From: an uncultured Bacteroidales bacterium
Lineage (GTDB): Bacteria > Bacteroidota > Bacteroidia > Bacteroidales > F082
Length of the DNA stretch: 64,000 nt
Assembly (NCBI GenBank): GCA_947304185.1
Contig: CAMZAM010000001.1
Coordinates: 186,001-250,000 of the forward strand
Direction: 5' to 3'
The notes under the pieces were generated by a model. The model saw only the letters and a list, made by a program, of their open reading frames with translations. It did not search any database and was not told the origin of the DNA. Made by a program: the position numbers and the translations under genes. Positions within the stretch are counted from its first letter, which is position 1, and the number at the start of each line of letters is the position of its first letter. Of this stretch, positions 1-64,000 are shown one piece after another.

Positions 1-2
1 GC

Positions 3-1676
3 CTTTTAGCTTTATTAGTTACTGACGTTTTCGCGCAGAACGACACTGTTGTGCCCCGCAATCTCCCGAAGAACGCCGAGTATTTCTCAAAAGGTCTGGA
101 AGCTAAATACAACGAGAACTATCCTTTGGCAATTGCCAATTTCGAGCAGGCACTGAAGTTTTTCGACGAGGACGACGCCTCAATGTACGAACTTGCGGCA
201 CTGTATCAGCAAGTAGGTCGTAACAGCGAAGCCCTTTCGATGATACAACAGGCGGCCGACATGCAGCCCGATAACAAATGGTATCAGATCCGCTTGGCGC
301 AGCTTCATCTGAAAAACTCCGATTATCAGACGTTTATAAAGATTTACGACAAGCTGATTGAGGCAGAACCCGACAATCTGGAGTACGTCGAGACTTACAT
401 CGACGTGTTGCTGCGGGTTGGTGACTTCGACAAAGTGCTTGAAAAACTTGATATTTTAGAGCAGCAAGTGGGCAAAAACGAGTATATCTATCTGCAAAAG
501 ATTCAGATATTCGACGAACAGGGCAAGAAAGACAAAGCCATTGAGGAGATGGAGAAACTCGTGGAGTTTATGCCCGACAACACCCGCTACAGAGCGCTTC
601 TGGCCGAGGCCTACCGTAAGGTGAAACGTGACAAGGATGCTTATCAACAATATCTGAAAATCAAGGAGTTAGACCCCGAAGATAAATACGTCGACGTTTC
701 GTTGATGGATTATTATCTGAGTATAGGCGATGTCGACAAGGCCTTTGATGAATTGATCTCAGCCATAAAAAACAAGAATCTTGATTTTGAAACGAAATCG
801 CAGATTTACGACTTCTGGTTTGAGAAACAAAAGAATAAAAATTCGAGCAAAGACGCTGAAATGGCAGGAAATGCTTTCATTGAAACGCATCCCGACAAAT
901 CGATCGGTTATTATATTCTCGGTACTGTTCATTATCTCGACCGTTCGTATGTAAAAGCCAAAGAATACTATAAGACAGCGTTAGATTGCGACAGTAAGAA
1001 TTATGTTACTTTGTATCAGATTACATTGTGCTGTTTTGATCTTCGTGAATATCAGGAGGCAATAGAGTATTCAGAAAGAGCCTTGTCGCTATATCCTGAA
1101 CAGCCACTGTTTTATTTTTTCAATGGCATGGCATGTTACAACATAAAGGATTATGAAAAGGCAATAACGGTTCTTGAAAAAGGTCGCAAACTATCGGCAA
1201 ATAAAGAACTTACAGCAAATTTCGATATGAGCATCGGCGATACTTATATCGTCTTGAATAACCATAAGAAGGCGTATGAGGCATACGACAGAGTGTTGCG
1301 TTCAGATCCAAATAATGTCAATGTCTTAAACAACTACGCCTATTATCTATCACTTGATAACCAAGACCTTGAGCGTGCTTTGGAGATGTCGGCAAAGACC
1401 ATTAAAGCTGAGCCTAAAAACGCTACTTATCTCGACACTTACGCTTGGGTTCTTTATAAATTGGGCAGTTATCAGGAGGCAAAAAAATATATGGATAGGG
1501 TTTTTAAATACGATAAGAATCCGAATGGCACCAATTATGAGCATTATGGAGATATCCTTTATAAGATGGGCGACAAGAAAAATGCCGTTAAAAACTGGAA
1601 AAAAGCCAAGAAAGTCGGCGATGAAGTATCGGAATTCCTTGATCAGAAAATAAAAGATGAGAAATTGTATGAATAG
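3..1676 (+). CDS. Secreted tetratricopeptide-repeat protein (5' end outside window)
   Basis: Long TPR protein of unknown specific role, probably a periplasmic scaffold for protein-protein contacts. The frame is open to the left edge of the window. The codons before the first possible internal start (GTG at 51) read LLALLVTDVFAQND, which is the hydrophobic core and cleavage region of a signal peptide. The true start is therefore upstream of base 1 and GTG-51 is not the start. Degenerate 34-residue TPR units run almost the whole length, with typical patterns such as A...YEQALKFFDED, Y...GRNSEALSMIQQA and a clear C-terminal set around NNYAYYLSLDNQDLERAL. The stop overlaps the start of the DUF4292 lipoprotein, so the two are translationally coupled. 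It could be an outer-membrane biogenesis scaffold, but the specific role is not visible. Confidence 0.85.
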   Translation, partial: LLALLVTDVFAQNDTVVPRNLPKNAEYFSKGLEAKYNENYPLAIANFEQALKFFDEDDASMYELAALYQQVGRNSEALSMIQQAADMQPDNKWYQIRLAQLHLKNSDYQTFIKIYDKLIEAEPDNLEYVETYIDVLLRVGDFDKVLEKLDILEQQVGKNEYIYLQKIQIFDEQGKKDKAIEEMEKLVEFMPDNTRYRALLAEAYRKVKRDKDAYQQYLKIKELDPEDKYVDVSLMDYYLSIGDVDKAFDELISAIKNKNLDFETKSQIYDFWFEKQKNKNSSKDAEMAGNAFIETHPDKSIGYYILGTVHYLDRSYVKAKEYYKTALDCDSKNYVTLYQITLCCFDLREYQEAIEYSERALSLYPEQPLFYFFNGMACYNIKDYEKAITVLEKGRKLSANKELTANFDMSIGDTYIVLNNHKKAYEAYDRVLRSDPNNVNVLNNYAYYLSLDNQDLERALEMSAKTIKAEPKNATYLDTYAWVLYKLGSYQEAKKYMDRVFKYDKNPNGTNYEHYGDILYKMGDKKNAVKNWKKAKKVGDEVSEFLDQKIKDEKLYE

Positions 1677-2487
1677 AATTCGTATTATATTGATATTCTT
1701 TGTTTTAACACTTCTGTTCGTTGGAACAGGCTGTTCATCGAAGAAAAAGATGACGAAGGCCACATTGCGCGAGTTCACCGCAAGCCATCTCATCAAGGAA
1801 GTGCAGGAAAACGAGTTTGATTTCGACAGTTTCCAAGCTAAGATAAACCTAAAGGTCGAGACCAACAACAAGAGTTTTAGCACTAAAGGACAGCTCCGAA
1901 TGCAGAAAGACAGCATCATCTGGACAAGCATCTCGGCACCTCTCGGAGTTGAAGTCTTGAGAATGATGGTGACGCCCGATTCGGTGTTTATGCTTAATCG
2001 TAACGACAAGACGTATCTCTGCGAAACCATCAGTGCCTTCAACGATATCTCGCCGATGATAACTACCATCGATTTCATCCAGGCGGTGCTTATAGGCAAC
2101 GATATCAATCTTCGCGAAAGCGATAATTACAAGGTTTCTATCGACAATGGACAATATAATTTATTGATATCCAATGAATTAAAAAAATCCATCAAGCAAA
2201 GCGAAGAGGATTGGAAGGTGATGCTGAAAGACATCTGGATCGACCCGCAGCTGTTTAAAATCACGAAATATTACATCAAGGAATATTCCGACAGCAAACG
2301 TAAGATCGAATTGCAATACTCTGATTTTGAAGAGGTTAACGGGAAATATATCCCAACAAAAATCTTAATCGACATCCATGGTGACTTAAACCTTAAGGCT
2401 GATATCACATATTCGAATATCACTGTTGGTGACAATATCGAATTTAACTTCAACGTTCCTAAAAAGTACGACAGAATCTTTAAATGA
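1669..2487 (+). CDS. DUF4292 family lipoprotein
   Basis: Outer-membrane or periplasmic lipoprotein of the Bacteroidota family DUF4292. That family is thought to have a LolA/LolB-like half-barrel fold; this is family knowledge, not seen here. A signal peptide (MNRIRIILIFFVLTLLF) ends in the lipobox GTGC, followed by SSKKK. The mature part is rich in beta-strand patterns, such as QAKINLKVETNNKSF and KGQLRMQKDSIIW, as in lipid-binding half-barrels. ATG at 1669 gives a compact signal peptide and overlaps the stop of the TPR gene; ATG at 1657 in the same frame is an alternative. Its stop overlaps the ATG of the next gene (ATGA at 2484), so TPR, DUF4292 and EnvC-like genes form one operon, suggesting a shared cell-envelope job. 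Confidence 0.85.
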   Translation: MNRIRIILIFFVLTLLFVGTGCSSKKKMTKATLREFTASHLIKEVQENEFDFDSFQAKINLKVETNNKSFSTKGQLRMQKDSIIWTSISAPLGVEVLRMMVTPDSVFMLNRNDKTYLCETISAFNDISPMITTIDFIQAVLIGNDINLRESDNYKVSIDNGQYNLLISNELKKSIKQSEEDWKVMLKDIWIDPQLFKITKYYIKEYSDSKRKIELQYSDFEEVNGKYIPTKILIDIHGDLNLKADITYSNITVGDNIEFNFNVPKKYDRIFK

Positions 2488-3659
2488 TTAGAAAAACCGT
2501 ATATTCGCTGATGCTTTTACTGATGTTTTTCGGCATCGGGATGACGGTTTTTGGCCAATCAACAGATGATTTGGAGAAGAAAGTCGCGAAATTGCAGTCG
2601 GAGATCAAGACGTCGCAGAATTTGCTGAAACAGACGTCGAAAAACAAGGAGACGACTTTGCATGAAATCGAGCTTTTACAGACTCAGATTAAAAAAAGAC
2701 AAGATCTTATCAAGGCATATAAAGGTCAGCTTGACGGTCTTAATAAGGATATTAAGACGTATAAAGGCGAGATATCTAATCTTCAAAGTGAATTGGAAAA
2801 AAATCGTCGCGAATATGCCGATTTGCTGGTTATCAGTTATCGTAATCGTAATAATATCAATAACTTACTGTTTGTTTTCTCATCGAAGGATTTCAATCAG
2901 GCAGTGCGAAGAATCAGGTATATCAAGCAATTTAACGAGCTCCTGAAGCAGAAAATGGTAGATATCGACAATAATAAGTCGGATATCAAGGTGAGGATCG
3001 ATAAGACGGAGGCTGACAAGAAGCGCATCGAGCAGCTATATGCCCAACAAAAAAAGGAGGTTGAGAATCTAAACAAAGACAAGAAGACGCTCAACGATAA
3101 GGTGGCGAAGCTTAAAAAAGACGAGAAAAAAATCAAGAACGAGATAACGCAGAAAGAGAAGGAGACGAAGGCTTTGCAGGCTAAGATCAAGAAGATTATA
3201 GAGGAGGAGCTTGCAAGACGTCGTGCCGACGCCACCATCGACACCAAGCTCGCGGCTTCGTTTGAGAGTAACAAAGGCAAGCTGCCGTGGCCTGTGGCAA
3301 GTGGTATTGTTACCAAGAAATACGGCAACAGTCCGCATCCCACACAGCCCAAGGTGACGGTGTTCAACAACGGTATCGACATCTCAACAGATCAAGGTGC
3401 CAATGCACTTTGTGTGTTCGACGGACAGGTGTCGACCATCTTCAACACCGGCTCAACCAACGTGGTGATGGTGCGTCATGGAACGTATTTCACCCTTTAC
3501 GCGAACCTCGACAAGGTGTATGTGAAGTCGGGAGACAAAGTTAAGACAGGTGATAAAATTGGATTGATTCACACCGGTGCCAACGACAACGTGACATCGT
3601 TGCATTTTGAGGTGTGGAATGATAAGAACAACACAAACCCAGAATCGTGGCTGAAGTAG
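2484..3659 (+). CDS. EnvC-like murein hydrolase activator (degenerate M23/LytM domain)
   Basis: Periplasmic protein of the EnvC/NlpD type, expected to activate cell-wall amidases during division rather than cut peptidoglycan itself. It has a signal peptide (about residues 1-25, ending MTVFGQ), a long charged coiled coil (about 28-250) and a C-terminal M23/LytM domain (about 267-391). Zinc ligands of active M23 enzymes are replaced: the HxGxD position reads NNGID (residues 295-299), and the HLH position reads SLH (372-374). Loss of the metal site is the hallmark of EnvC-type activators, so non-catalytic function is a firm inference. It is translationally coupled to the upstream lipoprotein through ATGA. 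Confidence 0.9.
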   Translation: MIRKTVYSLMLLLMFFGIGMTVFGQSTDDLEKKVAKLQSEIKTSQNLLKQTSKNKETTLHEIELLQTQIKKRQDLIKAYKGQLDGLNKDIKTYKGEISNLQSELEKNRREYADLLVISYRNRNNINNLLFVFSSKDFNQAVRRIRYIKQFNELLKQKMVDIDNNKSDIKVRIDKTEADKKRIEQLYAQQKKEVENLNKDKKTLNDKVAKLKKDEKKIKNEITQKEKETKALQAKIKKIIEEELARRRADATIDTKLAASFESNKGKLPWPVASGIVTKKYGNSPHPTQPKVTVFNNGIDISTDQGANALCVFDGQVSTIFNTGSTNVVMVRHGTYFTLYANLDKVYVKSGDKVKTGDKIGLIHTGANDNVTSLHFEVWNDKNNTNPESWLK

Positions 3660-3680
3660 TTTACTGTTTAAAAAGGAATT

Positions 3681-3818
3681 ATGAAGAAAAGATACATAAT
3701 AAAGTTTCTATTGTTAATCATTTCATTATCAATAGTTTTCGTATCCTGTTCGCGTGCTTACGAACCCAGTAATTATCAGAAAAAAGGAAAGGATTGCGAT
3801 TGCTCAAGATGGAAATAA
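3681..3818 (+). CDS. 45-residue lipoprotein with C-terminal CDC motif
   Basis: Very small lipoprotein of unknown function. ATG lies 21 nt after the EnvC-like stop, with the purine-rich AAAAGGAATT just ahead. The product starts MKKRYIIKFLLLIISLSIV, has the lipobox VSC and ends KGKDCDCSRWK. After processing, only about 23 residues would remain, with two closely spaced cysteines and a basic tail. Strand, spacing and the strong terminator after it make it the last gene of the envelope operon. Similar tiny cysteine-bearing lipoproteins occur in this phylum, but I cannot name a family with certainty. Confidence 0.7.
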   Translation: MKKRYIIKFLLLIISLSIVFVSCSRAYEPSNYQKKGKDCDCSRWK

Positions 3819-3843
3819 TTATGGTTAAGGGTTAAAAGATAAT

Positions 3844-3863
3844 AGTTAAAAGATCTTTTAACT
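3844..3863. repeat. Perfect 20-bp palindrome of the AGTTAAAAG repeat type
   Basis: AGTTAAAAGA is followed directly by its reverse complement. More AGTTAAAAG/CTTTTAACT half-copies flank it (about 3826-3883). The same half-site pair appears as a hairpin at 28957-28990, so this is a dispersed intergenic repeat. Confidence 0.7.
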
Positions 3864-3884
3864 TTTCTCTATCCTCTTTTAACT

Positions 3885-3914
3885 AAAAAAGTCAGCTTTT
3901 CAGCTGACTTTTTT
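3885..3914. terminator. Bidirectional intrinsic terminator
   Basis: A6, stem GTCAGCT, loop TTTC, stem AGCTGAC, then T6. The A-run and T-run on either side let it work on both strands: it ends the + strand envelope operon and the - strand tRNA-Pro transcript. Confidence 0.9.
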
Positions 3915-3918
3915 ACTG

Positions 3919-3992
3919 TCGGGATGACAAGATTCGAACTTGCGGCCTCTTCGTCCCGAACGAAGCGCGCTACCGGGCTGCGCTACATCCCG
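3919..3992 (-). tRNA. tRNA-Pro (anticodon CGG)
   Basis: The reverse complement folds as a full cloverleaf: acceptor stem CGGGATG/CATCCCG, anticodon stem CTTCG/CGAAG with loop TTCGGGA (anticodon CGG, decoding CCG), T-loop GTTCGAATC, discriminator A. CCA is not encoded. Confidence 0.95.
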
Positions 3993-4028
3993 AACCCGAT
4001 TTTCGGACTGCAAAAATACAACTTTTTT

Positions 4029-4973
4029 TTATTGGTTCCGTTTTTTTGAAAAAATTATTTCAAGCTTTCGTTCCCAAACCAACAACAACGACATTGCCCA
4101 GCGGGAGAGGAGCATCCATAAAAAGCTACCTCCCATTGCCGTGAAAAGCAGCAAATCCTCAAGGTTACTATGTGATACCCCAATATGGTGATTTAATATG
4201 TCGTTTTCTTCTTTGGTGGTGCTTCCATGTTCCGTTTCGTCGATCATCACAGCCGCTCCGTAAGCGAGTCCGAGAGTGTTCGCCACCAGCCACAGAAACG
4301 CGGTGCGAGGCGGCAACCCGAAGAACACCATCACGGGTTTCAAGAAGTTTGCAATATGCTCGATGATGCCAAATTCATTCAATATACGCTGCAGCAATGT
4401 CAATAGATAGACCAAAACTATCATCAGTGCGACGGTCTTGACGGTGCGAAACGCCCAACTTTTCAACATCTCTACGAAGGTGACGTTTTCGGCCGTGACA
4501 AGATGCGACTCACCAGCGACAAACTCACCAGGCATGATTTTGTTTAATACAAAAGCCAAAATGAAAGCCGATAGCGTCCTGATAACCACTATTCTTACTG
4601 CCGAAGAACCAGTTTTGGCTTGCACTGTCGTCTCCACAATCATGTTATGCGAGCAAAGCACCATCACTGAGAGGATGGTAGCGGCACGCATGTCGAGACC
4701 AAGCGTGCTCATGACAGCCATGGCCGTGTAACAGTTGACGAAATAACCCGACACGTAAGCCAGCGCCGCCTCACCAGGGAGTCCGAAGCTTGAAAACACA
4801 GGTGTGAGTAGCCCAGAGATCCATTCGATGACGCCAAAATACTGCAGAAGCATGATGGCAAACGACACTCCGACCATGATCTTGGTAAGCCACCAGATAG
4901 TCTTCAGTGCACTTGGAGTGGCAGAGCGCACACATGAAAGCATGCGCTCTGTAAACTTTTGATTATCAGTCAT
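4029..4973 (-). CDS. Nucleoside-recognition (Gate) domain membrane protein
   Basis: Polytopic inner-membrane protein with two Gate-type domains (about residues 50-150 and 215-310), the fold of nucleoside transporters and SpmA/SpmB/YjiH proteins; substrate unknown. Hydrophobic segments alternate with the conserved glycine/proline loops [20 protein letters not shown] and [12 protein letters not shown] conserved E-H pair lies near [22 protein letters not shown] at 4973 is preferred; an in-frame TTG at 4982 would overlap the S46 gene. It sits 1 nt after the S46 peptidase stop and is probably co-transcribed with it, so it might handle peptide- or nucleoside-derived nutrients (inference). Confidence 0.8.
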
Positions 4974-4974
4974 T

Positions 4975-7101
4975 TTATTCAATAGTCATCTCGTCGATGA
5001 GACGTGTGCAGCCAGCGTATTTATCGATGAGGAACAGCACATAACGGATGTCGACGCTGATGTTTTTGCATATCGACGGGTCGTAGATGAGGTCGCTCAT
5101 CGTACCTTCCCATGTACGGTCGAAGTTAAGACCCAAAAGCTTACCCTCGGCATTCAAGATCGGGCTACCGCTATTGCCGCCGGTAGTGTGGTTGCCTGCA
5201 ATGAATGCCACATGCATCGAACCGTCTTTATCGGCATAACGACCATAGTCTTGAGCCTCGTAAAGCTCACGCAGTCTGTCGGTTACAACATAATCGTAGA
5301 TATTCGGATTCTCCTTCTGCATGATACCGTCGAGAGTGGTGAAATAACCGTATGTGACGGCATCTTTCGGCTTGAAACCGCCCACCTTGCCGTAAGTCAC
5401 ACGGAGGGTGAAGTTGGCGTCAGGGTAAAGCCGCTTTTCAGGATAAACCTCAGGAATCATCTTCATCTGACCTTCCATGTAAACACGGCGCAAATCGTTG
5501 ATCTTGGCATTACATTCACGCGATTTTGCCATTACATTCTCGACATAGAAGTCCATCATGCTGTTAGCGGCAACAATGGCTGGGTCTTTTTCAATCTTTT
5601 TGACTTTCGCAGGTGTGAACTCGTCAAGGAATTTATTGACTTTTTCTTCAGATGTGAAGATAGATTTTGAGAAGAGATAATTGACATATGATTTCACGTT
5701 TCCTTTGAATTTCTTGTCGATTTCGTTAAGAATCTCGGGACGGAAATCCTCCGGTTGAGCAGCGCGATAAGCCTCAAGCATAGTAACTGCAACTTCCTCG
5801 TCGATAGGCTGGTAGTAATCTTTGAAAAATGTTGCTGTAGCTGATTTTAATGCATTGACAAGCTCATCTATTTCTTCTTGCGGAGTATCTTTCGTAACCT
5901 CTGTAATCTGTGCAAAATTGGCAGCAAATTCAATCAATTCGATAGAAAGTCCAGCTTCTGTGAAATATGTGGTGGCCATGCGGTATTTCTCATATTCTGC
6001 ATATACATCGTCGAATTCACGAAGAGCGCGTGTATAAATCACGCGACGGCGTTCTTTCTGGCACCAATCGTAGAAAGATTCTTCAAAAGCTTTTTTCTTC
6101 TCAATTCCTTTGAAATTACGGATACCTTCGATGACGCCCATCCATTTCTTCCAGCCATTACCCAAACCGGCGTGTTTTGAGGCATACTGAAGACGTACTT
6201 TTGCGTCTTTTTCCTGATATTTGTTATAGATGTCAAGAATCTGAGTGCGAAGGTCGACAACTACAGGGTAAACCACGTTAGCCTCTTGATCCACAGCCAC
6301 TGCCGGCAGATATTCGTTGGTACGGGCAGGGTAGCCGAACACAAAGGTGAAATCGCCTTCTTCGACTCCATCCAATGAGATAGTGAAGTGATAGTCAGGC
6401 TTGTAAGGCTTGCCGTCTTTATAGATACGGAATATCGAGAAGTCACCGGTGTGACGAGGCCATACCCAGTTGTCGGTGTCGCCGCCGAACTTACCGATAT
6501 TTGAAGGCGGAGCACCCACCATGCGGATATCGGTGAATATCTCGTTATACATCAGAAAATACTGGTTCCCAATATAAAACGACTCAACGGAGACCTTATA
6601 TTCAGTGTCTTTTTGTACCGATTCAATGATGTTTTTAATATTGTCACTGATAATTTTTGCGCGTTCTTCATCGGTTGTCTCATTGGTGATGCCGTTGAGT
6701 ACTTTTTCAGTTACATCGACCATATTTCGCAGCATCTTGGCAGTCAGACCAGGGCAGGGGAGCTCTTCTTCCATCGTCATGGCCCAGAAACCTTCAGTGA
6801 GGTAGTCGTGTTCGACGGTAGAATGTTTCTGAATCCAGTCGAAACCACAGTGATGGTTAGTGAGAAGCAGTCCTTGGTCGCTGACAATCTCGCCAGTACA
6901 GCCGCCTCCGAAGAGCACCACGGCGTCTTTCATTGAACTGTGAGTGATTGAATAAATGTCGTCGGCAGTTATTTTCATGCCCATAGCCTGCATCTCAGCC
7001 TCGTTTTTCTGAAGCAAAGCAGGAATCCACATACCTTCGTCAGCACGTACTATGGTGCTGATGCATAGGATGATTGTTAATGTTAGAATTACTTTTTTCA
7101 T
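4975..7101 (-). CDS. S46 family dipeptidyl peptidase, DPP11-like
   Basis: Periplasmic serine exopeptidase that removes dipeptides from the N-terminus of peptides, a key step in amino-acid fermentation by asaccharolytic Bacteroidota. It has a signal peptide (about 1-20), the catalytic His region TNHHCG (His 83/84), an Asp region near HTGDFS (about 218) and the nucleophile in GNSGSP (Ser about 644). In this family the residue 18 positions after the Ser sets specificity: Gly in DPP7 (hydrophobic P1) and Arg in DPP11 (Asp/Glu P1). Here it is Arg, in NFDRTW (about 662), so Asp/Glu specificity is expected. At 708 residues it is normal length. It lies 2 nt downstream of rlmH on the same strand. Confidence 0.95.
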   Translation of the reverse strand: MKKVILTLTIILCISTIVRADEGMWIPALLQKNEAEMQAMGMKITADDIYSITHSSMKDAVVLFGGGCTGEIVSDQGLLLTNHHCGFDWIQKHSTVEHDYLTEGFWAMTMEEELPCPGLTAKMLRNMVDVTEKVLNGITNETTDEERAKIISDNIKNIIESVQKDTEYKVSVESFYIGNQYFLMYNEIFTDIRMVGAPPSNIGKFGGDTDNWVWPRHTGDFSIFRIYKDGKPYKPDYHFTISLDGVEEGDFTFVFGYPARTNEYLPAVAVDQEANVVYPVVVDLRTQILDIYNKYQEKDAKVRLQYASKHAGLGNGWKKWMGVIEGIRNFKGIEKKKAFEESFYDWCQKERRRVIYTRALREFDDVYAEYEKYRMATTYFTEAGLSIELIEFAANFAQITEVTKDTPQEEIDELVNALKSATATFFKDYYQPIDEEVAVTMLEAYRAAQPEDFRPEILNEIDKKFKGNVKSYVNYLFSKSIFTSEEKVNKFLDEFTPAKVKKIEKDPAIVAANSMMDFYVENVMAKSRECNAKINDLRRVYMEGQMKMIPEVYPEKRLYPDANFTLRVTYGKVGGFKPKDAVTYGYFTTLDGIMQKENPNIYDYVVTDRLRELYEAQDYGRYADKDGSMHVAFIAGNHTTGGNSGSPILNAEGKLLGLNFDRTWEGTMSDLIYDPSICKNISVDIRYVLFLIDKYAGCTRLIDEMTIE

Positions 7102-7103
7102 AT

Positions 7104-7577
7104 TTAATCGTGATGATAAGATTCTCCTTTTAAAATAGTGAATGCCCGATAGAGTTGCTCCGTGAAGACAAGTCGCACCATCTGATGCGAGAATGTCATC
7201 TCAGAAAGGCTTATTTTCGCATTGGCCTTGTCGTAAACATCCTGTGAGAATCCATACGGACCGCCGATGACGAAGACAAGTCGCTTGCAACCCGTATTCA
7301 TCTGACGCTCAAGCCATTGCGAGAAGCCGCGTGACGAGAAAGTCTTGCCGTTTTCATCCAAAAGCACAATTTCGTCACCAGCCGTGAACTGTGCGAGAAG
7401 AAGTTCGCCTTCAAGCTTTTTCTGTTGCGATTCGGATAAAGTTTTACGGTTTTTAATGTCGGGAATGACCTTCATCTCAAACTGTGCATAATGTTCTAAC
7501 CGACTGATATACTTTGAGATACCAGTCTCGAGATATGTCTCGTCGGTCTTTCCTATCACGAGCAACACTATTTTCAC
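7104..7577 (-). CDS. rlmH: 23S rRNA (pseudouridine-1915 N3)-methyltransferase
   Basis: SPOUT-class methyltransferase that uses S-adenosylmethionine to methylate pseudouridine 1915 in helix 69 of 23S rRNA on assembled ribosomes. At 157 residues it matches the family length (about 155). It has the canonical N-terminus MKIVLLVIGKTDE, the knot region FVIGGPYGFS and the C-terminal signature MTFSHQMVRLVFTEQLYRA. The start is GTG (7575-7577), fixed by the conserved N-terminus. A -7 box ends only four bases before that GTG, so the mRNA may be leaderless. Followed within 2 nt by the S46 peptidase gene. Confidence 0.97.
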   Translation of the reverse strand: MKIVLLVIGKTDETYLETGISKYISRLEHYAQFEMKVIPDIKNRKTLSESQQKKLEGELLLAQFTAGDEIVLLDENGKTFSSRGFSQWLERQMNTGCKRLVFVIGGPYGFSQDVYDKANAKISLSEMTFSHQMVRLVFTEQLYRAFTILKGESYHHD

Positions 7578-7581
7578 CCTG

Positions 7582-7589
7582 CAAAGATA
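7582..7589 (-). promoter_or_regulatory. -7 promoter box of rlmH, abutting the start codon
   Basis: TATCTTTG on the - strand matches TAnnTTTG exactly. Only CAGG separates it from the GTG start, so transcription would begin at or next to the first codon. Confidence 0.7.
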
Positions 7590-7597
7590 ATAAAAAA

Positions 7598-8287
7598 TCA
7601 GTTACCTGCACATGCAACTGTCGCCACGCTGATTTTTATTCCTTCGACCTGCATCAGGGCTTTGCCTGCCGACATAAGAGTGGCGCCTGTGGTGAGCACG
7701 TCGTCGACCAGAAGTACGTGTCTTCCTTGAAGTTTCTGTGGATTTTTGAGTTCAAAGATATCTTTCACATTCTGCCAGCGTTCTTCACGCGATTTCTTGG
7801 TCTGTGTGTCGGTGAAGACGCTCCTCACGAGACATTTTTCGGCAATGGGGACATTCATCATCTCGCTAATTCCTTCGGCGATGACGTGACTTTGGTTGTA
7901 GCCTCTTATTTTCTCTTTTTTAGGATGGAGCGGAATAGGGATAATATAGCTAATTCCTTGATAATCAGGTGCTTTAAGCAAACTTTTACCTATTTCTTCA
8001 CCTAAAAATATCCCATTTTCACGACAGTGATGATATTTCAGGCCATGAACGAGGTGCTGCACCTTACCGGTTTTGCTGAAGAAAAACTCAGCCATCACCG
8101 CATTGAACGGCATCTGGCCATAAAACATCTGGGCTAGGGGATTATTGGGATTCAGTTCATAGCCTGTCTTGGGCAAAAGAAAACGGCAAGTGGTACAAAC
8201 GTCATTCTCGCCCTCAAGAAGAATATTGCCGCATGCCGCGCAAACGCGTGGAAATAAAAGGTTAATCAAATGTTTAAATGGTTTCAT
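7598..8287 (-). CDS. ComF family phosphoribosyltransferase-like protein
   Basis: ComF/GntX-family cytoplasmic protein. Homologues support DNA uptake or DNA-related metabolism, but their biochemical activity is unsettled. The N-terminus carries a four-cysteine zinc-finger-like pair (CAAC ... CTTC, about residues 15-34). The C-terminal half is a type I phosphoribosyltransferase domain, with the PRPP-binding loop VLLVDDVLTTGAT (about 194-206) and the upstream IPIPLHPKKEKIRGYNQS. Length 229 is typical. It lies between the hydrogenase regulator and rlmH on the same strand, with 20 nt before rlmH that hold the rlmH promoter. Confidence 0.9.
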   Translation of the reverse strand: MKPFKHLINLLFPRVCAACGNILLEGENDVCTTCRFLLPKTGYELNPNNPLAQMFYGQMPFNAVMAEFFFSKTGKVQHLVHGLKYHHCRENGIFLGEEIGKSLLKAPDYQGISYIIPIPLHPKKEKIRGYNQSHVIAEGISEMMNVPIAEKCLVRSVFTDTQTKKSREERWQNVKDIFELKNPQKLQGRHVLLVDDVLTTGATLMSAGKALMQVEGIKISVATVACAGN

Positions 8288-8330
8288 AAAAAAAGTTTTA
8301 GCGAGGACACACCACGTGCGTCCAAATAAA

Positions 8331-8573
8331 TTACTTTTTCAGCACTGCTGATTTCACCTCGATCCCGTCGAGTTTCCCGAGCTGTCCGGTGAGCGCTCCT
8401 ATCTCGTCGGTGGTACCTTCTACCACGAGATTTATCAGACTCATCCCTTCATTTCGAGGCAGTCCGAGTCGCCCGATGACGATATCGGAATGTTTCGAAA
8501 TAACCGCGTTGACACTCGGTGCCGCTTCACGGTTTTCAATACCGATGATGACTGTTCCTATTCGTTTTTCCAT
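8331..8573 (-). CDS. TM1266-type iron-only hydrogenase system putative regulator
   Basis: Small (80-residue) ACT-like protein resembling the TM1266 family, found in genomes with [FeFe]-hydrogenase and its HydE/F/G maturases. The pattern is characteristic: VIIGIENREAAPSVNAVISKH, then IVIGRLGLP, then LINLVVEGTTDEIGALTGQLGKLDGIEVK. No hydrogenase or maturase genes are nearby, so this copy is detached from its usual partners. It follows the tethered regulator by 6 nt on the same strand. How it regulates anything is unknown. Confidence 0.8.
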   Translation of the reverse strand: MEKRIGTVIIGIENREAAPSVNAVISKHSDIVIGRLGLPRNEGMSLINLVVEGTTDEIGALTGQLGKLDGIEVKSAVLKK

Positions 8574-8579
8574 AAAGAT

Positions 8580-10091
8580 TTATTGTTTATGTGACAATCT
8601 GTATTCAGTCATCGATATGCCGTATTCTTCACGGAAGAGTTTTTGCAGGTTACGCAGTGTAAGTCCCACTTTTTTAGCCACATCGGCAGCTTTCATATCA
8701 GGATGTTCACGAAGTATCTTACAGGCTTTAGAGAGATAGTCATCGTTTTTTGGCTGTTCTTGTTTCGACATCTCGTCGATCAGCTTCACCAAAGCGGTGT
8801 TCTTCTCTTTCAATCTCTGTTTTTGAAACACGGTGTAATTATAGAAGAATACTATCACCAACAATGCTAAAAACATAATCAAGATGATGATGTTTTGCAT
8901 ACGGTTTTGGATGGTATACTTTTCGATTTCCATCTGCTGCTCCTTAGCGCGATAGCGAGCGGCATATTCGTGAGCCTCACTTTGTTGCAGCTGTTGGTTA
9001 AGTATCTCCTTCAAATCGGCATAACGATGCCAATAACCGCTCGCGGCACGACTTTCGCCTTTGGCATCGGCAGCAACGGCACGACCCCATAGTACGTTAG
9101 CATAGTCGGAGTTTAACGTGTCAGCACCCATACTGGCGGTCATCTCATCAGCGACATCAAGAGCTTTATCATAATCGCCCAGTCTAATCCACGTAGGAGA
9201 TATTGCTCTTCGTCCAGAGAATGTCTTACCGTAACTACTATTTTCGAAAAGTGTCACATAATAACGGGCACTGTCGTATGCATCTTCATTGGCATATGCA
9301 TCAGCTAAATAACTATATACTATGGTACGTGTGAATTCAATGTATCTGGCACGGTCGGCCGAATCAGGCAAAAGACGGTATGAGTCGTTGGCATATTGAC
9401 TGTGATTCTTTTCATAATGGTCAATTTTTGCCTCGATATGATGTGCGATAGGGATGATTTCAGAGTGACGGCCGTTGTATCTCAACACATTGATTTTACG
9501 GCGCATGGCGATGATTGAAGCATCCAGACGATTGACACTTCCGATACCGTCGAGTTGTTCTATCACTTCATCAAGTTTTGTCAAACCTTCTTCCGTTCTG
9601 CCTAAGTTTGATAGAATGACTCCTATCTCAGCTTCGGTACGCAAAGCTTCCACCTCATCACCTTTTTCACGGCATAAATAAGCTTTTTCGGTCGACCATT
9701 TCAACCATTGTTCGTTGTCTTGTTTTTTTCGTGATATAGCTATCAATAAATCAAGAACCTCTTCGTATTTATCATCGTTTTTCACATATTTGCTCTGCAA
9801 CAGCGAGTTACAAATAATCTGTGCGGAGTCTATACGTTCTTCGCCGAATGTCATGACAAACACCTTAGCCCGCAAAAAAGAGGCGTCGTCAGCCTTGAGG
9901 TTTCCAACGATCTCAGCTGAGTCGATTATCACCAGAGCCTGTTCGGGATTATAGCCGTAAATTTTCATCGCAGCATTGGCGGTATAAACCGTATCGGTAG
10001 GCAGCGGCTCACGATTAAGGGTGTCGTATCCAGTACAGCTCGTCATTAGAACTGCTATGATTGTCAATAATATGTAAAACGATTTTTTCAT
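8580..10091 (-). CDS. Lipoprotein-anchored TPR sensor with C-terminal AraC-like helix-turn-helix
   Basis: Apparently a membrane-tethered transcription regulator. ATG at 10091 starts MKKSFYILLTIIAVLMTSC, a lipoprotein signal ending at the SC lipobox; the longer open frame upstream lacks a sensible start. Residues about 25-370 are helical TPR-like repeats, predicted to be periplasmic. One strong transmembrane segment follows (IIILIMFLALLVIVFFYNY, about 405-425), then a short coiled coil. The C-terminus carries a single HTH, VAKKVGLTLRNLQKLFREEYG, ending TEYRLSHKQ. This looks like only one of the two HTH motifs of a normal AraC domain. Sensing outside and DNA binding inside is inferred from this order. 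Target genes are unknown. Confidence 0.75.
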   Translation of the reverse strand: MKKSFYILLTIIAVLMTSCTGYDTLNREPLPTDTVYTANAAMKIYGYNPEQALVIIDSAEIVGNLKADDASFLRAKVFVMTFGEERIDSAQIICNSLLQSKYVKNDDKYEEVLDLLIAISRKKQDNEQWLKWSTEKAYLCREKGDEVEALRTEAEIGVILSNLGRTEEGLTKLDEVIEQLDGIGSVNRLDASIIAMRRKINVLRYNGRHSEIIPIAHHIEAKIDHYEKNHSQYANDSYRLLPDSADRARYIEFTRTIVYSYLADAYANEDAYDSARYYVTLFENSSYGKTFSGRRAISPTWIRLGDYDKALDVADEMTASMGADTLNSDYANVLWGRAVAADAKGESRAASGYWHRYADLKEILNQQLQQSEAHEYAARYRAKEQQMEIEKYTIQNRMQNIIILIMFLALLVIVFFYNYTVFQKQRLKEKNTALVKLIDEMSKQEQPKNDDYLSKACKILREHPDMKAADVAKKVGLTLRNLQKLFREEYGISMTEYRLSHKQ

Positions 10092-10114
10092 GTATATGAA
10101 TAGTTTACGCGGTG

Positions 10115-10122
10115 CAAATATA
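10115..10122 (-). promoter_or_regulatory. -7 promoter box of the tethered regulator
   Basis: TATATTTG on the - strand, 23 nt before the ATG at 10091. It also supports the short start choice. Confidence 0.65.
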
Positions 10123-10134
10123 CAAAAAAAAATT

Positions 10135-10164
10135 GTAGAGACGTGCAATATGGCATGTCTCTAC
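10135..10164. repeat. Palindromic mini-element, copy 1 (GTAGAGAC...GTCTCTAC)
   Basis: A 30-bp inverted repeat with 12-bp arms (GTAGAGACGTGC / GCATGTCTCTAC, one wobble) between tRNA-Lys and the regulator promoter. It shares its ends with copies at 11560, 14491, 54753 and 59060, while the centre differs. Confidence 0.75.
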
Positions 10165-10177
10165 TTGAATTTTTTTG

Positions 10178-10250
10178 TACATCCTCAGGGATTCGAACCC
10201 TGGACCCATTGATTAAGAGTCAATTGCTCTACCAACTGAGCTAAGGATGC
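10178..10250 (-). tRNA. tRNA-Lys (anticodon CTT)
   Basis: Cloverleaf on the - strand: acceptor GCATCCT/AGGATGT, D-arm GCTCAGTTGGTAGAGC, anticodon stem ATTGA/TCAAT with loop CTCTTAA (anticodon CTT, decoding AAG), T-arm CAGGGTTCGAATCCCTG, discriminator A, no encoded CCA. Confidence 0.95.
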
Positions 10251-10324
10251 ATCAATTTTCAGGCTGCAAAAATACTACATATTTTAATACGTGCAACATT
10301 TTTCTTAAAAATATTTTTTTGAGT

Positions 10325-10407
10325 CGTCATTTCGAGCGTAGTCGAGAAATCTTCGACTTTATTTGCAGGAGATTTCTCCATTCCACTTCGTTTCAGTCGA
10401 AATGACG
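10325..10407. repeat. REP-like palindromic pair (CGTCATTTCGA...TCGAAATGACG), copy 1
   Basis: Two inverted REP-type units: a left unit starting CGTCATTTCGAGC and ending GAGAAATCT, and a right unit that is the reverse complement of CGTCATTTCGACTG...GGAGAAATCTC. The arms differ internally, as in bacterial interspersed mosaic elements. Other copies lie at 40048-40135 and 51368-51408. Confidence 0.85.
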
Positions 10408-10448
10408 GAAAGTTTTTATTTTTTTTATTAATTGAATTATCTTTTTCG

Positions 10449-10456
10449 TAATTTTG
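10449..10456 (+). promoter_or_regulatory. -7 promoter box of ornithine carbamoyltransferase
   Basis: TAATTTTG, 37 nt before the ATG at 10494. No convincing -33 TTTG is seen. Confidence 0.6.
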
Positions 10457-10493
10457 CAAAAAATTTGAAAACAACATTAAAAAATTAAATATC

Positions 10494-11495
10494 ATGGCAT
10501 TTAACCTCAGAAACAGAAACTTCCTGAAGCTTTTAGACTTCACTCCAGAAGAAATCAAGTTCTTCCTCACATTGGCAGCTGACCTCAAACACGCCAAATA
10601 CACCGGCACAGAACAGCCACGTTTGAAAGGCAAGAACATCGCTCTCATTTTCGAGAAGACCTCGACACGTACACGTTGCGCTTTTGAGACAGCAGCTTAC
10701 GACCAGGGCGCTCACGTCACTTACCTCGGCCCAACAGGCTCACAGATCGGTGTTAAGGAATCAATGAAGGATACAGCACGCGTTCTCGGACGTATGTACG
10801 ACGGTATCGAATACCGCGGCTTCGCCCAGAAGACAGTGGAAGAGCTCGCACAATATGCTGGTGTTCCGGTTTGGAACGGCCTCACCAATGAGTTCCACCC
10901 GACACAGATCCTCGCCGACTTCCTCACAATGCAGGAACATGTCGACAAACCTCTCAACCAGGTTACTTACGCTTACATCGGCGACGCCCGTTTCAACATG
11001 GGTAACAGCTTGATGGTCGGTGGTGCAAAGATGGGTATGGACGTCCGCATCGTGGCTCCAAAGGCTCTCCAGCCTTCAAAAGAACTCATCGACACCTGCA
11101 AGAAGATCGCTAAAGAGACAGGCGCAAAGGTTACAGTGACCGACGACGTCGCGAAAGGCGTTAAAGGCTGCGACTTCCTCTACACCGACGTGTGGGTATC
11201 AATGGGCGAGCCAGCTGAGGTCTGGAAACAGCGTATCGACCTCCTCCGTCCTTATCAGGTCAACCAGAAGATGATGGACATGACCGGCAATAAGAACTGC
11301 AAGTTCATGCACTGCCTCCCAGCATACCACAACCTCGAGACACAAGTCGGCCGCGACGTTAACAAACAGTTCGGTCTGGACGGTATCGAAGTCACAGAAG
11401 AGGTGTTTGAAGGCAAGAACAGCATCGTGTTCGACGAAGCTGAAAACCGTATGCACACCATCAAAGCTGTTATGGTGGCAACATTAGGTGACTAA
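10494..11495 (+). CDS. argF: Ornithine carbamoyltransferase
   Basis: Cytoplasmic enzyme joining carbamoyl phosphate and ornithine to give citrulline (arginine synthesis), or running in reverse in the arginine deiminase pathway. At 333 residues it has the normal subunit length. It shows the carbamoyl-phosphate motif STRTR (about 56-60), HPTQ (about 140) and the ornithine-site HCLPAYH (about 270-276). With no arcA, arcC or other arg genes beside it, sequence alone does not decide between biosynthetic (argF) and catabolic (arcB) use. Codon use is strongly biased to C-ending codons compared with neighbours, suggesting high expression. It has its own promoter and terminator, so it is monocistronic. 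Confidence 0.95.
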
Positions 11496-11514
11496 TAATT
11501 TCATTAGATAAGCA

Positions 11515-11546
11515 CGGAAATGCCCTGCTTCGGTGGGGCATTTTCA
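11515..11546 (+). terminator. Intrinsic terminator after ornithine carbamoyltransferase
   Basis: AAATGCCC, a TGCTTCGGTG loop region, then GGGCATTTT: a GC-rich hairpin followed by Ts, 20 nt after the stop. Confidence 0.8.
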
Positions 11547-11559
11547 ATTTATAAATCCC

Positions 11560-11587
11560 GTACGGACAAGGCATGCCTTGTCCCTAC
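11560..11587. repeat. Palindromic mini-element, copy 2 (GTACGGAC...GTCCCTAC)
   Basis: A 28-bp inverted repeat with GGACAAGGCATGCCTTGTCC at its centre. It shares its GTA.GGAC / GTC.CTAC ends with the other copies but has a completely different core. It lies between the terminator and the transporter start. Confidence 0.7.
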
Positions 11588-11607
11588 ATGAAATCAAAAC
11601 AAAAAAC

Positions 11608-12792
11608 ATGTATAATCTTTTCACTGGTTCGGGCGTCGGCCCATGCATTTTATACCTTGCGATATCCATATTTCTTGGACTTTTGCTCGGTAAGATAAAA
11701 ATCGCCAATGTCTCATTGGGAATCACATGGGTTCTCTTCATAGGCATAGGCATCAGCGCTCTAGGCGTGACGCTCAACCCAGGAATGCTTCATATCGTAA
11801 AGGAGTTCGGACTGATTTTGTTCGTCACCGCGGTAGGGTTGCAGGTCGGACCAACATTCTTCAACTCCTTTAAAAAAGGCGGCCTCGCGATGAATCTCAT
11901 GGCGTTGGCTAACGTGGCACTCGGCGTGCTGATAACATATATCATCGCCAAGGTCGCAAATCAGAGCCTCACCGATATGGCTGGCGTTTACACAGGCGCT
12001 ATCACTAACACTCCAGGACTCTCGGCGGCACAACAGGCCGTCACCGATGCCGGCGACCCAGATGCAGCAAACCGACTGGCTGCCGGCTACGCAGTAGCAT
12101 ATCCTCTCGCCGTGGTGGGAATGATTATGACATGTATCATCTTGCGTCCATTATGCAAGATTGATTTAAAGAATGAGCCAACGACGATGCCTGTAGAGTC
12201 ATTATCTGAAACGCTTAACAACAATACAAAAAAGGTATTAAAACAGCCTTTGATTCCATTGTTTATCATCATCGCCCTTGGCATTATCATAGGCTCCATC
12301 CCGATTCCTGTGGGCATGGATGCCCCTGTGAAACTCGGATTGGCAGGCGGTCCATTGGTTGTCGCCATCATCGCGGGCTGGCTTGGCGTGAAAAAAGGCT
12401 GGTACACCACCGAATTCACCGATGGCAAAGGCGTTCACATGCTTCGTGAGGTAGGAATCGCGTTGTTCCTTGCCGGCGTGGGACTGGGCGCTGGCGGTAT
12501 CTTCGTCGAGACAGTGAAACTGCATTATATATGGGTACTTTACGGCTTCATTATCACCATTGTGCCTCCAATAATCGTGGCAACATTCGGTCGTTTGGTG
12601 TTGAAGATGAACTACTACGCCCTCATGGGCTTCATCGGCGGCTCGCACACCGATCCTCCGACACTTGCATTTGCCAACAACATCGCCCCCGACGGCTGCA
12701 AGCTGCCAAACACCAGCTATGCAACTGTTTATCCGCTGACGATGTTTTTGAGAATATTCACAGCTCAGTTGTTAGTGTTGTTAGCAATGTAA
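11608..12792 (+). CDS. YidE/YbjL/AspT-type membrane transporter lacking RCK domains
   Basis: Inner-membrane transporter resembling the aspartate:alanine exchanger family. The 394-residue protein holds two repeats of the AspT/YidE/YbjL membrane domain: about 20-190, with PGLSAAQQA, and about 210-394, with GFIGGSHTDPPTLAFANNIA. The TrkA-C (RCK) domains that usually separate the halves in full-length (about 550-residue) members are replaced by a short linker (about 185-205). The substrate cannot be read from the sequence; small anions such as amino acids or dicarboxylates are likely. ATG at 11608 is chosen because the longer upstream frame runs through the palindromic repeat. Confidence 0.8.
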   Translation: MYNLFTGSGVGPCILYLAISIFLGLLLGKIKIANVSLGITWVLFIGIGISALGVTLNPGMLHIVKEFGLILFVTAVGLQVGPTFFNSFKKGGLAMNLMALANVALGVLITYIIAKVANQSLTDMAGVYTGAITNTPGLSAAQQAVTDAGDPDAANRLAAGYAVAYPLAVVGMIMTCIILRPLCKIDLKNEPTTMPVESLSETLNNNTKKVLKQPLIPLFIIIALGIIIGSIPIPVGMDAPVKLGLAGGPLVVAIIAGWLGVKKGWYTTEFTDGKGVHMLREVGIALFLAGVGLGAGGIFVETVKLHYIWVLYGFIITIVPPIIVATFGRLVLKMNYYALMGFIGGSHTDPPTLAFANNIAPDGCKLPNTSYATVYPLTMFLRIFTAQLLVLLAM

Positions 12793-12815
12793 TTACCATA
12801 ATTTTTTCCGAATAT

Positions 12816-12866
12816 GCAAAAATCAGTCTGGATATGCTTCGCATACCGCAAGGCCTGATTTTTTAC
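12816..12866 (+). terminator. Intrinsic terminator after the transporter
   Basis: AAAAATCAG ... CTGATTTTTT encloses an inner hairpin GGATATGC-TTC-GCATACC (one bulge), followed by Ts. It starts 24 nt after the stop. Confidence 0.75.
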
Positions 12867-12884
12867 ATATTCTACAAAAATTAT

Positions 12885-12892
12885 TATATTTG
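12885..12892 (+). promoter_or_regulatory. -7 promoter box of the subtilisin gene
   Basis: TATATTTG, followed by CACAC, 39 nt before the ATG at 12932. Confidence 0.65.
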
Positions 12893-12931
12893 CACACAAA
12901 ATTATTACATAAAAAACATATAACATTGACT

Positions 12932-14695
12932 ATGAAAAAATTCCTTTCGACTTTAGTATTGATTTGTTGTGCATCTTTTATTTATGCTCAAAACATTGAT
13001 AGTCAACTGCTTGAAGAGATGAGTCGTCGGGCGGATGATGATGAAATTGAGGTCGTTGTGGTGATGAAGGAGCGCTACGACAGAACTCTTCTCAATCAGA
13101 AGGCCGATGCGTTCACTTCACGTGCAGAGCGTAGGGATTTTGTGGCAAAAGAACTGAAAACGTTCGCTGAAAAATCACAGAAAAACATTGTCGATTACCT
13201 TGAAAACACTGCTAAAATCAACAATGTCTCATCATTGCATTTTGCAAATACGTTGTATTTTTCAGCAACGAAGGCTGTGATTATGGAAATAGCCAATCGT
13301 GATGATGTTGAAATCATTGGATTTAACAAGAAACAGAATGTGATACCCGAATGTACAGACGCGATTCATCGCGTCTCCCCAGAATCCCGCGAAATAACCC
13401 CAAATATCACCCAGGTCAATGCCGATCAGGTTTGGGCACAGGGTTATACCGGTGCCGGTGTCATCGTCGCTGTCGTTGATTCAGGTGTCAACTATGAGCA
13501 TGCTGATGTAGCCGACCATTTGTGGGATGGTGGCGACGAGTTTCCTCATCATGGCTATGATATCGTGAACGATGACGACGATCCGATGGACGACAAAGGT
13601 CACGGTACTCATGTCGCTGGAATCGTTTGTGGTGACGGCACTTCGGGCTCGCAAACAGGTGTGGCTCCCGATGCCACATTGATGTGCGTGAAAAACATCG
13701 CCGCAGATGGATTCGGAGGAGCGGTCAACATTGCGGGAGGCATGGAATGGGCCGTTGAACATGGCTGCGATATGATAAGCATGTCGCTGGGAATGGCAGG
13801 TGCATCAGTCACCGACAAGATTGTGTTGCGGCGCACTTGTGTGGCAGTAAATGATGCTGGCATAGTGGCTGCGGTATGCGCCGGCAATGAAGGTCTCGAC
13901 ATTCTTTTGATGGCTTATCCTATTCCCGACAATGTGCGCGTGCCAGCCAGCTGTCCTCCGCCATATCTCGACCCCGACCAGTTTGTAAACCCAGGCGAAC
14001 TGAGCTGCGTGATAGCGGTGGGCGCTGTCGATGGCAACGACGCTGCGGCATCGTTCACCTCGCGAGGTCCTGTGACTTGGCAAGATACCGAGTTTGGTGA
14101 TTATGCTTACGAGCCTGGTATCGGACTGATAAGACCGGATGTCTGCGCACCAGGCGTAGCTATCAAATCACTTGATTATCAGAATATTAACGGTTACACC
14201 AACATGGACGGCACCTCGCAGGCCACTCCTTGCGTGTCGGGCATTGTAGCGCTGATGTTGCAGAAAAACCCCAACCTCATGCCAGCTGATATCTGCAGGA
14301 TTTTGGAGGAGACATCGTTGAAACTCACTCCAAACAAAAGCAACATCACCGGTGTGGGCCGCGTCGATGCCCTCGCCGCCATAAACGCCGTGGAACCATA
14401 CGATGCCGTAGAGGAAAATGAAATCTCAGATAATGGATTTGTGGTGTATCCTAATCCCGCATCTGATTACATAATCATCAATATATCCCTTGTACAGACG
14501 CGATTCATCGCGTCTCATGAGACGACACACTGTGACGTCTCTACAGGCGGATACAGTATCACAAACCTGACGGGACAGACAATAATGACTGGCAGAATTA
14601 CATCAGAAAATCAAAAAATTGATATTTCATCATTGCCAGAAGGAATGTATTTCATCAAAATTGGTAAGGTGACAATGAAATTTTTGAAAAATTAA
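12932..14695 (+). CDS. Subtilisin-like (S8) serine protease with T9SS sorting domain
   Basis: Exported protease expected to cross the outer membrane by type IX secretion. It has a signal peptide (MKKFLSTLVLICCASFIYA), an inhibitor-like propeptide (about 25-135) and an S8 domain with a full triad: Asp-183 in VVDSG, His-224 in GHGTH and Ser-429 in GTSQATP. A type A C-terminal sorting domain starts at about residue 503 (VYPNPASDY), with LPEGMYFIKI near the end. Two copies of a palindromic element lie inside the coding sequence. One, in the propeptide/catalytic linker, is translated CTDAIHRVS. The other, in the sorting domain, is translated VQTRFIASHETTHCDVS. Both keep the frame open. The second lies between beta strands of the sorting domain, so secretion may or may not be affected. 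Confidence 0.92.
   Translation: MKKFLSTLVLICCASFIYAQNIDSQLLEEMSRRADDDEIEVVVVMKERYDRTLLNQKADAFTSRAERRDFVAKELKTFAEKSQKNIVDYLENTAKINNVSSLHFANTLYFSATKAVIMEIANRDDVEIIGFNKKQNVIPECTDAIHRVSPESREITPNITQVNADQVWAQGYTGAGVIVAVVDSGVNYEHADVADHLWDGGDEFPHHGYDIVNDDDDPMDDKGHGTHVAGIVCGDGTSGSQTGVAPDATLMCVKNIAADGFGGAVNIAGGMEWAVEHGCDMISMSLGMAGASVTDKIVLRRTCVAVNDAGIVAAVCAGNEGLDILLMAYPIPDNVRVPASCPPPYLDPDQFVNPGELSCVIAVGAVDGNDAAASFTSRGPVTWQDTEFGDYAYEPGIGLIRPDVCAPGVAIKSLDYQNINGYTNMDGTSQATPCVSGIVALMLQKNPNLMPADICRILEETSLKLTPNKSNITGVGRVDALAAINAVEPYDAVEENEISDNGFVVYPNPASDYIIINISLVQTRFIASHETTHCDVSTGGYSITNLTGQTIMTGRITSENQKIDISSLPEGMYFIKIGKVTMKFLKN
13353..13377. repeat. Palindromic mini-element, copy 3, inside the protease gene
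   Basis: 25 bp with stem AGACGCGAT-TC-ATCGCGTCT, identical base for base to the first 25 bp of the copy at 14492, but read in a different frame. The right-hand CTAC end is missing (TCTCCCC instead). Confidence 0.85.
14491..14545. repeat. Palindromic mini-element, copy 4, inside the sorting domain
   Basis: 55-bp composite: the same 25-bp unit as at 13353, then a second hairpin GAGACG...CGTCTC ending CTACA. Ends are TGTACAGACG and CGTCTCTACA. It adds about 18 residues to the T9SS sorting domain. Confidence 0.85.
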
Positions 14696-14714
14696 ACAAA
14701 AAATAATATCTTTG
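14683..14714 (+). promoter_or_regulatory. Near-consensus promoter of the type III restriction operon
   Basis: -33 TTTG (14683-14686) and -7 TATCTTTG (14707-14714), 20 nt apart, as in the Bacteroidota consensus. The -33 box overlaps the 3' end of the protease gene. Transcription would start near 14718, giving a leader of about 260 nt before mod. Confidence 0.75.
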
Positions 14715-14766
14715 CAAAAAATTCAATAATAAAGAAAGCATAGTAAAACAAAAATATTAAGATAAC

Positions 14767-14970
14767 ATAGCGTTTGCTGCTATTCTGAAATCATTCCAAA
14801 GCTTGGTCGCAAAAGGAATATCTACAGAAGGTAGAGCAAGCCTGCGTAATGCGTGGGCGGCTTATCTGTAGGTATGGGTATGACCAAGCACCCGGAATGT
14901 GGATAAGTTTCGTCCACGTTTCTTTTGTGCTTGGTTGCAAGGTTTTAGGAAATGCAAACGCCCTAAAATC
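14767..14970 (+). ncRNA. Candidate structured leader RNA upstream of the type III mod gene
   Basis: This non-coding stretch can form many nested pairings. The small hairpin is ATAGC/GCTAT (14767-14783). A long composite arm is built from ATTCC/GGAAT (14793-14797 with 14894-14898), GCTTGGTC/GACCAAGC (14801-14808 with 14882-14889), ATATCTACAG/CTGTAGGTAT (14818-14827 with 14866-14875) and AAGCC/GGCTT (14838-14842 with 14859-14863). Further hairpins are AATGTGGA/TCCACGTT (14896-14920, competing with the outer pair), CTTG/CAAG (14930-14941) and TTTTAGG/CCTAAAA (14943-14968). The last one ends ten bases before the mod ATG. No known RNA family was recognised; a cis-acting control of the restriction operon or an independent small RNA are both possible. 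Confidence 0.6.
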
Positions 14971-14977
14971 GAGATAA

Positions 14978-16912
14978 ATGCCCAAAACCCTCATCGAAGA
15001 ATTGCCTCGCATTGCGGCTGATGGCCGGCGTGAGGCCCAACAAGTGCTCGACCGTCTGAGTGGCGGTGTACAAATTGGCCTGCAAACAAACGAATTAGTG
15101 CTTCCTGCTCGCGACACGTCAGGACTATGGCGTGGACAAACAGGTGCCGAAGACCTTTACCAGCCTTGGTATAATCGTCTTGTTTATGGCGATAATATGC
15201 TCGCAATGCAAGCGTTGCTGAAAGGTGACCCAGCCAACGGAACGCCATCGCTTCGTGGTGCCGTCGATTTGATTTACATTGACCCGCCGTTTGATAGCAA
15301 AGCTGATTACCGCACAAAAATAAACCTTCCAGGCACTACAGTTGAGCAGCGTCCAACGGTGATTGAGCAGTTTGGCTATTCCGACCTTTGGCAAAACGGT
15401 ACGGTGAGTTACCTTGAATATATGTATCCTCGTCTTGTACTTATGCGCGAACTTCTTTCCGAACGGGGTAGCATCTATGTGCATATCGATTGGCATGTGG
15501 GAGCGTATATGAAAGTGATTTTGGATGATATATTCGGGAAAGAGAATTTCGTGAATGAAATAATATGGTGTTACTCACAGGGAGCAAAATCTCATAAATC
15601 ATTTGGCAAAAAACATGATACTATTCTATTTTATCGAATGAATGCAGAAAATTGTGTGTTTAATGTGGATGCGATTAAAGTGGCGATGAAATCTGGTAAA
15701 GAATCATTTGGTGGTAGATTGGAAACAGATGAGGATGGCCGAAAATACAGATTAGTCTATGGAACAAAAAATGCGCAAGGTGAAACGAGATATTATAAAT
15801 ACTATTTAGATGAGGGTAAAATCCCAGAAGATTATTGGACAGATATCAATAGTCTTCAATCGGGTGTGACAGAAAGAGTGGGGTACGCCACCCAAAAACC
15901 TGAAGCTCTTTTGGAACGTATAATCAAAGCCTCTTCCAATGAAGGTGATTTGGTTTGTGACTTCTTCGGCGGTAGTGGCACCACTGCGGCTGTGGCTGAA
16001 AAACTTGGTCGTCGTTGGATTACAACAGATATTGGGAAACCTGCAGCCCTCGTCATGCGCAAACGCCTCATCGATCAAGAAGCCAAACCATTCCTTTATC
16101 AAGCTGTGGGCGATTATCAAAAACAGGCATTTGCCACAAGCCATATCAAACGAGTAGGCGATTTGAGTCAGATTGTGCTCGGCCTGTACGGTGCATTGCC
16201 ATTTGCTCCAGACCAGTTGGCAGACCGCAATTTTGGTTATATGAAAGAAGGTCGCACTTTGGTGATGGTGGATAGTCCAAATCGTCTAACAAGTCCGGCA
16301 ACAATTAAGAAGGCTTACGAAGCCAAGGGCAGTCTGCTTGGTGGCGGTTGGAACAAAGTGGTGGTTCTCGGATGGAATTTCTCATACGACATTTCACAAG
16401 CCATTCACGATTATGCCGACAGAGGCGTTGAAGTGCTGGTAATTCCACCAGATTTGATAGACAAGCTTTCAAAGAAAGGTTTCCGCAATCTCATTAGCGC
16501 AGGCGGTATACGTTTCAGCTCTCTGCAATATTTAATGCTCAAACCGTTGCGAATTGAAAAAAGCGACATCAATGGAACGGAACTTTTGAATGTCGAGCTG
16601 GACAATTATGTTTTAATCTCTCCAGATAACTTGCCGTTGGATGATGCAAATAAGAAAAAACTGCAGCAGGTTATGGCTGAAGATCCATTAGCACTAATTG
16701 AATATTGGAGCATTGACCCAGATTACGATGGTGTTACATTCCGCAGTAAATGGCAGGATTATCGTGAAAATACTGAAAATGATAACGATCCGCTGCATTG
16801 CATATATAAAGCTTCGATGGTTGTTCCAATAAAAGCCGAGCGCACAGTGTGTGTGAAATCGGTTGATGTGTTTGGTTTTGAATCAATGGTTGTAGAAAGG
16901 GTGAAACAATGA
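14978..16912 (+). CDS. mod: Type III restriction-modification system methyltransferase (Mod)
   Basis: DNA methyltransferase and target-recognition subunit of a type III system; it methylates adenine (or less likely cytosine N4) and guides the Res nuclease. The order is beta-class: catalytic motif IV DPPF first (residues 102-105, in [12 protein letters not shown]), then the AdoMet motif FGGSGTT (about 330-336). The segment between them, the target-recognition region, is notably AT-rich (about one third G+C over 15541-15840 by hand count, against half or more upstream), which suggests it was exchanged by recombination. A further 300 residues follow motif I. It starts after a structured leader and overlaps res by ATGA. 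Confidence 0.93.
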
Positions 16913-19785
16913 AAGAGATTCCATTAGAATTGGCTGCACATCTAACTACCACAGTAAATGAGGTTTTCGCAACGGGTGAGATGTTTGAGCAGGTGTCGCC
17001 TGTGACGACTGAATTGCTTCGTTTTTGGTTTTGCGAACCTTTTGTGAATGAACGCAATGTCAATTTCCACGAAGGACAGCGTCAAGCGATACTGAATGTT
17101 ATATATCTGCACGAAGTATTGAAAATAAACAACGTCACCGATATTTACAAATCGGTTGTTCCAAGTCTGCTTCCGCTTACCGACCTTTCGATGTTGGCAA
17201 AACCGAAATATTCTTTTCCGAAATATGCAGTCAAGATGGCGACAGGCACAGGAAAGACTTGGGTTATGCATGCATTATTACTTTGGCAGATTTTGAATGC
17301 GCGTCACACTGAAAACATTGATGACGATTGTCGTTACACTCAGCGTTTTCTGATCGTTGCACCAGGTTTGGTGGTTTATGATAGGTTGCAAGATGCATTT
17401 AAAGGTCGTTTGAAAACAGGCGGCAGTACCGAACGTGACCCGATGACTAACGATTTTCGGAAGTTCCAAGATTTGTTTATTCCACCAGCGTATCGCGAAG
17501 AGGTTTTTGGTTTCCTACAAAACAATGTCGTCAGCAAAGAAGATGGCATAGGACGTAAGGTCACTGGCGAAGGGTTGATTGCGTTGACGAACTGGCATCT
17601 TTTTATGAGCGGAAACGACGAAGAGACGGAGGAATCCGATTCAACACAGGCAATCATCAACGATTTGCTTCCGGCTCGTCCGGGTACTGCAGCTGGCAAT
17701 GCGTTGGATACTTTAGACAATGCCTATCTGCGTGGCAACGAACTTGACTATCTCGCATCTTTGCCAGATTTGATGGTCATCAACGATGAGGCACATCATA
17801 TCCATGAAAGCAAAGTGGCAGGTGAGATTGAGGAAGTTGAGTGGCAGAAAGGCTTAGATTTTATCGGCAATAACAAATCCAAGTTTTATCAGATTGACTT
17901 TTCTGCAACACCTTATTCAACTTCAGGAACAGGTAGCAGGGTTAAGAAACACTATTTTCCGCATATTATCGTCGATTTTGACCTTACGACTGCAATGAAA
18001 AAAGGTCTGGTCAAGACTTTGTTGTTGGATAAGCGTCAGGAACTTACCGAGTTGGAACACTTGGATTTCAAAGCTGTCCGTGATGAGCGTAATAGGGTGG
18101 TCGGATTAAGCGAAGGTCAACGGCTGATGCTTCGTGCAGGTTTGACCAAGCTTGCCATGCTTGAGCAAGGTTTTAACAGTTTGGATTCTCACAAATGTCC
18201 TAAGATGATGGTGATTTGCGAAGATACATCTGTGACACCTTTTGTGACTGAGTTTTTGGAAGGCGAGGGGCTTGGAAAAGATGATTATTTAGCAATCGAC
18301 AGCACAAAGCAAGGTGAAGTTAAACCAGATGAATGGCAGCAAATCAAGGAGAAACTGTTCAATATCGACCGTTATGTTCAACCTAAAGTGATTGTTTCGG
18401 TTTTGATGTTGCGTGAAGGATTTGATGTTAACAATATTTGTGTCATTGTTCCATTAAGAGCATCGTCAGCATCAATTTTGTTGGAGCAGACAATCGGTCG
18501 TGGACTGCGTTTAATGTGGCGAGAGCCTGAATATCAGGATGAAAAAGAAGAAAACCGAAAGGCCGTTTTGGTGCGTAAGGAACGTCCGAAGTCTTATCTG
18601 GACATGCTTTCCATTATTGAGCACCCTGCTTTCCAGCAGTTCTACGATGATCTGTTAAGAGAAGGTCTGGCTGGAGTTGATGAAGATGACATTAGTAATG
18701 CCAACGCAACAGGCGACATGATTAAGGTGGGCTTGAAAGAAAATTATCAGGATTATGATATGTTTTGGCCTATTGTTATTCGTGATGCCGAAGAGGAAAT
18801 GGCTGCGATGCAAATTGATATAAATAAACTTGAATCGTTTAATTTGTTCCCTTTGGAGCAATTGCGTAAGTTTTTAGCCGTTGAGGGTGAGACATTTTAT
18901 TCAGAAGCGATTTTGTCTTCAACAACATTTGGAAAGTATGAAGTTAAAGCCGATTTATTTTCGGCAGAATCATATAATGAATATTTACAAAAGATACTTC
19001 GCACTATTACTTTGAGAGTTAATCGAGTGGGAGGCAAGGCTTTGCCGAGTCTTCAAATCAATGAGATGGAAATCGTACGTGTTGTAGATACTTATATTCG
19101 TACAAGATTGTTCGGCAAACCGTTTAATCCTTTCAATGGTAACGATTGGAAAATATTATTGTCGAAAAACGCCATTGTTACACAACATATCATAAAAGTG
19201 ATGAGCGTTGCGATTCATGAGATGCAGGAAAATACATTAAGCAATGATGCTGTTGTTGATAAAATCTGGTTCTCATCGGTTAAAAATTTGAGAATGCGTG
19301 AAAGCTATTCATTAGAATTACAAAAAGTGATTTATGAACGGTTGAATTATCCTTCAAGCAAAGGAAGACTTGAAAAAGAGTTTATGGAATTTCTTGATAA
19401 GGATGCTGATGTGCAGCATTTTATAAAAATCAACGAAAGTCAGCACGATTTTGCCAAGTGTTTCTACATTCGCGAAGACGGTTTGTTGGCATCATATCAT
19501 CCTGATTTTCTGGTTTGTACAGATAATGAAATCTATATCGTTGAGACCAAGGGTGATGATAAAACAAATGATGTCAATGTTAGAAGAAAACAACTTGCTA
19601 CCTTGGAATGGTGCAAGAAAATCAATCAATTGCGCGGTTCTGACAGGATGGATAGAGTTTGGAATTATATCCTTCTTGGAGAAAATGATTTCTACACATG
19701 GTCAGGTAATGGTGCAACATTTACAGATATTGCTAATCTTTCCAAGGTGTCAAAGACAAGCGTTACGGGATTATTGTTTGAATAA
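16909..19785 (+). CDS. res: Type III restriction-modification system helicase-nuclease (Res)
   Basis: Restriction subunit that moves on DNA using ATP and cuts when two unmethylated sites are met. It is a superfamily 2 helicase with Walker A ATGTGKT (111-117), DEAH box (293-296), the motif V/VI region LREGFDVNN ... [10 protein letters not shown] (about 505-530) and a C-terminal PD-(D/E)xK nuclease with YHPDF (about 864) and YIVETKG (about 878-884). At 958 residues it is full length, with no frameshift, so the system looks intact. Its ATG overlaps the mod stop, ensuring coupled synthesis. AT-rich stretches near the 3' end resemble the TRD part of mod. Confidence 0.93.
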
Positions 19786-19804
19786 AGTAAACTAATTTTC
19801 AGGT

Positions 19805-19823
19805 GGGGTACAATTTGTACCCC
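19805..19823. repeat. Inverted repeat after res (GGGGTACAA/TTGTACCCC)
   Basis: Perfect 9-bp arms around a single T, 19 nt after the res stop. No T-run follows, so a classic intrinsic terminator is not clear; it could still end or stabilise the restriction mRNA. Confidence 0.55.
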
Positions 19824-19904
19824 TGTTGAAATGTTGACAGATAATTGTTAAAAAAACTTAAAAAAGGATGCTATTAAGAAAAATATTTATTTCATTTTAA
19901 AAAA

Positions 19905-19923
19905 GTTCGCAAAAAGTGCGAAC
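19905..19923. promoter_or_regulatory. Candidate HigA operator (GTTCGCA-N5-TGCGAAC)
   Basis: Perfect 7-bp inverted repeat with an AAAAG spacer, lying where the -33 element of the higBA promoter would be. Antitoxins of this type repress their own operon by binding such palindromes; the binding itself is inferred. Confidence 0.6.
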
Positions 19924-19939
19924 ATATTAGAAAAAGCAT

Positions 19940-19947
19940 TATCTTTG
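19940..19947 (+). promoter_or_regulatory. -7 promoter box of the higBA operon
   Basis: TATCTTTG, 20 nt before the toxin ATG, downstream of the candidate operator. Confidence 0.7.
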
Positions 19948-19967
19948 CAGCTGTAATTTGTTGTGTT

Positions 19968-20282
19968 ATGGAGATTGTTTTTGAGAAAGATTATTTGAGG
20001 GAGCTTTACTACGATGGAAAAACAAACGACAAACATCATCGCTATCAGCCGCAAATAGTGAAGAAATATGTTAATGTGGTTAATATCCTTGATGCAGTAA
20101 CCAAAGTTGAAGACCTTTTCCGATATAATTCCTTGCATTATGAGAAATTGCATGGTGACAAGGAAGGAATGGAATCTGTACGCGTGAACGACCAGTATCG
20201 AATTGAGTTTAAATCGACGGAAAACGTTGAAAAAAGTATAACAATCTGCAATATCACTGAATTGTCGAACCATTATAAATAA
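19968..20282 (+). CDS. higB: HigB-like type II toxin (RelE/ParE superfamily)
   Basis: Toxin of a toxin-antitoxin pair; HigB toxins are ribosome-dependent mRNA nucleases. At 104 residues it is in the family range. The C-terminal half carries the core strand pattern LHYEKLHGDKEGMESVRVNDQYRIEF, close to the HigB pattern LxGxxxGxxSIRVNxQWRI. The toxin gene comes before the antitoxin gene, the reversed order typical of higBA. The antitoxin follows after 7 nt. It has its own promoter, separate from the restriction operon. Confidence 0.88.
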   Translation: MEIVFEKDYLRELYYDGKTNDKHHRYQPQIVKKYVNVVNILDAVTKVEDLFRYNSLHYEKLHGDKEGMESVRVNDQYRIEFKSTENVEKSITICNITELSNHYK

Positions 20283-20289
20283 GATAATC

Positions 20290-20601
20290 ATGGGTAATTT
20301 AGGTTACGGGGCATATCCCACACATCCTGGAGAAGTGTTGAAAGACGAAATAGAATCTCGTGGCATCAGTCAGAGGCAACTGGCTGACAGCATGGGACTT
20401 ACATATTCGGTGGTCAACGAAATTCTGAACGGTCACCGTTCTCTGACAGCCAAAACTGCCCTTATGTTTGAGGCCGCTCTCGATGTTCCTGCAGATTCAT
20501 TGATGTACTTGCAAATGAAATACAACATGCAGACTACAAGAAATGATAAATCTTTCCTTAGTGTTTTGAAAGGTGTAAGGAAAGTCGCAGCAGTATTATA
20601 G
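20290..20601 (+). CDS. higA: HigA-like antitoxin with XRE-type helix-turn-helix
   Basis: Antitoxin that would bind HigB and repress the operon. At 103 residues it is a single XRE HTH domain: PTHPGEVLKDEIESRGISQ, then the recognition helix region SVVNEILNGHRSLTAKTALMFEAAL. This is the VapI/HigA signature. It sits directly after higB and forms, with the type III restriction genes, a small defence cassette between housekeeping genes. Confidence 0.92.
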   Translation: MGNLGYGAYPTHPGEVLKDEIESRGISQRQLADSMGLTYSVVNEILNGHRSLTAKTALMFEAALDVPADSLMYLQMKYNMQTTRNDKSFLSVLKGVRKVAAVL

Positions 20602-20623
20602 TTTTTTATTCCATTTTCTTAAA

Positions 20624-20710
20624 ATTCTGCGAAATCTGCAGCTTGCTTTAGCAAGCATCAAATAGTTGTTGTCCAAAAAATTTCTGCGTTTTCTGCGATA
20701 TCTGCGAGAG
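20624..20710. repeat. TCTGCG-rich intergenic repeat with a GCTTGC/GCAAGC hairpin
   Basis: Short repeats TTCTGCGAAATCTGC, TTTCTGCG, TTTTCTGCG and ATATCTGCGAGAG flank a small hairpin GCTTGC-TTTA-GCAAGC (20641-20656). The repeats run up to the metG promoter. No coding signal is seen. Confidence 0.55.
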
Positions 20711-20717
20711 ATTTTCT

Positions 20718-20725
20718 TATCTTTG
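20718..20725 (+). promoter_or_regulatory. -7 promoter box of metG
   Basis: TATCTTTG, 21 nt before the ATG at 20747. It rules out the longer open frame starting upstream at 20666. Confidence 0.7.
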
Positions 20726-20746
20726 CAGTTTGAAAAAATTCGAAAA

Positions 20747-22801
20747 ATGGAAAAGAATTTCAAACGTTATCTGATAACTACGGCGCTGCCTTACGCCAAC
20801 GGTCCGGTGCACATCGGCCACCTCGCCGGCGTTTACGTCCCTGCCGACACCTACGTCCGCTACCTTCGCATGAAAGGCGAAGACGTACTGTTTATTGGCG
20901 GTTCCGACGAACACGGAGTGCCTGTCACCATCAAAGCTGAGAAAGAAGGCGTCACACCTCAGGATATCGTCGACCGTTACCACGAGATGATTAAGAAATC
21001 GTTCGAGGATTTCGGCATGAGCTACGATATCTACTCGAGAACGACCTCGAAGATTCATCACGCCACAGCGGCTGAATTCTTTGAGAAGCTTTACAAAGAA
21101 GGCAAGTTCATCGAACGCGAGACCGAGCAATTCTTTGACCCTGAGCGCAACAAGTTCTTAAGCGATCGTTACATCATCGGCACCTGCCCGAAATGCGGCA
21201 ACGACCGCGCCTACGGCGACCAGTGCGAGAAATGCGGTAGCACGCTCAGCCCCGAAGAGCTCATAGACCCGCATTCAGCTATCAGCGGCGCTAAGTTGGT
21301 GAAAAAGATGACGAAACACTGGTATCTGCCACTAGAACAGTACGAGACATGGCTTCGTCAGTGGATTCTTGAAGGACATAAAGAGTGGAAAACCAACGTC
21401 TACGGTCAGGTGAAGAGTTGGCTCGACGGCGGACTGCAGCCTCGTGCTGTCACCCGCGACCTCGACTGGGGAGTGCCTGTACCTGTTGAAGGTGCTGAAG
21501 GCAAGGTGCTCTACGTATGGTTCGACGCTCCTATCGGATATATCTCAAATACCAAGGAAATCTGCGCAAAACGCGGCGACAACTGGGAGAAATGGTGGAA
21601 GTCTGACGATACCAAGATGGTGCACTTCATCGGAAAAGACAACATCGTGTTCCACTGCATCATTTTCCCTTGCATGCTCAAGGCTTATGGCGACGGCTTC
21701 ATCGTTCCTGAAAACGTGCCAGCCAACGAGTTCCTGAACCTTGAAAACGATAAGATCTCGACCTCACGCAACTGGGCAGTGTGGTTGCATGAATATCTGC
21801 AGGAATTCCCAGGAAAACAAGACATTTTACGTTATGTTTTAACAGCAAATGCTCCTGAAACAAAAGATAACAACTTCACTTGGAAAGACTATCAGGACCG
21901 CAACAACAACGAGCTTCTTGCCATCTTCGGAAACTTCGTCAACCGTATCCTGGTGTTGACACACAAATATTACGAAGGTGCAGTGCCTGCATTGGAAAAC
22001 CTCAACGACCGCGATAAGGAAGTCATCGCTGAGATGAACCAATATCCTGAAAAGATTGGCAAACTCATCGAGAACTATAAGTTCCGTGAAGGTGTGAGCG
22101 AACTCATGAACCTCGCTCGCTTGGGCAACCGTTATCTCACTGAAAACGAGCCTTGGAAGCAGTTCAAGACTGATCCTGAGCGCACCAAGACAGTGATGGC
22201 ACTTTCGTTGCAAATAGTAGCAAAACTTGCTATTCTCAGCGAGCCATTCCTGCCGTTCAGCGCAAAGAAACTCCAGAAGATGATTGGTCTCGAGGTGACA
22301 AGCTGGAACCAAGCAGATGCAACGATTTTGCTCAACGCAGGTCATATCATTGGTCAGCCGGAGCTGTTGTTTGAGAAGATTGAAGACAGCGTTGTTGAGG
22401 CACAGATCAAGAAGCTGGAAGACACTAAGAAACAGAACGAGCTCAACGCTTGGAAACCTAACGATGTCAAGCCAACCGTAAGTTTCGACGACTTCATGAA
22501 GGTTGACATCCGCGTGGGAACAGTGCTCGAATGTACCAAGGTGCCGAAGGCTGACAAGCTTTTACAGTTCCTCATCGACGATGGCATGGAGAAACGTACC
22601 ATCGTGAGTGGCATCGCCAAGTATTACCCAGATCCGCAGGTCCTCGTAGGAAAACAAATCTGCTTCATCGCCAATTTCGAGCCGCGTAAGCTCAAAGGCG
22701 TTGAAAGTCAGGGCATGATACTCTCAGCGGAAGACAAAGACGGCCGTTTGGTCGTGGTCACTCCAAGCGAGATGGTGGCTCCAGGCTGCAACGTAGGATA
22801 A
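20747..22801 (+). CDS. metG: Methionyl-tRNA synthetase
   Basis: Class I aminoacyl-tRNA synthetase charging initiator and elongator tRNA-Met. HIGH-type motif HIGHLAG (residues 22-28), zinc knuckle CPKC ... CEKC (about 147-163), KMSKS loop as KISTSR, and a C-terminal EMAP/Trbp111-like tRNA-binding domain (about 575-684, with [14 protein letters not shown]). At 684 residues it is the long dimeric form. ATG at 20747 fits the family N-terminus and the promoter just upstream. Single gene; yraN follows on the opposite strand 8 nt later. Confidence 0.97.
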
Positions 22802-22809
22802 TCTGTTGA

Positions 22810-23184
22810 TTATCTGCGACTTAACATCGGGTAGAACGCATTTTCAATGTGATCTATCCGATGTTCGTTGTTTTTATCCACAACTATAGCCACAATGTCG
22901 AATCGCACGTCAACATCGAGGTTGTTGCGCTCAACATACGACTCCGCAGCCCATATTAAAAAACGTTGTTTGTATTTGTCGACAGTCTCTTCAGGTTCAA
23001 CTAAAAACGTCACCCGACGCGTCTTCACTTCCACAATCACAAGTTCTTTGCCATCCATAGCAATGATGTCGATCTCCTTGTGACCGCACACCCAGTTCTG
23101 TTCCAAAATCTGATAACCTTTGGAAATCAAAAGGTCGCGGGCGATCTGCTCGCCCCATCTTCCTAATTCGTTATGTTCGGCCAT
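22810..23184 (-). CDS. YraN family (UPF0102) putative endonuclease
   Basis: Small cytoplasmic protein of the UPF0102 family with a Holliday-junction-resolvase-like nuclease fold. Its conserved residues appear in order: GRWGEQIARDLL (8-19), the acidic-lysine core EIDIIAMDGKELVIVEVKTR (about 37-56) and DVRFDIVAI (about 95-103). These correspond to the E...D...ExK metal site. Length 124 is typical. Function in the cell is not established; links to DNA repair are suggested for the family. It lies downstream of polA on the same strand, separated by a repeat. Confidence 0.92.
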   Translation of the reverse strand: MAEHNELGRWGEQIARDLLISKGYQILEQNWVCGHKEIDIIAMDGKELVIVEVKTRRVTFLVEPEETVDKYKQRFLIWAAESYVERNNLDVDVRFDIVAIVVDKNNEHRIDHIENAFYPMLSRR

Positions 23185-23202
23185 AATTCCAGTTTTTAGC
23201 TT

Positions 23203-23260
23203 TTGGCTATTGGCTATTAGCCATTAGCTGCCAACAGCTAACAGCCAACGGCCAATGGCC
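23203..23260. repeat. Imperfect hairpin repeat of GGCTATTGGCTATTAGCC type
   Basis: Tandem GGCTATT units followed by inverted AGCTAACAGCCAACGGCCAATGGCC. This fills the whole gap between yraN and polA. Similar low-complexity palindromes are common between Bacteroidota genes. Confidence 0.6.
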
Positions 23261-23264
23261 TAAA

Positions 23265-26012
23265 TTAATGCGCTTCCAGCCAATTAGTTCCAGTGTTTAA
23301 TTCCACCACCACCGGAATATTCAGTGGCAACGCATTTGTCATTTTGTCGTTAACTAATCCTTTTAAAACTTCTAATTCATCCAGACAAGCATCAAAAACA
23401 AGTTCGTCGTGCACCTGAAGTATCATCTTCGATTGTAACTGCCTGTCGTTCATTTCTTTATAAATATTCGACATTGCAATCTTAATCATATCTGCGCTGC
23501 TTCCTTGAATAGGAGCATTCACCGCGTTGCGTTCGGCAAAGTTACGCACCACGCTATTCGAAGCGTTGATGTCGCGTAAATAACGGCGCCTTCCAAGCAT
23601 AGTCTCCACATACCCATGCTGACGTGCGAATTCGATATTGTTTTTGATATATTGTTGAATACCAACGTATTCCTTGAAATAATTTTCAATAATCGAAGCC
23701 GCTTCTGAACGTGAGATGCCTAATCTTTCAGCCAATCCGAAGGCCGACATTCCGTAAATTATTCCGAAATTCACCGCTTTCGCGTGACGACGCATGTCTT
23801 TTGTCACTTCCTCAATCGGCACTTTGTAAACACGTGCCGCCGTTGCCGCGTGGATGTCCAATCCTTCACGGAAAGCCTCGCTCATCGCAGGATCGCCGCT
23901 CAGATGCGTGATGATACGAAGCTCAATCTGAGAGTAATCGGCCGCCAAAAGGATGTGGTTTTTGTCTCGTGGCACAAACGCCTTACGAATCTCTCGGCCT
24001 TTATCTGTTCGCACCGGAATATTCTGCAGATTCGGGTTTGTCGAACTCAAACGTCCGGTTGCCGTAACCGCCTGATTATAAGAGGTATGCACCAAGCCAT
24101 CTTCTTTGTTTATCAAAGCCGGCAGAGCATCAACGTAGGTCGATTTCAACTTCGTAAGTCCGCGATAATCAAGGATTTGCTGAATTATCGGATGCTTGTC
24201 GATAATCTTCATCAAAACTTCTTCGCCAGTTGGATATTGACCGGTTTTCGTCTTCTTTGCAGGCGCTTTTATCTTCATCTTCTCAAACAAAACCTCGCCA
24301 AGTTGTTTTGGTGAAGCAATGTTAAACTCCGTTCCGGCCGCTTCGTAAATCTTATTTTCGATTTCCTTGATCTCTAAAGCCTGCTGTTCGCTGATCTGCT
24401 TAAGGTTTTCGCTGTCGATTTTCACACCATTAGCCTCCATCGTGGCAAGCACAGGAATCAGTGGCATCTCTATCTCATCAAACAACTTAACTAATTGATT
24501 TTCAAGAAGAATTGGTTTAAATTTCTCATACAACTGATAAGCGATATCGGCATTTTCAGCTGGATTATTCGTGACGGTGTAATTCAAATACACATCGGCG
24601 AGATAATCCATGGTGTGCCTTTGCTCCGGCTCGATAAGATAATGAGCAATCATGGTGTCGAAAAGCTTGTTTTTTAGCTCTATGCCATGACGACGAAGCA
24701 TTGATAATGCCAATTTTATATTATGAGAAATGGCTGTCTTATTGGGATTTGCAAAGATTGTTTCAAATTTATTAACAAAAGAAAGAGGAATGCTATAAGC
24801 CTCATGCACCTTCACCGCAAACGAAAGTCCTGTGTTATTGACTTCCATTGCGTAAACCTCAGCTTTTTCAAGAAGTTGCAAAAGCGGCTTTAGGTCAGCG
24901 TCTGTCGCTATCGTTTTATAGCTATGACTTACCGAAGCAGCAGTTGCTTTTGATGAAAACAGCGAGTACTCCGAGCCATATGAGTTCTCGGCGAGCTCAG
25001 AAAACAAATCTAATTCCTTCGCTGGCTCCGTTTTTGCAACTGCTCCTGTCTGCTGCTTTTTTTCAGAGTTCTCTTTTTCTCTTTTAACTTTTATCTCTCC
25101 CTCTTTTAACTCAACTTTTCCGTAATCTGCCACAATCTTCTTCGCCATCGTCCTAAACTCCAGCTCCTCAAAAATCTTCAACAATGCCTGCAAATTCGGC
25201 GTTTTCACCTTCAATTCCTCGGCATTAAACTCCACTGGCGCATCAGTGTTGATGGTGGCGAGCATCTTCGACATCCTTCCTTGCTCGGCAAAATTTATGA
25301 CATTTTCTTTCATTTTGCCTTTTAAATCCTCGGTATGCTCAAGCAATCCTTCGAGCGAACCGTATTCCTGCACAAATTTCGACGCCGTCTTCTCGCCAAC
25401 ACCGGGAATTCCAGGAATATTATCGCTCGCATCGCCCCAAAGTCCAAGAATGTCAATAAGTTGAGTCGGAGTGTTGATGCCATATTTCTCGCAGACCTCT
25501 TTTGGTCCCATGATGGTTGCCGGATCATTGAATTTCGCTGGCTTATAGATGAAAATATTATCACTCACAAGCTGACCAAAGTCTTTGTCGGGCGTCATCA
25601 TATAGGTAAGATAGCCTGCTTTTTCAGCTTTTTTCGCTAAAGTACCTATCACATCGTCGGCTTCATAGCCTTCGGCGGCGTAAATAGGGATGTTAAAACC
25701 TTTTATTATATCAATGATATAAGGAATCGAGGCTCTCAAGTCAGGCGGCATCTCCTCACGGTTTGCCTTGTAATCGCAGAAGTTTTCGGTGCGCAGGGTA
25801 GGGGCTCCGAGATCAAAAGCGATACCTATATGCGACGGTTTTTCGTTTTTCAAAACCTCGTATAGAGTGTTCAAAAATCCGATAATCGCTGAGGTATTCA
25901 GACCTTTCGACGTCATCCGCGGATTCTTGTTCAAAGCGAAAAACGCTCTGTAAATCAACGCATAAGCATCTAAAAGGAATATTTTTTCTGTGTTTTTAGT
26001 TATCATTTGCAT
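23265..26012 (-). CDS. polA: DNA polymerase I with inactive 3'-5' exonuclease domain
   Basis: Repair and Okazaki-fragment polymerase, 915 residues. It has an N-terminal 5'-3' flap exonuclease (about 8-300, with LDAYALIYRAFFA and EGYEADDVIGTL), a vestigial 3'-5' exonuclease domain (about 365-510) and the family A polymerase domain with motif A DYSQIELR, motif B RRHAKAVNFGIIYG and motif C QVHDELVFD. All proofreading residues are changed. Exo I DxE reads AMEVNN (about 387), the Exo II Asp is Ala (HNIKLALSML, about 427), and Exo III YxxxD reads NPAEN (about 485). The exonuclease domain is also contracted. Synthesis and nick translation should work; proofreading should not. Confidence 0.96.
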   Translation of the reverse strand: MQMITKNTEKIFLLDAYALIYRAFFALNKNPRMTSKGLNTSAIIGFLNTLYEVLKNEKPSHIGIAFDLGAPTLRTENFCDYKANREEMPPDLRASIPYIIDIIKGFNIPIYAAEGYEADDVIGTLAKKAEKAGYLTYMMTPDKDFGQLVSDNIFIYKPAKFNDPATIMGPKEVCEKYGINTPTQLIDILGLWGDASDNIPGIPGVGEKTASKFVQEYGSLEGLLEHTEDLKGKMKENVINFAEQGRMSKMLATINTDAPVEFNAEELKVKTPNLQALLKIFEELEFRTMAKKIVADYGKVELKEGEIKVKREKENSEKKQQTGAVAKTEPAKELDLFSELAENSYGSEYSLFSSKATAASVSHSYKTIATDADLKPLLQLLEKAEVYAMEVNNTGLSFAVKVHEAYSIPLSFVNKFETIFANPNKTAISHNIKLALSMLRRHGIELKNKLFDTMIAHYLIEPEQRHTMDYLADVYLNYTVTNNPAENADIAYQLYEKFKPILLENQLVKLFDEIEMPLIPVLATMEANGVKIDSENLKQISEQQALEIKEIENKIYEAAGTEFNIASPKQLGEVLFEKMKIKAPAKKTKTGQYPTGEEVLMKIIDKHPIIQQILDYRGLTKLKSTYVDALPALINKEDGLVHTSYNQAVTATGRLSSTNPNLQNIPVRTDKGREIRKAFVPRDKNHILLAADYSQIELRIITHLSGDPAMSEAFREGLDIHAATAARVYKVPIEEVTKDMRRHAKAVNFGIIYGMSAFGLAERLGISRSEAASIIENYFKEYVGIQQYIKNNIEFARQHGYVETMLGRRRYLRDINASNSVVRNFAERNAVNAPIQGSSADMIKIAMSNIYKEMNDRQLQSKMILQVHDELVFDACLDELEVLKGLVNDKMTNALPLNIPVVVELNTGTNWLEAH

Positions 26013-26177
26013 TAATATTATAAAGGTGTAAAATTACGAAATTTTTATCAATAATCCATTAAAAATCTGAAAATTCAAAATTTCAATAAAAATTGTAAAT
26101 TTTTCTTTAAAAAAGACATTTTATAAGTTATTAAAAATCAATACATTACGTTTTTGAAGTTCAAAAAAGGCATTTTT

Positions 26178-26211
26178 TTTGTCGGTCGTTTGAAAAAAAG
26201 ACTTACCTTTG
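26178..26211 (+). promoter_or_regulatory. Promoter of the acpP-fabF-rnc operon
   Basis: -33 TTTG (26178-26181) and -7 TACCTTTG (26204-26211), 22 nt apart, 53 nt before the acpP ATG. The flanking 26013-26177 is very AT-rich with no other feature seen. Confidence 0.65.
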
Positions 26212-26264
26212 CAGAAGTTTTTCTTAAGAGCAGAAAAAGATTTATTAATTAAAAATTATTGAAA

Positions 26265-26501
26265 ATGTCAGAAATTAAAGAGAAAGTTGTATCAATCATC
26301 GTTGATAAATTAGGTGTTGATCCATCAGAAGTTGTTGAAACAGCAAACTTTACACAAGATTTAGGTGCCGACTCTCTCGACACAGTTGAGTTGATCCTCG
26401 ATTTCGAAAAGGAATTCGGCGTATCAATTCCTGACGATCAGACAGAGAATATCCAGACAGTTGGCGACGCTATCAAATATATCGAAGAACATATTGCTTA
26501 A
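26265..26501 (+). CDS. acpP: Acyl carrier protein
   Basis: Carries growing fatty-acyl chains on a phosphopantetheine arm in type II fatty acid synthesis. At 78 residues it is acidic, with the attachment serine in [13 protein letters not shown] at 26265 gives the usual N-terminus MSEIKEKV; an in-frame TTG two codons upstream is unlikely. fabF follows after 3 nt, the usual partnership. Confidence 0.98.
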
Positions 26502-26504
26502 CTT

Positions 26505-27752
26505 ATGGAGTTAAAGCGTGTAGTTATCACAGGCTTAGGAGCTATCACGCCAATAGGCAAAAACGTCCAGGAATACTGGGATAGCCTCTGCAAGGGCGTT
26601 AGCGGCGCTGCGATGATTACACATTTCGACGCAGAGAAATTCAAGTCACGCATAGCTTGCGAGATCAAGGATTTCGACCCGTTGCAATACTTCGATAGAA
26701 AGGAAGCACGTAAGCTGGACTTAGTCGAACAATACGCCATGATTTCGGCGGATGAAGCGATTAAAGACTCTGGCATCACAAGCGATAACACTGACTTCAC
26801 TGAAGTCGGTGTTATCTTTGCATCTGGCATAGGCGGAATCGAAAGTCTTTCGCTCGAAACCATCGATTTCGCAAAGGGTGATGGCACTCCTCGCGTGAGT
26901 CCATTCACCATTCCAAAGCTACTTCCTGACCTCTCAGCAGGTAATATCTCAATAAAATATGGTTTCCAAGGTCCGAACTACTGCACCGTCTCAGCATGTG
27001 CTTCGTCGGCCAACGCCATCGTCAACGCTTTCCGTTACATCCACTATGGTCGTAACGAAGTAATGATAGCCGGCGGCGCCGAAGCTCCTATCTGTCCTAT
27101 CAGCGTGGCGGGCTTCGAGGCCATGAAAGCCCTATCAACCCGTAACGACGATCCTAAGACGGCCTCACGTCCGTTCGACGCCGACCGCGATGGCTTCGTG
27201 ATGGGTGAGGGTGGAGGTTGCCTCGTGCTCGAGGAACTTAACCACGCCCTCAAACGCGGCGCCAAGATCTATGGCGAGATCGTGGGCTGCGGAGAGTCAG
27301 CCGACGCTCATCATATCACCGCACCGCATCCTGAAGGACAGGGCGCCGCGTTAAGCATGCGTCGCGCATTGAAAGAAGCCAACATCACTCCTGATGTCAT
27401 CGACCATATCAACACCCATGGAACATCAACACCAGCGGGCGATATCCCGGAGATAGTCGGAATATTGTCGGTGTTCGGCGAACATACCTACGATATGTCG
27501 ATAAACTCAGGGAAATCTATGACAGGCCACCTCCTCGGAGGCGCAGGCGCAGTGGAAGCGATTTCCGCAGTGCTGGCTTGCAAAAACGACATAGTACCAC
27601 CAACCATTAACCATTTCACCGACGACCCAAACATCGATCCTAAGATCGATTTCACCTTCTGGAAACCTAAGAAGAGAACCGTCAACTACGCCATTAGCAA
27701 CGCTTTCGGCTTCGGCGGGCACAACGCAAGTGTCATCTTCAAGAAATATTAA
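26505..27752 (+). CDS. fabF: 3-oxoacyl-ACP synthase II
   Basis: Condensing enzyme that elongates acyl-ACP with malonyl-ACP. At 415 residues it has the thiolase fold with the Cys-His-His triad: Cys in SACASS (about 164), His in NTHGTST (about 303) and His in GHLLGGAG (about 340). It has KAS II-type N-terminus RVVITGLGAITPIG. Second gene of the acpP operon; rnc starts 2 nt after its stop. Confidence 0.97.
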   Translation: MELKRVVITGLGAITPIGKNVQEYWDSLCKGVSGAAMITHFDAEKFKSRIACEIKDFDPLQYFDRKEARKLDLVEQYAMISADEAIKDSGITSDNTDFTEVGVIFASGIGGIESLSLETIDFAKGDGTPRVSPFTIPKLLPDLSAGNISIKYGFQGPNYCTVSACASSANAIVNAFRYIHYGRNEVMIAGGAEAPICPISVAGFEAMKALSTRNDDPKTASRPFDADRDGFVMGEGGGCLVLEELNHALKRGAKIYGEIVGCGESADAHHITAPHPEGQGAALSMRRALKEANITPDVIDHINTHGTSTPAGDIPEIVGILSVFGEHTYDMSINSGKSMTGHLLGGAGAVEAISAVLACKNDIVPPTINHFTDDPNIDPKIDFTFWKPKKRTVNYAISNAFGFGGHNASVIFKKY

Positions 27753-27754
27753 CG

Positions 27755-28498
27755 ATGTTAAGCCTTTTTCGCTATCGTAACAAGGCCGAAAAAGAATTGG
27801 CTCGCTATATAAATAATGTGTTCGGATTTTATCCACACAACATCTCGCTGTATCAGCTCGCCTTCACACATAAGTCGGTGAGTACCAAGAAGTTAAATAG
27901 TATCATCATCAACAATGAGCGACTGGAATATCTTGGTGATGCAGTGCTGAGTTCCATCGTGGCACAGTATCTCTTCAAGAAATTTCCGACCAAACAGGAA
28001 GGTTTTCTCACCGAGATGCGCTCGAGAATCGTCAGTCGTGCCTCGTTGAACAAACTCTCAATGAAACTTGGCTTCGACAAGATGGTGATGTATTCCAAGT
28101 CGCACGAAAAACACTCCGGTTTCCGCTCTATAGGTGGCAACGCCTTCGAGGCTTTCACGGGCGCTTTATTCCTCGACAGAGGCTACAATTTCACATATAA
28201 AATCATCGTCGATCATATTATTCTGATACATCTCGACCTTGATGATATCGAGAAAAACGAGGTCAACTATAAGAGCCGCCTCCTTGAATGGTCGCAGAAA
28301 GAAAAACATCACGTCGAGTTCAAACATATCGGCACCCAAGGCGACGGATTCGATAAACTCTATGTGATTCAGGTCCTCGTCGACGATAAAGAATACGGTA
28401 AAGCCGTCGATTATTCAATAAAAGGAGCTGAACAACTGGCAGCCGAGAAGACTTGGCATCAGATGGAAGAAGAGTCGCAAGACACTGAAAAACAATAA
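27755..28498 (+). CDS. rnc: Ribonuclease III
   Basis: Double-strand-specific endoribonuclease that processes rRNA and structured mRNA. At 247 residues it has the catalytic signature NNERLEYLGDAVL (about 50-62), the second acidic cluster NAFEAFTGALFLD (about 129-141) and a C-terminal dsRNA-binding domain (about 168-240). The acpP-fabF-rnc order is conserved in this phylum. The IPExxxVDY-family gene follows after 3 nt. Confidence 0.96.
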   Translation: MLSLFRYRNKAEKELARYINNVFGFYPHNISLYQLAFTHKSVSTKKLNSIIINNERLEYLGDAVLSSIVAQYLFKKFPTKQEGFLTEMRSRIVSRASLNKLSMKLGFDKMVMYSKSHEKHSGFRSIGGNAFEAFTGALFLDRGYNFTYKIIVDHIILIHLDLDDIEKNEVNYKSRLLEWSQKEKHHVEFKHIGTQGDGFDKLYVIQVLVDDKEYGKAVDYSIKGAEQLAAEKTWHQMEEESQDTEKQ

Positions 28499-28501
28499 GT
28501 T

Positions 28502-28948
28502 ATGGTTAAGAAAAAGAAAAAAATTGTCGTCGAGCCTTTCGATGACATAAAAATCGTAGGCATCTGCACCCATCTTGAGGATTACAAACTCGCATGGCAC
28601 ATCAATAAGTTATTGAATATCAATCTTGTAAAGTATTCCGACATCGTCAACGAAGATGGCCTTGAGTTCTCTTTTTATCTTTATGACGGCGGTGAAAACT
28701 GCAATACTTTCAACCTTGTGGAGATTGTGAATGCTGAAGGTCGTTGGGTCAATTTCACTCCACCTACCGACTATCTCATCGTAATCCGTAACTTCATCAA
28801 CGACGAAAATCTTAGCGATTTACTCAACAAAATCAAGAGTATACAAGATGTCCAGTTCGCATATCTCGTTGATTTGGACATGAATAGCAAAATCGACGCC
28901 CTTTTGGAGGACATCGAAATGCATGAAATGGAATTAGTTAAAGGTTAA
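28502..28948 (+). CDS. IPExxxVDY family protein with altered motif
   Basis: Small (148-residue) Bacteroidota protein of unknown function, normally encoded after rnc, as here. The family pattern is clear in the N-terminal half: DDIKIVGICTHLEDYKLAWHINKLL. The naming motif is changed, reading FTPPTDYLIVI at about residues 87-97, where DY is kept but IPE is not. Last gene of the acpP operon; a bidirectional hairpin follows. Confidence 0.75.
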   Translation: MVKKKKKIVVEPFDDIKIVGICTHLEDYKLAWHINKLLNINLVKYSDIVNEDGLEFSFYLYDGGENCNTFNLVEIVNAEGRWVNFTPPTDYLIVIRNFINDENLSDLLNKIKSIQDVQFAYLVDLDMNSKIDALLEDIEMHEMELVKG

Positions 28949-28956
28949 AAGAGTAA

Positions 28957-28990
28957 AGTTAAAAGACGAAAGTCAAAATATCTTTTAACT
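28957..28990. terminator. Hairpin between convergent genes (AGTTAAAAGA/TCTTTTAACT)
   Basis: 10-bp perfect arms separated by 14 nt, with extra CTTTTAACT half-copies to 29011. Same repeat as at 3844-3863. The T/A-rich arms and the convergent setting suggest it also terminates both the acpP and pheS operons. Confidence 0.55.
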
Positions 28991-29015
28991 AATATCTTTT
29001 AACTTTTAACTGAAA

Positions 29016-30029
29016 TCAGGCGTTTTCGAACTGTTTCAAGAATCTTAAGTCGTTCTCGAAGAACATTCTCAAATCGTTGATCTGATACTTCAACATAGCG
29101 ATACGTTCGATTCCCATACCGAACGCGAAACCTGTATATTCTTCAGGGTCGATGTTACAGGCCTTGAGGATGTTAGGATCGCAGATGCCGCAGCCGAGAA
29201 TCTCTACCCAGCCGGTGTGTTTGCAGATGTTACAGCCTTCGCCTCCGCAGATGTTGCATGAGATATCCATCTCGGCTGAAGTCTCAGTAAACGGGAAATA
29301 TGACGGACGGAAACGCACTTTTGTGCCTTCTCCGAAGTATTCCTGCACGAAGTGATAAAGGGTCTGTTTGAGGTCGGCAAACGACACGTTTTTATCGATG
29401 TAAAGACCTTCTATCTGATGGAAGATACAGTGTGCGCGGGCTGAGATGGCCTCGTTACGGAACACTCTACCTGGGGCTATGATACGGATTGGGAGCTTGC
29501 CCTGTTCCATCACACGCACCTGTACGCTTGAGGTATGTGTACGCAACACCACGTCGGGTGATTTTGTCACGAAGAAGGTATCCTGCATGTCGCGCGCCGG
29601 GTGATCGGGTGGGAAGTTAAGGGCAGAGAACACGTGGAAGTCGTCTTCCACCTCTGGACCTTCTGCCACCACGAAGCCGAGACGTTTAAAGATGTCGTTG
29701 ATCTCGTTTCTCACTATTGAAAGCGGGTGACGTGAGCCATTCATGGCGTCGACCGGCAGACTGAGGTCGAGGTCGGTTTTGCCTTCGCTCTTTGTCTCAA
29801 AATTCTTTTGCTGCTCGTCGATGATGTCCTGAATGGTGTTTTTAAGCTCGTTGAGCTTCATTCCCATCTCCTTACGCATCTCAGGAGCTACCTGTTTAAA
29901 CTCGGTGAAAAGCTCTGTAATGGTACCTTTTTTGCTAAGATATTGAATACGGAACTGCTCCAAAGCCTCTTTACTATCGGCTTTGAATGCTTTTACCTCG
30001 TTGAGTATTTGTTCTATTTTGTCTTTCAT
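29016..30029 (-). CDS. pheS: Phenylalanyl-tRNA synthetase alpha subunit
   Basis: Catalytic subunit of the alpha2-beta2 class II synthetase. At 337 residues it has an N-terminal coiled coil (1-85) and class II motifs: motif 1 region GSRHPLSIVRNEI, motif 2 with RTHTSSVQVR and FRNEAISARAH, and motif 3 FGMGIERIAML. A four-Cys cluster CNICGGEGCNIC lies at about 255-266. pheT is not in the window, as is common in this phylum. Its ATG overlaps the stop of the upstream cyclophilin gene. Confidence 0.97.
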   Translation of the reverse strand: MKDKIEQILNEVKAFKADSKEALEQFRIQYLSKKGTITELFTEFKQVAPEMRKEMGMKLNELKNTIQDIIDEQQKNFETKSEGKTDLDLSLPVDAMNGSRHPLSIVRNEINDIFKRLGFVVAEGPEVEDDFHVFSALNFPPDHPARDMQDTFFVTKSPDVVLRTHTSSVQVRVMEQGKLPIRIIAPGRVFRNEAISARAHCIFHQIEGLYIDKNVSFADLKQTLYHFVQEYFGEGTKVRFRPSYFPFTETSAEMDISCNICGGEGCNICKHTGWVEILGCGICDPNILKACNIDPEEYTGFAFGMGIERIAMLKYQINDLRMFFENDLRFLKQFENA

Positions 30030-30652
30030 TTCACAATTTCCATTGAAATTATTGTAACTGGCTCGACCGGAACGTCCATGTAGCCAGTCTTTACTGCCGC
30101 AATTTTGTCGACGATGTCGAGACCATCTGTCACCTCACCAAACACGGTGTAGTCGCCGTCGAGATGAGGTGTGCCGCCTATCGACTGGTAGGTCTGACGC
30201 TGTTTTGCGCTGAACACCTTGCCGTAACGTGATTCGAACATGTTGAGTTCGGTCTCATTCCATGTCTTGCCTTGCACGATATAAAACTGTGAGCCGCTCG
30301 ACATCTTCTGAGGGTTCACCTGGTCGGCCTGACGAGCCGCTGCGAGGGCGCCTTTCTTATGAAAATGGTTCGATTTTATCTCTGCCGGGATACGATAGCC
30401 CGGGTCGACGCTACCGTCGGCATTCTGTCCGCCCTGAATCATGAAGTTCTTGATGACGCGGTGGAACGGAGAGCCTGTAAACCAGCCTTCGTTTATGAGT
30501 TTGATAAAATTGTCGCGATGCTGCGGTGTGTCGTTGTAAAGCATCACCGTGATGTCACCCATAGTAGTCTTTATCAAGACCTTAGTCTCTTTGTCTTGTG
30601 CTTGTGCTGCCATACCTAAAAAAACGCAAAGTATTAATAATAATTTTTTCAT
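30026..30652 (-). CDS. Periplasmic cyclophilin-type peptidyl-prolyl isomerase
   Basis: Catalyses cis-trans isomerisation at proline during folding of exported proteins. Signal peptide MKKLLLILCVFLGMAAQAQ, then a cyclophilin domain with the catalytic signature FHRVIKNFMIQGG (about 66-78) and the SGSQFYIV strand. An insertion (about 125-155) compared with small bacterial cyclophilins contains many charged residues. ATG at 30652 is preferred to an in-frame TTG three codons upstream. Third gene of the operon glycogen synthase-like, DUF4270, cyclophilin, pheS. Confidence 0.93.
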   Translation of the reverse strand: MKKLLLILCVFLGMAAQAQDKETKVLIKTTMGDITVMLYNDTPQHRDNFIKLINEGWFTGSPFHRVIKNFMIQGGQNADGSVDPGYRIPAEIKSNHFHKKGALAAARQADQVNPQKMSSGSQFYIVQGKTWNETELNMFESRYGKVFSAKQRQTYQSIGGTPHLDGDYTVFGEVTDGLDIVDKIAAVKTGYMDVPVEPVTIISMEIVK

Positions 30653-30657
30653 ATTTT

Positions 30658-31962
30658 TCAATCATTTAACAGTGAATAAACAATTTCCAGTCGCACACGT
30701 TTGTCGAGGCTGTCGCTCTGTGGTCCGTGGAAAGCCCAGCGGCGCGGCGAATAAGAACCTTGGTCGGCGTAGATAAGCAAACCGTCGCATTCGGTGGCAT
30801 ATACGCCGTTTTGTATAACATTTTGGATGTATTCCGTGATGCGGAACCACACTGTTCCGTCTGTCGCATCGTAATAACCGCCGTAGTATTCCGATCCGAT
30901 CAACTGATCGGGAATGAGGGCGTAGGTGGTGTCGGTGTCGAACTTAGCACCAGCTGCCACAAGTCGCACCGGTGGAGCGTATTCTGCCGTATCGCTGACT
31001 GCTTCTGATAATACCAGCTTTGCCTCATTGATAGCCACATGGCCATGAAGGGTGTCGACCCACTGTTGAAGATTCGGGAAGTTTAGCCATACCCTTGTTC
31101 CAGAAGCTCCTTGTATGTAAAGTTTGGCGTTGTTTACGGTATCATTGAACGTTATCGGATTAGGAGCGGCGTTGAAATCATGATAATAATGATTAAATCT
31201 CACATCCGACGAAGTTACCTTGAAATCATATTTAAGCGTATCAGTATCATTGTGATAATAAACACGCAGATATGTATAGCTATGCGTCATGTTGAAGTAA
31301 CAGATAGCCGCTTCCTCGTTGGTGATGTCGCATTGCACATGAAGTCCTTTGAAGAACTCCTTAAACTTCGCATCGGAAACCATTTCCGACTCGTTTTCAA
31401 CGAATCTCTGACCGAGAGCCGGGTTGATAGGGATACGCAACACTCCTCTGTCGAGGATGGTATCCGGCGCGGTGTGCGGCCTTGGACTGAAATCATGGTT
31501 TGCGAGTTCCACGTCATCGCAATCAAGAACCGTGTTTGAATAATACGATGAGTCGGCATACATTTCTTCAAGAATCTCATACGCCTTCACTGTCATATAT
31601 CCCGTTGTATCGCCGTAATATCCGTTGTAGGTGAGGTTGAGCACCATAGAGTCAACGATAGCATTGTTGCCCCATGTCTGACTTTCTGTCGATAGTGAAA
31701 GCTGCGTATAAAAATCGAAATTGGAGATTCCGAAGATAGGATCGTTGTTGTTTCCCAAGAAGGTATAACCCAACATCTTTGTGCTCAGATACGGCACGGT
31801 GAAGGTGCTTGATACGATATCCTGTTCGTCGTTAAACGCCACTGTGACAAGGCTAATGCTCGGTTGCAAATCGTTACCGATTTTGTTCGGGTTTTTTTTG
31901 CAAGATGAGAAGCCTATCAGACCTAAAAGAAATATCAGTGTTAAAACACGTGTCTTTGTCAT
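30658..31962 (-). CDS. DUF4270 family lipoprotein
   Basis: Surface or periplasmic lipoprotein of a Bacteroidota-specific family of unknown function. Lipoprotein signal MTKTRVLTLIFLLGLIGF ends at SSC, followed by KKNPNKIGNDLQP, the DUF4270 start pattern. The 434 residues are beta-rich with many Tyr and Asp residues, and the C-terminal RVRLEIVYSLL is typical. Its start overlaps the stop of the glycogen synthase-like gene (ATGA), as in many relatives. Confidence 0.88.
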   Translation of the reverse strand: MTKTRVLTLIFLLGLIGFSSCKKNPNKIGNDLQPSISLVTVAFNDEQDIVSSTFTVPYLSTKMLGYTFLGNNNDPIFGISNFDFYTQLSLSTESQTWGNNAIVDSMVLNLTYNGYYGDTTGYMTVKAYEILEEMYADSSYYSNTVLDCDDVELANHDFSPRPHTAPDTILDRGVLRIPINPALGQRFVENESEMVSDAKFKEFFKGLHVQCDITNEEAAICYFNMTHSYTYLRVYYHNDTDTLKYDFKVTSSDVRFNHYYHDFNAAPNPITFNDTVNNAKLYIQGASGTRVWLNFPNLQQWVDTLHGHVAINEAKLVLSEAVSDTAEYAPPVRLVAAGAKFDTDTTYALIPDQLIGSEYYGGYYDATDGTVWFRITEYIQNVIQNGVYATECDGLLIYADQGSYSPRRWAFHGPQSDSLDKRVRLEIVYSLLND

Positions 31963-32762
31963 AATGCCATTATCTTATCATAAAAATCGTTGTATGCATC
32001 AACGTAATTTTCTTCTCCTTGGTATTCAAGGATAGGTTTATTTAATGATCTGGCGTATTTTTCGACATCTTTGTTGATATTTGGACTTGCCATGACTATA
32101 CCGTCGGCGAAGTCGAGTGCCGACTTCTGGATATTGGTATAAGTCGGGTTTTTGAGCCATTTTATCTCTTTCGCGACTATGCCCGGCATCTTGAGTTTCT
32201 TGTCATAACTATCATTGAAAGAACCCTTGAAATCGTCATCATACAGTGAGTATATCACCTTCGAGTCGCTGAAGAGCGGATTGTCTTTGAATGCGCGTTT
32301 GATATAAAGCGGCACAAGGGAGGTCATCCAGCCGTGGCAGTGGATAATGTCGGGCGGCCAGTTGAGTTTTCTCACCGTCTCGATGACGCCACGCGAGAAG
32401 AACACGGTGCGGTCGTCGTTATCCTCATAGAAATCTTCGTTTTTATCAGCTATAGTGAATTTTCGCTTTGTAAACAAATCGTCGTTATCAATGAAATAAA
32501 TCTGAATCCTTGCCTTCTGGATTGAAGCAACCTTGATAATCAACGGATGGTCGGTGTCGTTGATAATCATGTTCATACCCGAAAGACGAATCACCTCATG
32601 CAATTGGTTGCGGCGCTCGTTGATGTTACCGAAACGCGGCATGAAGATGCGGATTTCCTTCCCTTTTTCCTGAATCCCCTGCGGTAAGTATCTGCCAATC
32701 AAGGACATCGGAGTCTCTTTGAGATACGGCGTGATTTCTTGGTGGATAAATAATACCTTCAT
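31959..32762 (-). CDS. Glycogen/starch synthase catalytic-domain protein (short form)
   Basis: 267-residue protein matching only the N-terminal Rossmann half of glycogen synthases (glycosyltransferase family 5). It begins KVLFIHQEITPYLKETP and includes IIHCHGWMTSLVPLYIK (about 140-156). The C-terminal half, which binds ADP/UDP-glucose, is absent, so it may not be a working synthase. This short form next to DUF4270 is common in the phylum, so it is not a random truncation. First gene of its operon, with a -7 box 19 nt upstream. Confidence 0.85.
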   Translation of the reverse strand: MKVLFIHQEITPYLKETPMSLIGRYLPQGIQEKGKEIRIFMPRFGNINERRNQLHEVIRLSGMNMIINDTDHPLIIKVASIQKARIQIYFIDNDDLFTKRKFTIADKNEDFYEDNDDRTVFFSRGVIETVRKLNWPPDIIHCHGWMTSLVPLYIKRAFKDNPLFSDSKVIYSLYDDDFKGSFNDSYDKKLKMPGIVAKEIKWLKNPTYTNIQKSALDFADGIVMASPNINKDVEKYARSLNKPILEYQGEENYVDAYNDFYDKIMAL

Positions 32763-32781
32763 TGTGTCGAAAATTAGCTTA

Positions 32782-32789
32782 CAAAATTA
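32782..32789 (-). promoter_or_regulatory. -7 promoter box of the glycogen synthase-like operon
   Basis: TAATTTTG on the - strand, 19 nt before the ATG at 32762. Confidence 0.6.
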
Positions 32790-32800
32790 AGCAATTTTTT

Positions 32801-33379
32801 TCAAATATTGCAACTTTTTTTTGAAAAAATTTGTTTTTCGAGTCTCTGATACCAATTTTCGCCGAACTTTCTTATCAATGGTTCTTTTAAAAACTTATAC
32901 AGCGGAAGGCCTTCTTTTTCGCCAAGACGTTTCGCGGGCACGCATACGCTCCACTCGTGGTACATTATATACGTGAAACCATCTTTTTCCATCAGTCTTA
33001 TCGGGTAAAGATGACAACTGATTGGTTTCCAGAAGTCGATTTTGCCTTCTTTAAAAGCCTTTTCGATGGCACAAAGGGCGGTGCCGTTTTCGTGGAAATA
33101 CACAAAGGCACATTCCTCCCCATTGACGAGTTGCGTTGTCAGACCTCCGAAGTCGTCGTAATCGTAAACGTCGTTGTCTTCGATAGCCTTGATGCCTTCC
33201 GGACGCATATAAGGCTTTATCTTTTCGATGTTTTCTTCGATGATGCCGACCTCGTCAGGCTCAAGAGGCGCTCCGGCATCGCCTGCCACACAGCATTCAC
33301 CCTTACAACGTGCCAGCTGACAGCAAAAACGGGCGTTGAGAAATTCATCGGTCACTATGACATTGTCAATTATAATCAT
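32801..33379 (-). CDS. DUF3109 family cysteine-rich protein
   Basis: 192-residue protein of unknown function, resembling the zinc/iron-cluster-like CxxxC families. Conserved N-terminal Cys set CCQLARCKGECCVAGDAGAPL (about 19-39), then SCHLYPIR (about 122) and a further Cys at YHEWSVCVPA. The conserved N-terminus MIIIDNVIVTDEF fixes the ATG at 33379. A -7 box ends four bases before this ATG, so the mRNA may lack a leader. Confidence 0.9.
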   Translation of the reverse strand: MIIIDNVIVTDEFLNARFCCQLARCKGECCVAGDAGAPLEPDEVGIIEENIEKIKPYMRPEGIKAIEDNDVYDYDDFGGLTTQLVNGEECAFVYFHENGTALCAIEKAFKEGKIDFWKPISCHLYPIRLMEKDGFTYIMYHEWSVCVPAKRLGEKEGLPLYKFLKEPLIRKFGENWYQRLEKQIFSKKSCNI

Positions 33380-33383
33380 GATG

Positions 33384-33391
33384 CAAAATTA
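33384..33391 (-). promoter_or_regulatory. -7 promoter box of DUF3109, abutting the start codon
   Basis: TAATTTTG on the - strand, followed only by CATC before ATG. This implies transcription starting at or next to the start codon. Confidence 0.7.
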
Positions 33392-33400
33392 CAAAATTTA

Positions 33401-33430
33401 GTTTAGAGTTTAGAGTTTAAAGTTTAGAGT
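33401..33430. repeat. GTTTAGAG/GTTTAAAG direct repeat
   Basis: Units GTTTAGAGTTTAGAGTTTAAAGTTTAGAG. The same unit recurs at 35881-35907 and 50201-50223, always between genes. Confidence 0.7.
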
Positions 33431-33518
33431 AGTTAAAAGTGGATATCGTAAGTTATTGATAATCAAGCAAAATAAAAATTTTTAAAAAATTTATTTCATT
33501 TTTAAAATAATAATGTAG

Positions 33519-33526
33519 TAATTTTG
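33519..33526 (+). promoter_or_regulatory. -7 promoter box of topA
   Basis: TAATTTTG, 37 nt before the ATG at 33564. Confidence 0.6.
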
Positions 33527-33563
33527 CAGCGCGAAAATTTAGTGTGAATTTTAAAATTTTGTT

Positions 33564-35879
33564 ATGGTAAAAAATCTTGTGATAGTTGAGTCTCCGGCGA
33601 AGGCAAAGACAATTGAAGGCTTTTTGGGTAAGGAGTTTACGGTAAAATCGAGTTACGGACATGTAAGGGATTTGAACAAATCTAATTTGAGTTTGGACAT
33701 GGACCACGGCTTCATGCCGGAATATGAGGTCCCAGACGATAAAAAACATCTTGTTGCGGAACTGAAGAAGCTGTCGGCAGGCGCCGAGATGGTGTGGCTG
33801 GCATCCGATGAAGACCGCGAGGGAGAGTCAATTTCATGGCATCTTTATGAGACTTTAGGGTTGAGCGAGGATAAGTACCGCCGTATCGTGTTCCACGAGA
33901 TCACCAAACCGGCTATTTTGCACGCTATCGACAACCCGCGTAAGATCGATATGGACCTTGTAGCCGCTCAGCAGGCACGCCGTGTCCTCGACCGTCTCGT
34001 GGGTTATGAACTGTCACCGCTTCTCTGGAAGAAAGTGAAACCGGCATTATCAGCAGGTCGTGTGCAGAGCGTGGCAGTACGTCTCATCGTGGAGCGTGAA
34101 GACGAAATCAAAAACTTCGTCAACAGCAGCGCTTACCGCATCACAGCGAATTTCTCGTTTACCATCGACAACCACGAATATCAGCTCTTTGCTGAGCTTC
34201 CTACACGTTTCGACACCGAAGAAGAGGCTTGCAAGTTCCTTGAGAACTGCAAAACTGCAGAATATACCATCAAGGCAGTGGAGAAAAAGCCTGTTTCAAA
34301 GTGCCCGGCACCTCCATTCACCACTTCAACACTGCAACAGGAAGCCGGCCGTAAGCTCGGTTTCTCGGTGAGCAACACCATGCGTATAGCCCAGCAGCTC
34401 TACGAATCAGGAAAGATCACATACATGCGTACCGATAGCGTGAACCTCTCGACATTCGCTCTTGGACAAGCTAAGAAAGAGATCGAGAACCTCTACGGTG
34501 CACAATATGTCAAGACTCGTCAGTTCACCACAAAGAGCAAGGGCGCTCAGGAGGCACACGAAGCTATCCGCCCGACATACCTCGACCAGCAGACCATCAA
34601 AGGTACTGCCGACGAGCGTAAGCTCTATGAGCTCATCTGGAAACGTACCATCGCATCGCAAATGGCCGACGCACAGATTGAGAAGACTATGGTAAACATC
34701 GATGTCTCTAACTCCGACAAAGACTTCGTGGCATCAGGCGAGGTGGTTCTCTTCGACGGATTCTTCAAGGTTTATGTCGAGAGTGTCGACGACGAAAACG
34801 GCGAGAGTGTCAACAGCATGCTTCCTCCTATGAAAGTCGGTCAGATGCTCGATCTCGACAAGATGGAAGCACAGCAGCGTTTCGCACGTAAGCCTTTCAG
34901 ATACACTGAAATGAGTCTCGTCAAGAAGATGGAAGAACTCGGCATTGGCCGTCCTTCAACCTATGCACCTACAATCTCAACTATCCAGAAGAGAGATTAT
35001 GTCGAGAAGAAAGATATTGCAGGTGAGACACGTACTTACAAGATTTATACTCTGAAAAAGAATAAAATCACTGAAAAGACTGGCAAAGAGAACATTGGCT
35101 ACGAGAAAGCCAAGCTCGTCCCAACCGACATCGGAGTGCTTGTCAACAAGTTCTTGATCAGCTATTTCGAGACCATCGTCGACTATAACTTCACAGCAAA
35201 TGTTGAAAAAGAGTTCGATAAGATTGCCGAAGGTCGTTGCGAATGGAACAAGATGATTAAGGAATTCTATAAAGATTTTCACAAGACCATCACCGAAACA
35301 GGCGATAACTCTGGTAAATTCAGCGGTGAGAAGCTCCTCGGCGTTGATCCGGTCTCTGGCAAAAACGTCTACGTGAAAATCGGTCGTTTCGGTCCGGTTG
35401 CACAGATCGGCGACACAGAGTCGGATGAGAAGCCGAAATTCGCAGGCCTGCATAAAGACCAGAGCATCGAGACCATCACTCTTGATGAAGTGTTGGATCT
35501 GTTCGCATTCCCACGCTCATTAGGCGAATACGAAGATGCAGAGATTCAGGTGGCCATCGGTCGTTTCGGTCCATACCTCAAGCATAAGAACGCTTTCTAC
35601 AGCCTCTCGAAGCTCGATGACCCATCATTGGTGACATTCCAGCGTGCCGTCGAAATCATCGAGAGCAAGCGCAAATCGGATGCCGACAATGTTGTGGCAA
35701 CGTTCCCTGAAGACGCCGACATGAAGGTGTTAAGAGGCCGTTTCGGAATCTATATCACTTACAAAAAAGCTAACTATAAGATTCCGCGCCAGTACGACTC
35801 CAACAATCTTACATATCAGGATTGCCTTGACATTGTTAACAATCCGGATAACGCTTCGAAGAAAAGAAGCAAGAAATAG
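33564..35879 (+). CDS. topA: DNA topoisomerase I
   Basis: Type IA topoisomerase that relaxes negative supercoils. At 771 residues it has an N-terminal TOPRIM domain (IVESPAKAKTIEGFL and SDEDREGESISWHL), the active-site Tyr in ITYMRTDS (about 287) and C-terminal repeats such as IGRFGPVAQIG and IGRFGPYLKH in place of the zinc fingers of the E. coli enzyme. This is the usual form in the phylum. C-ending codons dominate, suggesting good expression. Monocistronic with its own terminator. Confidence 0.97.
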   Translation: MVKNLVIVESPAKAKTIEGFLGKEFTVKSSYGHVRDLNKSNLSLDMDHGFMPEYEVPDDKKHLVAELKKLSAGAEMVWLASDEDREGESISWHLYETLGLSEDKYRRIVFHEITKPAILHAIDNPRKIDMDLVAAQQARRVLDRLVGYELSPLLWKKVKPALSAGRVQSVAVRLIVEREDEIKNFVNSSAYRITANFSFTIDNHEYQLFAELPTRFDTEEEACKFLENCKTAEYTIKAVEKKPVSKCPAPPFTTSTLQQEAGRKLGFSVSNTMRIAQQLYESGKITYMRTDSVNLSTFALGQAKKEIENLYGAQYVKTRQFTTKSKGAQEAHEAIRPTYLDQQTIKGTADERKLYELIWKRTIASQMADAQIEKTMVNIDVSNSDKDFVASGEVVLFDGFFKVYVESVDDENGESVNSMLPPMKVGQMLDLDKMEAQQRFARKPFRYTEMSLVKKMEELGIGRPSTYAPTISTIQKRDYVEKKDIAGETRTYKIYTLKKNKITEKTGKENIGYEKAKLVPTDIGVLVNKFLISYFETIVDYNFTANVEKEFDKIAEGRCEWNKMIKEFYKDFHKTITETGDNSGKFSGEKLLGVDPVSGKNVYVKIGRFGPVAQIGDTESDEKPKFAGLHKDQSIETITLDEVLDLFAFPRSLGEYEDAEIQVAIGRFGPYLKHKNAFYSLSKLDDPSLVTFQRAVEIIESKRKSDADNVVATFPEDADMKVLRGRFGIYITYKKANYKIPRQYDSNNLTYQDCLDIVNNPDNASKKRSKK

Positions 35880-35880
35880 T

Positions 35881-35907
35881 GTAGAGTTTAGAGTTTAAAG
35901 TTTAGAG
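35881..35907. repeat. GTTTAGAG/GTTTAAAG direct repeat
   Basis: Second copy of the repeat at 33401-33430, starting one base after the topA stop. Confidence 0.7.
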
Positions 35908-35908
35908 A

Positions 35909-35939
35909 AGAGACGGTTCGCCGTCTCTTTATTTTTTTT
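35909..35939 (+). terminator. Intrinsic terminator of topA
   Basis: AGAGACGG, loop TTCG, CCGTCTCT, then TTATTTTTTTT. Confidence 0.9.
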
Positions 35940-35946
35940 CAAAAAA

Positions 35947-35978
35947 TTTGCTTTTGTATTAAAACTTTCATATCTTTG
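35947..35978 (+). promoter_or_regulatory. Consensus promoter of the 200-residue membrane protein
   Basis: -33 TTTG (35947-35950) and -7 TATCTTTG (35971-35978) with 20-nt spacing, 32 nt before the ATG. Confidence 0.75.
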
Positions 35979-36010
35979 CATCGAAATACTAACCTTAAAT
36001 AATTAAAAAT

Positions 36011-36613
36011 ATGAAGAAACTTGACATTCAACAAGTGCTTACCGAAGGCGTAGGCATTGGCATCAAGAACATCGTGTCGCTGGTTTTGGCAACAATTCTT
36101 TATGTCGTAACAGTGTGGATCCCTTACCTCAACGTCGGTACAACCATCGCAATGTTTTCAATTCCTGTAGAATTGAGCAAGGGTAACGTCATCAACCCAC
36201 TTTTCATCTTTGATGCAAAATATCGCAAGAATATGGGTGAATTCTTCATCCTTATCGGTTTGCAGTGCATGGCAATGGTTCCGGCATTCTTGATGGGTAT
36301 CATCCCTGGCATCGTCTTGTCATATGCATGGGGTCTTGCAATCTATCTGTTCATCGACAAAGATGTTCACGCTCTCGATGCACTTCGTAAATCAAATGAA
36401 CTCACCTACGGTAACAAATGGCGCATGTTCTTCATTGGCCTCATCTTGAGTATTGTTATCTGCATCGTAACAGGTATCCTTGGTTTAATTCCACACGTTG
36501 GCGCTATCCTCAACGTTATCATCATGATTCTCTACTACCCAATCCAATTGGGCTGCAATGCTGTTATTTACAAACAGTTAACAACTCCTGAAGAAGAAGT
36601 AAAAGCAGAATAA
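36011..36613 (+). CDS. Uncharacterised integral membrane protein
   Basis: 200-residue protein that I do not recognise. Four or more hydrophobic segments are visible: about 20-45, 78-110, 132-160 and 160-180. The conserved-looking loop KDVHALDALRKSNELTYGNKWRMF (about 118-141) lies between membrane segments; such a loop resembles that of DUF975/GPDPase-membrane-type proteins, but this is only a resemblance. The acidic C-terminus is EEEVKAE. It has its own strong promoter and terminator, so it is expressed alone. Confidence 0.8.
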   Translation: MKKLDIQQVLTEGVGIGIKNIVSLVLATILYVVTVWIPYLNVGTTIAMFSIPVELSKGNVINPLFIFDAKYRKNMGEFFILIGLQCMAMVPAFLMGIIPGIVLSYAWGLAIYLFIDKDVHALDALRKSNELTYGNKWRMFFIGLILSIVICIVTGILGLIPHVGAILNVIIMILYYPIQLGCNAVIYKQLTTPEEEVKAE

Positions 36614-36635
36614 TTACTTGTTTTAGACAAAGATG

Positions 36636-36670
36636 AAGGGGCGCAAGAAATTGTGTCCCTTTGTTTTTTT
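36636..36670 (+). terminator. Intrinsic terminator of the membrane protein gene
   Basis: AAGGGGCGCA, a short loop, TGTGTCCCTT (two G-U pairs), then GTTTTTTT. Confidence 0.8.
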
Positions 36671-36703
36671 AGCGGGATGAAGATATTTTGTCAATAATTT
36701 TTG

Positions 36704-36711
36704 TAACTTTG
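36704..36711 (+). promoter_or_regulatory. -7 promoter box of the retropepsin-like gene
   Basis: TAACTTTG, 31 nt before the ATG at 36743. Confidence 0.6.
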
Positions 36712-36742
36712 CAGCCAATAATTAACCTATTGTTTAAATTCT

Positions 36743-37921
36743 ATGAAAAAGAAAACGAAGAGAGTTTTTCTCGTGATTTTGGCTGTAATAGTGGCATTGT
36801 GCGCCGCGTTTTTCTATTTTTTCCCTGTGGGTTTGTATATTCATACGTTGAAGGTATCAACAGATGAAATTGTGGTGGTTGATGTCCGATTTGATGACAC
36901 CATACATTTCAAAAATAACGGGCAACATATTGTTTTCAAGGCTGAATTGAATGGCGAGCCTGATTCGTTGATTTACGATACGGGTGACAATTCGATTATG
37001 ACGTTGATGTATACGCCGAGCACACGCCCCGAAGGAATGAAGTTTTATCGTGTTCGGGTGACAGGCGTCGACAAAAAATCAAGTATCAAAATCACGACAC
37101 TGTATACAAAAGTCGGGACGGAGAAGATTTATAACACAGGACTTGGACAGGCTGTCTTGTTTCCGGAACAGCCTCTTTGTGAAAAATATACAATCACCGA
37201 CCACCATTTATTAGGTTTTGAAAGCCTTCACATAGGTCATGAAATTGTAGATTTCACTAATAGTGAGATAAGGTTTGTCAATTATTCGGATACGATTGAC
37301 ACCACAGGTTATGTTCCCGTAAAATGCACGTATGAACGGAATGTGCTGTGGGTTTATCCTCAAATCGACGGTGTGGAATATAAATGCATCTTCGACACTG
37401 GAAACGGACGCGCCGGCTTTGTTTTGAAAGATGAGCAAAGGGTTGAAAACCCTCAAGCGGACGATTATGTCTATGAAGGGTCGTTTGGAACCGGTATTGG
37501 CGGTCATACTGATAAGCAACGGTTTGTAAATGCCCCTAAAGTAAAGTTCAATATCGCTGACACCGACAAAGAGACCGAGATAATCTATGTGAAAAATCTT
37601 GCGGACAACAACATGGGGCTCAAGGCCATCTCGCAGTTCGACTGGATAATTTCAGTATCGTCCAAAGGACCCAGTTTATATGCCAAGCCTCATATCAACG
37701 ATGAGGTTAAGCCATGTCACCCTGTCCGCTACAAACTCATTACCGATAATGGCAAATTGAAGATTTTGACACGTCTCATCGACGGCAATGAAGTCTTCAA
37801 GGTCGGCGACAGAATAGTCTCGGTTAACGGCGAGAAAATCACCAAGGAAAACATCTGTTATTACTATGATTTGCTGACAAACAGCGACGACTGGTCTGGA
37901 TTTGAAATCAAAGTGAGGTGA
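36743..37921 (+). CDS. Retropepsin-like protein with two DTG motifs and a PDZ-like C-terminus
   Basis: 392-residue envelope protein anchored by one N-terminal membrane segment (about 8-30). Two retropepsin-like halves follow, each with an Asp-Thr-Gly motif: IYDTGDNS (about 78-85) and IFDTGNGR (about 214-221). In aspartic proteases two DTG loops join to make the active site, so a single-chain, pepsin-like arrangement is plausible. The C-terminal part reads FKVGDRIVSVNGEKI (about 353-367), a PDZ-like peptide-binding segment. Members of this family are mostly uncharacterised. Its 3' end overlaps the convergent DUF1893 gene by 14 bp. Confidence 0.8.
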   Translation: MKKKTKRVFLVILAVIVALCAAFFYFFPVGLYIHTLKVSTDEIVVVDVRFDDTIHFKNNGQHIVFKAELNGEPDSLIYDTGDNSIMTLMYTPSTRPEGMKFYRVRVTGVDKKSSIKITTLYTKVGTEKIYNTGLGQAVLFPEQPLCEKYTITDHHLLGFESLHIGHEIVDFTNSEIRFVNYSDTIDTTGYVPVKCTYERNVLWVYPQIDGVEYKCIFDTGNGRAGFVLKDEQRVENPQADDYVYEGSFGTGIGGHTDKQRFVNAPKVKFNIADTDKETEIIYVKNLADNNMGLKAISQFDWIISVSSKGPSLYAKPHINDEVKPCHPVRYKLITDNGKLKILTRLIDGNEVFKVGDRIVSVNGEKITKENICYYYDLLTNSDDWSGFEIKVR

Positions 37922-38315
37922 TACGGTCAAACGCCTCCTGCGGGTTTTCGACATCCAGACAGAGCGTTTCCATTGGACATAAGCCGTCACCCGTGCGATT
38001 TACGATGCGGTCGACCTTTTTATCGTAAAAACAAGGGATATTGTGCTTTTCAAAGACTTTGATTGCTGGTTCTGATATTATCAGTGTGTGTACTTCTTTG
38101 ATTTCTCCCAGTGCCATGAGGAGCGCTGCAGCCTTCCCGATGACTTTGTCGGCAACGGAAGCTCCTTTCAGAAACTCTTTTTTCTCTTTAAGAAGAAACA
38201 AAAGCGGCTTTACACCCCTTTCTTGAGATGTAAAAACGTCATCACCTGAAATCACAGCCAAGGTGGAATCAGTCGATGTTAGTAATGATTTCGCGCGTTC
38301 TAACGGTTCAATCAT
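37908..38315 (-). CDS. DUF1893 family protein
   Basis: 135-residue cytoplasmic protein of the DUF1893 family, which has a cytidine-deaminase-like fold; activity unknown. Family landmarks are GVKPLLFLL (about 33-41), DKVIGKAAALLM (about 57-68) and the C-terminal CPMETLCLDV (about 113-122), whose Cys residues resemble a metal-binding PCxxC remnant. Its start overlaps the stop of the ECF S-component gene by 4 nt, so the two are coupled. Confidence 0.85.
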   Translation of the reverse strand: MIEPLERAKSLLTSTDSTLAVISGDDVFTSQERGVKPLLFLLKEKKEFLKGASVADKVIGKAAALLMALGEIKEVHTLIISEPAIKVFEKHNIPCFYDKKVDRIVNRTGDGLCPMETLCLDVENPQEAFDRITSL

Positions 38316-38821
38316 TTAATGTATTTGATAAACAAAAAGCCACCAATCCATTGGATGAGCATTCCCGGGATTCCGAGGCGGAAATCGTTGAATCCTGCCA
38401 CAAATGAACCTTCGATGAGCCACTCGACGAGGCAGCCGAACACCTGGTATGCCAAGACAACCAAAAGGATGGTCCAAAGCGACACTTTATTGGTTTTCTC
38501 AGCCACCCAAGCTGCCGACACTGCGAGGAAAATCGACTTGATGAGGATGCTCGGAACCACTGCCGCAGGAGGCATTCCAAAAAGCAAGCTGTTGACGATA
38601 GGCGACAAAATCGCTGTCATCAAACCGACCTTCATGCCATATTTGTAAGAGGCGATCAAGGTGAAGAAATAGATTGGCAGGAAGATGTGACCGCCGTTAG
38701 GGATGAGATGGCAAAGCTGTGGCAGAATGATGTTGCCAGCCACGAACAATGTCGCGAACAAATAAGTCTTAACCTCATTAAAATCAAGGTTATAAAGTCT
38801 TGCTGTTGATGTATTTTCCAT
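38312..38821 (-). CDS. ECF transporter S component-like membrane protein
   Basis: 169-residue protein with five or six hydrophobic segments and the short loop pattern PNGGHIFLPIYFFTLIAS (about 42-59), as in substrate-binding (S) subunits of energy-coupling-factor vitamin transporters. The energising subunits are not in the window and may be shared from elsewhere. The substrate is not readable. It sits between the unknown enzyme upstream (5 nt gap) and DUF1893 (4 nt overlap). Confidence 0.8.
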   Translation of the reverse strand: MENTSTARLYNLDFNEVKTYLFATLFVAGNIILPQLCHLIPNGGHIFLPIYFFTLIASYKYGMKVGLMTAILSPIVNSLLFGMPPAAVVPSILIKSIFLAVSAAWVAEKTNKVSLWTILLVVLAYQVFGCLVEWLIEGSFVAGFNDFRLGIPGMLIQWIGGFLFIKYIK

Positions 38822-38826
38822 AATGA

Positions 38827-40032
38827 TTATTTGTTAAGCCATTCTTTAATTTTATCCATTTTCATATAATCGATGTTGTCGACAATCCACTCACGCATAG
38901 CTTTGCCTGGCTCGGTTTGCTGTGGATAGCTGATGTAGTCGAGCTCGATGTTGAGAGCCTGTGACACCTTCAATGCCATCACCGACCAGAGCACGCCGAT
39001 ATCGCCAACGACCGGGATTGACTTCTCGAGACGTGAGAATGCCGACATCTCCATTCTGAATGGGATTTTCGACATTTTCGTCTTCGGCAGACCCTTGTCG
39101 ATAGCAGCCTGGACGTCGCCTGATTTCTTATCGAGATCCCAGGCTTTCTTGAGGTTTTCGTCGAGGTCGAAACGAATCAAAGTCTTGTCTTTGAGGCTGT
39201 ATGTAGGATAGCCGTTCCAGCTTGCCCAGATGCCGTGACCTGTGTAAGTCTCGAACGGGCCGTCGTGAATCTCCTGTGTCAATGCCACTGCAGACTCGAT
39301 GATAACGTCGGCGCTGCCTAACATCTTTGAGATGCGGAATGTTCTGTCGCTCACCGGTATACTGTCGGCGATGCTGATACCGACCTGACCGCCGCCGATA
39401 AGCTGTGGTACACTCACGAGCACCGGGACGTTGTTACGGACGCCGGCGCCGAGCATTGTACGCTCATCGCAACCCCAGCCCACGACTTCCTCAAACGGGA
39501 CGTGCTTGGTGTGGGCGATCTCCATGATGCTTGCTGCAAACGTCTCGTTTCTAAGGCCCATCGGGTATGCCATGTTAGCGGCCGCCTTGATGATGACGGT
39601 ACCTTCTTTTTCGTTGCAACGCTGCACAAGAGCGTCATCAATAATCATCTCTTTCTTGAGGTCAGCCCATTGAGTGTCAGTGAGTTCTGTAAGCTCGAAG
39701 ATATCGCCACGAGGCATTTTGTCGAAGTCGAGAAACTCCTCGCCGACGTCATGGATGTTGATACGTTTCACCTTATCGAGAACGCCGCCCATCTCGTGAG
39801 AGACGACAGCCGAACTCGTTGTCACGCCGTCAATCAAGCCTTTGTTGATAAACTCGGCTATCAAGGTGGTGACGCCTTCGTGGATGTTAGGGCCCGAACC
39901 AGTCACAACGACCACTTTTCCGCCTCTGCGCTTGGCTTCGACTATCTTTTCGATAGCGATATCGAGATAATGCCTTGTCTCTTCAGGCAAAGCCTCGTAT
40001 AAGCCTTCAATAAAATCTTTTTCTATTTTCAT
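38827..40032 (-). CDS. Uncharacterised enzyme-like protein with nucleotide-binding-type N-terminus
   Basis: 401-residue soluble protein that I cannot assign securely. Residues 38-62 (KVVVVTGSGPNIHEGVTTLIAE and following) look like a Rossmann-type nucleotide-binding turn, and the region to about 90 (TTSSAVVSHEMGGVL) recalls deoxyhypusine synthase-like or LOR/SDH C-terminal folds. Later conserved-looking blocks are GWGCDERTMLG (about 205), VPQLIGGGQVGISIADSIP (about 226-244) and EIHDGPFETYTGHGIWASW (about 273-291). ATG at 40032 is used because the longer frame runs into the REP repeat. First gene of an operon with ECF-S and DUF1893, so a role in cofactor or nucleoside salvage is possible (inference). 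Confidence 0.75.
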   Translation of the reverse strand: MKIEKDFIEGLYEALPEETRHYLDIAIEKIVEAKRRGGKVVVVTGSGPNIHEGVTTLIAEFINKGLIDGVTTSSAVVSHEMGGVLDKVKRINIHDVGEEFLDFDKMPRGDIFELTELTDTQWADLKKEMIIDDALVQRCNEKEGTVIIKAAANMAYPMGLRNETFAASIMEIAHTKHVPFEEVVGWGCDERTMLGAGVRNNVPVLVSVPQLIGGGQVGISIADSIPVSDRTFRISKMLGSADVIIESAVALTQEIHDGPFETYTGHGIWASWNGYPTYSLKDKTLIRFDLDENLKKAWDLDKKSGDVQAAIDKGLPKTKMSKIPFRMEMSAFSRLEKSIPVVGDIGVLWSVMALKVSQALNIELDYISYPQQTEPGKAMREWIVDNIDYMKMDKIKEWLNK

Positions 40033-40047
40033 ACTATTTATTCTCTT

Positions 40048-40135
40048 CGTCATTTCGAGCGACCGAAGGGAGTCGAGAAATCTCATTCAATTTCAGGAGA
40101 TTTCTCCATTCCGCTTCGCTTCAGTCGAAATGACG
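40048..40135. repeat. REP-like palindromic pair, copy 2
   Basis: 88-bp version of the element at 10325: left unit CGTCATTTCGAGCGACCGAAG, right unit ending TCGAAATGACG, with GAGAAATCTC / GGAGATTTCTC inside. It fills the gap between glnS and the unknown enzyme gene. Confidence 0.85.
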
Positions 40136-40140
40136 GGGTG

Positions 40141-41883
40141 TTAATTCGTCTTTGACCAAGTGTCTTTTAATCCAACGGTTCTGTTAAACACCAGATGATC
40201 CGGTGTGCTGTCTTTATCGACGGTGAAATATCCTATTCTCTGGAACTGGAAATGGTCGAGCGGTTTTGCGTCGGCGAGATATTTCTCAACATAACATTCT
40301 GTCCTGATTTCCAACGAGTTAGGATTCATCATCTTACGCATTGCCTCGATTGGCGTGTTGCCTTCGTCCTGCAGTCTTGCCAGCTCGTCGCGTGGGTTTT
40401 CAACATTCCACAGGCGGTCGTAGAGTCTCACCTCAGCCTTGATGCAATGTGCCTGACTGACCCAGTGTATGGTGCCCTTAACCTTACGGTTAGCCTCAGG
40501 CATGCCGCTGCGTGTCATCGGGTCGTATTCAGCATAAACCTCCACTACTTCACCGTTTTCGTCTTTCTTGCAGCCGGTGCATTTCACGATGTAGGCATTT
40601 TTGAGACGTACTTCCTTGCCTGGAGTGAGGCGGAAATATTTGTTAGGAGGACATTCCATGAAATCTTCCTTCTCAATCCACAGCTCGCGGCTGAATTCAA
40701 TCTTATGACTGCCCGCGCTCTCGTCTTCAGGATTGTTGACAGCCTCGAGTTCCTCGGTCTGTCCTTCCGGATAGTTGGTAATCACGAGTTTCACTGGGTT
40801 AATCACAGCTGCCACGCGTGTCGCGCGGGCGTTGAGATCTTCACGGATCGAGCTCTCGAGCAACGCGAAGTCGTTTAAAGCGTCGTATGTTGTGTATCCT
40901 ATTTTATCGATGAACTTGTGGATCGACTCAGGAGTGTAGCCACGACGACGGAAACCGCAGATCGTAGGCATTCGTGGGTCGTCCCAGCCGTTGACAACGC
41001 CTTCCTTCACCAAAATCAGCAGATTACGTTTGCTCATCAGGGTGTAGTTGAGGTTCAACTTGTTGAACTCGGTCTGACGAGGACGGTTATCGTCCATGTT
41101 ATCGCCTTCGCCGCGGATCTCTTTGAGCCAGTCGACAAACAGGTCGTAAAGTGGACGGTGCACCACGAATTCAAGTGTGCAAAGCGAGTGTGTCACACCC
41201 TCGAAGTAGTCGCTCTGACCGTGAGCGAAGTCGTACATCGGGTAAGCGTTCCATTTGGTGCCTGTCCGATGATGCGGAGTCTTCACCACGCGGTAGATGA
41301 TAGGGTCGCGGAAGTGCATATTCGGGTTCGCCATGTCGATCTTTGCACGAAGCACCATCTTGCCTTCCTCTATCTCTCCAGAGTTCATCTTATTGAAGAG
41401 CTCCAACGATTCCTCAATCGGGCGGTTACGGTATGGACTCTCGGTGCCAGGCTGTGTCGGAGTGCCTTTCTGGGCTGCGATCTCCTCCGATGACTGCTCG
41501 TCGATATATGCCTTGCCACGTTTTATCAGTTCTATAGCAAAATCCCAAAGCTGCTGGAAATAATCGGAAGCGTAATATTCGTTACCCCATTGGTAACCAA
41601 GCCATTGGATGTCTTCCTTGATGGCGTCGACATATTCCATGTTCTCCTTGGTGGGGTTGGTGTCGTCGAAACGCAGGTTGCAAACGCCGCCGTAATTCTT
41701 GGCGATGCCGAAGTCCAAGCAGATGGCCTTGGCGTGACCGATGTGAAGGTAACCGTTAGGCTCAGGAGGAAAACGTGTCTGGATTCGCTTGGCGTTCTTG
41801 CCGTTTCGTAAATCTTCCTCAACTTTTGCTTCAATGAAATTCAGCGATTTCTTTTCTTCTTTTTCAGCTTCTTCGAGATTCAT
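40141..41883 (-). CDS. glnS: Glutaminyl-tRNA synthetase
   Basis: Class I synthetase charging tRNA-Gln directly. At 580 residues it has the HIGH motif in PPEPNGYLHIGHAKAI (about 38-53), the KMSKS-type loop LMSKRNL (about 283) and the two-barrel anticodon-binding C-terminus (about 350-580). Its presence means the organism need not rely on the GatCAB route for Gln-tRNA. ATG at 41883 is chosen; a -7 box lies 18 nt upstream. Confidence 0.97.
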   Translation of the reverse strand: MNLEEAEKEEKKSLNFIEAKVEEDLRNGKNAKRIQTRFPPEPNGYLHIGHAKAICLDFGIAKNYGGVCNLRFDDTNPTKENMEYVDAIKEDIQWLGYQWGNEYYASDYFQQLWDFAIELIKRGKAYIDEQSSEEIAAQKGTPTQPGTESPYRNRPIEESLELFNKMNSGEIEEGKMVLRAKIDMANPNMHFRDPIIYRVVKTPHHRTGTKWNAYPMYDFAHGQSDYFEGVTHSLCTLEFVVHRPLYDLFVDWLKEIRGEGDNMDDNRPRQTEFNKLNLNYTLMSKRNLLILVKEGVVNGWDDPRMPTICGFRRRGYTPESIHKFIDKIGYTTYDALNDFALLESSIREDLNARATRVAAVINPVKLVITNYPEGQTEELEAVNNPEDESAGSHKIEFSRELWIEKEDFMECPPNKYFRLTPGKEVRLKNAYIVKCTGCKKDENGEVVEVYAEYDPMTRSGMPEANRKVKGTIHWVSQAHCIKAEVRLYDRLWNVENPRDELARLQDEGNTPIEAMRKMMNPNSLEIRTECYVEKYLADAKPLDHFQFQRIGYFTVDKDSTPDHLVFNRTVGLKDTWSKTN

Positions 41884-41901
41884 AATGGTATATTTAAACT
41901 G

Positions 41902-41909
41902 CAAAAATA
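41902..41909 (-). promoter_or_regulatory. -7 promoter box of glnS
   Basis: TATTTTTG on the - strand, 18 nt before ATG. Confidence 0.6.
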
Positions 41910-41991
41910 ATTATTTTTGTAAAAAAACGGTTCAATTTTTTCAAAAATTTGTAATTTTACACCCTGATAAATCATTTCAAATCAAAAAATC

Positions 41992-42528
41992 ATGAATTAC
42001 TTGGATATTATTATCGGTATCATATTGATACTCTTTGCATTAGGTGGATTGAAAAACGGAATCATCAGAGAAGCATTCTCACTCGCAGCTTTTATCGGTG
42101 GCATCTATGGAGCCATCAGGTTTTCGGATTTGGTCGGAAAATGGCTCGGAAACATCATCAATGTCAGTCCTGATACGATGGCAGTGATTTCGTTTATCGT
42201 AGTTTTTATTGCTTTAGTATTGATTATCAATTGGTTAGGTAATATGATTGCGAGACTAGTCGAGTCATTATGTCTTGGTTTTATTGATAAGATTGGAGGA
42301 GCTGTTTTTGGTATCGCTAAAGGATTCGTCATTATGGGAGTGGTGATTTTGCTTCTCGATTTCTTTGGAATTAAAGATGTTTTAAACAAAGAAACCTGCG
42401 AAAAGTCTAAGCTTTACAATACTTCAGAGAAAGTCGCCACATGGATTTACGAGAACAAGGACGGCTGGATTGAGAAGATCGACGAACAATACAAAAAAGT
42501 GGAAGAAAAAGTGGAGGAGGTGCTATGA
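41992..42528 (+). CDS. CvpA family membrane protein
   Basis: 178-residue inner-membrane protein of the CvpA family (linked to colicin V production and envelope homeostasis in enterics; exact function unknown). N-terminal MNYLDIIIGIILILFALGGLKNGIIREAFSL is the family signature, followed by three more membrane segments to about residue 130 and a charged coiled C-terminus. It overlaps elbB by 4 nt (ATGA). Confidence 0.9.
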   Translation: MNYLDIIIGIILILFALGGLKNGIIREAFSLAAFIGGIYGAIRFSDLVGKWLGNIINVSPDTMAVISFIVVFIALVLIINWLGNMIARLVESLCLGFIDKIGGAVFGIAKGFVIMGVVILLLDFFGIKDVLNKETCEKSKLYNTSEKVATWIYENKDGWIEKIDEQYKKVEEKVEEVL

Positions 42529-43172
42529 AAAAAGTAGCAGTTATCCTTGCCGGATGCGGCACTGCTGACGGTTCGGAGATCAATGAGACCGTGACATTAC
42601 TGTTGGCTCTCGACCAACATAACATTGAGTATCAGGCATTTGCGCCAGATGCTTACCAGGCTGAAGTTTTCAACCATGCCACGGGCAGGCGCGCTGAGGA
42701 GCGCAGAAACATGCTCGTTGAGGCAGCTCGGATTGTTCGTGGAAACATCTTACCTTTGAACAAATTCAATGCCGACGATTTTGATGCATTGTTGTTCCCA
42801 GGAGGCAGTGGAGCGGCGAAAAACATCTTCACTTACGCTTACGACGGCATCAATTTCAAGGTTAATAAAGAAGTTGAGAAAGCGATAAAAGACATCCACG
42901 CTCAGGGCAAGCCTATCGGAGCTATGTGCATCGCTCCGTTGATGGTGGCGAAGGTGCTCGGAGGCGTCAACGTGACCATGGGAAGTGGCGAAAGCCGTCA
43001 AGCGAAAGAGCTCGCAATAATTGGCTGCAAGCACACCGAGACCACCCACGGCGGAGTGGCTATTGACAAGGAAAACAAGGTGTTTTCGACGCCTTGCTTC
43101 ATGCTTGACGCAACGTTGAAAGATGTCTATCAAGGTGCTTGGAACCTGGTTGAAGCAATGATTAATGAATAA
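42525..43172 (+). CDS. elbB: ElbB-like glyoxalase (DJ-1/PfpI superfamily)
   Basis: 215-residue protein of the ElbB (isoprenoid biosynthesis glyoxalase) family. Signature VILAGCGTADGSEINETVTLLLALDQ at the N-terminus, and the nucleophile elbow GAMCIAPLMVAKVLG (about 126-140) with the reactive Cys; HTETTHGGVAID carries conserved His residues. E. coli ElbB has glyoxalase activity; the link to isoprenoids is weak. Coupled to cvpA; osmC follows 11 nt later. Confidence 0.93.
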   Translation: MKKVAVILAGCGTADGSEINETVTLLLALDQHNIEYQAFAPDAYQAEVFNHATGRRAEERRNMLVEAARIVRGNILPLNKFNADDFDALLFPGGSGAAKNIFTYAYDGINFKVNKEVEKAIKDIHAQGKPIGAMCIAPLMVAKVLGGVNVTMGSGESRQAKELAIIGCKHTETTHGGVAIDKENKVFSTPCFMLDATLKDVYQGAWNLVEAMINE

Positions 43173-43183
43173 ATTTTAAAACT

Positions 43184-43588
43184 ATGGCAACAATAAAAGG
43201 AACTTACAAAGGCAATTTGCGCAATGAGATGACGCATTTGCAGTCGGGAAACACCATCATCACCGACGCTCCGACCGACAACCACGGCAAAGGCGAGGCT
43301 TTTTCTCCAACCGATTTAGCTTGCGCCGCTTTGGCGGGATGCATGATGACTATCATGGGAATCACCGCACAGAGCAAAGGCTTCAACATCGATGGTGCCA
43401 CCTACGAGATAACGAAAACTATGGCTGCCGATCCACGCCGTATCGGACAAATTGATATAGTAATCACCTTCCCGAAAAACGACTATACTGATGCCCAGAA
43501 GGCGATGCTAAAGAGAGCCGCAGACACATGTCCGGTAGGGAAATCGTTGCATCCAGATGTAAAAGTGAATCTGGAGATGAGGTTTTAG
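43184..43588 (+). CDS. OsmC family peroxide-handling protein
   Basis: 134-residue OsmC/Ohr-type protein that reduces peroxides with two cysteines. Both are present: LAGCMMTIMGI (about residue 51) and DTCPVGKSLHPDVKV (about 114). Length and spacing are typical for the OsmC-like (YhfA) group. Last gene of the cvpA-elbB-osmC operon; it ends 4 nt from the convergent ruvC stop. Confidence 0.93.
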   Translation: MATIKGTYKGNLRNEMTHLQSGNTIITDAPTDNHGKGEAFSPTDLACAALAGCMMTIMGITAQSKGFNIDGATYEITKTMAADPRRIGQIDIVITFPKNDYTDAQKAMLKRAADTCPVGKSLHPDVKVNLEMRF

Positions 43589-43592
43589 ATAA

Positions 43593-44186
43593 TTACAATT
43601 TCTTTTCCGGATTTTGCTGTAAAAACGCTTCCCAGCTGTTGAAAGATTTTTTTCCTTTTGGGATTTTCGGAAGCTTCGATTCGCCAGTACCTCCGACTAT
43701 GTTGAGTTGGTTTTGGAAGCTGTGGCAAACTGCCGCTGCCATGGCGTCGGTGGCGTCAAGATAGTCGGGATGCTCAGTGAAATTGCAGAGTTTCTGCACC
43801 ATTGCGGCGACTTGTTCCTTTGAAGCAGCACCGTTTCCTGTTATCGACTGCTTGATTTTACGCGGCGAATACTCAAAAATCGGGATGTCGCGATACAAAG
43901 CTGCCGCCATCGCAACACCTTGAGCACGACCGAGTTTCAACATCGACTGCACATTTTTACCGAAGAACGGAGCCTCAATGGCAAGTTCATCAGGATGATA
44001 CTCGTCGATGATCTCAAGCACACGCTCAAAGATTTTTCGAAGCTTAAGTGCTTGATTTTCAAGCTTACTCAGCTTCAAGACACCCATTCGAAGCATACTC
44101 AACTCCTTGCCTCTCTGAAGGATGAGACCGTAACCCATGACCATCGTTCCTGGATCGATTCCTAATATTATTTTATCAGTTTTCAA
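43593..44186 (-). CDS. ruvC: Crossover junction endodeoxyribonuclease
   Basis: Holliday junction resolvase. At 197 residues it is slightly longer than E. coli RuvC (173) because of a C-terminal tail. Catalytic acids: Asp in GIDPGTMVMGYG (about 10), Glu in LAIEAPFFGKN (about 69) and Asp residues in YLDATDAMAAA (about 142-148). The start is TTG at 44186: an in-frame TAA lies two codons upstream (44190-44192) and no ATG precedes the first catalytic Asp. ruvA and ruvB are not nearby. Confidence 0.95.
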   Translation of the reverse strand: MKTDKIILGIDPGTMVMGYGLILQRGKELSMLRMGVLKLSKLENQALKLRKIFERVLEIIDEYHPDELAIEAPFFGKNVQSMLKLGRAQGVAMAAALYRDIPIFEYSPRKIKQSITGNGAASKEQVAAMVQKLCNFTEHPDYLDATDAMAAAVCHSFQNQLNIVGGTGESKLPKIPKGKKSFNSWEAFLQQNPEKKL

Positions 44187-44193
44187 AATTTAC

Positions 44194-44201
44194 TATCTTT
44201 G
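44194..44201 (+). promoter_or_regulatory. -7 promoter box of the flippase-like gene, close to its start
   Basis: TATCTTTG, only eight bases before the ATG at 44210. The alternative ATG at 44255 would give a normal leader. Confidence 0.65.
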
Positions 44202-44209
44202 CAGCCGAA

Positions 44210-45214
44210 ATGAGTGCCAATTCACATACTGCAAAAATAAGAAAAATCGCTGAGATGGCGATAAAAATTCTTATTGTCCTCGCTGGATGCTGGATTCTTT
44301 ATGTGAAAATCATTAAGAATCAAGACCTTACGGAGATGTGGAACTCTGTGAAAACGTCATTCTCATCGACGAAAAACGTGCTTCTGATGGTCTTGGCACT
44401 CATCTTAATGCCTGTCAACATGGCATTTGAGACTCGTAAATGGCAAAAGTCGATAAGTCCGGTCGAAAAGGTACCTTTCAGGAAAGCCTTCACAGCTATT
44501 TTCACGGGAATAACAGCAGGAATGATGTTTCCAAACCGTACCGGTGACTTTCTCGGACGCATCTTCATACTCGAAAAAGGTAACCGTCTCAAGGCAGCGA
44601 TGCTTACTTTTGTCGGTAACATCGCGCAGATGCTTGTCACGGTGAGCCTCGGCTGCATAGCATGGATATTCTTCACGCAGGAAAAATATTATTGGTGGGT
44701 TTTGATTATATCATTGATAATCATAGTCTTAGGTTATCTTTTATATTTCAACATCCATATTTTAAAGCATCTTCAGCGGTTAATTCCAAAGAAATGGCGT
44801 CCGCGTGCTGAGAAATATATGGAGATTTTCAGCAGCTATTCGAAGAAAGACTTGGTCCAGATTCTGTTGCTTGCAGTTGCAAAATATTTGATTTATTCGT
44901 TCCAATTTGTGCTGCTCATCTGGGCTTTCGACGTGCCAATCAACTATCTTGAAGCGATGATTCCGATCATGATTACATATTTGTTAATGACCGTGATTCC
45001 TTACATCACTATCACCGAGATAGCGGTGCGCGGATCGGTATGCGTCTTCGTCTTTGAGACTTGGCTGACGCGACTCGGAATAAGCACATCATTCACTATG
45101 ATGGTTTTCTCGGCCAGCACTATGCTTTGGCTGTATAACCTCGCAATACCGGCGATTATCGGACTGTTTTTCATCAGGAAATTGAGATTTATTAGAAGCA
45201 GCTATGAGTCTTGA
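44210..45214 (+). CDS. Lysylphosphatidylglycerol synthase TM-region / UPF0104 family protein
   Basis: 334-residue polytopic membrane protein of the UPF0104 (AglD/YbhN) family, relatives of the flippase part of MprF; likely moves a lipid or lipid-linked sugar. About eight membrane segments; typical loops are FETRKWQKSI (about 67), FTGITAGMMFPNRTGDFLGRIFIL (about 97-120) and AKYLIYSFQFVLLIWAF. ATG at 44210 or the in-frame ATG at 44255 are both possible; the second removes 15 polar residues and gives a usual leader. It overlaps the glycosyltransferase gene by 11 nt, supporting a joint role in glycolipid or polysaccharide assembly. Confidence 0.88.
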   Translation: MSANSHTAKIRKIAEMAIKILIVLAGCWILYVKIIKNQDLTEMWNSVKTSFSSTKNVLLMVLALILMPVNMAFETRKWQKSISPVEKVPFRKAFTAIFTGITAGMMFPNRTGDFLGRIFILEKGNRLKAAMLTFVGNIAQMLVTVSLGCIAWIFFTQEKYYWWVLIISLIIIVLGYLLYFNIHILKHLQRLIPKKWRPRAEKYMEIFSSYSKKDLVQILLLAVAKYLIYSFQFVLLIWAFDVPINYLEAMIPIMITYLLMTVIPYITITEIAVRGSVCVFVFETWLTRLGISTSFTMMVFSASTMLWLYNLAIPAIIGLFFIRKLRFIRSSYES

Positions 45215-46334
45215 AACGATACATATCATACTTAATGTCATCATGATATTCGCCGCAATGTATCTCATCTGCATTGGGGCGTTCACTTATGGCATGGCGT
45301 TGTATAAACGTTACCCGGGCACACATGGCAATTCATCTCCAAAAGACGTTTCTTTACTCATCGCTGCGCGAAACGAAGGAAAAAACATCGAAAAATTACT
45401 ACAATCGCTTTATAATCAGACATTTAGCAAAGAAAAATTTGAGGTTATAATAATTGACGATCACTCCAATGATGAGACCTTTGAGGTTGCTGAGGATTTC
45501 CGAGTTCTCCACCCTGAAATGAACTTGAAAGTATTAAAAGCCACAGGTTCGGGCAAAAAACAAGCCATCTCACAGGCCTTGCATACTGCTGAAAACGATA
45601 TCGTTTTAGTAACCGATGCCGACTGCGAGTTGCCGCCGCGTTGGATCGAGGTGATGGTCGATTATTTCACCAAACACGACTTGAAAATGTTGCTCGGCCC
45701 GGTGCTTCTGTCGCCTGCTAACACTTTATTTGAAAAGCTACAAGTGCTTGAGCATCTGAGTCTTATCGCTAGCACCGCAGGTTCTGCCGCCATCGGAATG
45801 CCAGTGATGTGCAACGGAGCTAATATGATGTACGATCGCCAAGCCGCCCTCGACGTCGAAAAATATCGCACCGACATGAAGATAGCTTCAGGCGACGATA
45901 TGTTCCTTATGGAACAGTTTATTAAGCATTACGGAAGCAAATCGGTACGCTTTCTCCTTGATAATGAAGCGATTGTGAGGACCGCGACAATGCCGAATCT
46001 GAAAGCGTTTTTCCGTCAGAGAAGGCGCTGGGCATCGAAGACGAAGGCTTACACAAACTGGAAAATCATCGCCACAGCACTCATAGTATTGCTTTTTAAC
46101 CTTAGCATCGTCTTTTTCTTCGTGGCAGGCTTCTTCATGCGGGTTTTCTGGATCTTCTTCGTGCTTTACATCATCTTGAAGACACTCATCGACTTCCCTA
46201 TTTTACGCAAAATAACACATTTCATGAAACAGCATAGACTCCTCCGCTGGATGTTTCCATTGGAGTTCATCTACCCGTTTTATGTTGTTTTCACGGCGTT
46301 TTCCGGGTTGTTTGTGAGAGTAAAATGGAAATAA
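45204..46334 (+). CDS. Membrane glycosyltransferase, family 2
   Basis: 376-residue family 2 (GT-A) glycosyltransferase with one N-terminal and two to three C-terminal membrane segments, probably adding sugars to a lipid-linked or surface glycan. Motifs: LIAARNEGKNIEKLL (about 48), IDDHSNDET (about 87), the catalytic DADCELPPRW (about 139) and the product-site RQRRRWASK (about 272). The sugar is not predictable. It overlaps the flippase-like gene, and its stop directly touches the stop of the convergent arginase-fold gene. Confidence 0.92.
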   Translation: MSLETIHIILNVIMIFAAMYLICIGAFTYGMALYKRYPGTHGNSSPKDVSLLIAARNEGKNIEKLLQSLYNQTFSKEKFEVIIIDDHSNDETFEVAEDFRVLHPEMNLKVLKATGSGKKQAISQALHTAENDIVLVTDADCELPPRWIEVMVDYFTKHDLKMLLGPVLLSPANTLFEKLQVLEHLSLIASTAGSAAIGMPVMCNGANMMYDRQAALDVEKYRTDMKIASGDDMFLMEQFIKHYGSKSVRFLLDNEAIVRTATMPNLKAFFRQRRRWASKTKAYTNWKIIATALIVLLFNLSIVFFFVAGFFMRVFWIFFVLYIILKTLIDFPILRKITHFMKQHRLLRWMFPLEFIYPFYVVFTAFSGLFVRVKWK

Positions 46335-47510
46335 TTACATTAACTTTTGATAAAACTGCCACCAGCGGTCAGGGAGCTCGTTGCGCATCGCCATGTCGTA
46401 ATCCGATTTTGAACACGGAATGAAATGATGACGCTCGTATTTTTCCTGGTTTTTGCTGCGGAACGAGAGGTCGAGCCACCATTTTCCTGTTGTTTTATGA
46501 CATAAGAAAATGATATCATCGTAATCCTCAAGTCTGACAGTATATCTGGTGAATTCATCACGATTATCTGCAGTAGGGAAGTCGTTCTGACGAAGTGAGA
46601 ATCCCTCCAAGAAATACCATACCATCTCAGCTAAGTTATTGGCACTCTGATAGTTAACATCAAATTTCGGATTGTAATTGAAGAATCCAATAGAAGTCAA
46701 CTTCGGATTCAAACCCGAATAACGTGTCATCTTACAGCCGTCTTCGCTACTGAAACCGTTAGGCGAGCTGCGTTTCACTCCTGGCATATCGGCTGCACAG
46801 AAAGCCGCCGCATCAATAGTGATGATATCGGCATTACGAAGCAATGGCTCAGAAAGCTCAGCGCGGTTCTTGATCGTCCCCAAACGATAGATGTCGAACA
46901 GCAGCTGCTTCATCAGGTTAATATTCTCATTATCAATGTAATACGTCTGATAACCGATGTTCGTATAGTTGAACAAATAATTCGGCTGATGCAGAATGAT
47001 ATGACTCAGATACGACTCCGAATTGATCCCTTCGCCTTCTTCGCCAAGGTCGAAACGCGGGTCTATCGCAGTGATATTCACCAACTTACCAGTGTTTTCA
47101 TAAACCTGATAAATCGGATATGTCAAATCCTGACTTCCGCCAAGAATTATCGGCACGATATGATACTTCAAAAGCGCCAGAAACACCTCGCTCAGCGCGT
47201 AATAGGTATCTTCGGTCCTCAAGCCGAGCTTCACGTTGCCGAGGTCGACGATCTTCAGCTCCGGCCAGTGGTTAAACAAAGGATATAAGGCATGGCGGAT
47301 AGCATCCGGACCATCCTTACATCCTTCATTATCAACGGCATAGCGTTCTTCTTCAACTCCAAGGATAGCCACCTGAAAACCATTCAGATTCGGAAATTCC
47401 TCCTCATTTTTGAAGATTGTTATGGTCTTGCCAAGCTGTTTTTTATGCGTCAGATGGCAGTTATCAATGACTTCTTCCTTAACAGGATTGAGAAAAGCGC
47501 TGATGTCCAT
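46335..47510 (-). CDS. Arginase-fold protein lacking the usual metal-binding histidines
   Basis: 391-residue protein of the arginase/agmatinase/formimidoylglutamase superfamily. The three metal motifs are recognisable but altered. GGDH is GGSQ (about 123), DAHxD is DPRFD (about 149-153), and SxDxDxxDP reads TIDAAAFCAADMP (about 232-244). Both His ligands are lost, so a normal di-manganese centre is unlikely. It may be a pseudoenzyme or have a different ligand set. Relatives in Bacteroidota are often labelled formimidoylglutamase; that activity is doubtful here. Co-directional with glyQS (2 nt gap). Confidence 0.8.
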   Translation of the reverse strand: MDISAFLNPVKEEVIDNCHLTHKKQLGKTITIFKNEEEFPNLNGFQVAILGVEEERYAVDNEGCKDGPDAIRHALYPLFNHWPELKIVDLGNVKLGLRTEDTYYALSEVFLALLKYHIVPIILGGSQDLTYPIYQVYENTGKLVNITAIDPRFDLGEEGEGINSESYLSHIILHQPNYLFNYTNIGYQTYYIDNENINLMKQLLFDIYRLGTIKNRAELSEPLLRNADIITIDAAAFCAADMPGVKRSSPNGFSSEDGCKMTRYSGLNPKLTSIGFFNYNPKFDVNYQSANNLAEMVWYFLEGFSLRQNDFPTADNRDEFTRYTVRLEDYDDIIFLCHKTTGKWWLDLSFRSKNQEKYERHHFIPCSKSDYDMAMRNELPDRWWQFYQKLM

Positions 47511-47512
47511 AT

Positions 47513-49036
47513 TTATTTCTTTGGAGAGATTTTCTTTCTAATTATCTCATGCAACTCGCCGACGTTTACGCGGATCTGCTCCATGGTGTCACGGTCGCGG
47601 ACGGTCACTGTATTGTCCTCAAGTGTCTGATTATCAACGGTTACGCAGAGAGGAGTACCGATGGCATCCTGTCTTCTGTAACGTTTTCCGATGGAGTCTT
47701 TCTCTTCGTACTGGCACATGAAGTCGTACTGCAGGCTGTCCATGATTTCGCGAGCTTTCTCCGGAAGTCCGTCTTTCTTAACGAGAGGCAGAATAGCGAC
47801 TTTGTAAGGTGCGAGAATCGGTGGCAGCTTCATCACGACACGCTCGCTGCCGTCTTCGAGTTTCTCCTCGGTGTAGGCATAGCTGAACATCGCGAGGAAC
47901 ATACGGTCAAGACCGATTGAAGTCTCAATGACGTATGGAGTGTAGCTCTCGTTGGTCTCAGGATCGAAATATTGCAGCTTCTTGCCTGAGAATTCGGCAT
48001 GACGGCCAAGGTCGTAGTCGGTACGGCTGTGAACGCCTTCCAACTCTTTGAAACCAAATGGGAAATTAAACTCGATATCGGTTGCAGCATTGGCATAGTG
48101 AGCGAGTTTCTCGTGGTCGTGGAAACGATAGTTTTCTGCTGGAATACCCAGTGAGAGGTGCCAATTCAGACGTTCTTCCTTCCATTTCTTGAACCATTCC
48201 ATCTCGGTGCCAGGACGTACAAAGAACTGCATCTCCATCTGCTCGAATTCACGCATACGGAAGATGAACTGACGGGCGACGATTTCGTTACGGAATGCCT
48301 TTCCTGTCTGTGCTATGCCGAACGGAATCTTCATGCGGCCGGTCTTCTGCACGTTGAGATAGTTTACGAAGATACCCTGTGCTGTCTCAGGACGCAGATA
48401 GATTGTGTTTGCGCCTTCTGCCAGCGAGCCGATCTGTGTAGCAAACATCAGATTGAACTGACGCACGTCGGTCCAGTTGCGTGTTCCACTGATAGGACAT
48501 ACTATTCCGAGGTCTTCGATGAGTTTCTTGATGTCGGCGAGGTCGTTTCTCTCCATGTCGCCGTAAAGACGGTGACTGATGGTCTCGATTTCCTTCTTCC
48601 ACTCGAGGACGCGAGGGTTTGTGGTGACAAACTGCTCTTTGTTGAAAGCATCGCCGAAACGTTTCTGGGCTTTTTCAACTTCCTTGTTGATTTTTTCCTC
48701 GATTTTGGCCATATAATCCTCGACCAAGACGTCGGCACGATAACGTTTCTTGCTGTCTTTGTTGTCAATCATCGGGTCGTTGAAAGCGTCAACGTGACCT
48801 GATGCCTTCCACACTGTCGGGTGCATGAAGATTGCAGCATCAAGACCGACGATATTCTCGTGCATCTGCACCATGGCTTTCCACCAGTATTCTCTGATGT
48901 TTTTCTTCAGTTCGACACCATTCTGGCCGTAATCGTAAACGGCAGCCAGTCCGTCGTAAATATCACTCGAAGGGAAGATAAAACCGTATTCCTTCGCGTG
49001 AGAAGTTATCTTTTTGAAAAATTCTTCTTGATTCAT
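47513..49036 (-). CDS. glyQS: Glycyl-tRNA synthetase (single-chain, alpha2 type)
   Basis: Class II synthetase of the eukaryotic/Gram-positive dimeric form, 507 residues, not the alpha2-beta2 form of enterobacteria. Motif 2 FRNEIVARQFIFRMREFEQMEMQ is present, as is the AdoMet-free motif 3 region ETSIGLDRMFLAMFSYAY; the C-terminal anticodon-binding domain covers about 405-507. Followed by the arginase-fold gene; preceded by queA 4 nt upstream on the same strand. Confidence 0.96.
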   Translation of the reverse strand: MNQEEFFKKITSHAKEYGFIFPSSDIYDGLAAVYDYGQNGVELKKNIREYWWKAMVQMHENIVGLDAAIFMHPTVWKASGHVDAFNDPMIDNKDSKKRYRADVLVEDYMAKIEEKINKEVEKAQKRFGDAFNKEQFVTTNPRVLEWKKEIETISHRLYGDMERNDLADIKKLIEDLGIVCPISGTRNWTDVRQFNLMFATQIGSLAEGANTIYLRPETAQGIFVNYLNVQKTGRMKIPFGIAQTGKAFRNEIVARQFIFRMREFEQMEMQFFVRPGTEMEWFKKWKEERLNWHLSLGIPAENYRFHDHEKLAHYANAATDIEFNFPFGFKELEGVHSRTDYDLGRHAEFSGKKLQYFDPETNESYTPYVIETSIGLDRMFLAMFSYAYTEEKLEDGSERVVMKLPPILAPYKVAILPLVKKDGLPEKAREIMDSLQYDFMCQYEEKDSIGKRYRRQDAIGTPLCVTVDNQTLEDNTVTVRDRDTMEQIRVNVGELHEIIRKKISPKK

Positions 49037-49040
49037 GGTA

Positions 49041-50090
49041 TTATAAAATTAGCATTGCGTCGCCGTAGGTGAAGAAGTTATATTTCTCTGCGACGGCTTC
49101 TTTATAAGCTTTCATTAAGAAATCGTAACCTGCAAATGCGGCCACTTCCATCATCATCGGTGATTTCGGGAGATGGAAGTTGGTGATGAGCGCGTCGGCG
49201 GTATTGAAGTCGTAAGGCGGGAAGATGAACTTATTTGTCCAACCCTTCATCGGCTTCAGCTTGCCTGTGATACTCACGACAGTCTCCATGACCTTCAAAG
49301 TGGTGGTTCCCACGGCAAAGACCTTATGTTTGGCCTCTTTCGTCTCATTTATCATGTCGCAAGTCTCCTGCGAGATGTTGATTTCTTCCGAGTCGGTCTT
49401 GTGTTTGGTAAGATCTTCCACTTCGATGTCGCGGAAGTTACCCATGCCTGTGTGGAGTGTCACCTCAGCGAAGTTCACATCCTGAAGTTCCATGCGTTTC
49501 ATCAAAATCTTGCTAAAATGCATACCTGCTGTAGGAGCTGCGACAGAGCCTTCCTGTGTTGCGTAGACTGTCTGATAGTTGAACTCGTCATCTTCTTCGA
49601 CAGGACGCTGGATGATCTTCGGAAGCGGTGTCTCGCCAAGTCCCATGATGACTTTCTTAAACTCGTCGTGCGGACCGTCGAACAGGAAACGCAGTGTGCG
49701 GCCACGTGATGTGGTGTTGTCGATGACTTCAGCCACTAGTTCGTCGTTTTCGCCGAAATACAGCTTGTTGCCGATACGGATTTTACGGGCTGGGTCGACG
49801 AGGACATCCCAGAGACGGCTCTCAGGGTCGAGCTCACGGAGCAGCATCACCTCAATCTTAGCTCCAGTCTTCTCTTTTTCGCCATAAAGACGGGCAGGGA
49901 ACACGCGTGAGTTGTTGATTACGAACAAATCGCCTGGGTGGCAATATTCGAGGATGTCGCGGAATGTCTTGTGCTCAATGGTCTGAGTGTCGCGGTGCAG
50001 AACCATCATACGGGCGTCTTCGCGTTCTTTGGGCGGATACATAGCGATGAGGTCGTGCGGTAAATTGAACTTAAACTGTGATAGTTTCAT
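49041..50090 (-). CDS. queA: S-adenosylmethionine:tRNA ribosyltransferase-isomerase
   Basis: Penultimate step of queuosine synthesis: transfers the ribosyl part of S-adenosylmethionine to preQ1 in tRNA. At 349 residues it has [21 protein letters not shown] (about 10-30), [13 protein letters not shown] (about 55-67) and [10 protein letters not shown] (about 182-191), all typical. Other queuosine genes are not in the window, and no preQ1 riboswitch was seen upstream. Followed by glyQS 4 nt later; both likely use the promoter at 50134. Confidence 0.96.
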
Positions 50091-50133
50091 TTCAAATATT
50101 ATTTATTGATTTCTATTTTTTCGAAAAGGAATG

Positions 50134-50141
50134 CAAATATA
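50134..50141 (-). promoter_or_regulatory. -7 promoter box of queA
   Basis: TATATTTG on the - strand, 43 nt before the ATG. Confidence 0.6.
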
Positions 50142-50164
50142 CAACAAAATGAAAATTTTGTCAA

Positions 50165-50200
50165 GAAAAAAGTTATAAAACGTTGTTACACAACGTTTTA
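50165..50200 (-). terminator. Intrinsic terminator of the PTS-IIC-like gene
   Basis: Perfect 11-bp arms TAAAACGTTGT/ACAACGTTTTA around a 3-nt loop, followed on the - strand by a T-rich run (ATAACTTTTTT). Confidence 0.8.
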
Positions 50201-50223
50201 GTTTAAAGTTTAGAGTTTAAAGT
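50201..50223. repeat. GTTTAAAG/GTTTAGAG direct repeat
   Basis: Third copy of the repeat at 33401 and 35881, here directly beside the terminator hairpin. Confidence 0.65.
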
Positions 50224-50241
50224 CAGTTATTGAGTGTAAAG

Positions 50242-51261
50242 TTAATTAGGTAATAGTAAATCGCCAGGTTTTATCCAGTTCAATTTTCTAAAAATGAGTC
50301 CGAAAAGCCATGTTAAAACGGCTGGAAGCACGAAGCAAATGAGCAAAATGCCCCACCACATGTTGGCGCCGCCGTCGGGCATCGCCGAGATCATACCGAG
50401 AGGTCCGACGAGGCCGCAGGTTCCCATGCCAGAGCCAATCGGCACGTTCTCGAGATGGAACACGCAAGTTGCCAAAGGACCAGTGATTGCTGCTGTTAAT
50501 GTAGGTGGAATCCATGTCAAAGGATGACGTAAAATGTTAGGCATCTGAAGCATCGAGGTACCAAGACCTTGTGAGATGAGTCCGCCCCAGCGGTTTTCCT
50601 TGAAGCTCATGACGGCAAAACCCACCATCTGAGCGCAACAGCCAGCGGTGGCTGCACCTCCGGCGATACCCGAAAGCCCGATGGCGATACATATGGCAGC
50701 GCTTGAAATTGGCAATGTCAGCGCCATTCCGATGCTGACCGAGACGATGATTCCCATCGCGAAAGGATGCAGATTGGTGGCATACATGATGAAATCGCCG
50801 AAAGCGGTCATGAAACGGCTGATGCCGGGACCGACAAACATCGCGAGCAAGATACCTGAAATGATTGTAACAGAAGGAGTTACAAGAATATCGACCTGTG
50901 TCTCCTTCGACACCATTTTGCCAAGTTCGGTGCTGATGACGACTGCCACAAGCACTCCGACAGGACCGCCCAAAGTGTTACCTGCCACTCCGACGGCCAC
51001 TGCGCTGAACATCACCAAAGCCGGAGCATGCAGAGCGTAAGCTATAGCCACTCCCATGGCGGGACCGGCAGCGATTTTGCAGTATTTCGCAAACTCAACA
51101 AACATCGGGATATTCAGACGACTTCCGATGGTGTCGAAAATCGTTCCAATCAACAGAGACGCGAACAAACCGAGTGCCATCGCGCCAAGAGCATCAAGAA
51201 GATATGCCTTCGCCGAGACATCGACGTTTTTTCTTTTCAAAAATGACTTAAAGTTTGACAT
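50242..51261 (-). CDS. PTS-IIC-like (PfoR/COG3641 type) membrane permease
   Basis: About 340-residue membrane protein resembling the type 2 IIC domain of phosphotransferase permeases, of the PfoR group. Long hydrophobic segments carry glycine-rich patterns such as ALGLFASLLIGTIFDTIG, AGNTLGGPVGVLVAVV and GMGTCGLVGPLGMI. No IIA, IIB, HPr or enzyme I genes are nearby, and the phylum usually lacks a sugar PTS, so it may be a free-standing transporter or regulator. ATG at 51261 (MSNFKSF) is preferred to in-frame ATGs at 51279 and 51294. Confidence 0.85.
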   Translation of the reverse strand: MSNFKSFLKRKNVDVSAKAYLLDALGAMALGLFASLLIGTIFDTIGSRLNIPMFVEFAKYCKIAAGPAMGVAIAYALHAPALVMFSAVAVGVAGNTLGGPVGVLVAVVISTELGKMVSKETQVDILVTPSVTIISGILLAMFVGPGISRFMTAFGDFIMYATNLHPFAMGIIVSVSIGMALTLPISSAAICIAIGLSGIAGGAATAGCCAQMVGFAVMSFKENRWGGLISQGLGTSMLQMPNILRHPLTWIPPTLTAAITGPLATCVFHLENVPIGSGMGTCGLVGPLGMISAMPDGGANMWWGILLICFVLPAVLTWLFGLIFRKLNWIKPGDLLLPN

Positions 51262-51367
51262 GATCGACAAGTTCATTTTAGACAGGATTAACAAGATTTA
51301 TAAGATTGTTTTCTGTTTTTTCCTTTTAAATCAGGCCGCAAAATTACAAAATTTTTCCAATATCTAT

Positions 51368-51408
51368 CGTCATTTCGACCGCAGCGAAGCGGAGTGGAGA
51401 AATCTCAT
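51368..51408. repeat. Single REP-like unit, copy 3
   Basis: CGTCATTTCGACCGC, then AGCGAAGCGGAGTGGAGAAATCTC: one arm of the element at 10325 and 40048, with its own inner CCGC/GCGG hairpin. Confidence 0.8.
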
Positions 51409-51454
51409 CCATTTAAAAAATAGGAAAAATTTTTACAAATTAAGGAAAATTTTG

Positions 51455-51462
51455 TATATTTG
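51455..51462 (+). promoter_or_regulatory. -7 promoter box of the fic gene
   Basis: TATATTTG, about 107 nt before the ATG, giving a long AT-rich leader. Confidence 0.55.
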
Positions 51463-51569
51463 CACAATTATTATTTATATCTTTAAATGACATATTATAT
51501 TGATTAACAATATTTTAATATTTTTAAAAAAGAATTATAAGGAATTTTTAAGGAAATAATAAGGAAATT

Positions 51570-52625
51570 ATGATAAAAGTAACATTGACAAACGAAATGC
51601 TTAAAAGAATACTCTCAATTGAAGAGTGCAGACAACATTTCGGCTCATACAGGATGCCGATTTCTTTGAGCAACAAACTTCGTAAAAGTTCAAAGAAGAA
51701 GAGTTCCTACGCATCGACGCGAATCGAGGGAAACCCGCTGACAGAAAGTCAATCCGAGGAGGTGATAGAGGCGAAAAACCGTCATTTTTTGAAGCCTGAA
51801 CAGGAGGTAAGAAACTATTTTGCGGCATTGGAGCTGTCGGAAAAGCTTTTGAAAGAGCGCAAATCGTTTTCAATGGGGCTGATTTTGGCCTTGCAGAAAC
51901 AGATTGTGATGGGTGAGAGCCGCGATAAAGTCGGTCTGCGAGGACCCATGCCGCCAGGAGTTTTGTTTGCCGTTTATGACGATAAAACACGTCGTCCCGA
52001 ATATATCCCACCAATGTGGAATGAGGTGCGGCATCTGCTTGACGAATTGATTTTGTATGTCAACAACTCCGATGACCATCCTTTGATTAAGGCCGCAGTG
52101 GTTCATTATCAAATGGTTACGATACATCCGTTTGAAGACGGCAATGGTCGTACTGCACGAATCTTATCTGATTATATCCTCGACTATTATGATTTCGGGT
52201 TTAATCAGATTGGCTCGCTCGAGGAATATTTTGCATACGATGTAGACGAATATTACGCTTCTCTGCAGATGGACCTTCCGCTTTTGTATTATGACGGCCG
52301 CGACAATCCTCCACATCCCGAAATATGGGTTCATTATTTTTTGAGGATGGTCGAGCTTCACGCCAAAAAAGTCGTGGAGTTGGCTTCAACATCGTTGCAG
52401 GAACAGCGCGAGGCCTCTCTGTCATTTTTGAATAAAAAAGAAAAAGCATTTTTACAGTATCTTACTGATAATCATATAGATACGTTCACACCGTCAGAAA
52501 TGGCGGCAGTCATGAAGGTAACAAACCACACCATAACCAACTGGTGTGCCTCGCTCGCTAAAAATGGCTTTTTGACTCCAGTTTTGGTAAAACAAAGGAT
52601 AAGGTCGTATAAGGTAAATAAATGA
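51570..52625 (+). CDS. Fic domain protein (class II, self-inhibited)
   Basis: 351-residue Fic protein, expected to attach AMP (or another nucleotide group) to a hydroxyl of a target protein. Full catalytic motif HPFEDGNGR (about 186-194) followed by TAR. An N-terminal inhibitory helix motif STRIEGN (about 51-57) fits the (S/T)xxxE(G/N) rule, so activity should be restrained until released (class II). The C-terminal part (about 285-351) resembles a winged helix (FTPSEMAAVMKVTNHTITNW), suggesting control of its own gene or another DNA role. No antitoxin gene is adjacent, consistent with built-in inhibition. The target is unknown. Confidence 0.93.
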   Translation: MIKVTLTNEMLKRILSIEECRQHFGSYRMPISLSNKLRKSSKKKSSYASTRIEGNPLTESQSEEVIEAKNRHFLKPEQEVRNYFAALELSEKLLKERKSFSMGLILALQKQIVMGESRDKVGLRGPMPPGVLFAVYDDKTRRPEYIPPMWNEVRHLLDELILYVNNSDDHPLIKAAVVHYQMVTIHPFEDGNGRTARILSDYILDYYDFGFNQIGSLEEYFAYDVDEYYASLQMDLPLLYYDGRDNPPHPEIWVHYFLRMVELHAKKVVELASTSLQEQREASLSFLNKKEKAFLQYLTDNHIDTFTPSEMAAVMKVTNHTITNWCASLAKNGFLTPVLVKQRIRSYKVNK

Positions 52626-52691
52626 AAACTTTTTGTACTTTGTCACAAATTGTCTTCCTTAAACGTCTATTAATTGATTTTTGTTTGAAAG

Positions 52692-53165
52692 ATGAATTCA
52701 GAATTTGAATTGACATACCGAAGCAACTACCAGCAGTTGTTCAGGATTGCGGCTAAAATGCTCCGCGATTCTGACGCCGCCCGCGACGTGGTCCACGACG
52801 TCTTCATGTCTTATTATTTCAATTGTGAAAACAAAAAAGTCATAAACGACTCGAAAAACTGGCTCATCAGATGCACCATAAATAAAGGTGTCGATTTCTT
52901 GCGCAAAAACAAGAAAATCATCTCTGATGAAACCGCTGTCAGACGAGACAACACATCGCAAAACATTGATAATCAGATAGATTTAATGAGTTTATCGAAT
53001 CTGATTTCAAAACTCGACGGCAAAGACCAATCGCTGGTGGTGCTTTACAGCGAAGGCTATTCCTACAAGGAAATCGCCGAAATTACAACCATGAGTTTCA
53101 ATTCTGTCGGAAAAACCTTATCACGAATTTTGGAAAAATTAAGGAGGGATTATGAAACACTTTGA
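52692..53165 (+). CDS. RNA polymerase ECF-type sigma factor
   Basis: 157-residue group 4 sigma factor. Region 2 (about 8-75) with MLRDSDAARDVVHDVFMSYYF and NWLIRCTINKGVDFLR; region 4 (about 100-155) with the HTH GYSYKEIAEITTMSFNSVGKTLSR. Its gene overlaps the anti-sigma gene by 14 nt, the usual paired layout. Target promoters are not known; autoregulation is likely. Confidence 0.93.
   Translation: MNSEFELTYRSNYQQLFRIAAKMLRDSDAARDVVHDVFMSYYFNCENKKVINDSKNWLIRCTINKGVDFLRKNKKIISDETAVRRDNTSQNIDNQIDLMSLSNLISKLDGKDQSLVVLYSEGYSYKEIAEITTMSFNSVGKTLSRILEKLRRDYETL
53141..53147 (+). promoter_or_regulatory. Strong Shine-Dalgarno-like site inside the sigma gene
   Basis: AAGGAGG, four nt before the ATG of the anti-sigma gene. 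Such sites are rare in this phylum, where most genes here have none. Confidence 0.5.
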
Positions 53166-53568
53166 TGAAACAACAATCCAGAAATACCTCGACAACGAGC
53201 TTTCTCCGGAAGAGAGAAACGAGGTCGAAAAACATCTTGAAAACTGCCAAGAATGCAGCAAACAAGTTGAAAATCAGCGTGTTTTTGCCGAAAATGTAAA
53301 GAAATCAATTGAAGCATTCGTGCCAAATGAAGCTGAGATTCCTGATTTCAAGATTGCATACCAACCGAAGAAAACTAGAACCTTAAGAATAGTCTTAATC
53401 TCTTCTCTTTCAACGGCTTGCGCAATATTGTTGGCGTTTTTCATCATCAAAGGTTTCAAAAAAGAACCTGAAAACTACGACATCTACGACTTCATCACCA
53501 TTGAGGAGTATGATGCCAACAAGCCCATGACTGAACAGCTGTTTACATATATTGAAAATAACATTTAA
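53152..53568 (+). CDS. Transmembrane anti-sigma factor with zinc-finger motif
   Basis: 138-residue anti-sigma factor. N-terminal ZAS/zf-HC2 domain with His-x3-Cys-x2-Cys in HLENCQECS (about 25-33), one membrane segment (about 79-102: IVLISSLSTACAILLAFFII) and a short acidic periplasmic tail of about 35 residues. It should hold the ECF sigma factor at the membrane until a signal arrives. Overlaps the sigma gene; the secreted protein gene follows after 11 nt. Confidence 0.9.
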   Translation: MKHFDETTIQKYLDNELSPEERNEVEKHLENCQECSKQVENQRVFAENVKKSIEAFVPNEAEIPDFKIAYQPKKTRTLRIVLISSLSTACAILLAFFIIKGFKKEPENYDIYDFITIEEYDANKPMTEQLFTYIENNI

Positions 53569-53579
53569 AATTTAACACA

Positions 53580-54725
53580 ATGAAAAAACTGCTTCTAATA
53601 ATTACAATTCTGTTTGCATCGTATATCATTGATGCACAGACTATTAACCTTGTAAAAGATGAGTCGTACGCTGTTGGCGGAGATTGGGCAAAAATATGTG
53701 ACAATGCAAAAAAACTGACTGTTTTCGACGACGGTACAGCCATAATAAGCCACACCAATGAAAACCGTTATTCGCTGTTCGACAAAAACGGCAAGTTATT
53801 GAAAGACATCAAGATTTACTTCGAAGACGGAAAGAAAAAGCCTTTCAACCTGCAGCCCGTTTTCGGAAAAATCAACAACCTCTATTTCACTGGAACAAAC
53901 AGTCAGGGAATTATCTATTTCTTTAATGATAACGGGCTGATTGTCAATGAAATAACTGTTGATTTCTCAAGCCACGAAATGATTCCGCTTGCAAATGATA
54001 AGATTGCGCTTTTCGGAGGCACTTCATGGGAAACACAATGGCATTATTTTGTTGCTATTTTGGATATTGGCACCGGTGATTATCATATCGTATATGATGA
54101 TTTTAAAGAAACCACTTCTATTGGTGGCGAATATATGATTTATGCCAAGGCGTTAATAAACCACAGAGTAGATATGGTTAAGATTTCAGACAATGTTTTG
54201 GCAATTGCTTTGCCGGATGCGGGAAAGCTGTTACTTTATAATATCACTGAAAGCAGCCTGATTGAAAAGAAACTTGATTGGAAACCAAAAGTTTTGTCGG
54301 TTGAAGAACAGAAAAAAATGCAGTCTGATGCTATCGAAAAGTATAAGAAGGAATTCGATATTTGGCAAAAATATCCAAACCCGGAGAAACTGGCCAAGAA
54401 ACAGCAGCAGTTTGTCAAACAGCTTGAAAACGGCATGAATCACATCACAGAGCCGTTAACTGTATCGTGGTTTACATCAGCAATCAAAGGCAATGGCGAC
54501 AACATCATATTCTTTGAATATATTGACGAAGCGGGTAAAAACTCATTCCATGCTTATTCAGTGGGGCAAAATAAAACCATCTCTAAAAACTCATTCCAGT
54601 GCACTGATTACGACCTTTCAATAAAAAAGAATAAGTTTGTTATCCATAACGGCTATGTGTATGGAATTCAGAATGTTAAAGGTTCGGAAAATGATCTGAG
54701 ATTGGTGAGATTCGAAATGAAATAA
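53580..54725 (+). CDS. Secreted beta-propeller-like protein of unknown function
   Basis: 381-residue protein with a signal peptide (MKKLLLIITILFASYIIDAQ). The body shows repeating strand patterns such as TVFDDGTAIISHTNENRYSLFDKNGK and NNLYFTGTNSQGIIYFFNDNGL, suggesting a beta-propeller, with one charged helical insertion (about 240-285). No enzyme motif and no T9SS sorting domain are visible. Third gene of the sigma/anti-sigma operon; it may be the sensor or a target of the regulator (inference). Confidence 0.8.
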   Translation: MKKLLLIITILFASYIIDAQTINLVKDESYAVGGDWAKICDNAKKLTVFDDGTAIISHTNENRYSLFDKNGKLLKDIKIYFEDGKKKPFNLQPVFGKINNLYFTGTNSQGIIYFFNDNGLIVNEITVDFSSHEMIPLANDKIALFGGTSWETQWHYFVAILDIGTGDYHIVYDDFKETTSIGGEYMIYAKALINHRVDMVKISDNVLAIALPDAGKLLLYNITESSLIEKKLDWKPKVLSVEEQKKMQSDAIEKYKKEFDIWQKYPNPEKLAKKQQQFVKQLENGMNHITEPLTVSWFTSAIKGNGDNIIFFEYIDEAGKNSFHAYSVGQNKTISKNSFQCTDYDLSIKKNKFVIHNGYVYGIQNVKGSENDLRLVRFEMK

Positions 54726-54752
54726 AAACGTCAATCATCTATAAAACACCAT

Positions 54753-54781
54753 GTAGAGACGCCATATTATGACGTCTCTAC
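54753..54781. repeat. Palindromic mini-element, copy 5 (GTAGAGACG...CGTCTCTAC)
   Basis: 29-bp inverted repeat with perfect 9-bp arms. Its right end supplies the TAG stop codon of the - strand gene starting at 55032. Confidence 0.8.
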
Positions 54782-55032
54782 GTGTTTTGTATCCACTTTT
54801 TTAATTCTTCAACGCGTTTCTGATATTTCTCAAGCTGGCTTTCAACGAAATCGTCGCTGTATTTGCGGTCGCAGAAGCCGTTGCCGCGAGCGACGTATTC
54901 GTCATCGTAGAGAGAGCCTAAGACATCTTCATAATTCTCAACATACTGTTGATTTTCGGCGAGAAGACGTTTTAGGTCGTTTATGTCGGCTTCAAAAGAC
55001 TCGCCCGAGGAAAATGTATAGCGTTTTTTCAT
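54778..55032 (-). CDS. Small acidic coiled-coil protein
   Basis: 84-residue soluble protein of unknown function, rich in Glu, Asp, Lys and Tyr. The C-terminal 30 residues (ESQLEKYQKRVEELKKWIQ) form a likely coiled coil. Its ATG overlaps the truB stop by 4 nt, so it is translated with truB. The stop codon falls inside a palindromic mini-element, so the native C-terminus may once have been longer. Confidence 0.7.
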   Translation of the reverse strand: MKKRYTFSSGESFEADINDLKRLLAENQQYVENYEDVLGSLYDDEYVARGNGFCDRKYSDDFVESQLEKYQKRVEELKKWIQNT

Positions 55033-55742
55033 TCTTCTTGTGGTAATTCAGGTGCGGTTTCAATAATCTTTTGCTTTAATTCCATCAGATCCCAGGCGTC
55101 TTTTACGTCGAAATCACCGATTTTGGTGCGGCGTAAACTGATTAAACAGGCACCATTGCCTAAAGCCCGGCCAAAGTCGTTGACCAGCGAGCGGATGTAG
55201 GTGCCTTTGGAGCATTTAACCATGAAATCGACTTTCGGGAAGTTGGTGGTATCTATTTGAAAATCTTCGATATGCACGAGACGTTCCTTCAGCTCGAGCT
55301 CCTCGTCGGAACGTGCATAGTCGAAAGCGCGCTTCCCCTGGATCTTGATAGCGGAAAACTTCGGCGGACGCTGCATTATATCGCCGATGAACTTTTTACG
55401 CGCCTCGTCTAACGCCTCGGCGCTGATTCCGTCCGTCGGGAAGAACTGATTCGGCTCACTTTCAAGGTCGAAAGTCGGCGTAGTCTGCCCCAACAGCATA
55501 GTGCCAGTGTAAACCTTCTCCTGCGCCTGGAAATTGTCGATTTGCTTGGTCATCCGTCCAGTGCAGAGTATCAACAACCCCGTCGCTAAGGGATCTAAGG
55601 TGCCAGCATGCCCCACCTTCAGCTTCCGAATCTGATGGTATTTCTTGATGACAGCACGAATCAGATTGACAACGTCGAACGACGTCCAATCCAATGGTTT
55701 GTCAATCAAAAAAACTTCTCCTTCTTCGAAATGAAAGTCCAT
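55029..55742 (-). CDS. truB: tRNA pseudouridine-55 synthase
   Basis: Makes pseudouridine 55 in the T-loop of tRNAs. About 237 residues; catalytic Asp in [14 protein letters not shown] (about 45-58), start motif [15 protein letters not shown] and [11 protein letters not shown] (about 174). It is shorter at the C-terminus than the E. coli protein (314), as usual in this phylum. ATG at 55742 is preferred to an in-frame TTG four codons upstream. It overlaps the uppP stop by 1 nt. Confidence 0.96.
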
Positions 55743-56560
55743 TATGCGAAACAAATTGCCAAAATGCCAACAATCACGCAGTAGATTGCGAAATAAATCA
55801 ATTTACCTTTTTTAACGATGCTGATCATCCATTTGCAGGCCAGACATCCTGTGATGAACGCCGCCATAAATCCGATTATGAGCGTCAACGGTGAGATGCC
55901 TGCCATGGCAGCACTCCAGCCGACATCAAGAACATCTTTTAAATCAAACAACGCCTCACCTAAAATCGGAGGAATCACCATCAAAAACGAGAACTGTGCG
56001 AGTTTTTCCTTCTTATTTCCAAGCAACAAACCCGTTGCGATAGTCGTTCCAGAACGCGACAGACCCGGCATGGTGGCGCAGGCCTGACCAATACCTATGA
56101 TAAATGCGTGTAATCCCGATATCTCCTCACGCTGACGCGGCTTCGCGAAATGCGCGAATGTCAGCAAAGTGGCGGTAACCAACAGCATGATGCCGACAAT
56201 CAACAAGCCTGAACCGAAGATTTCTTCGATAGTGTCTTTGAAAAACACGCCAACGATGCCAACCGGAATCATCGAGATGAGGATGTTGATGGCGTATTTC
56301 GTGCCGCCGTTGAGGTTTTTATATGAATTCCACTGCTGTTTGGTGAACAAATCCTTGAAAATCCACACTACTTCGCTCCAAAGGACGACCAAGGTGGCGC
56401 AGACTGTAGCGACATGCAAAACCACGTTAAACGTTAAGTTTTCCTCGCCGCTCAACCCAAAGATGTTCGACAATATTGTGAGGTGTCCACTGCTCGACAC
56501 TGGCAGGAACTCCGTCAAACCCTGCAGAATTCCTAATAGTAAAGCTTGTAACCAATCCAT
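55742..56560 (-). CDS. uppP: Undecaprenyl-diphosphatase
   Basis: Integral membrane phosphatase that recycles the lipid carrier of cell-wall synthesis and gives some bacitracin resistance. At 272 residues it has [21 protein letters not shown] (about 12-32) and [15 protein letters not shown] (about 165-179), the two active-site regions. It lies in the common Bacteroidota order ftsX, DUF3098, uppP, truB. Confidence 0.96.
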
Positions 56561-56820
56561 TACTCTTTAGGTTTTTTCATTATAGCGTAAAACTGGATTC
56601 CGAATCCAATCAGAATCAAAATCGGGGATAAAGTCAGTCTTCTGAAGCTGAAAAGGCTTTCGTTGAATACATCGGGATCGTCGGAGCCGCCGCCGATCAT
56701 CAATAAAAATCCCACGAGGAGAAACGCCAGTCCGATAAGCACCCACATGTAGTTGTCACGACCGAAAGGCATTGGTTTCTTCTCTTTTTCAGTGGTTTTC
56801 ACTTCTTTTTTTGTTGCCAT
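56560..56820 (-). CDS. DUF3098 family small membrane protein
   Basis: 86-residue protein with two membrane segments (about 24-42 and 66-82) and a charged N-terminus. The pattern [25 protein letters not shown]...GGGSDDPD matches DUF3098. Its conserved place between ftsX and uppP suggests a role in cell wall or division, but none is proven. Confidence 0.9.
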
Positions 56821-56835
56821 ATCTGTAAGTTTTAA

Positions 56836-57717
56836 TTATTCGTAAAGTTCGTCAACGTCGGCGCGCAGATATTTCCGCATCGCAAAAAACGTCGATAATG
56901 TAGTAAGCAAAACGCCCAAGACAAGCACCGACACATATATCATCGCAATGTTGCCTGCATTCGACAGCTGCATGAGCTCCGGGACGTCGTTCATTGTTTT
57001 CACCAAGAAAACCGTCAGCAAAACCAACGACAGGATGGCGCCGATAACACCTTGAATCACAAAGTATTTCATAAATGGCTTTATGATGAATCCCTCCGTT
57101 GCGCCGACGAGCTGCATGCTGCGCACCACAAAGCGTTTCGAGTAGACCGACAGCCTCACCGTGTGACTTATCAGCGTCACCGCCATGATGAGCAGGACTA
57201 ATCCGATGAGCAGCAAAACAGCCGCTATCTTATTGACATTCTTATCGATAGAGTGTACCAACGACTTCTGCACATACACCTCTTTCACGTTTTTGTTTTT
57301 CATCACCCATTTCTCAATCTTCGCTATGCTGTCGTTGTTGGCATAATCGGAGTTAAACCTCACATCGATCGAAGGCAGAAGCGGGTTTTCAACATCGCCA
57401 AGCCATTGCAAGATGTCCTCACCAAGATCTTCAGTCAAACGGCGCGTCGCCTCTTCCTGTGAGATGTATTCCGTTGATTTTACATAGTTTTTTCTATCCA
57501 AAACATGTTGAAAATCAATGATATCGCTCTCTTTCACGCCTTTCTTCATCACGATTTCGAAACCGACATTTTCTTTGATATAATCGGAAATCTTATTCGC
57601 GAAAAGCAACAGCGATGAGAACAAGCTCAGCACAAAAAGCACGAGCATGATGCTCATCAGGGAGATGAGATATGAGCCACGGAGACGGCGTTTCGTTGTC
57701 GAATTTTCCCTCTTCAT
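56836..57717 (-). CDS. ftsX: Cell-division permease FtsX
   Basis: Membrane part of the FtsEX complex, which couples ATP hydrolysis by FtsE to activation of cell-wall hydrolases at the septum. About 293 residues: N-terminal membrane segment (about 20-45), periplasmic loop (about 50-165) and three C-terminal segments with RSMQLVGATEGFIIKPF (about 222). ftsE is not adjacent. It could work with the EnvC-like activator near the window start. ATG at 57717 fits the promoter 15 nt upstream. Confidence 0.93.
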   Translation of the reverse strand: MKRENSTTKRRLRGSYLISLMSIMLVLFVLSLFSSLLLFANKISDYIKENVGFEIVMKKGVKESDIIDFQHVLDRKNYVKSTEYISQEEATRRLTEDLGEDILQWLGDVENPLLPSIDVRFNSDYANNDSIAKIEKWVMKNKNVKEVYVQKSLVHSIDKNVNKIAAVLLLIGLVLLIMAVTLISHTVRLSVYSKRFVVRSMQLVGATEGFIIKPFMKYFVIQGVIGAILSLVLLTVFLVKTMNDVPELMQLSNAGNIAMIYVSVLVLGVLLTTLSTFFAMRKYLRADVDELYE

Positions 57718-57732
57718 CACATTAATAACTTG

Positions 57733-57740
57733 CAAAAATA
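57733..57740 (-). promoter_or_regulatory. -7 promoter box of the ftsX operon
   Basis: TATTTTTG on the - strand, 15 nt before the ATG at 57717. Confidence 0.65.
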
Positions 57741-57753
57741 AGAAAAAATATAC

Positions 57754-57761
57754 TAATTTTG
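57754..57761 (+). promoter_or_regulatory. -7 promoter box of the M64 peptidase
   Basis: TAATTTTG, 16 nt before the ATG at 57778. It is back-to-back with the ftsX box in a 60-bp divergent region. Confidence 0.65.
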
Positions 57762-57777
57762 CAAAAAAATTATCAAC

Positions 57778-59055
57778 ATGAAGAGGTCATTGGTCATTAT
57801 TTTATCAACAGTATTGATTTGCTTAAGTCTTAAAGTTACAGGTCAGGTTGAATATGATAAATACTTTACGGACAATCAGTTACGAATCGATTATTATCTT
57901 TTCGGTAATGCCGACACTGTTTCTTATGCTCTCGATAAACTCGTGAAAGAGCCGAAATGGGGCGGTCCGCGCGCTCATCTTGTTGATGACACCAACTACG
58001 GAATGTATTTTGTAAAAGTCACATTGCCGAATTCCGACGAGATACTTTATTCGCATTGTTATTGTCTGTTATTTGGCGAGTGGCAGACGACAGAAGAAGC
58101 CACAAAAACAACCAAAGGCTTCCATGAATCGGTGGTGATTCCGTTCCCGAAAGAGCCTGTCGAGGTGACTTTTTATGCCAAGACCGACCATCTGCAGCTC
58201 GTCGAGAAGATGAAGATAACAGTAAATCCCGACGATTACTTCATCAAGCCTGCGCCGAGGCTGCCTTATGAGATATTTAAGGTTTATGGCGACTATCCTG
58301 TTGAAAACGCCGTCGACATTGTGCTTTTGCCTGATGGCTACACCGCTCAGGAGATGGAAAAATTCAAGAAAGACTGTCAGTTTTTCGTGCAGAGCCTGTT
58401 CAGCTACGCTCCGTACGACCGTTATACCGATCGTTTCAATGTACGCGCGGTGCTCGTGCCGTCACAAGACAGCGACATCACCATGCCTGGTGATAAAATC
58501 TACCGTAACACAGCGCTCAGCTGCAACTTCTGGACCTTCGATAGCGAACGTTACTGCATGACGTACGACAACGAGACTATGAAAACTCTTGCCGGACAGG
58601 TGCCTTACGACCAGATTTACATCCTCGCAAACACCAAGAAATACGGCGGGGGAGGAATATTCAACTCCTATTGTGTTAGTACTACCGGCAACTCTTATTC
58701 TTCGGATGTCATCATCCATGAGTTCGGTCATGGTTTTGCGGGTTTAGCCGACGAGTATGCCTACGACGGCACCGATAACTACTGTCTCGAGGTGGAGCCT
58801 TGGGAGCCAAACATCACCACTTTGGTTGATTTCGAAAGCAAATGGAAGGACATGCTTGGCAAGAAGACGCCAGTTCCGACACCGGTAAAACCGAAATATG
58901 AAAAGACCGTAGGCGTTTACGAAGGCGCGGGCTATCAGCTACACGGCATCTATCGTCCGATGATCGACTGCCTGATGAATACGTTCAATGGCGATAAATT
59001 CTGCCCGGTGTGCGAACGTGCGATTGAGAGGATGATAAAATTGTACACGGAATAA
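57778..59055 (+). CDS. M64 family zinc metallopeptidase (IgA peptidase type)
   Basis: 425-residue exported peptidase. Signal peptide (about 1-23), an N-terminal beta domain (about 25-150) and the catalytic domain with the metzincin-like motif HEFGHGFAGLADEY (about 320-333). The two His, the Glu and the downstream Asp/Glu match the M64 family, named for an IgA-cleaving enzyme of Clostridium ramosum. Whether this one cuts IgA is unknown. The C-terminal PVCERAIERMI pairs with a Cys in DCLMNTF. No T9SS sorting domain, so it is probably periplasmic or membrane-released. Confidence 0.93.
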   Translation: MKRSLVIILSTVLICLSLKVTGQVEYDKYFTDNQLRIDYYLFGNADTVSYALDKLVKEPKWGGPRAHLVDDTNYGMYFVKVTLPNSDEILYSHCYCLLFGEWQTTEEATKTTKGFHESVVIPFPKEPVEVTFYAKTDHLQLVEKMKITVNPDDYFIKPAPRLPYEIFKVYGDYPVENAVDIVLLPDGYTAQEMEKFKKDCQFFVQSLFSYAPYDRYTDRFNVRAVLVPSQDSDITMPGDKIYRNTALSCNFWTFDSERYCMTYDNETMKTLAGQVPYDQIYILANTKKYGGGGIFNSYCVSTTGNSYSSDVIIHEFGHGFAGLADEYAYDGTDNYCLEVEPWEPNITTLVDFESKWKDMLGKKTPVPTPVKPKYEKTVGVYEGAGYQLHGIYRPMIDCLMNTFNGDKFCPVCERAIERMIKLYTE

Positions 59056-59059
59056 AAAT

Positions 59060-59087
59060 GTAAGGGCAAAAAATGTTTTGCCCCTAC
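59060..59087. repeat. Palindromic mini-element, copy 6 (GTAAGGGC...GCCCCTAC)
   Basis: 28-bp inverted repeat with 12-bp arms (one mismatch) around AATG, five nt after the M64 stop, between convergent genes. Confidence 0.7.
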
Positions 59088-59120
59088 ATTCAAATTTCAA
59101 TTATTTATCACAATCTGCGT

Positions 59121-60392
59121 TTATTTCTTTATAATCTTCTTCGTCACCACATTCCCATTTTTTGTCAAAAATCGCATCATGTAAATACCTGATGGTAAAT
59201 CACTTACAGCGATTTTGTTGATATTTGTCGATATGGTTTTTACGCATTTTCCAACAAGGTCGTACACCTCGCACGACACCACATCGCCAGCCACACACAC
59301 ATAGTCGACAACAGGGTTTGGATATACCACGACAACATCCTGGAAATCGGTTAAAATCTCTTCAACGCCAAAAGGAGTGTTGCCTAAAACAGGATATCCG
59401 TCGTTAGAGTTATCTTCATCAATCACCCAAACATTAGTCTCGTTGTTGAGCAGATTGACAAACTCTTCTGAGCGCATGAAGTCGGCTGTCTGGGGCTCAC
59501 CATATTCATTTGTTTCGTTGATACATCCTTCGAGGTAGTGGCAATTTGTGACACTTCCGCCAGATGGCTTGTTTCCGATGATAGCTCCTTTATATGTCGC
59601 GTTTTCGTTATACAAAACATCTCCAACATTATAGCAGTTCTTAAGATTATATCCTCTTCCTGCGATACCGCCAACCATATTTTCTCCCTTAACAGTTCCA
59701 ACGTTATAACAGTTTTCTAAAACTCCATTCATGCCAACAATGCCTCCAACGCCATTCTTTCCGGTGATATCTCCAAGATTTGCACAGTTGGTTACTATAG
59801 GACTTCCATATGCAGCTATTCCGGCACTCGCACTTTGGCTACCACCTGTTTCGACATTAACATTGGAGATGCAATATTCAAAAACACCGTTATAACCAGA
59901 AAAACCTGCAACTTTTCTATCACTTGTAATAGATCCTTCCAAATAAAGGTTTTTAACCACTGCGTTGGTTCCAAGTTGTGTGAAAAATCCGGCATAAGTC
60001 GACACCCACATTGAGTTATTGTCATTAATAGCATTATCGGCGTCGATATAAATTCCTGTTATGCTATGGAAACCGCCATCAAAGACACCATCAAAGTATT
60101 TTTGGGATTCTGCTGAAGGCCCCGCTCCTATCGGAATCCATTGATTATCAGTACTTCCGTTAAGGTCTATATCAGTTGTCAGTAAGAAATGTTTTCCTTC
60201 AGTCCAGCGTGAATAATCCCAATTTATACTATATACCAGCCATGCCAGTTGCTGAGCGTTTTCGATAAGATAAGGGTCGGCTTCGGTACCCGAGCCGCTT
60301 CTGATGGCTTCACGGTTGCCATCCCACACACTCTGTGCTGTCAAACTCATCCCCAGGACGAGAAATAACATTATATATAATACCTTTTTCAT
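59121..60392 (-). CDS. GLUG-repeat surface protein with T9SS sorting domain
   Basis: 423-residue exported protein. Signal peptide (about 1-19), a region starting GSGTEADPYLIENAQQLAWL, then GLUG-type beta-helix repeats (about 180-300, for example VGGIVGMNGVLENCYNVG), and a type A T9SS C-terminal domain from about 343 (VVVYPNPVVDYVCV ... LPSGIYMMRF). Expected to be displayed on, or released from, the cell surface; such repeats are found in adhesins. Last gene of a - strand operon that begins with a sensor kinase. Confidence 0.9.
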   Translation of the reverse strand: MKKVLYIMLFLVLGMSLTAQSVWDGNREAIRSGSGTEADPYLIENAQQLAWLVYSINWDYSRWTEGKHFLLTTDIDLNGSTDNQWIPIGAGPSAESQKYFDGVFDGGFHSITGIYIDADNAINDNNSMWVSTYAGFFTQLGTNAVVKNLYLEGSITSDRKVAGFSGYNGVFEYCISNVNVETGGSQSASAGIAAYGSPIVTNCANLGDITGKNGVGGIVGMNGVLENCYNVGTVKGENMVGGIAGRGYNLKNCYNVGDVLYNENATYKGAIIGNKPSGGSVTNCHYLEGCINETNEYGEPQTADFMRSEEFVNLLNNETNVWVIDEDNSNDGYPVLGNTPFGVEEILTDFQDVVVVYPNPVVDYVCVAGDVVSCEVYDLVGKCVKTISTNINKIAVSDLPSGIYMMRFLTKNGNVVTKKIIKK

Positions 60393-60403
60393 AGCCTTAA
60401 ATT

Positions 60404-61933
60404 TTATTTGTTGTTCAAATTATTCAAGAAATACTCTTTAATATATGTTGCCCAATTATCCATTTCATTTCTGTTGAAACCATTTGTAAACCAACATGTT
60501 ACATAAGCTCTATCCAACACTTGGACAGCGCCACTTTCGAAAGTGAATGGTCCGGATGAAGCCAATCCGCGACGGTCACCGGCATTATTCGGTGCGCCAT
60601 TGTTGCCAGTTTCCTCGCTCCAATACAAACCGTTTTGGTTGTAGCCGCCATTAGGTATCACGCCACCTGTACCCCAGTTGTAAGGATCAGAATCGTATGG
60701 AAACATGAATTTGCATTCAGGACCCACAGTGCCGGGTGCACCAGGAAAACCATAACCACCGTATTGGACATGATCGCCACTTTTCCATATTCCTTTTAAC
60801 AAACCGTAATAATGTTGAGCCTCTTCAGGATCACCATTCATAGCTGCTGTGTTTTCATGATAGAAATAACCTGTCATGCCAAGACGTTCATTATCAATGA
60901 TTCCATCACCAAAACCCAGACCGTTGATGCTTTCGTCGACAATTTGGTTGCCGTTTGAATCGTATTTAGGGTTATCTAAACCGTCAGGATTCATTGTAGG
61001 ACCGCCAAGAATCATTATGATTTGCGCCGGAGGGTTAGCACCGTATGAACCAGGTTCACTATTACCATCAAAATCATCGGCATTATAACCATAATAATAA
61101 CCGTTTTGAACATTACAGCCATTGTAGTCGTCATGGGCATAACCGATGTCAAAGTCGGTCCATGAGCCGATGTAAGTGTCATGATATGTGTTTGCTGAGC
61201 GGTTGTAAATCCACTGACGCATGAAGAGAGTGTTGTTGAGAATCTCATCGTCAGGGGCGTTGAAGCCATATAGCATGCAGTGAATCTCTATGCCAAGGGC
61301 GCCGCCACCCGACTCACCATGATGTACATAACCATTGTTATAAAAATCGTAGCTGTCGTTATAGATGCAGAACAGTGCCATATCGCCAAGGATATCGGGG
61401 TAATCGCCGTTGTGCGGGTCGTACACACCGTCGCCGTCGACATCCACGAAAGGAGCGAGGGTGGCGGCGAAACCGTCGTTGACATTGCCGTTACCAGGCC
61501 AGGTGAGGATATCCTCAGGGATGTCACCGCCCGGATTTGCGATAAGGGATTCTATCTCAGCACGCGACACCTTCCACACGTGGTGATATTTCATCACGTT
61601 GAAGATATCGGTTGAAGCGTCGGTCACACGCAACGGTCCCGACCAGAAGTCTTCGCCCACCTGGTTGAAACGCACCGCTGCCAGATGGAGGCTGTCGTCG
61701 GCATCGAGACCGCCTATCCACAGTGTGTTTTGGAATATTGTAGAGGCATCGCCTGTAGCAGGGACGATATATCCCTGATCGGTGTTTTGACCTCCTCGCA
61801 TTCTGAAGAAGTTACCGGTTCCAAACAATGTGGTCTTCACATTGTTGATGTCAATCTCGGCATCAGGATGCCACTGAGCCGCTACACTGAAAGCTACACT
61901 GAGCATTACAAGTAGAAGTACAAGTTTTTTCAT
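60404..61933 (-). CDS. Large secreted protein without a sorting domain
   Basis: 509-residue exported protein with signal peptide MKKLVLLLVMLSVAFSVAAQ. It shows TLWIGGLDADDSLHLAAVRF near the N-terminus and calcium-binding-like DVDGDGVYDPHNGDYP (about 168-183), features of large Bacteroidota surface proteins. Unusually, it ends at NEMDNWATYIKEYFLNNLNNK, with no T9SS C-terminal domain. It is rich in Asn, Gly and Tyr. Function unknown. It starts 5 nt after the response regulator stop and 11 nt before the GLUG gene. Confidence 0.85.
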   Translation of the reverse strand: MKKLVLLLVMLSVAFSVAAQWHPDAEIDINNVKTTLFGTGNFFRMRGGQNTDQGYIVPATGDASTIFQNTLWIGGLDADDSLHLAAVRFNQVGEDFWSGPLRVTDASTDIFNVMKYHHVWKVSRAEIESLIANPGGDIPEDILTWPGNGNVNDGFAATLAPFVDVDGDGVYDPHNGDYPDILGDMALFCIYNDSYDFYNNGYVHHGESGGGALGIEIHCMLYGFNAPDDEILNNTLFMRQWIYNRSANTYHDTYIGSWTDFDIGYAHDDYNGCNVQNGYYYGYNADDFDGNSEPGSYGANPPAQIIMILGGPTMNPDGLDNPKYDSNGNQIVDESINGLGFGDGIIDNERLGMTGYFYHENTAAMNGDPEEAQHYYGLLKGIWKSGDHVQYGGYGFPGAPGTVGPECKFMFPYDSDPYNWGTGGVIPNGGYNQNGLYWSEETGNNGAPNNAGDRRGLASSGPFTFESGAVQVLDRAYVTCWFTNGFNRNEMDNWATYIKEYFLNNLNNK

Positions 61934-61938
61934 AGCGT

Positions 61939-62790
61939 TTATTTTTTATAAACATCATCTTCGGTCAAGATTCCAAGGAAGATGGCTCTTGCCACGAGTG
62001 CTGATGCTTTGTTATCACCATTGTTTATTCTATCGGCCAGCGCCTTCTGCAGATTCTGTATCGACTTGATCTGCGAGTCGTCGGCCTTGCCGTAAATCCT
62101 GTTTGCCACCTGGATGGCTGTCTCACCGCGCGCCAGACCTATCAAGAGCTCGCGTTCACGCATCGACACGTCGTAGTGCATGCACTGCTTCAGACTGTAG
62201 AAGTTCTGCTGCACATAGTCGGAGGCCGACTCCACCAGCGTTTGCAGTACCGGATGGTTGAAGTAGTAGCGCTCGCCGCGTTCCAGACACGCTATGGCAC
62301 GAGTGAAGTTCTCAATCTCGAAGCCCTCCGTTGCGTTTTTGCTCACGAAAGCCTTGGCGCCGGCCACCAGCGAGTCGACGATGACCTTGTTGATATCCTT
62401 GATCTTCTGGTCACGGTTGATCTCGTCCTCAGCAGGATAGTCGAAGCGTGATGTGATGATCACGATCTGAATCTCACCGCCGTCCTGATTTGTGTAGCCG
62501 CCCTCGAGAATCTCTCTCGTCAGAGTGATGCCGCCCGTCGGCTCGGCCTGACTCGGAAACTGCATGTCGACCAAGGCGTAGTCGGGCTTCTCGTTGGCAG
62601 GATTGTCGAGAAACTCAAAGAGTTCGCTCTTAGTGCCGAAGGTGCCCAGCAGACGAATCTCCTTGGTGTAGAAGGTGTCGTCCTTAGCCGCCACAGAGAT
62701 CTCCTGTTTGTTGTGCGAGAACTCGTAAGCTATTGATTTTCTTATCAATGACTCATCATCGATAACAATTATATTTATATAGTCGCGCAT
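61939..62790 (-). CDS. Response regulator with LuxR-like output domain
   Basis: 283-residue DNA-binding response regulator. The receiver domain (about 7-160) has the acidic start IIVIDDESLIRKS, phosphoacceptor Asp in YALVDMQFPS (about 77) and an extended loop with SFVSKNAT-type Lys (KAFVSKNATEG). The C-terminal HTH (about 205-265) with MRERELLIGLARGETAIQVANRI resembles the LuxR/FixJ fold. Overlaps its kinase gene by 16 nt; it probably controls its own operon including the two secreted proteins. Confidence 0.9.
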   Translation of the reverse strand: MRDYINIIVIDDESLIRKSIAYEFSHNKQEISVAAKDDTFYTKEIRLLGTFGTKSELFEFLDNPANEKPDYALVDMQFPSQAEPTGGITLTREILEGGYTNQDGGEIQIVIITSRFDYPAEDEINRDQKIKDINKVIVDSLVAGAKAFVSKNATEGFEIENFTRAIACLERGERYYFNHPVLQTLVESASDYVQQNFYSLKQCMHYDVSMRERELLIGLARGETAIQVANRIYGKADDSQIKSIQNLQKALADRINNGDNKASALVARAIFLGILTEDDVYKK

Positions 62791-64000
62791 AATATAAAAT
62801 GTATTTTTGTTCCTTTGTTAACTTCGCTCTCGACCCAGATCTTACAACCTCTACGGGTCTCGTCGTCGTGTTTCTTGATGATATAGGCACAGAGCATCAA
62901 TCCGAAGCCATGATGCCCCGTGCTGTTCGATTTCTCATTCTCGATAAGCTTATCCGAACGGAAGAGCTCGTCGAGACGTTCCTTCGGGATGCCGCAGCCG
63001 GTGTCTTCAACGGTGATCTGCACGAAGTTTTTATCTTTTTCGTAACGCTTGGCACTCACCCTCACATAACCCTCTGTTGTATAACGTAATGCGTTGTTAA
63101 TCAAGTTTCTAAGCATTATCTCGACAAGGTTTTTATCCCCAAACACCTCGCAAGGGGCATTGGTGAAAATCAGATCCACCTTGTTGGGATTTGCTATGCC
63201 TTTCGCTACATCTTCAAACGCGTCGTTAAGCACGAAACTCGTCTTCTTGAACGGCAGTCCGTTAGGTGTCGAGATATTGATCCACCGCATAGTGTTGTTC
63301 AGTGTAACTATAAGCTTCTGCAACGCGTCGTGTTTTATCTCCTCAGGCACATTGTCACGTTGCAGGAACATGATATACGGCGACATATCGTGACGGAATA
63401 TCGACAGACAGGTCTCCACGTTGGCGATACGCTCGAGGTCGAGTTCCTTTTGTTTTTTCAACAGCCGATTGTTGCGATGTGCATATCTGAAAAACACGTA
63501 AATGGTAGTAAACGCTATGAAAAGCAAGATTATCGACATCACAAGATACGTCATCGTACGCTTGTTTTCCTTGTCGACCGACCGCAACTCCATATAGTTG
63601 AAATCGTATTTTTCCTTCTCAAAAGCCTTATACGACTCGCTCTGATACAACGTAAACCATTCCGTCAGCACCTCGGGATCATCTGAAGCCTTTGACCTTA
63701 TCAGTCCGACATACACACGCTCAGCCATCTTTGAGGTGGTATTCTTAAACTTATATGCCAACGGTAGATTGGTGTCTTCGTTTTCATTGATCGAATCCAT
63801 ATAATCCTTTGCAAAAAGCAGATACGGACGCGCTTCCTCCAACTTTCCGTCACGGATATAATAATCGGAAATCATTGATTTTGAAGCGATTATCTGATAA
63901 GGATTCTTTGTCTCAAGGAACAGACTGTCAGCGTGAAGCAGTATATTCATCTTCAATTCACAGTCGTAAGTACCTATATTTATAGGGTAATTCACACCGA
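62775..64000 (-). CDS. TPR-type sensor histidine kinase (5' end outside window)
   Basis: Sensor kinase, partial: the frame is open to the right window edge, so the real start lies beyond base 64000 (GTG at 63995 is not trusted). The visible N-terminal part (about 1-130) is helical and TPR-like, followed by a membrane segment (YLVMSIILLFIAFTTIYVFF), a coiled coil and the kinase core. The His box is IFRHDMSPYIMF, the N box NLINNALRYTTEG, the G1 box EDTGCGIPKERL and the G2 box GHHGFGLMLC. All ATP-binding parts are present. First known gene of the operon with its response regulator and two exported proteins. Confidence 0.92.
   Translation of the reverse strand, partial: GVNYPINIGTYDCELKMNILLHADSLFLETKNPYQIIASKSMISDYYIRDGKLEEARPYLLFAKDYMDSINENEDTNLPLAYKFKNTTSKMAERVYVGLIRSKASDDPEVLTEWFTLYQSESYKAFEKEKYDFNYMELRSVDKENKRTMTYLVMSIILLFIAFTTIYVFFRYAHRNNRLLKKQKELDLERIANVETCLSIFRHDMSPYIMFLQRDNVPEEIKHDALQKLIVTLNNTMRWINISTPNGLPFKKTSFVLNDAFEDVAKGIANPNKVDLIFTNAPCEVFGDKNLVEIMLRNLINNALRYTTEGYVRVSAKRYEKDKNFVQITVEDTGCGIPKERLDELFRSDKLIENEKSNSTGHHGFGLMLCAYIIKKHDDETRRGCKIWVESEVNKGTKIHFILCATI

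Follow-up and report, generated by a model that had tools for sequence, protein, structure and literature searches.

A type III restriction-modification operon in the 64,000-nucleotide stretch of Bacteroidales DNA analysed here (the window) is preceded by a long leader, and this raises the question of what the leader does. The first-pass annotation had offered three readings: an RNA switch, an independent small RNA controlling Mod/Res expression, or a phage-inhibited sensor. Our analysis points to a cis-acting leader RNA that probably controls read-through into mod-res by transcription attenuation, using a terminator and an antiterminator. It appears to represent a large uncatalogued regulatory RNA family in a main animal-gut phylum. 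It provides a specific and testable proposal for how Bacteroidota keep incoming restriction-modification operons in check, and an example of a regulatory RNA that evolves separately from the gene under its control.

The mod-res operon and its leader

Transcription of the operon is expected to start near 14720, as predicted from the position of a promoter whose previously described elements (TTTG, 20 nt, TATCTTTG) are indeed present. This promoter overlaps the 3' end of a subtilase-like gene, and the leader of ~257 nt lies between the stop of that gene (14695) and the mod ATG (14978). Similar promoters accompany related elements: TANNTTTG occurs within 150 nt upstream in 33 of 49 (3.2 expected from shuffling), and the complete TTTG-N18..22-TANNTTTG in 12 of the 49 (0.0 expected). 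The core of the element, as delimited by the two covariance models described below (R1 and R2), ends 55 nt upstream of mod.

14683..14714, + strand: promoter of the Bacteroidota type (TTTG 14683-14686, 20 nt, TATCTTTG 14707-14714)
14769..14922, + strand: RNA element core (R1 148 bits; R2 133.7 bits, rough E-value 1.6e-25; folding z -5.2)
14978..16912, + strand: mod, the gene behind the element, encoding a type III DNA methyltransferase (PF01555, E 1.4e-44; PADLOC MTase_III, E 8e-80)
16909..19785, + strand: res, the second operon gene, encoding the type III restriction subunit (PF04851 ResIII, E 8.9e-13)

The operon is directly followed by a HigB-like toxin gene (PF05015) and a probable helix-turn-helix antitoxin gene (window 19968-20601).

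So much ordered pairing in the leader had been considered unlikely to be fortuitous, and comparison with dinucleotide shuffles agrees: folding z is -5.9 for 14718-14977 and -5.2 for 14785-14930, with 0 of 200 shuffles as stable in either case. The nested pairs ATTCC/GGAAT, GCTTGGTC/GACCAAGC and ATATCTACAG/CTGTAGGTAT are all found in the window. The innermost pair, given earlier as AAGCC/GGCTT, is better drawn as GAGC/GCTT plus GCCTGCGT/GCGTGGGC, and the last hairpin before the mod ATG is present but ends nine bases from it rather than ten. This pre-mod hairpin is conserved in close relatives, with modest statistical support. The parts of the leader referred to below are as follows.

14769..14777, + strand: 5' motif AGCGTTTGC, almost invariant in the restriction-gene subfamily
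14792..14797, + strand: P1 5' strand CATTCC (partner GGAATG 14894-14899)
14801..14808, + strand: P2 5' strand GCTTGGTC (partner GACCAAGC 14882-14889)
14818..14827, + strand: P3 5' strand ATATCTACAG (partner CTGTAGGTAT 14866-14875)
14851..14866, + strand: X, made up of the apical hairpin's 3' strand and CTTATC, pairing with W (about 14833-14848) or with Y
14876..14893, + strand: pseudoknot hairpin GGGT 14876-14879 / ACCC 14890-14893, flanking the P2 3' strand
14902..14918, + strand: Y, GATAAGTTTCGTCCACG, terminator helix partner of X (X:Y duplex -23.8 kcal/mol)
14919..14926, + strand: U-tract TTTCTTTT, directly after Y
14927..14936, + strand: C, GTGCTTGGTT, which can pair instead with the P2 3' strand (GACCAAGCAC)
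14943..14968, + strand: pre-mod hairpin TTTTAGG 14943-14949 / CCTAAAA 14962-14968, with GCAAACGC (14954-14961) in its loop

A family of structured RNAs in Bacteroidota

A first DNA search turned up a copy with 89% identity in a congeneric genome, in front of a different gene, and searching with the 5' motif AGCGTTTGC brought in about two dozen relatives from Bacteroidales MAGs, many of herbivore-gut origin. A covariance model built from 17 relatives carrying this motif (R1) detected the element in 13 of 395 Bacteroidota genomes, with distant members across the class and five copies in one genome. With a second model to which P1 was added (R2), 39 of the 395 sampled genomes were positive at E 0.001 or better, the E-values of both models being rough by the tool's own statement. 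Within the window's genus, R2 matched 97 of 99 genomes, with up to 21 copies per genome. Four copies with E below 0.001 were found in the window's own genome: C1 (the window leader), C26:9481, C2:51644 and C5:12099.

The first-pass annotation had proposed a search of Rfam and a check for covariation in homologues. No match to Rfam 15 was obtained at the gathering score for the window or 45 related loci, and relaxing the search of 14600-15100 to E up to 10 gave only eukaryal/archaeal snoRNA models outside the element, which is thus uncatalogued in Rfam 15. Searches of the open-access literature, whose coverage is partial so that an earlier mention elsewhere is possible, found no description of it. 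Other structured Bacteroidota RNAs are known, including Flavo-1, Bacteroidales-1 and 6S-flavo (Weinberg et al. 2010, PMC2864571), and Flavo-1 matches in 5' regions without clear function have been noted in one study (PMC9723704). Every RNA of the 2010 set carries an Rfam accession, unlike the element, and at the gathering score neither the window nor the 45 loci matched any of them. Carriage by phages or plasmids was considered and rejected: viral contigs gave no match to two patterns, and plasmids and phages gave none by blastn.

Compensatory changes support three coaxial helices (P1-P2-P3), the apical hairpin and a small pseudoknot. The order of the core is P1a-AAA-P2a-(AAUUU)-P3a-apical hairpin-P3b-GGY-P2b-RCC-P1b, with conserved internal loops AAA/RCC and AAUUU/GGY. 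Covariation scores were 0.656 for 31 sequences (0.221 shuffled), 0.789 for 52 (0.241 shuffled) and 0.791 for 69 (0.228 shuffled), compared with about 0.1 for slid structures used as a control. All 7 pairs of P1 and all 8 pairs of P2 have changed on both sides, and P2 is 99% paired, in alignments whose fitting by covariance models raises the share of paired cells. We therefore added a swap test, independent of helix alignment, which compares the pairing of each strand with its own partner and with the corresponding strand of another sequence; the segments themselves were placed with the model. Own partners paired better in 34 sequences under 70% identical, with z -14.3 for P1, -18.0 for P2, -12.4 for P3, -9.1 for W:X and -12.7 for X:Y, and 0 of 5000 permutations were as good for any of the five. 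The 18 sequences outside model building gave -10.2, -9.2, -10.2, -8.7 and -8.0, respectively. The GGY and RCC linkers beside P2b also covary (GGU with ACC, GGC with GCC), implying a three- to four-base-pair pseudoknot; in 52 relatives it is 93.5% paired, compared with 86.3 +/- 0.9 when shuffled, and its last pair is UA in 34 and CG in 12. A further closing helix, P0 (AGCG with ACGC before the U-tract), was rejected (z -0.5 and -1.4). Thus, all helices of the core covary in homologues, with controls, and judged from these sequence comparisons a real RNA family is close to certain.

The DUF805 and DUF805b RNAs (RF03081, RF02914) resemble the element in occurring in Bacteroidota, directly before start codons and in many copies per genome, but they are 35-68 nt long and differ in sequence and fold. 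The window has no DUF805b match at the gathering score, and its genome has three at E 0.001 or better. In the relatives' loci that were searched, DUF805 and DUF805b matches adjoin the element and never lie on it, and in two cases (L026:1196-1433 and L068:1501-1768) the element and a DUF805b or DUF805 immediately downstream of it stand in tandem before one gene. The idea that DUF805b forms the 3' part of the same RNA was rejected as a rule, 30 DUF805b loci yielding one R1 match at E 0.45. DUF805/DUF805b is a separate element, sometimes in tandem. Upstream of one DUF805b match in the window's genome (G000:C2:85857-85891, L087), the models missed a stretch with the same P1-P2-P3 layout and a T-run, so that the family is probably larger than counted.

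Alternative pairings and proposed attenuation

An attenuator is expected to lie between promoter and start codon and to form mutually exclusive helices that share a strand. The element does lie between the promoter and the start codon of the gene behind it. X, together with the CUUAUC that follows, can pair with its own 5' strand W or with downstream Y (GATAAG...GTCCACG); W:X and X:Y both covary and exclude each other. In the window X:Y is a 17-bp duplex, and a terminator-like site is detected at the Y region. A U-tract (at least 5 T in 7) directly follows Y in 51 of 52 relatives, compared with 1 and 7 at control positions. As read from the sequences, these alternative pairings and the U-tract are the architecture of transcription attenuation. 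A leader-peptide attenuator would carry a conserved short ORF ahead of its terminator; in the members inspected, no start codon was seen before the conserved core.

In the window's subgroup, a second hairpin ends at the same U-tract. This local hairpin, GGAATGTGGAT/GTCCACGTTTC (14894-14922, -13.4 kcal/mol), uses the GTCCACG of Y, paired with GTGGAT, and competes with P1. That the two exclude each other had been proposed earlier and holds in simulated nascent folding, in which P1-P2-P3 is present by 14900 and the local terminator replaces P1 once 14925 is out. Computed energies for the window slightly favor P1+P2 (-55.9) over X:Y (-52.1), and the free minimum (-59.3) combines P2-P3 with the local terminator hairpin. 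The relevant terminator in the window's subgroup may therefore be either X:Y or the local hairpin. The alternative pairing of C with the P2 3' strand gave a swap z of -4.6 in 34 distant sequences, the signal coming mainly from the close subgroup. A third alternative helix, Y:Z, in which Y pairs with post-U-tract sequence, was suggested by eye in divergent members and rejected (z -0.8).

These features suggest the following sequence of events. The emerging RNA would fold into P1-P2-P3, keeping X with W. If the core is held by a signal, be it metabolite, protein or small RNA, RNA polymerase would pass. If it is not, X:Y would form at the U-tract and transcription would stop; in the window's subgroup, the local hairpin using the P1 3' strand would also form there. 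Translation may be controlled in addition by the hairpin that immediately precedes the ATG. Of the earlier readings, the cis-acting two-state leader is the one that covariation favors, and nothing in this analysis shows phage sensing.

Riboswitches, T-boxes and protein-dependent attenuators are terminator/antiterminator leader RNAs. The element is like them in being a 5' leader with exclusive helices that share one strand and a U-tract after one of them, with conserved internal loops around variable helices, a pseudoknot in the core and a position directly before genes. It is unlike those known in that it has no Rfam 15 match, precedes very diverse genes and is swapped between unrelated ones. 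Such leaders are reviewed, for example, in PMC10907184 and PMC7583486.

The leader could instead act mainly on translation, the 5' AGCGTTTGC pairing with GCAAACGC in the pre-ATG hairpin to hide or open the start, with the U-tract incidental. GCGTTTGC, within the 5' motif, is indeed complementary to GCAAACGC at 14954-14961, and GTTTGCTATTTGT/ACAAATAGCGAAC takes the same position just before the ATG in L146. The statistical support for this long-range pairing is modest: z averages -1.18 (standard error 0.22), and 30% of the values fall under -2. However, it is weak and limited to part of the family, whereas X:Y covaries strongly and is almost always followed by the U-tract, and we consider a mainly translational role unlikely. 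A retron-like reading, with AGCGTTTGC and GCAAACGC as closing repeats, was rejected since no reverse transcriptase gene follows in the window.

The 5' promoter and the 3' U-tract would delimit a unit of about 200 nt, and several copies occur per genome, as might be expected if a small RNA were released by processing or termination to act in trans and its host gene simply happened to lie behind it. However, nearly all copies in the set examined have a same-strand gene immediately behind them, within a narrow range of distances (median gap 72.5 nt), which makes an independent small RNA less likely, and helix sequences vary freely among the copies of one genome, unlike those of a small RNA with a fixed target. 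This explanation thus seems improbable. Chance folding or a hidden coding region with no regulatory role can be practically dismissed, given the controlled covariation in all helices and the lack of any + strand ORF of 60 aa covering the stretch. We therefore retain transcription attenuation in cis as the probable function.

Downstream genes and exchange of leaders

Control of the type III operon alone, as first supposed, is not borne out; the same family precedes many other restriction-modification genes, as well as genes for SusC/TonB receptors and secreted proteins. Copies with AGCGTTTGC mostly precede restriction-modification genes of several types, and other copies precede TonB/SusC receptors and secreted proteins. 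The 85 downstream proteins were divided by hand into two groups according to the 5' motif of the leader and origin, with L064, L162 and L163, whose leaders have AGCGTTTGC before secreted-protein genes, placed in the second. By hand count, 25 of 35 first genes in the first group (including that of L026, 405 nt away) have restriction-modification or related defence domains: N6_N4_Mtase (9), N6_Mtase (7), HSDR_N_2 (6), Eco57I (4), ResIII (3) and one each of EcoRI_methylase, Mrr_cat_2 and GmrSD. In the window's genome, the copy at C2:51644 also precedes a DNA methyltransferase gene. Proteins of the second group most often have TonB plug domains (11 of 50), ahead of an assortment of secreted, lipoprotein and repeat proteins. 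No function common to all downstream genes points to a ligand. In L121, L126, L130, L138 and L141, from the Bacteroidia family f173, extra leader sequence separates the element from a SusC-like TonB receptor gene about 230-320 nt away.

Near-identical cores are found before non-homologous genes: L028/L049 (99%), L032/L043 (97%), L031/L051 (96%), L160/L173 (92%) and the window/L025 (89%). Conversely, three orthologous mod genes of the genus share 77-85% protein identity and have leaders only 53-62% identical, against a family background of 60%. The mod leader of G022 and the leader of the C2 methyltransferase gene of the window's genome share 85% identity. Since leaders are 89-99% alike before non-homologous genes and at background level before orthologous mod genes, we infer that they are exchanged between genes, in a comparison of organisms that are mostly MAGs. 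Judged by eye, the identity of L028 and L049 runs from about 24 nt before AGCG to the last pre-ATG hairpin, and therefore the exchanged unit would be the RNA and not the promoter. Insertion, gene conversion and recombination are candidate routes.

These observations suggest, tentatively, that the leader is a mobile regulatory module, which may travel between unrelated genes as a unit the size of the RNA, leaving the promoter behind, and place restriction or surface genes that have been newly acquired under a ready-made switch controlled by the host. In the window's genus the leader often stands before restriction-modification genes. Transferable regulatory regions have been discussed as 'regulatory switching' (PMC9944727), in which, as here, an upstream non-coding region is replaced independently of the gene behind it. 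Unlike that case, where alleles are swapped before one gene, here the same folded RNA stands before non-homologous genes.

Several individual loci show further irregularities. One copy (L027:6364-6400) is truncated, its 5' 35 nt running into the start codon of a DUF1016-like gene, and a full copy lies 2.6 kb downstream. Contigs end inside the element in L056, L057 and L061, and in L048 the contig end is 39 nt away from it; confusion of near-identical copies during assembly would be expected to produce such breaks. In L111, L184 and L197, repeated AAGGACT units are found between the U-tract and the gene.
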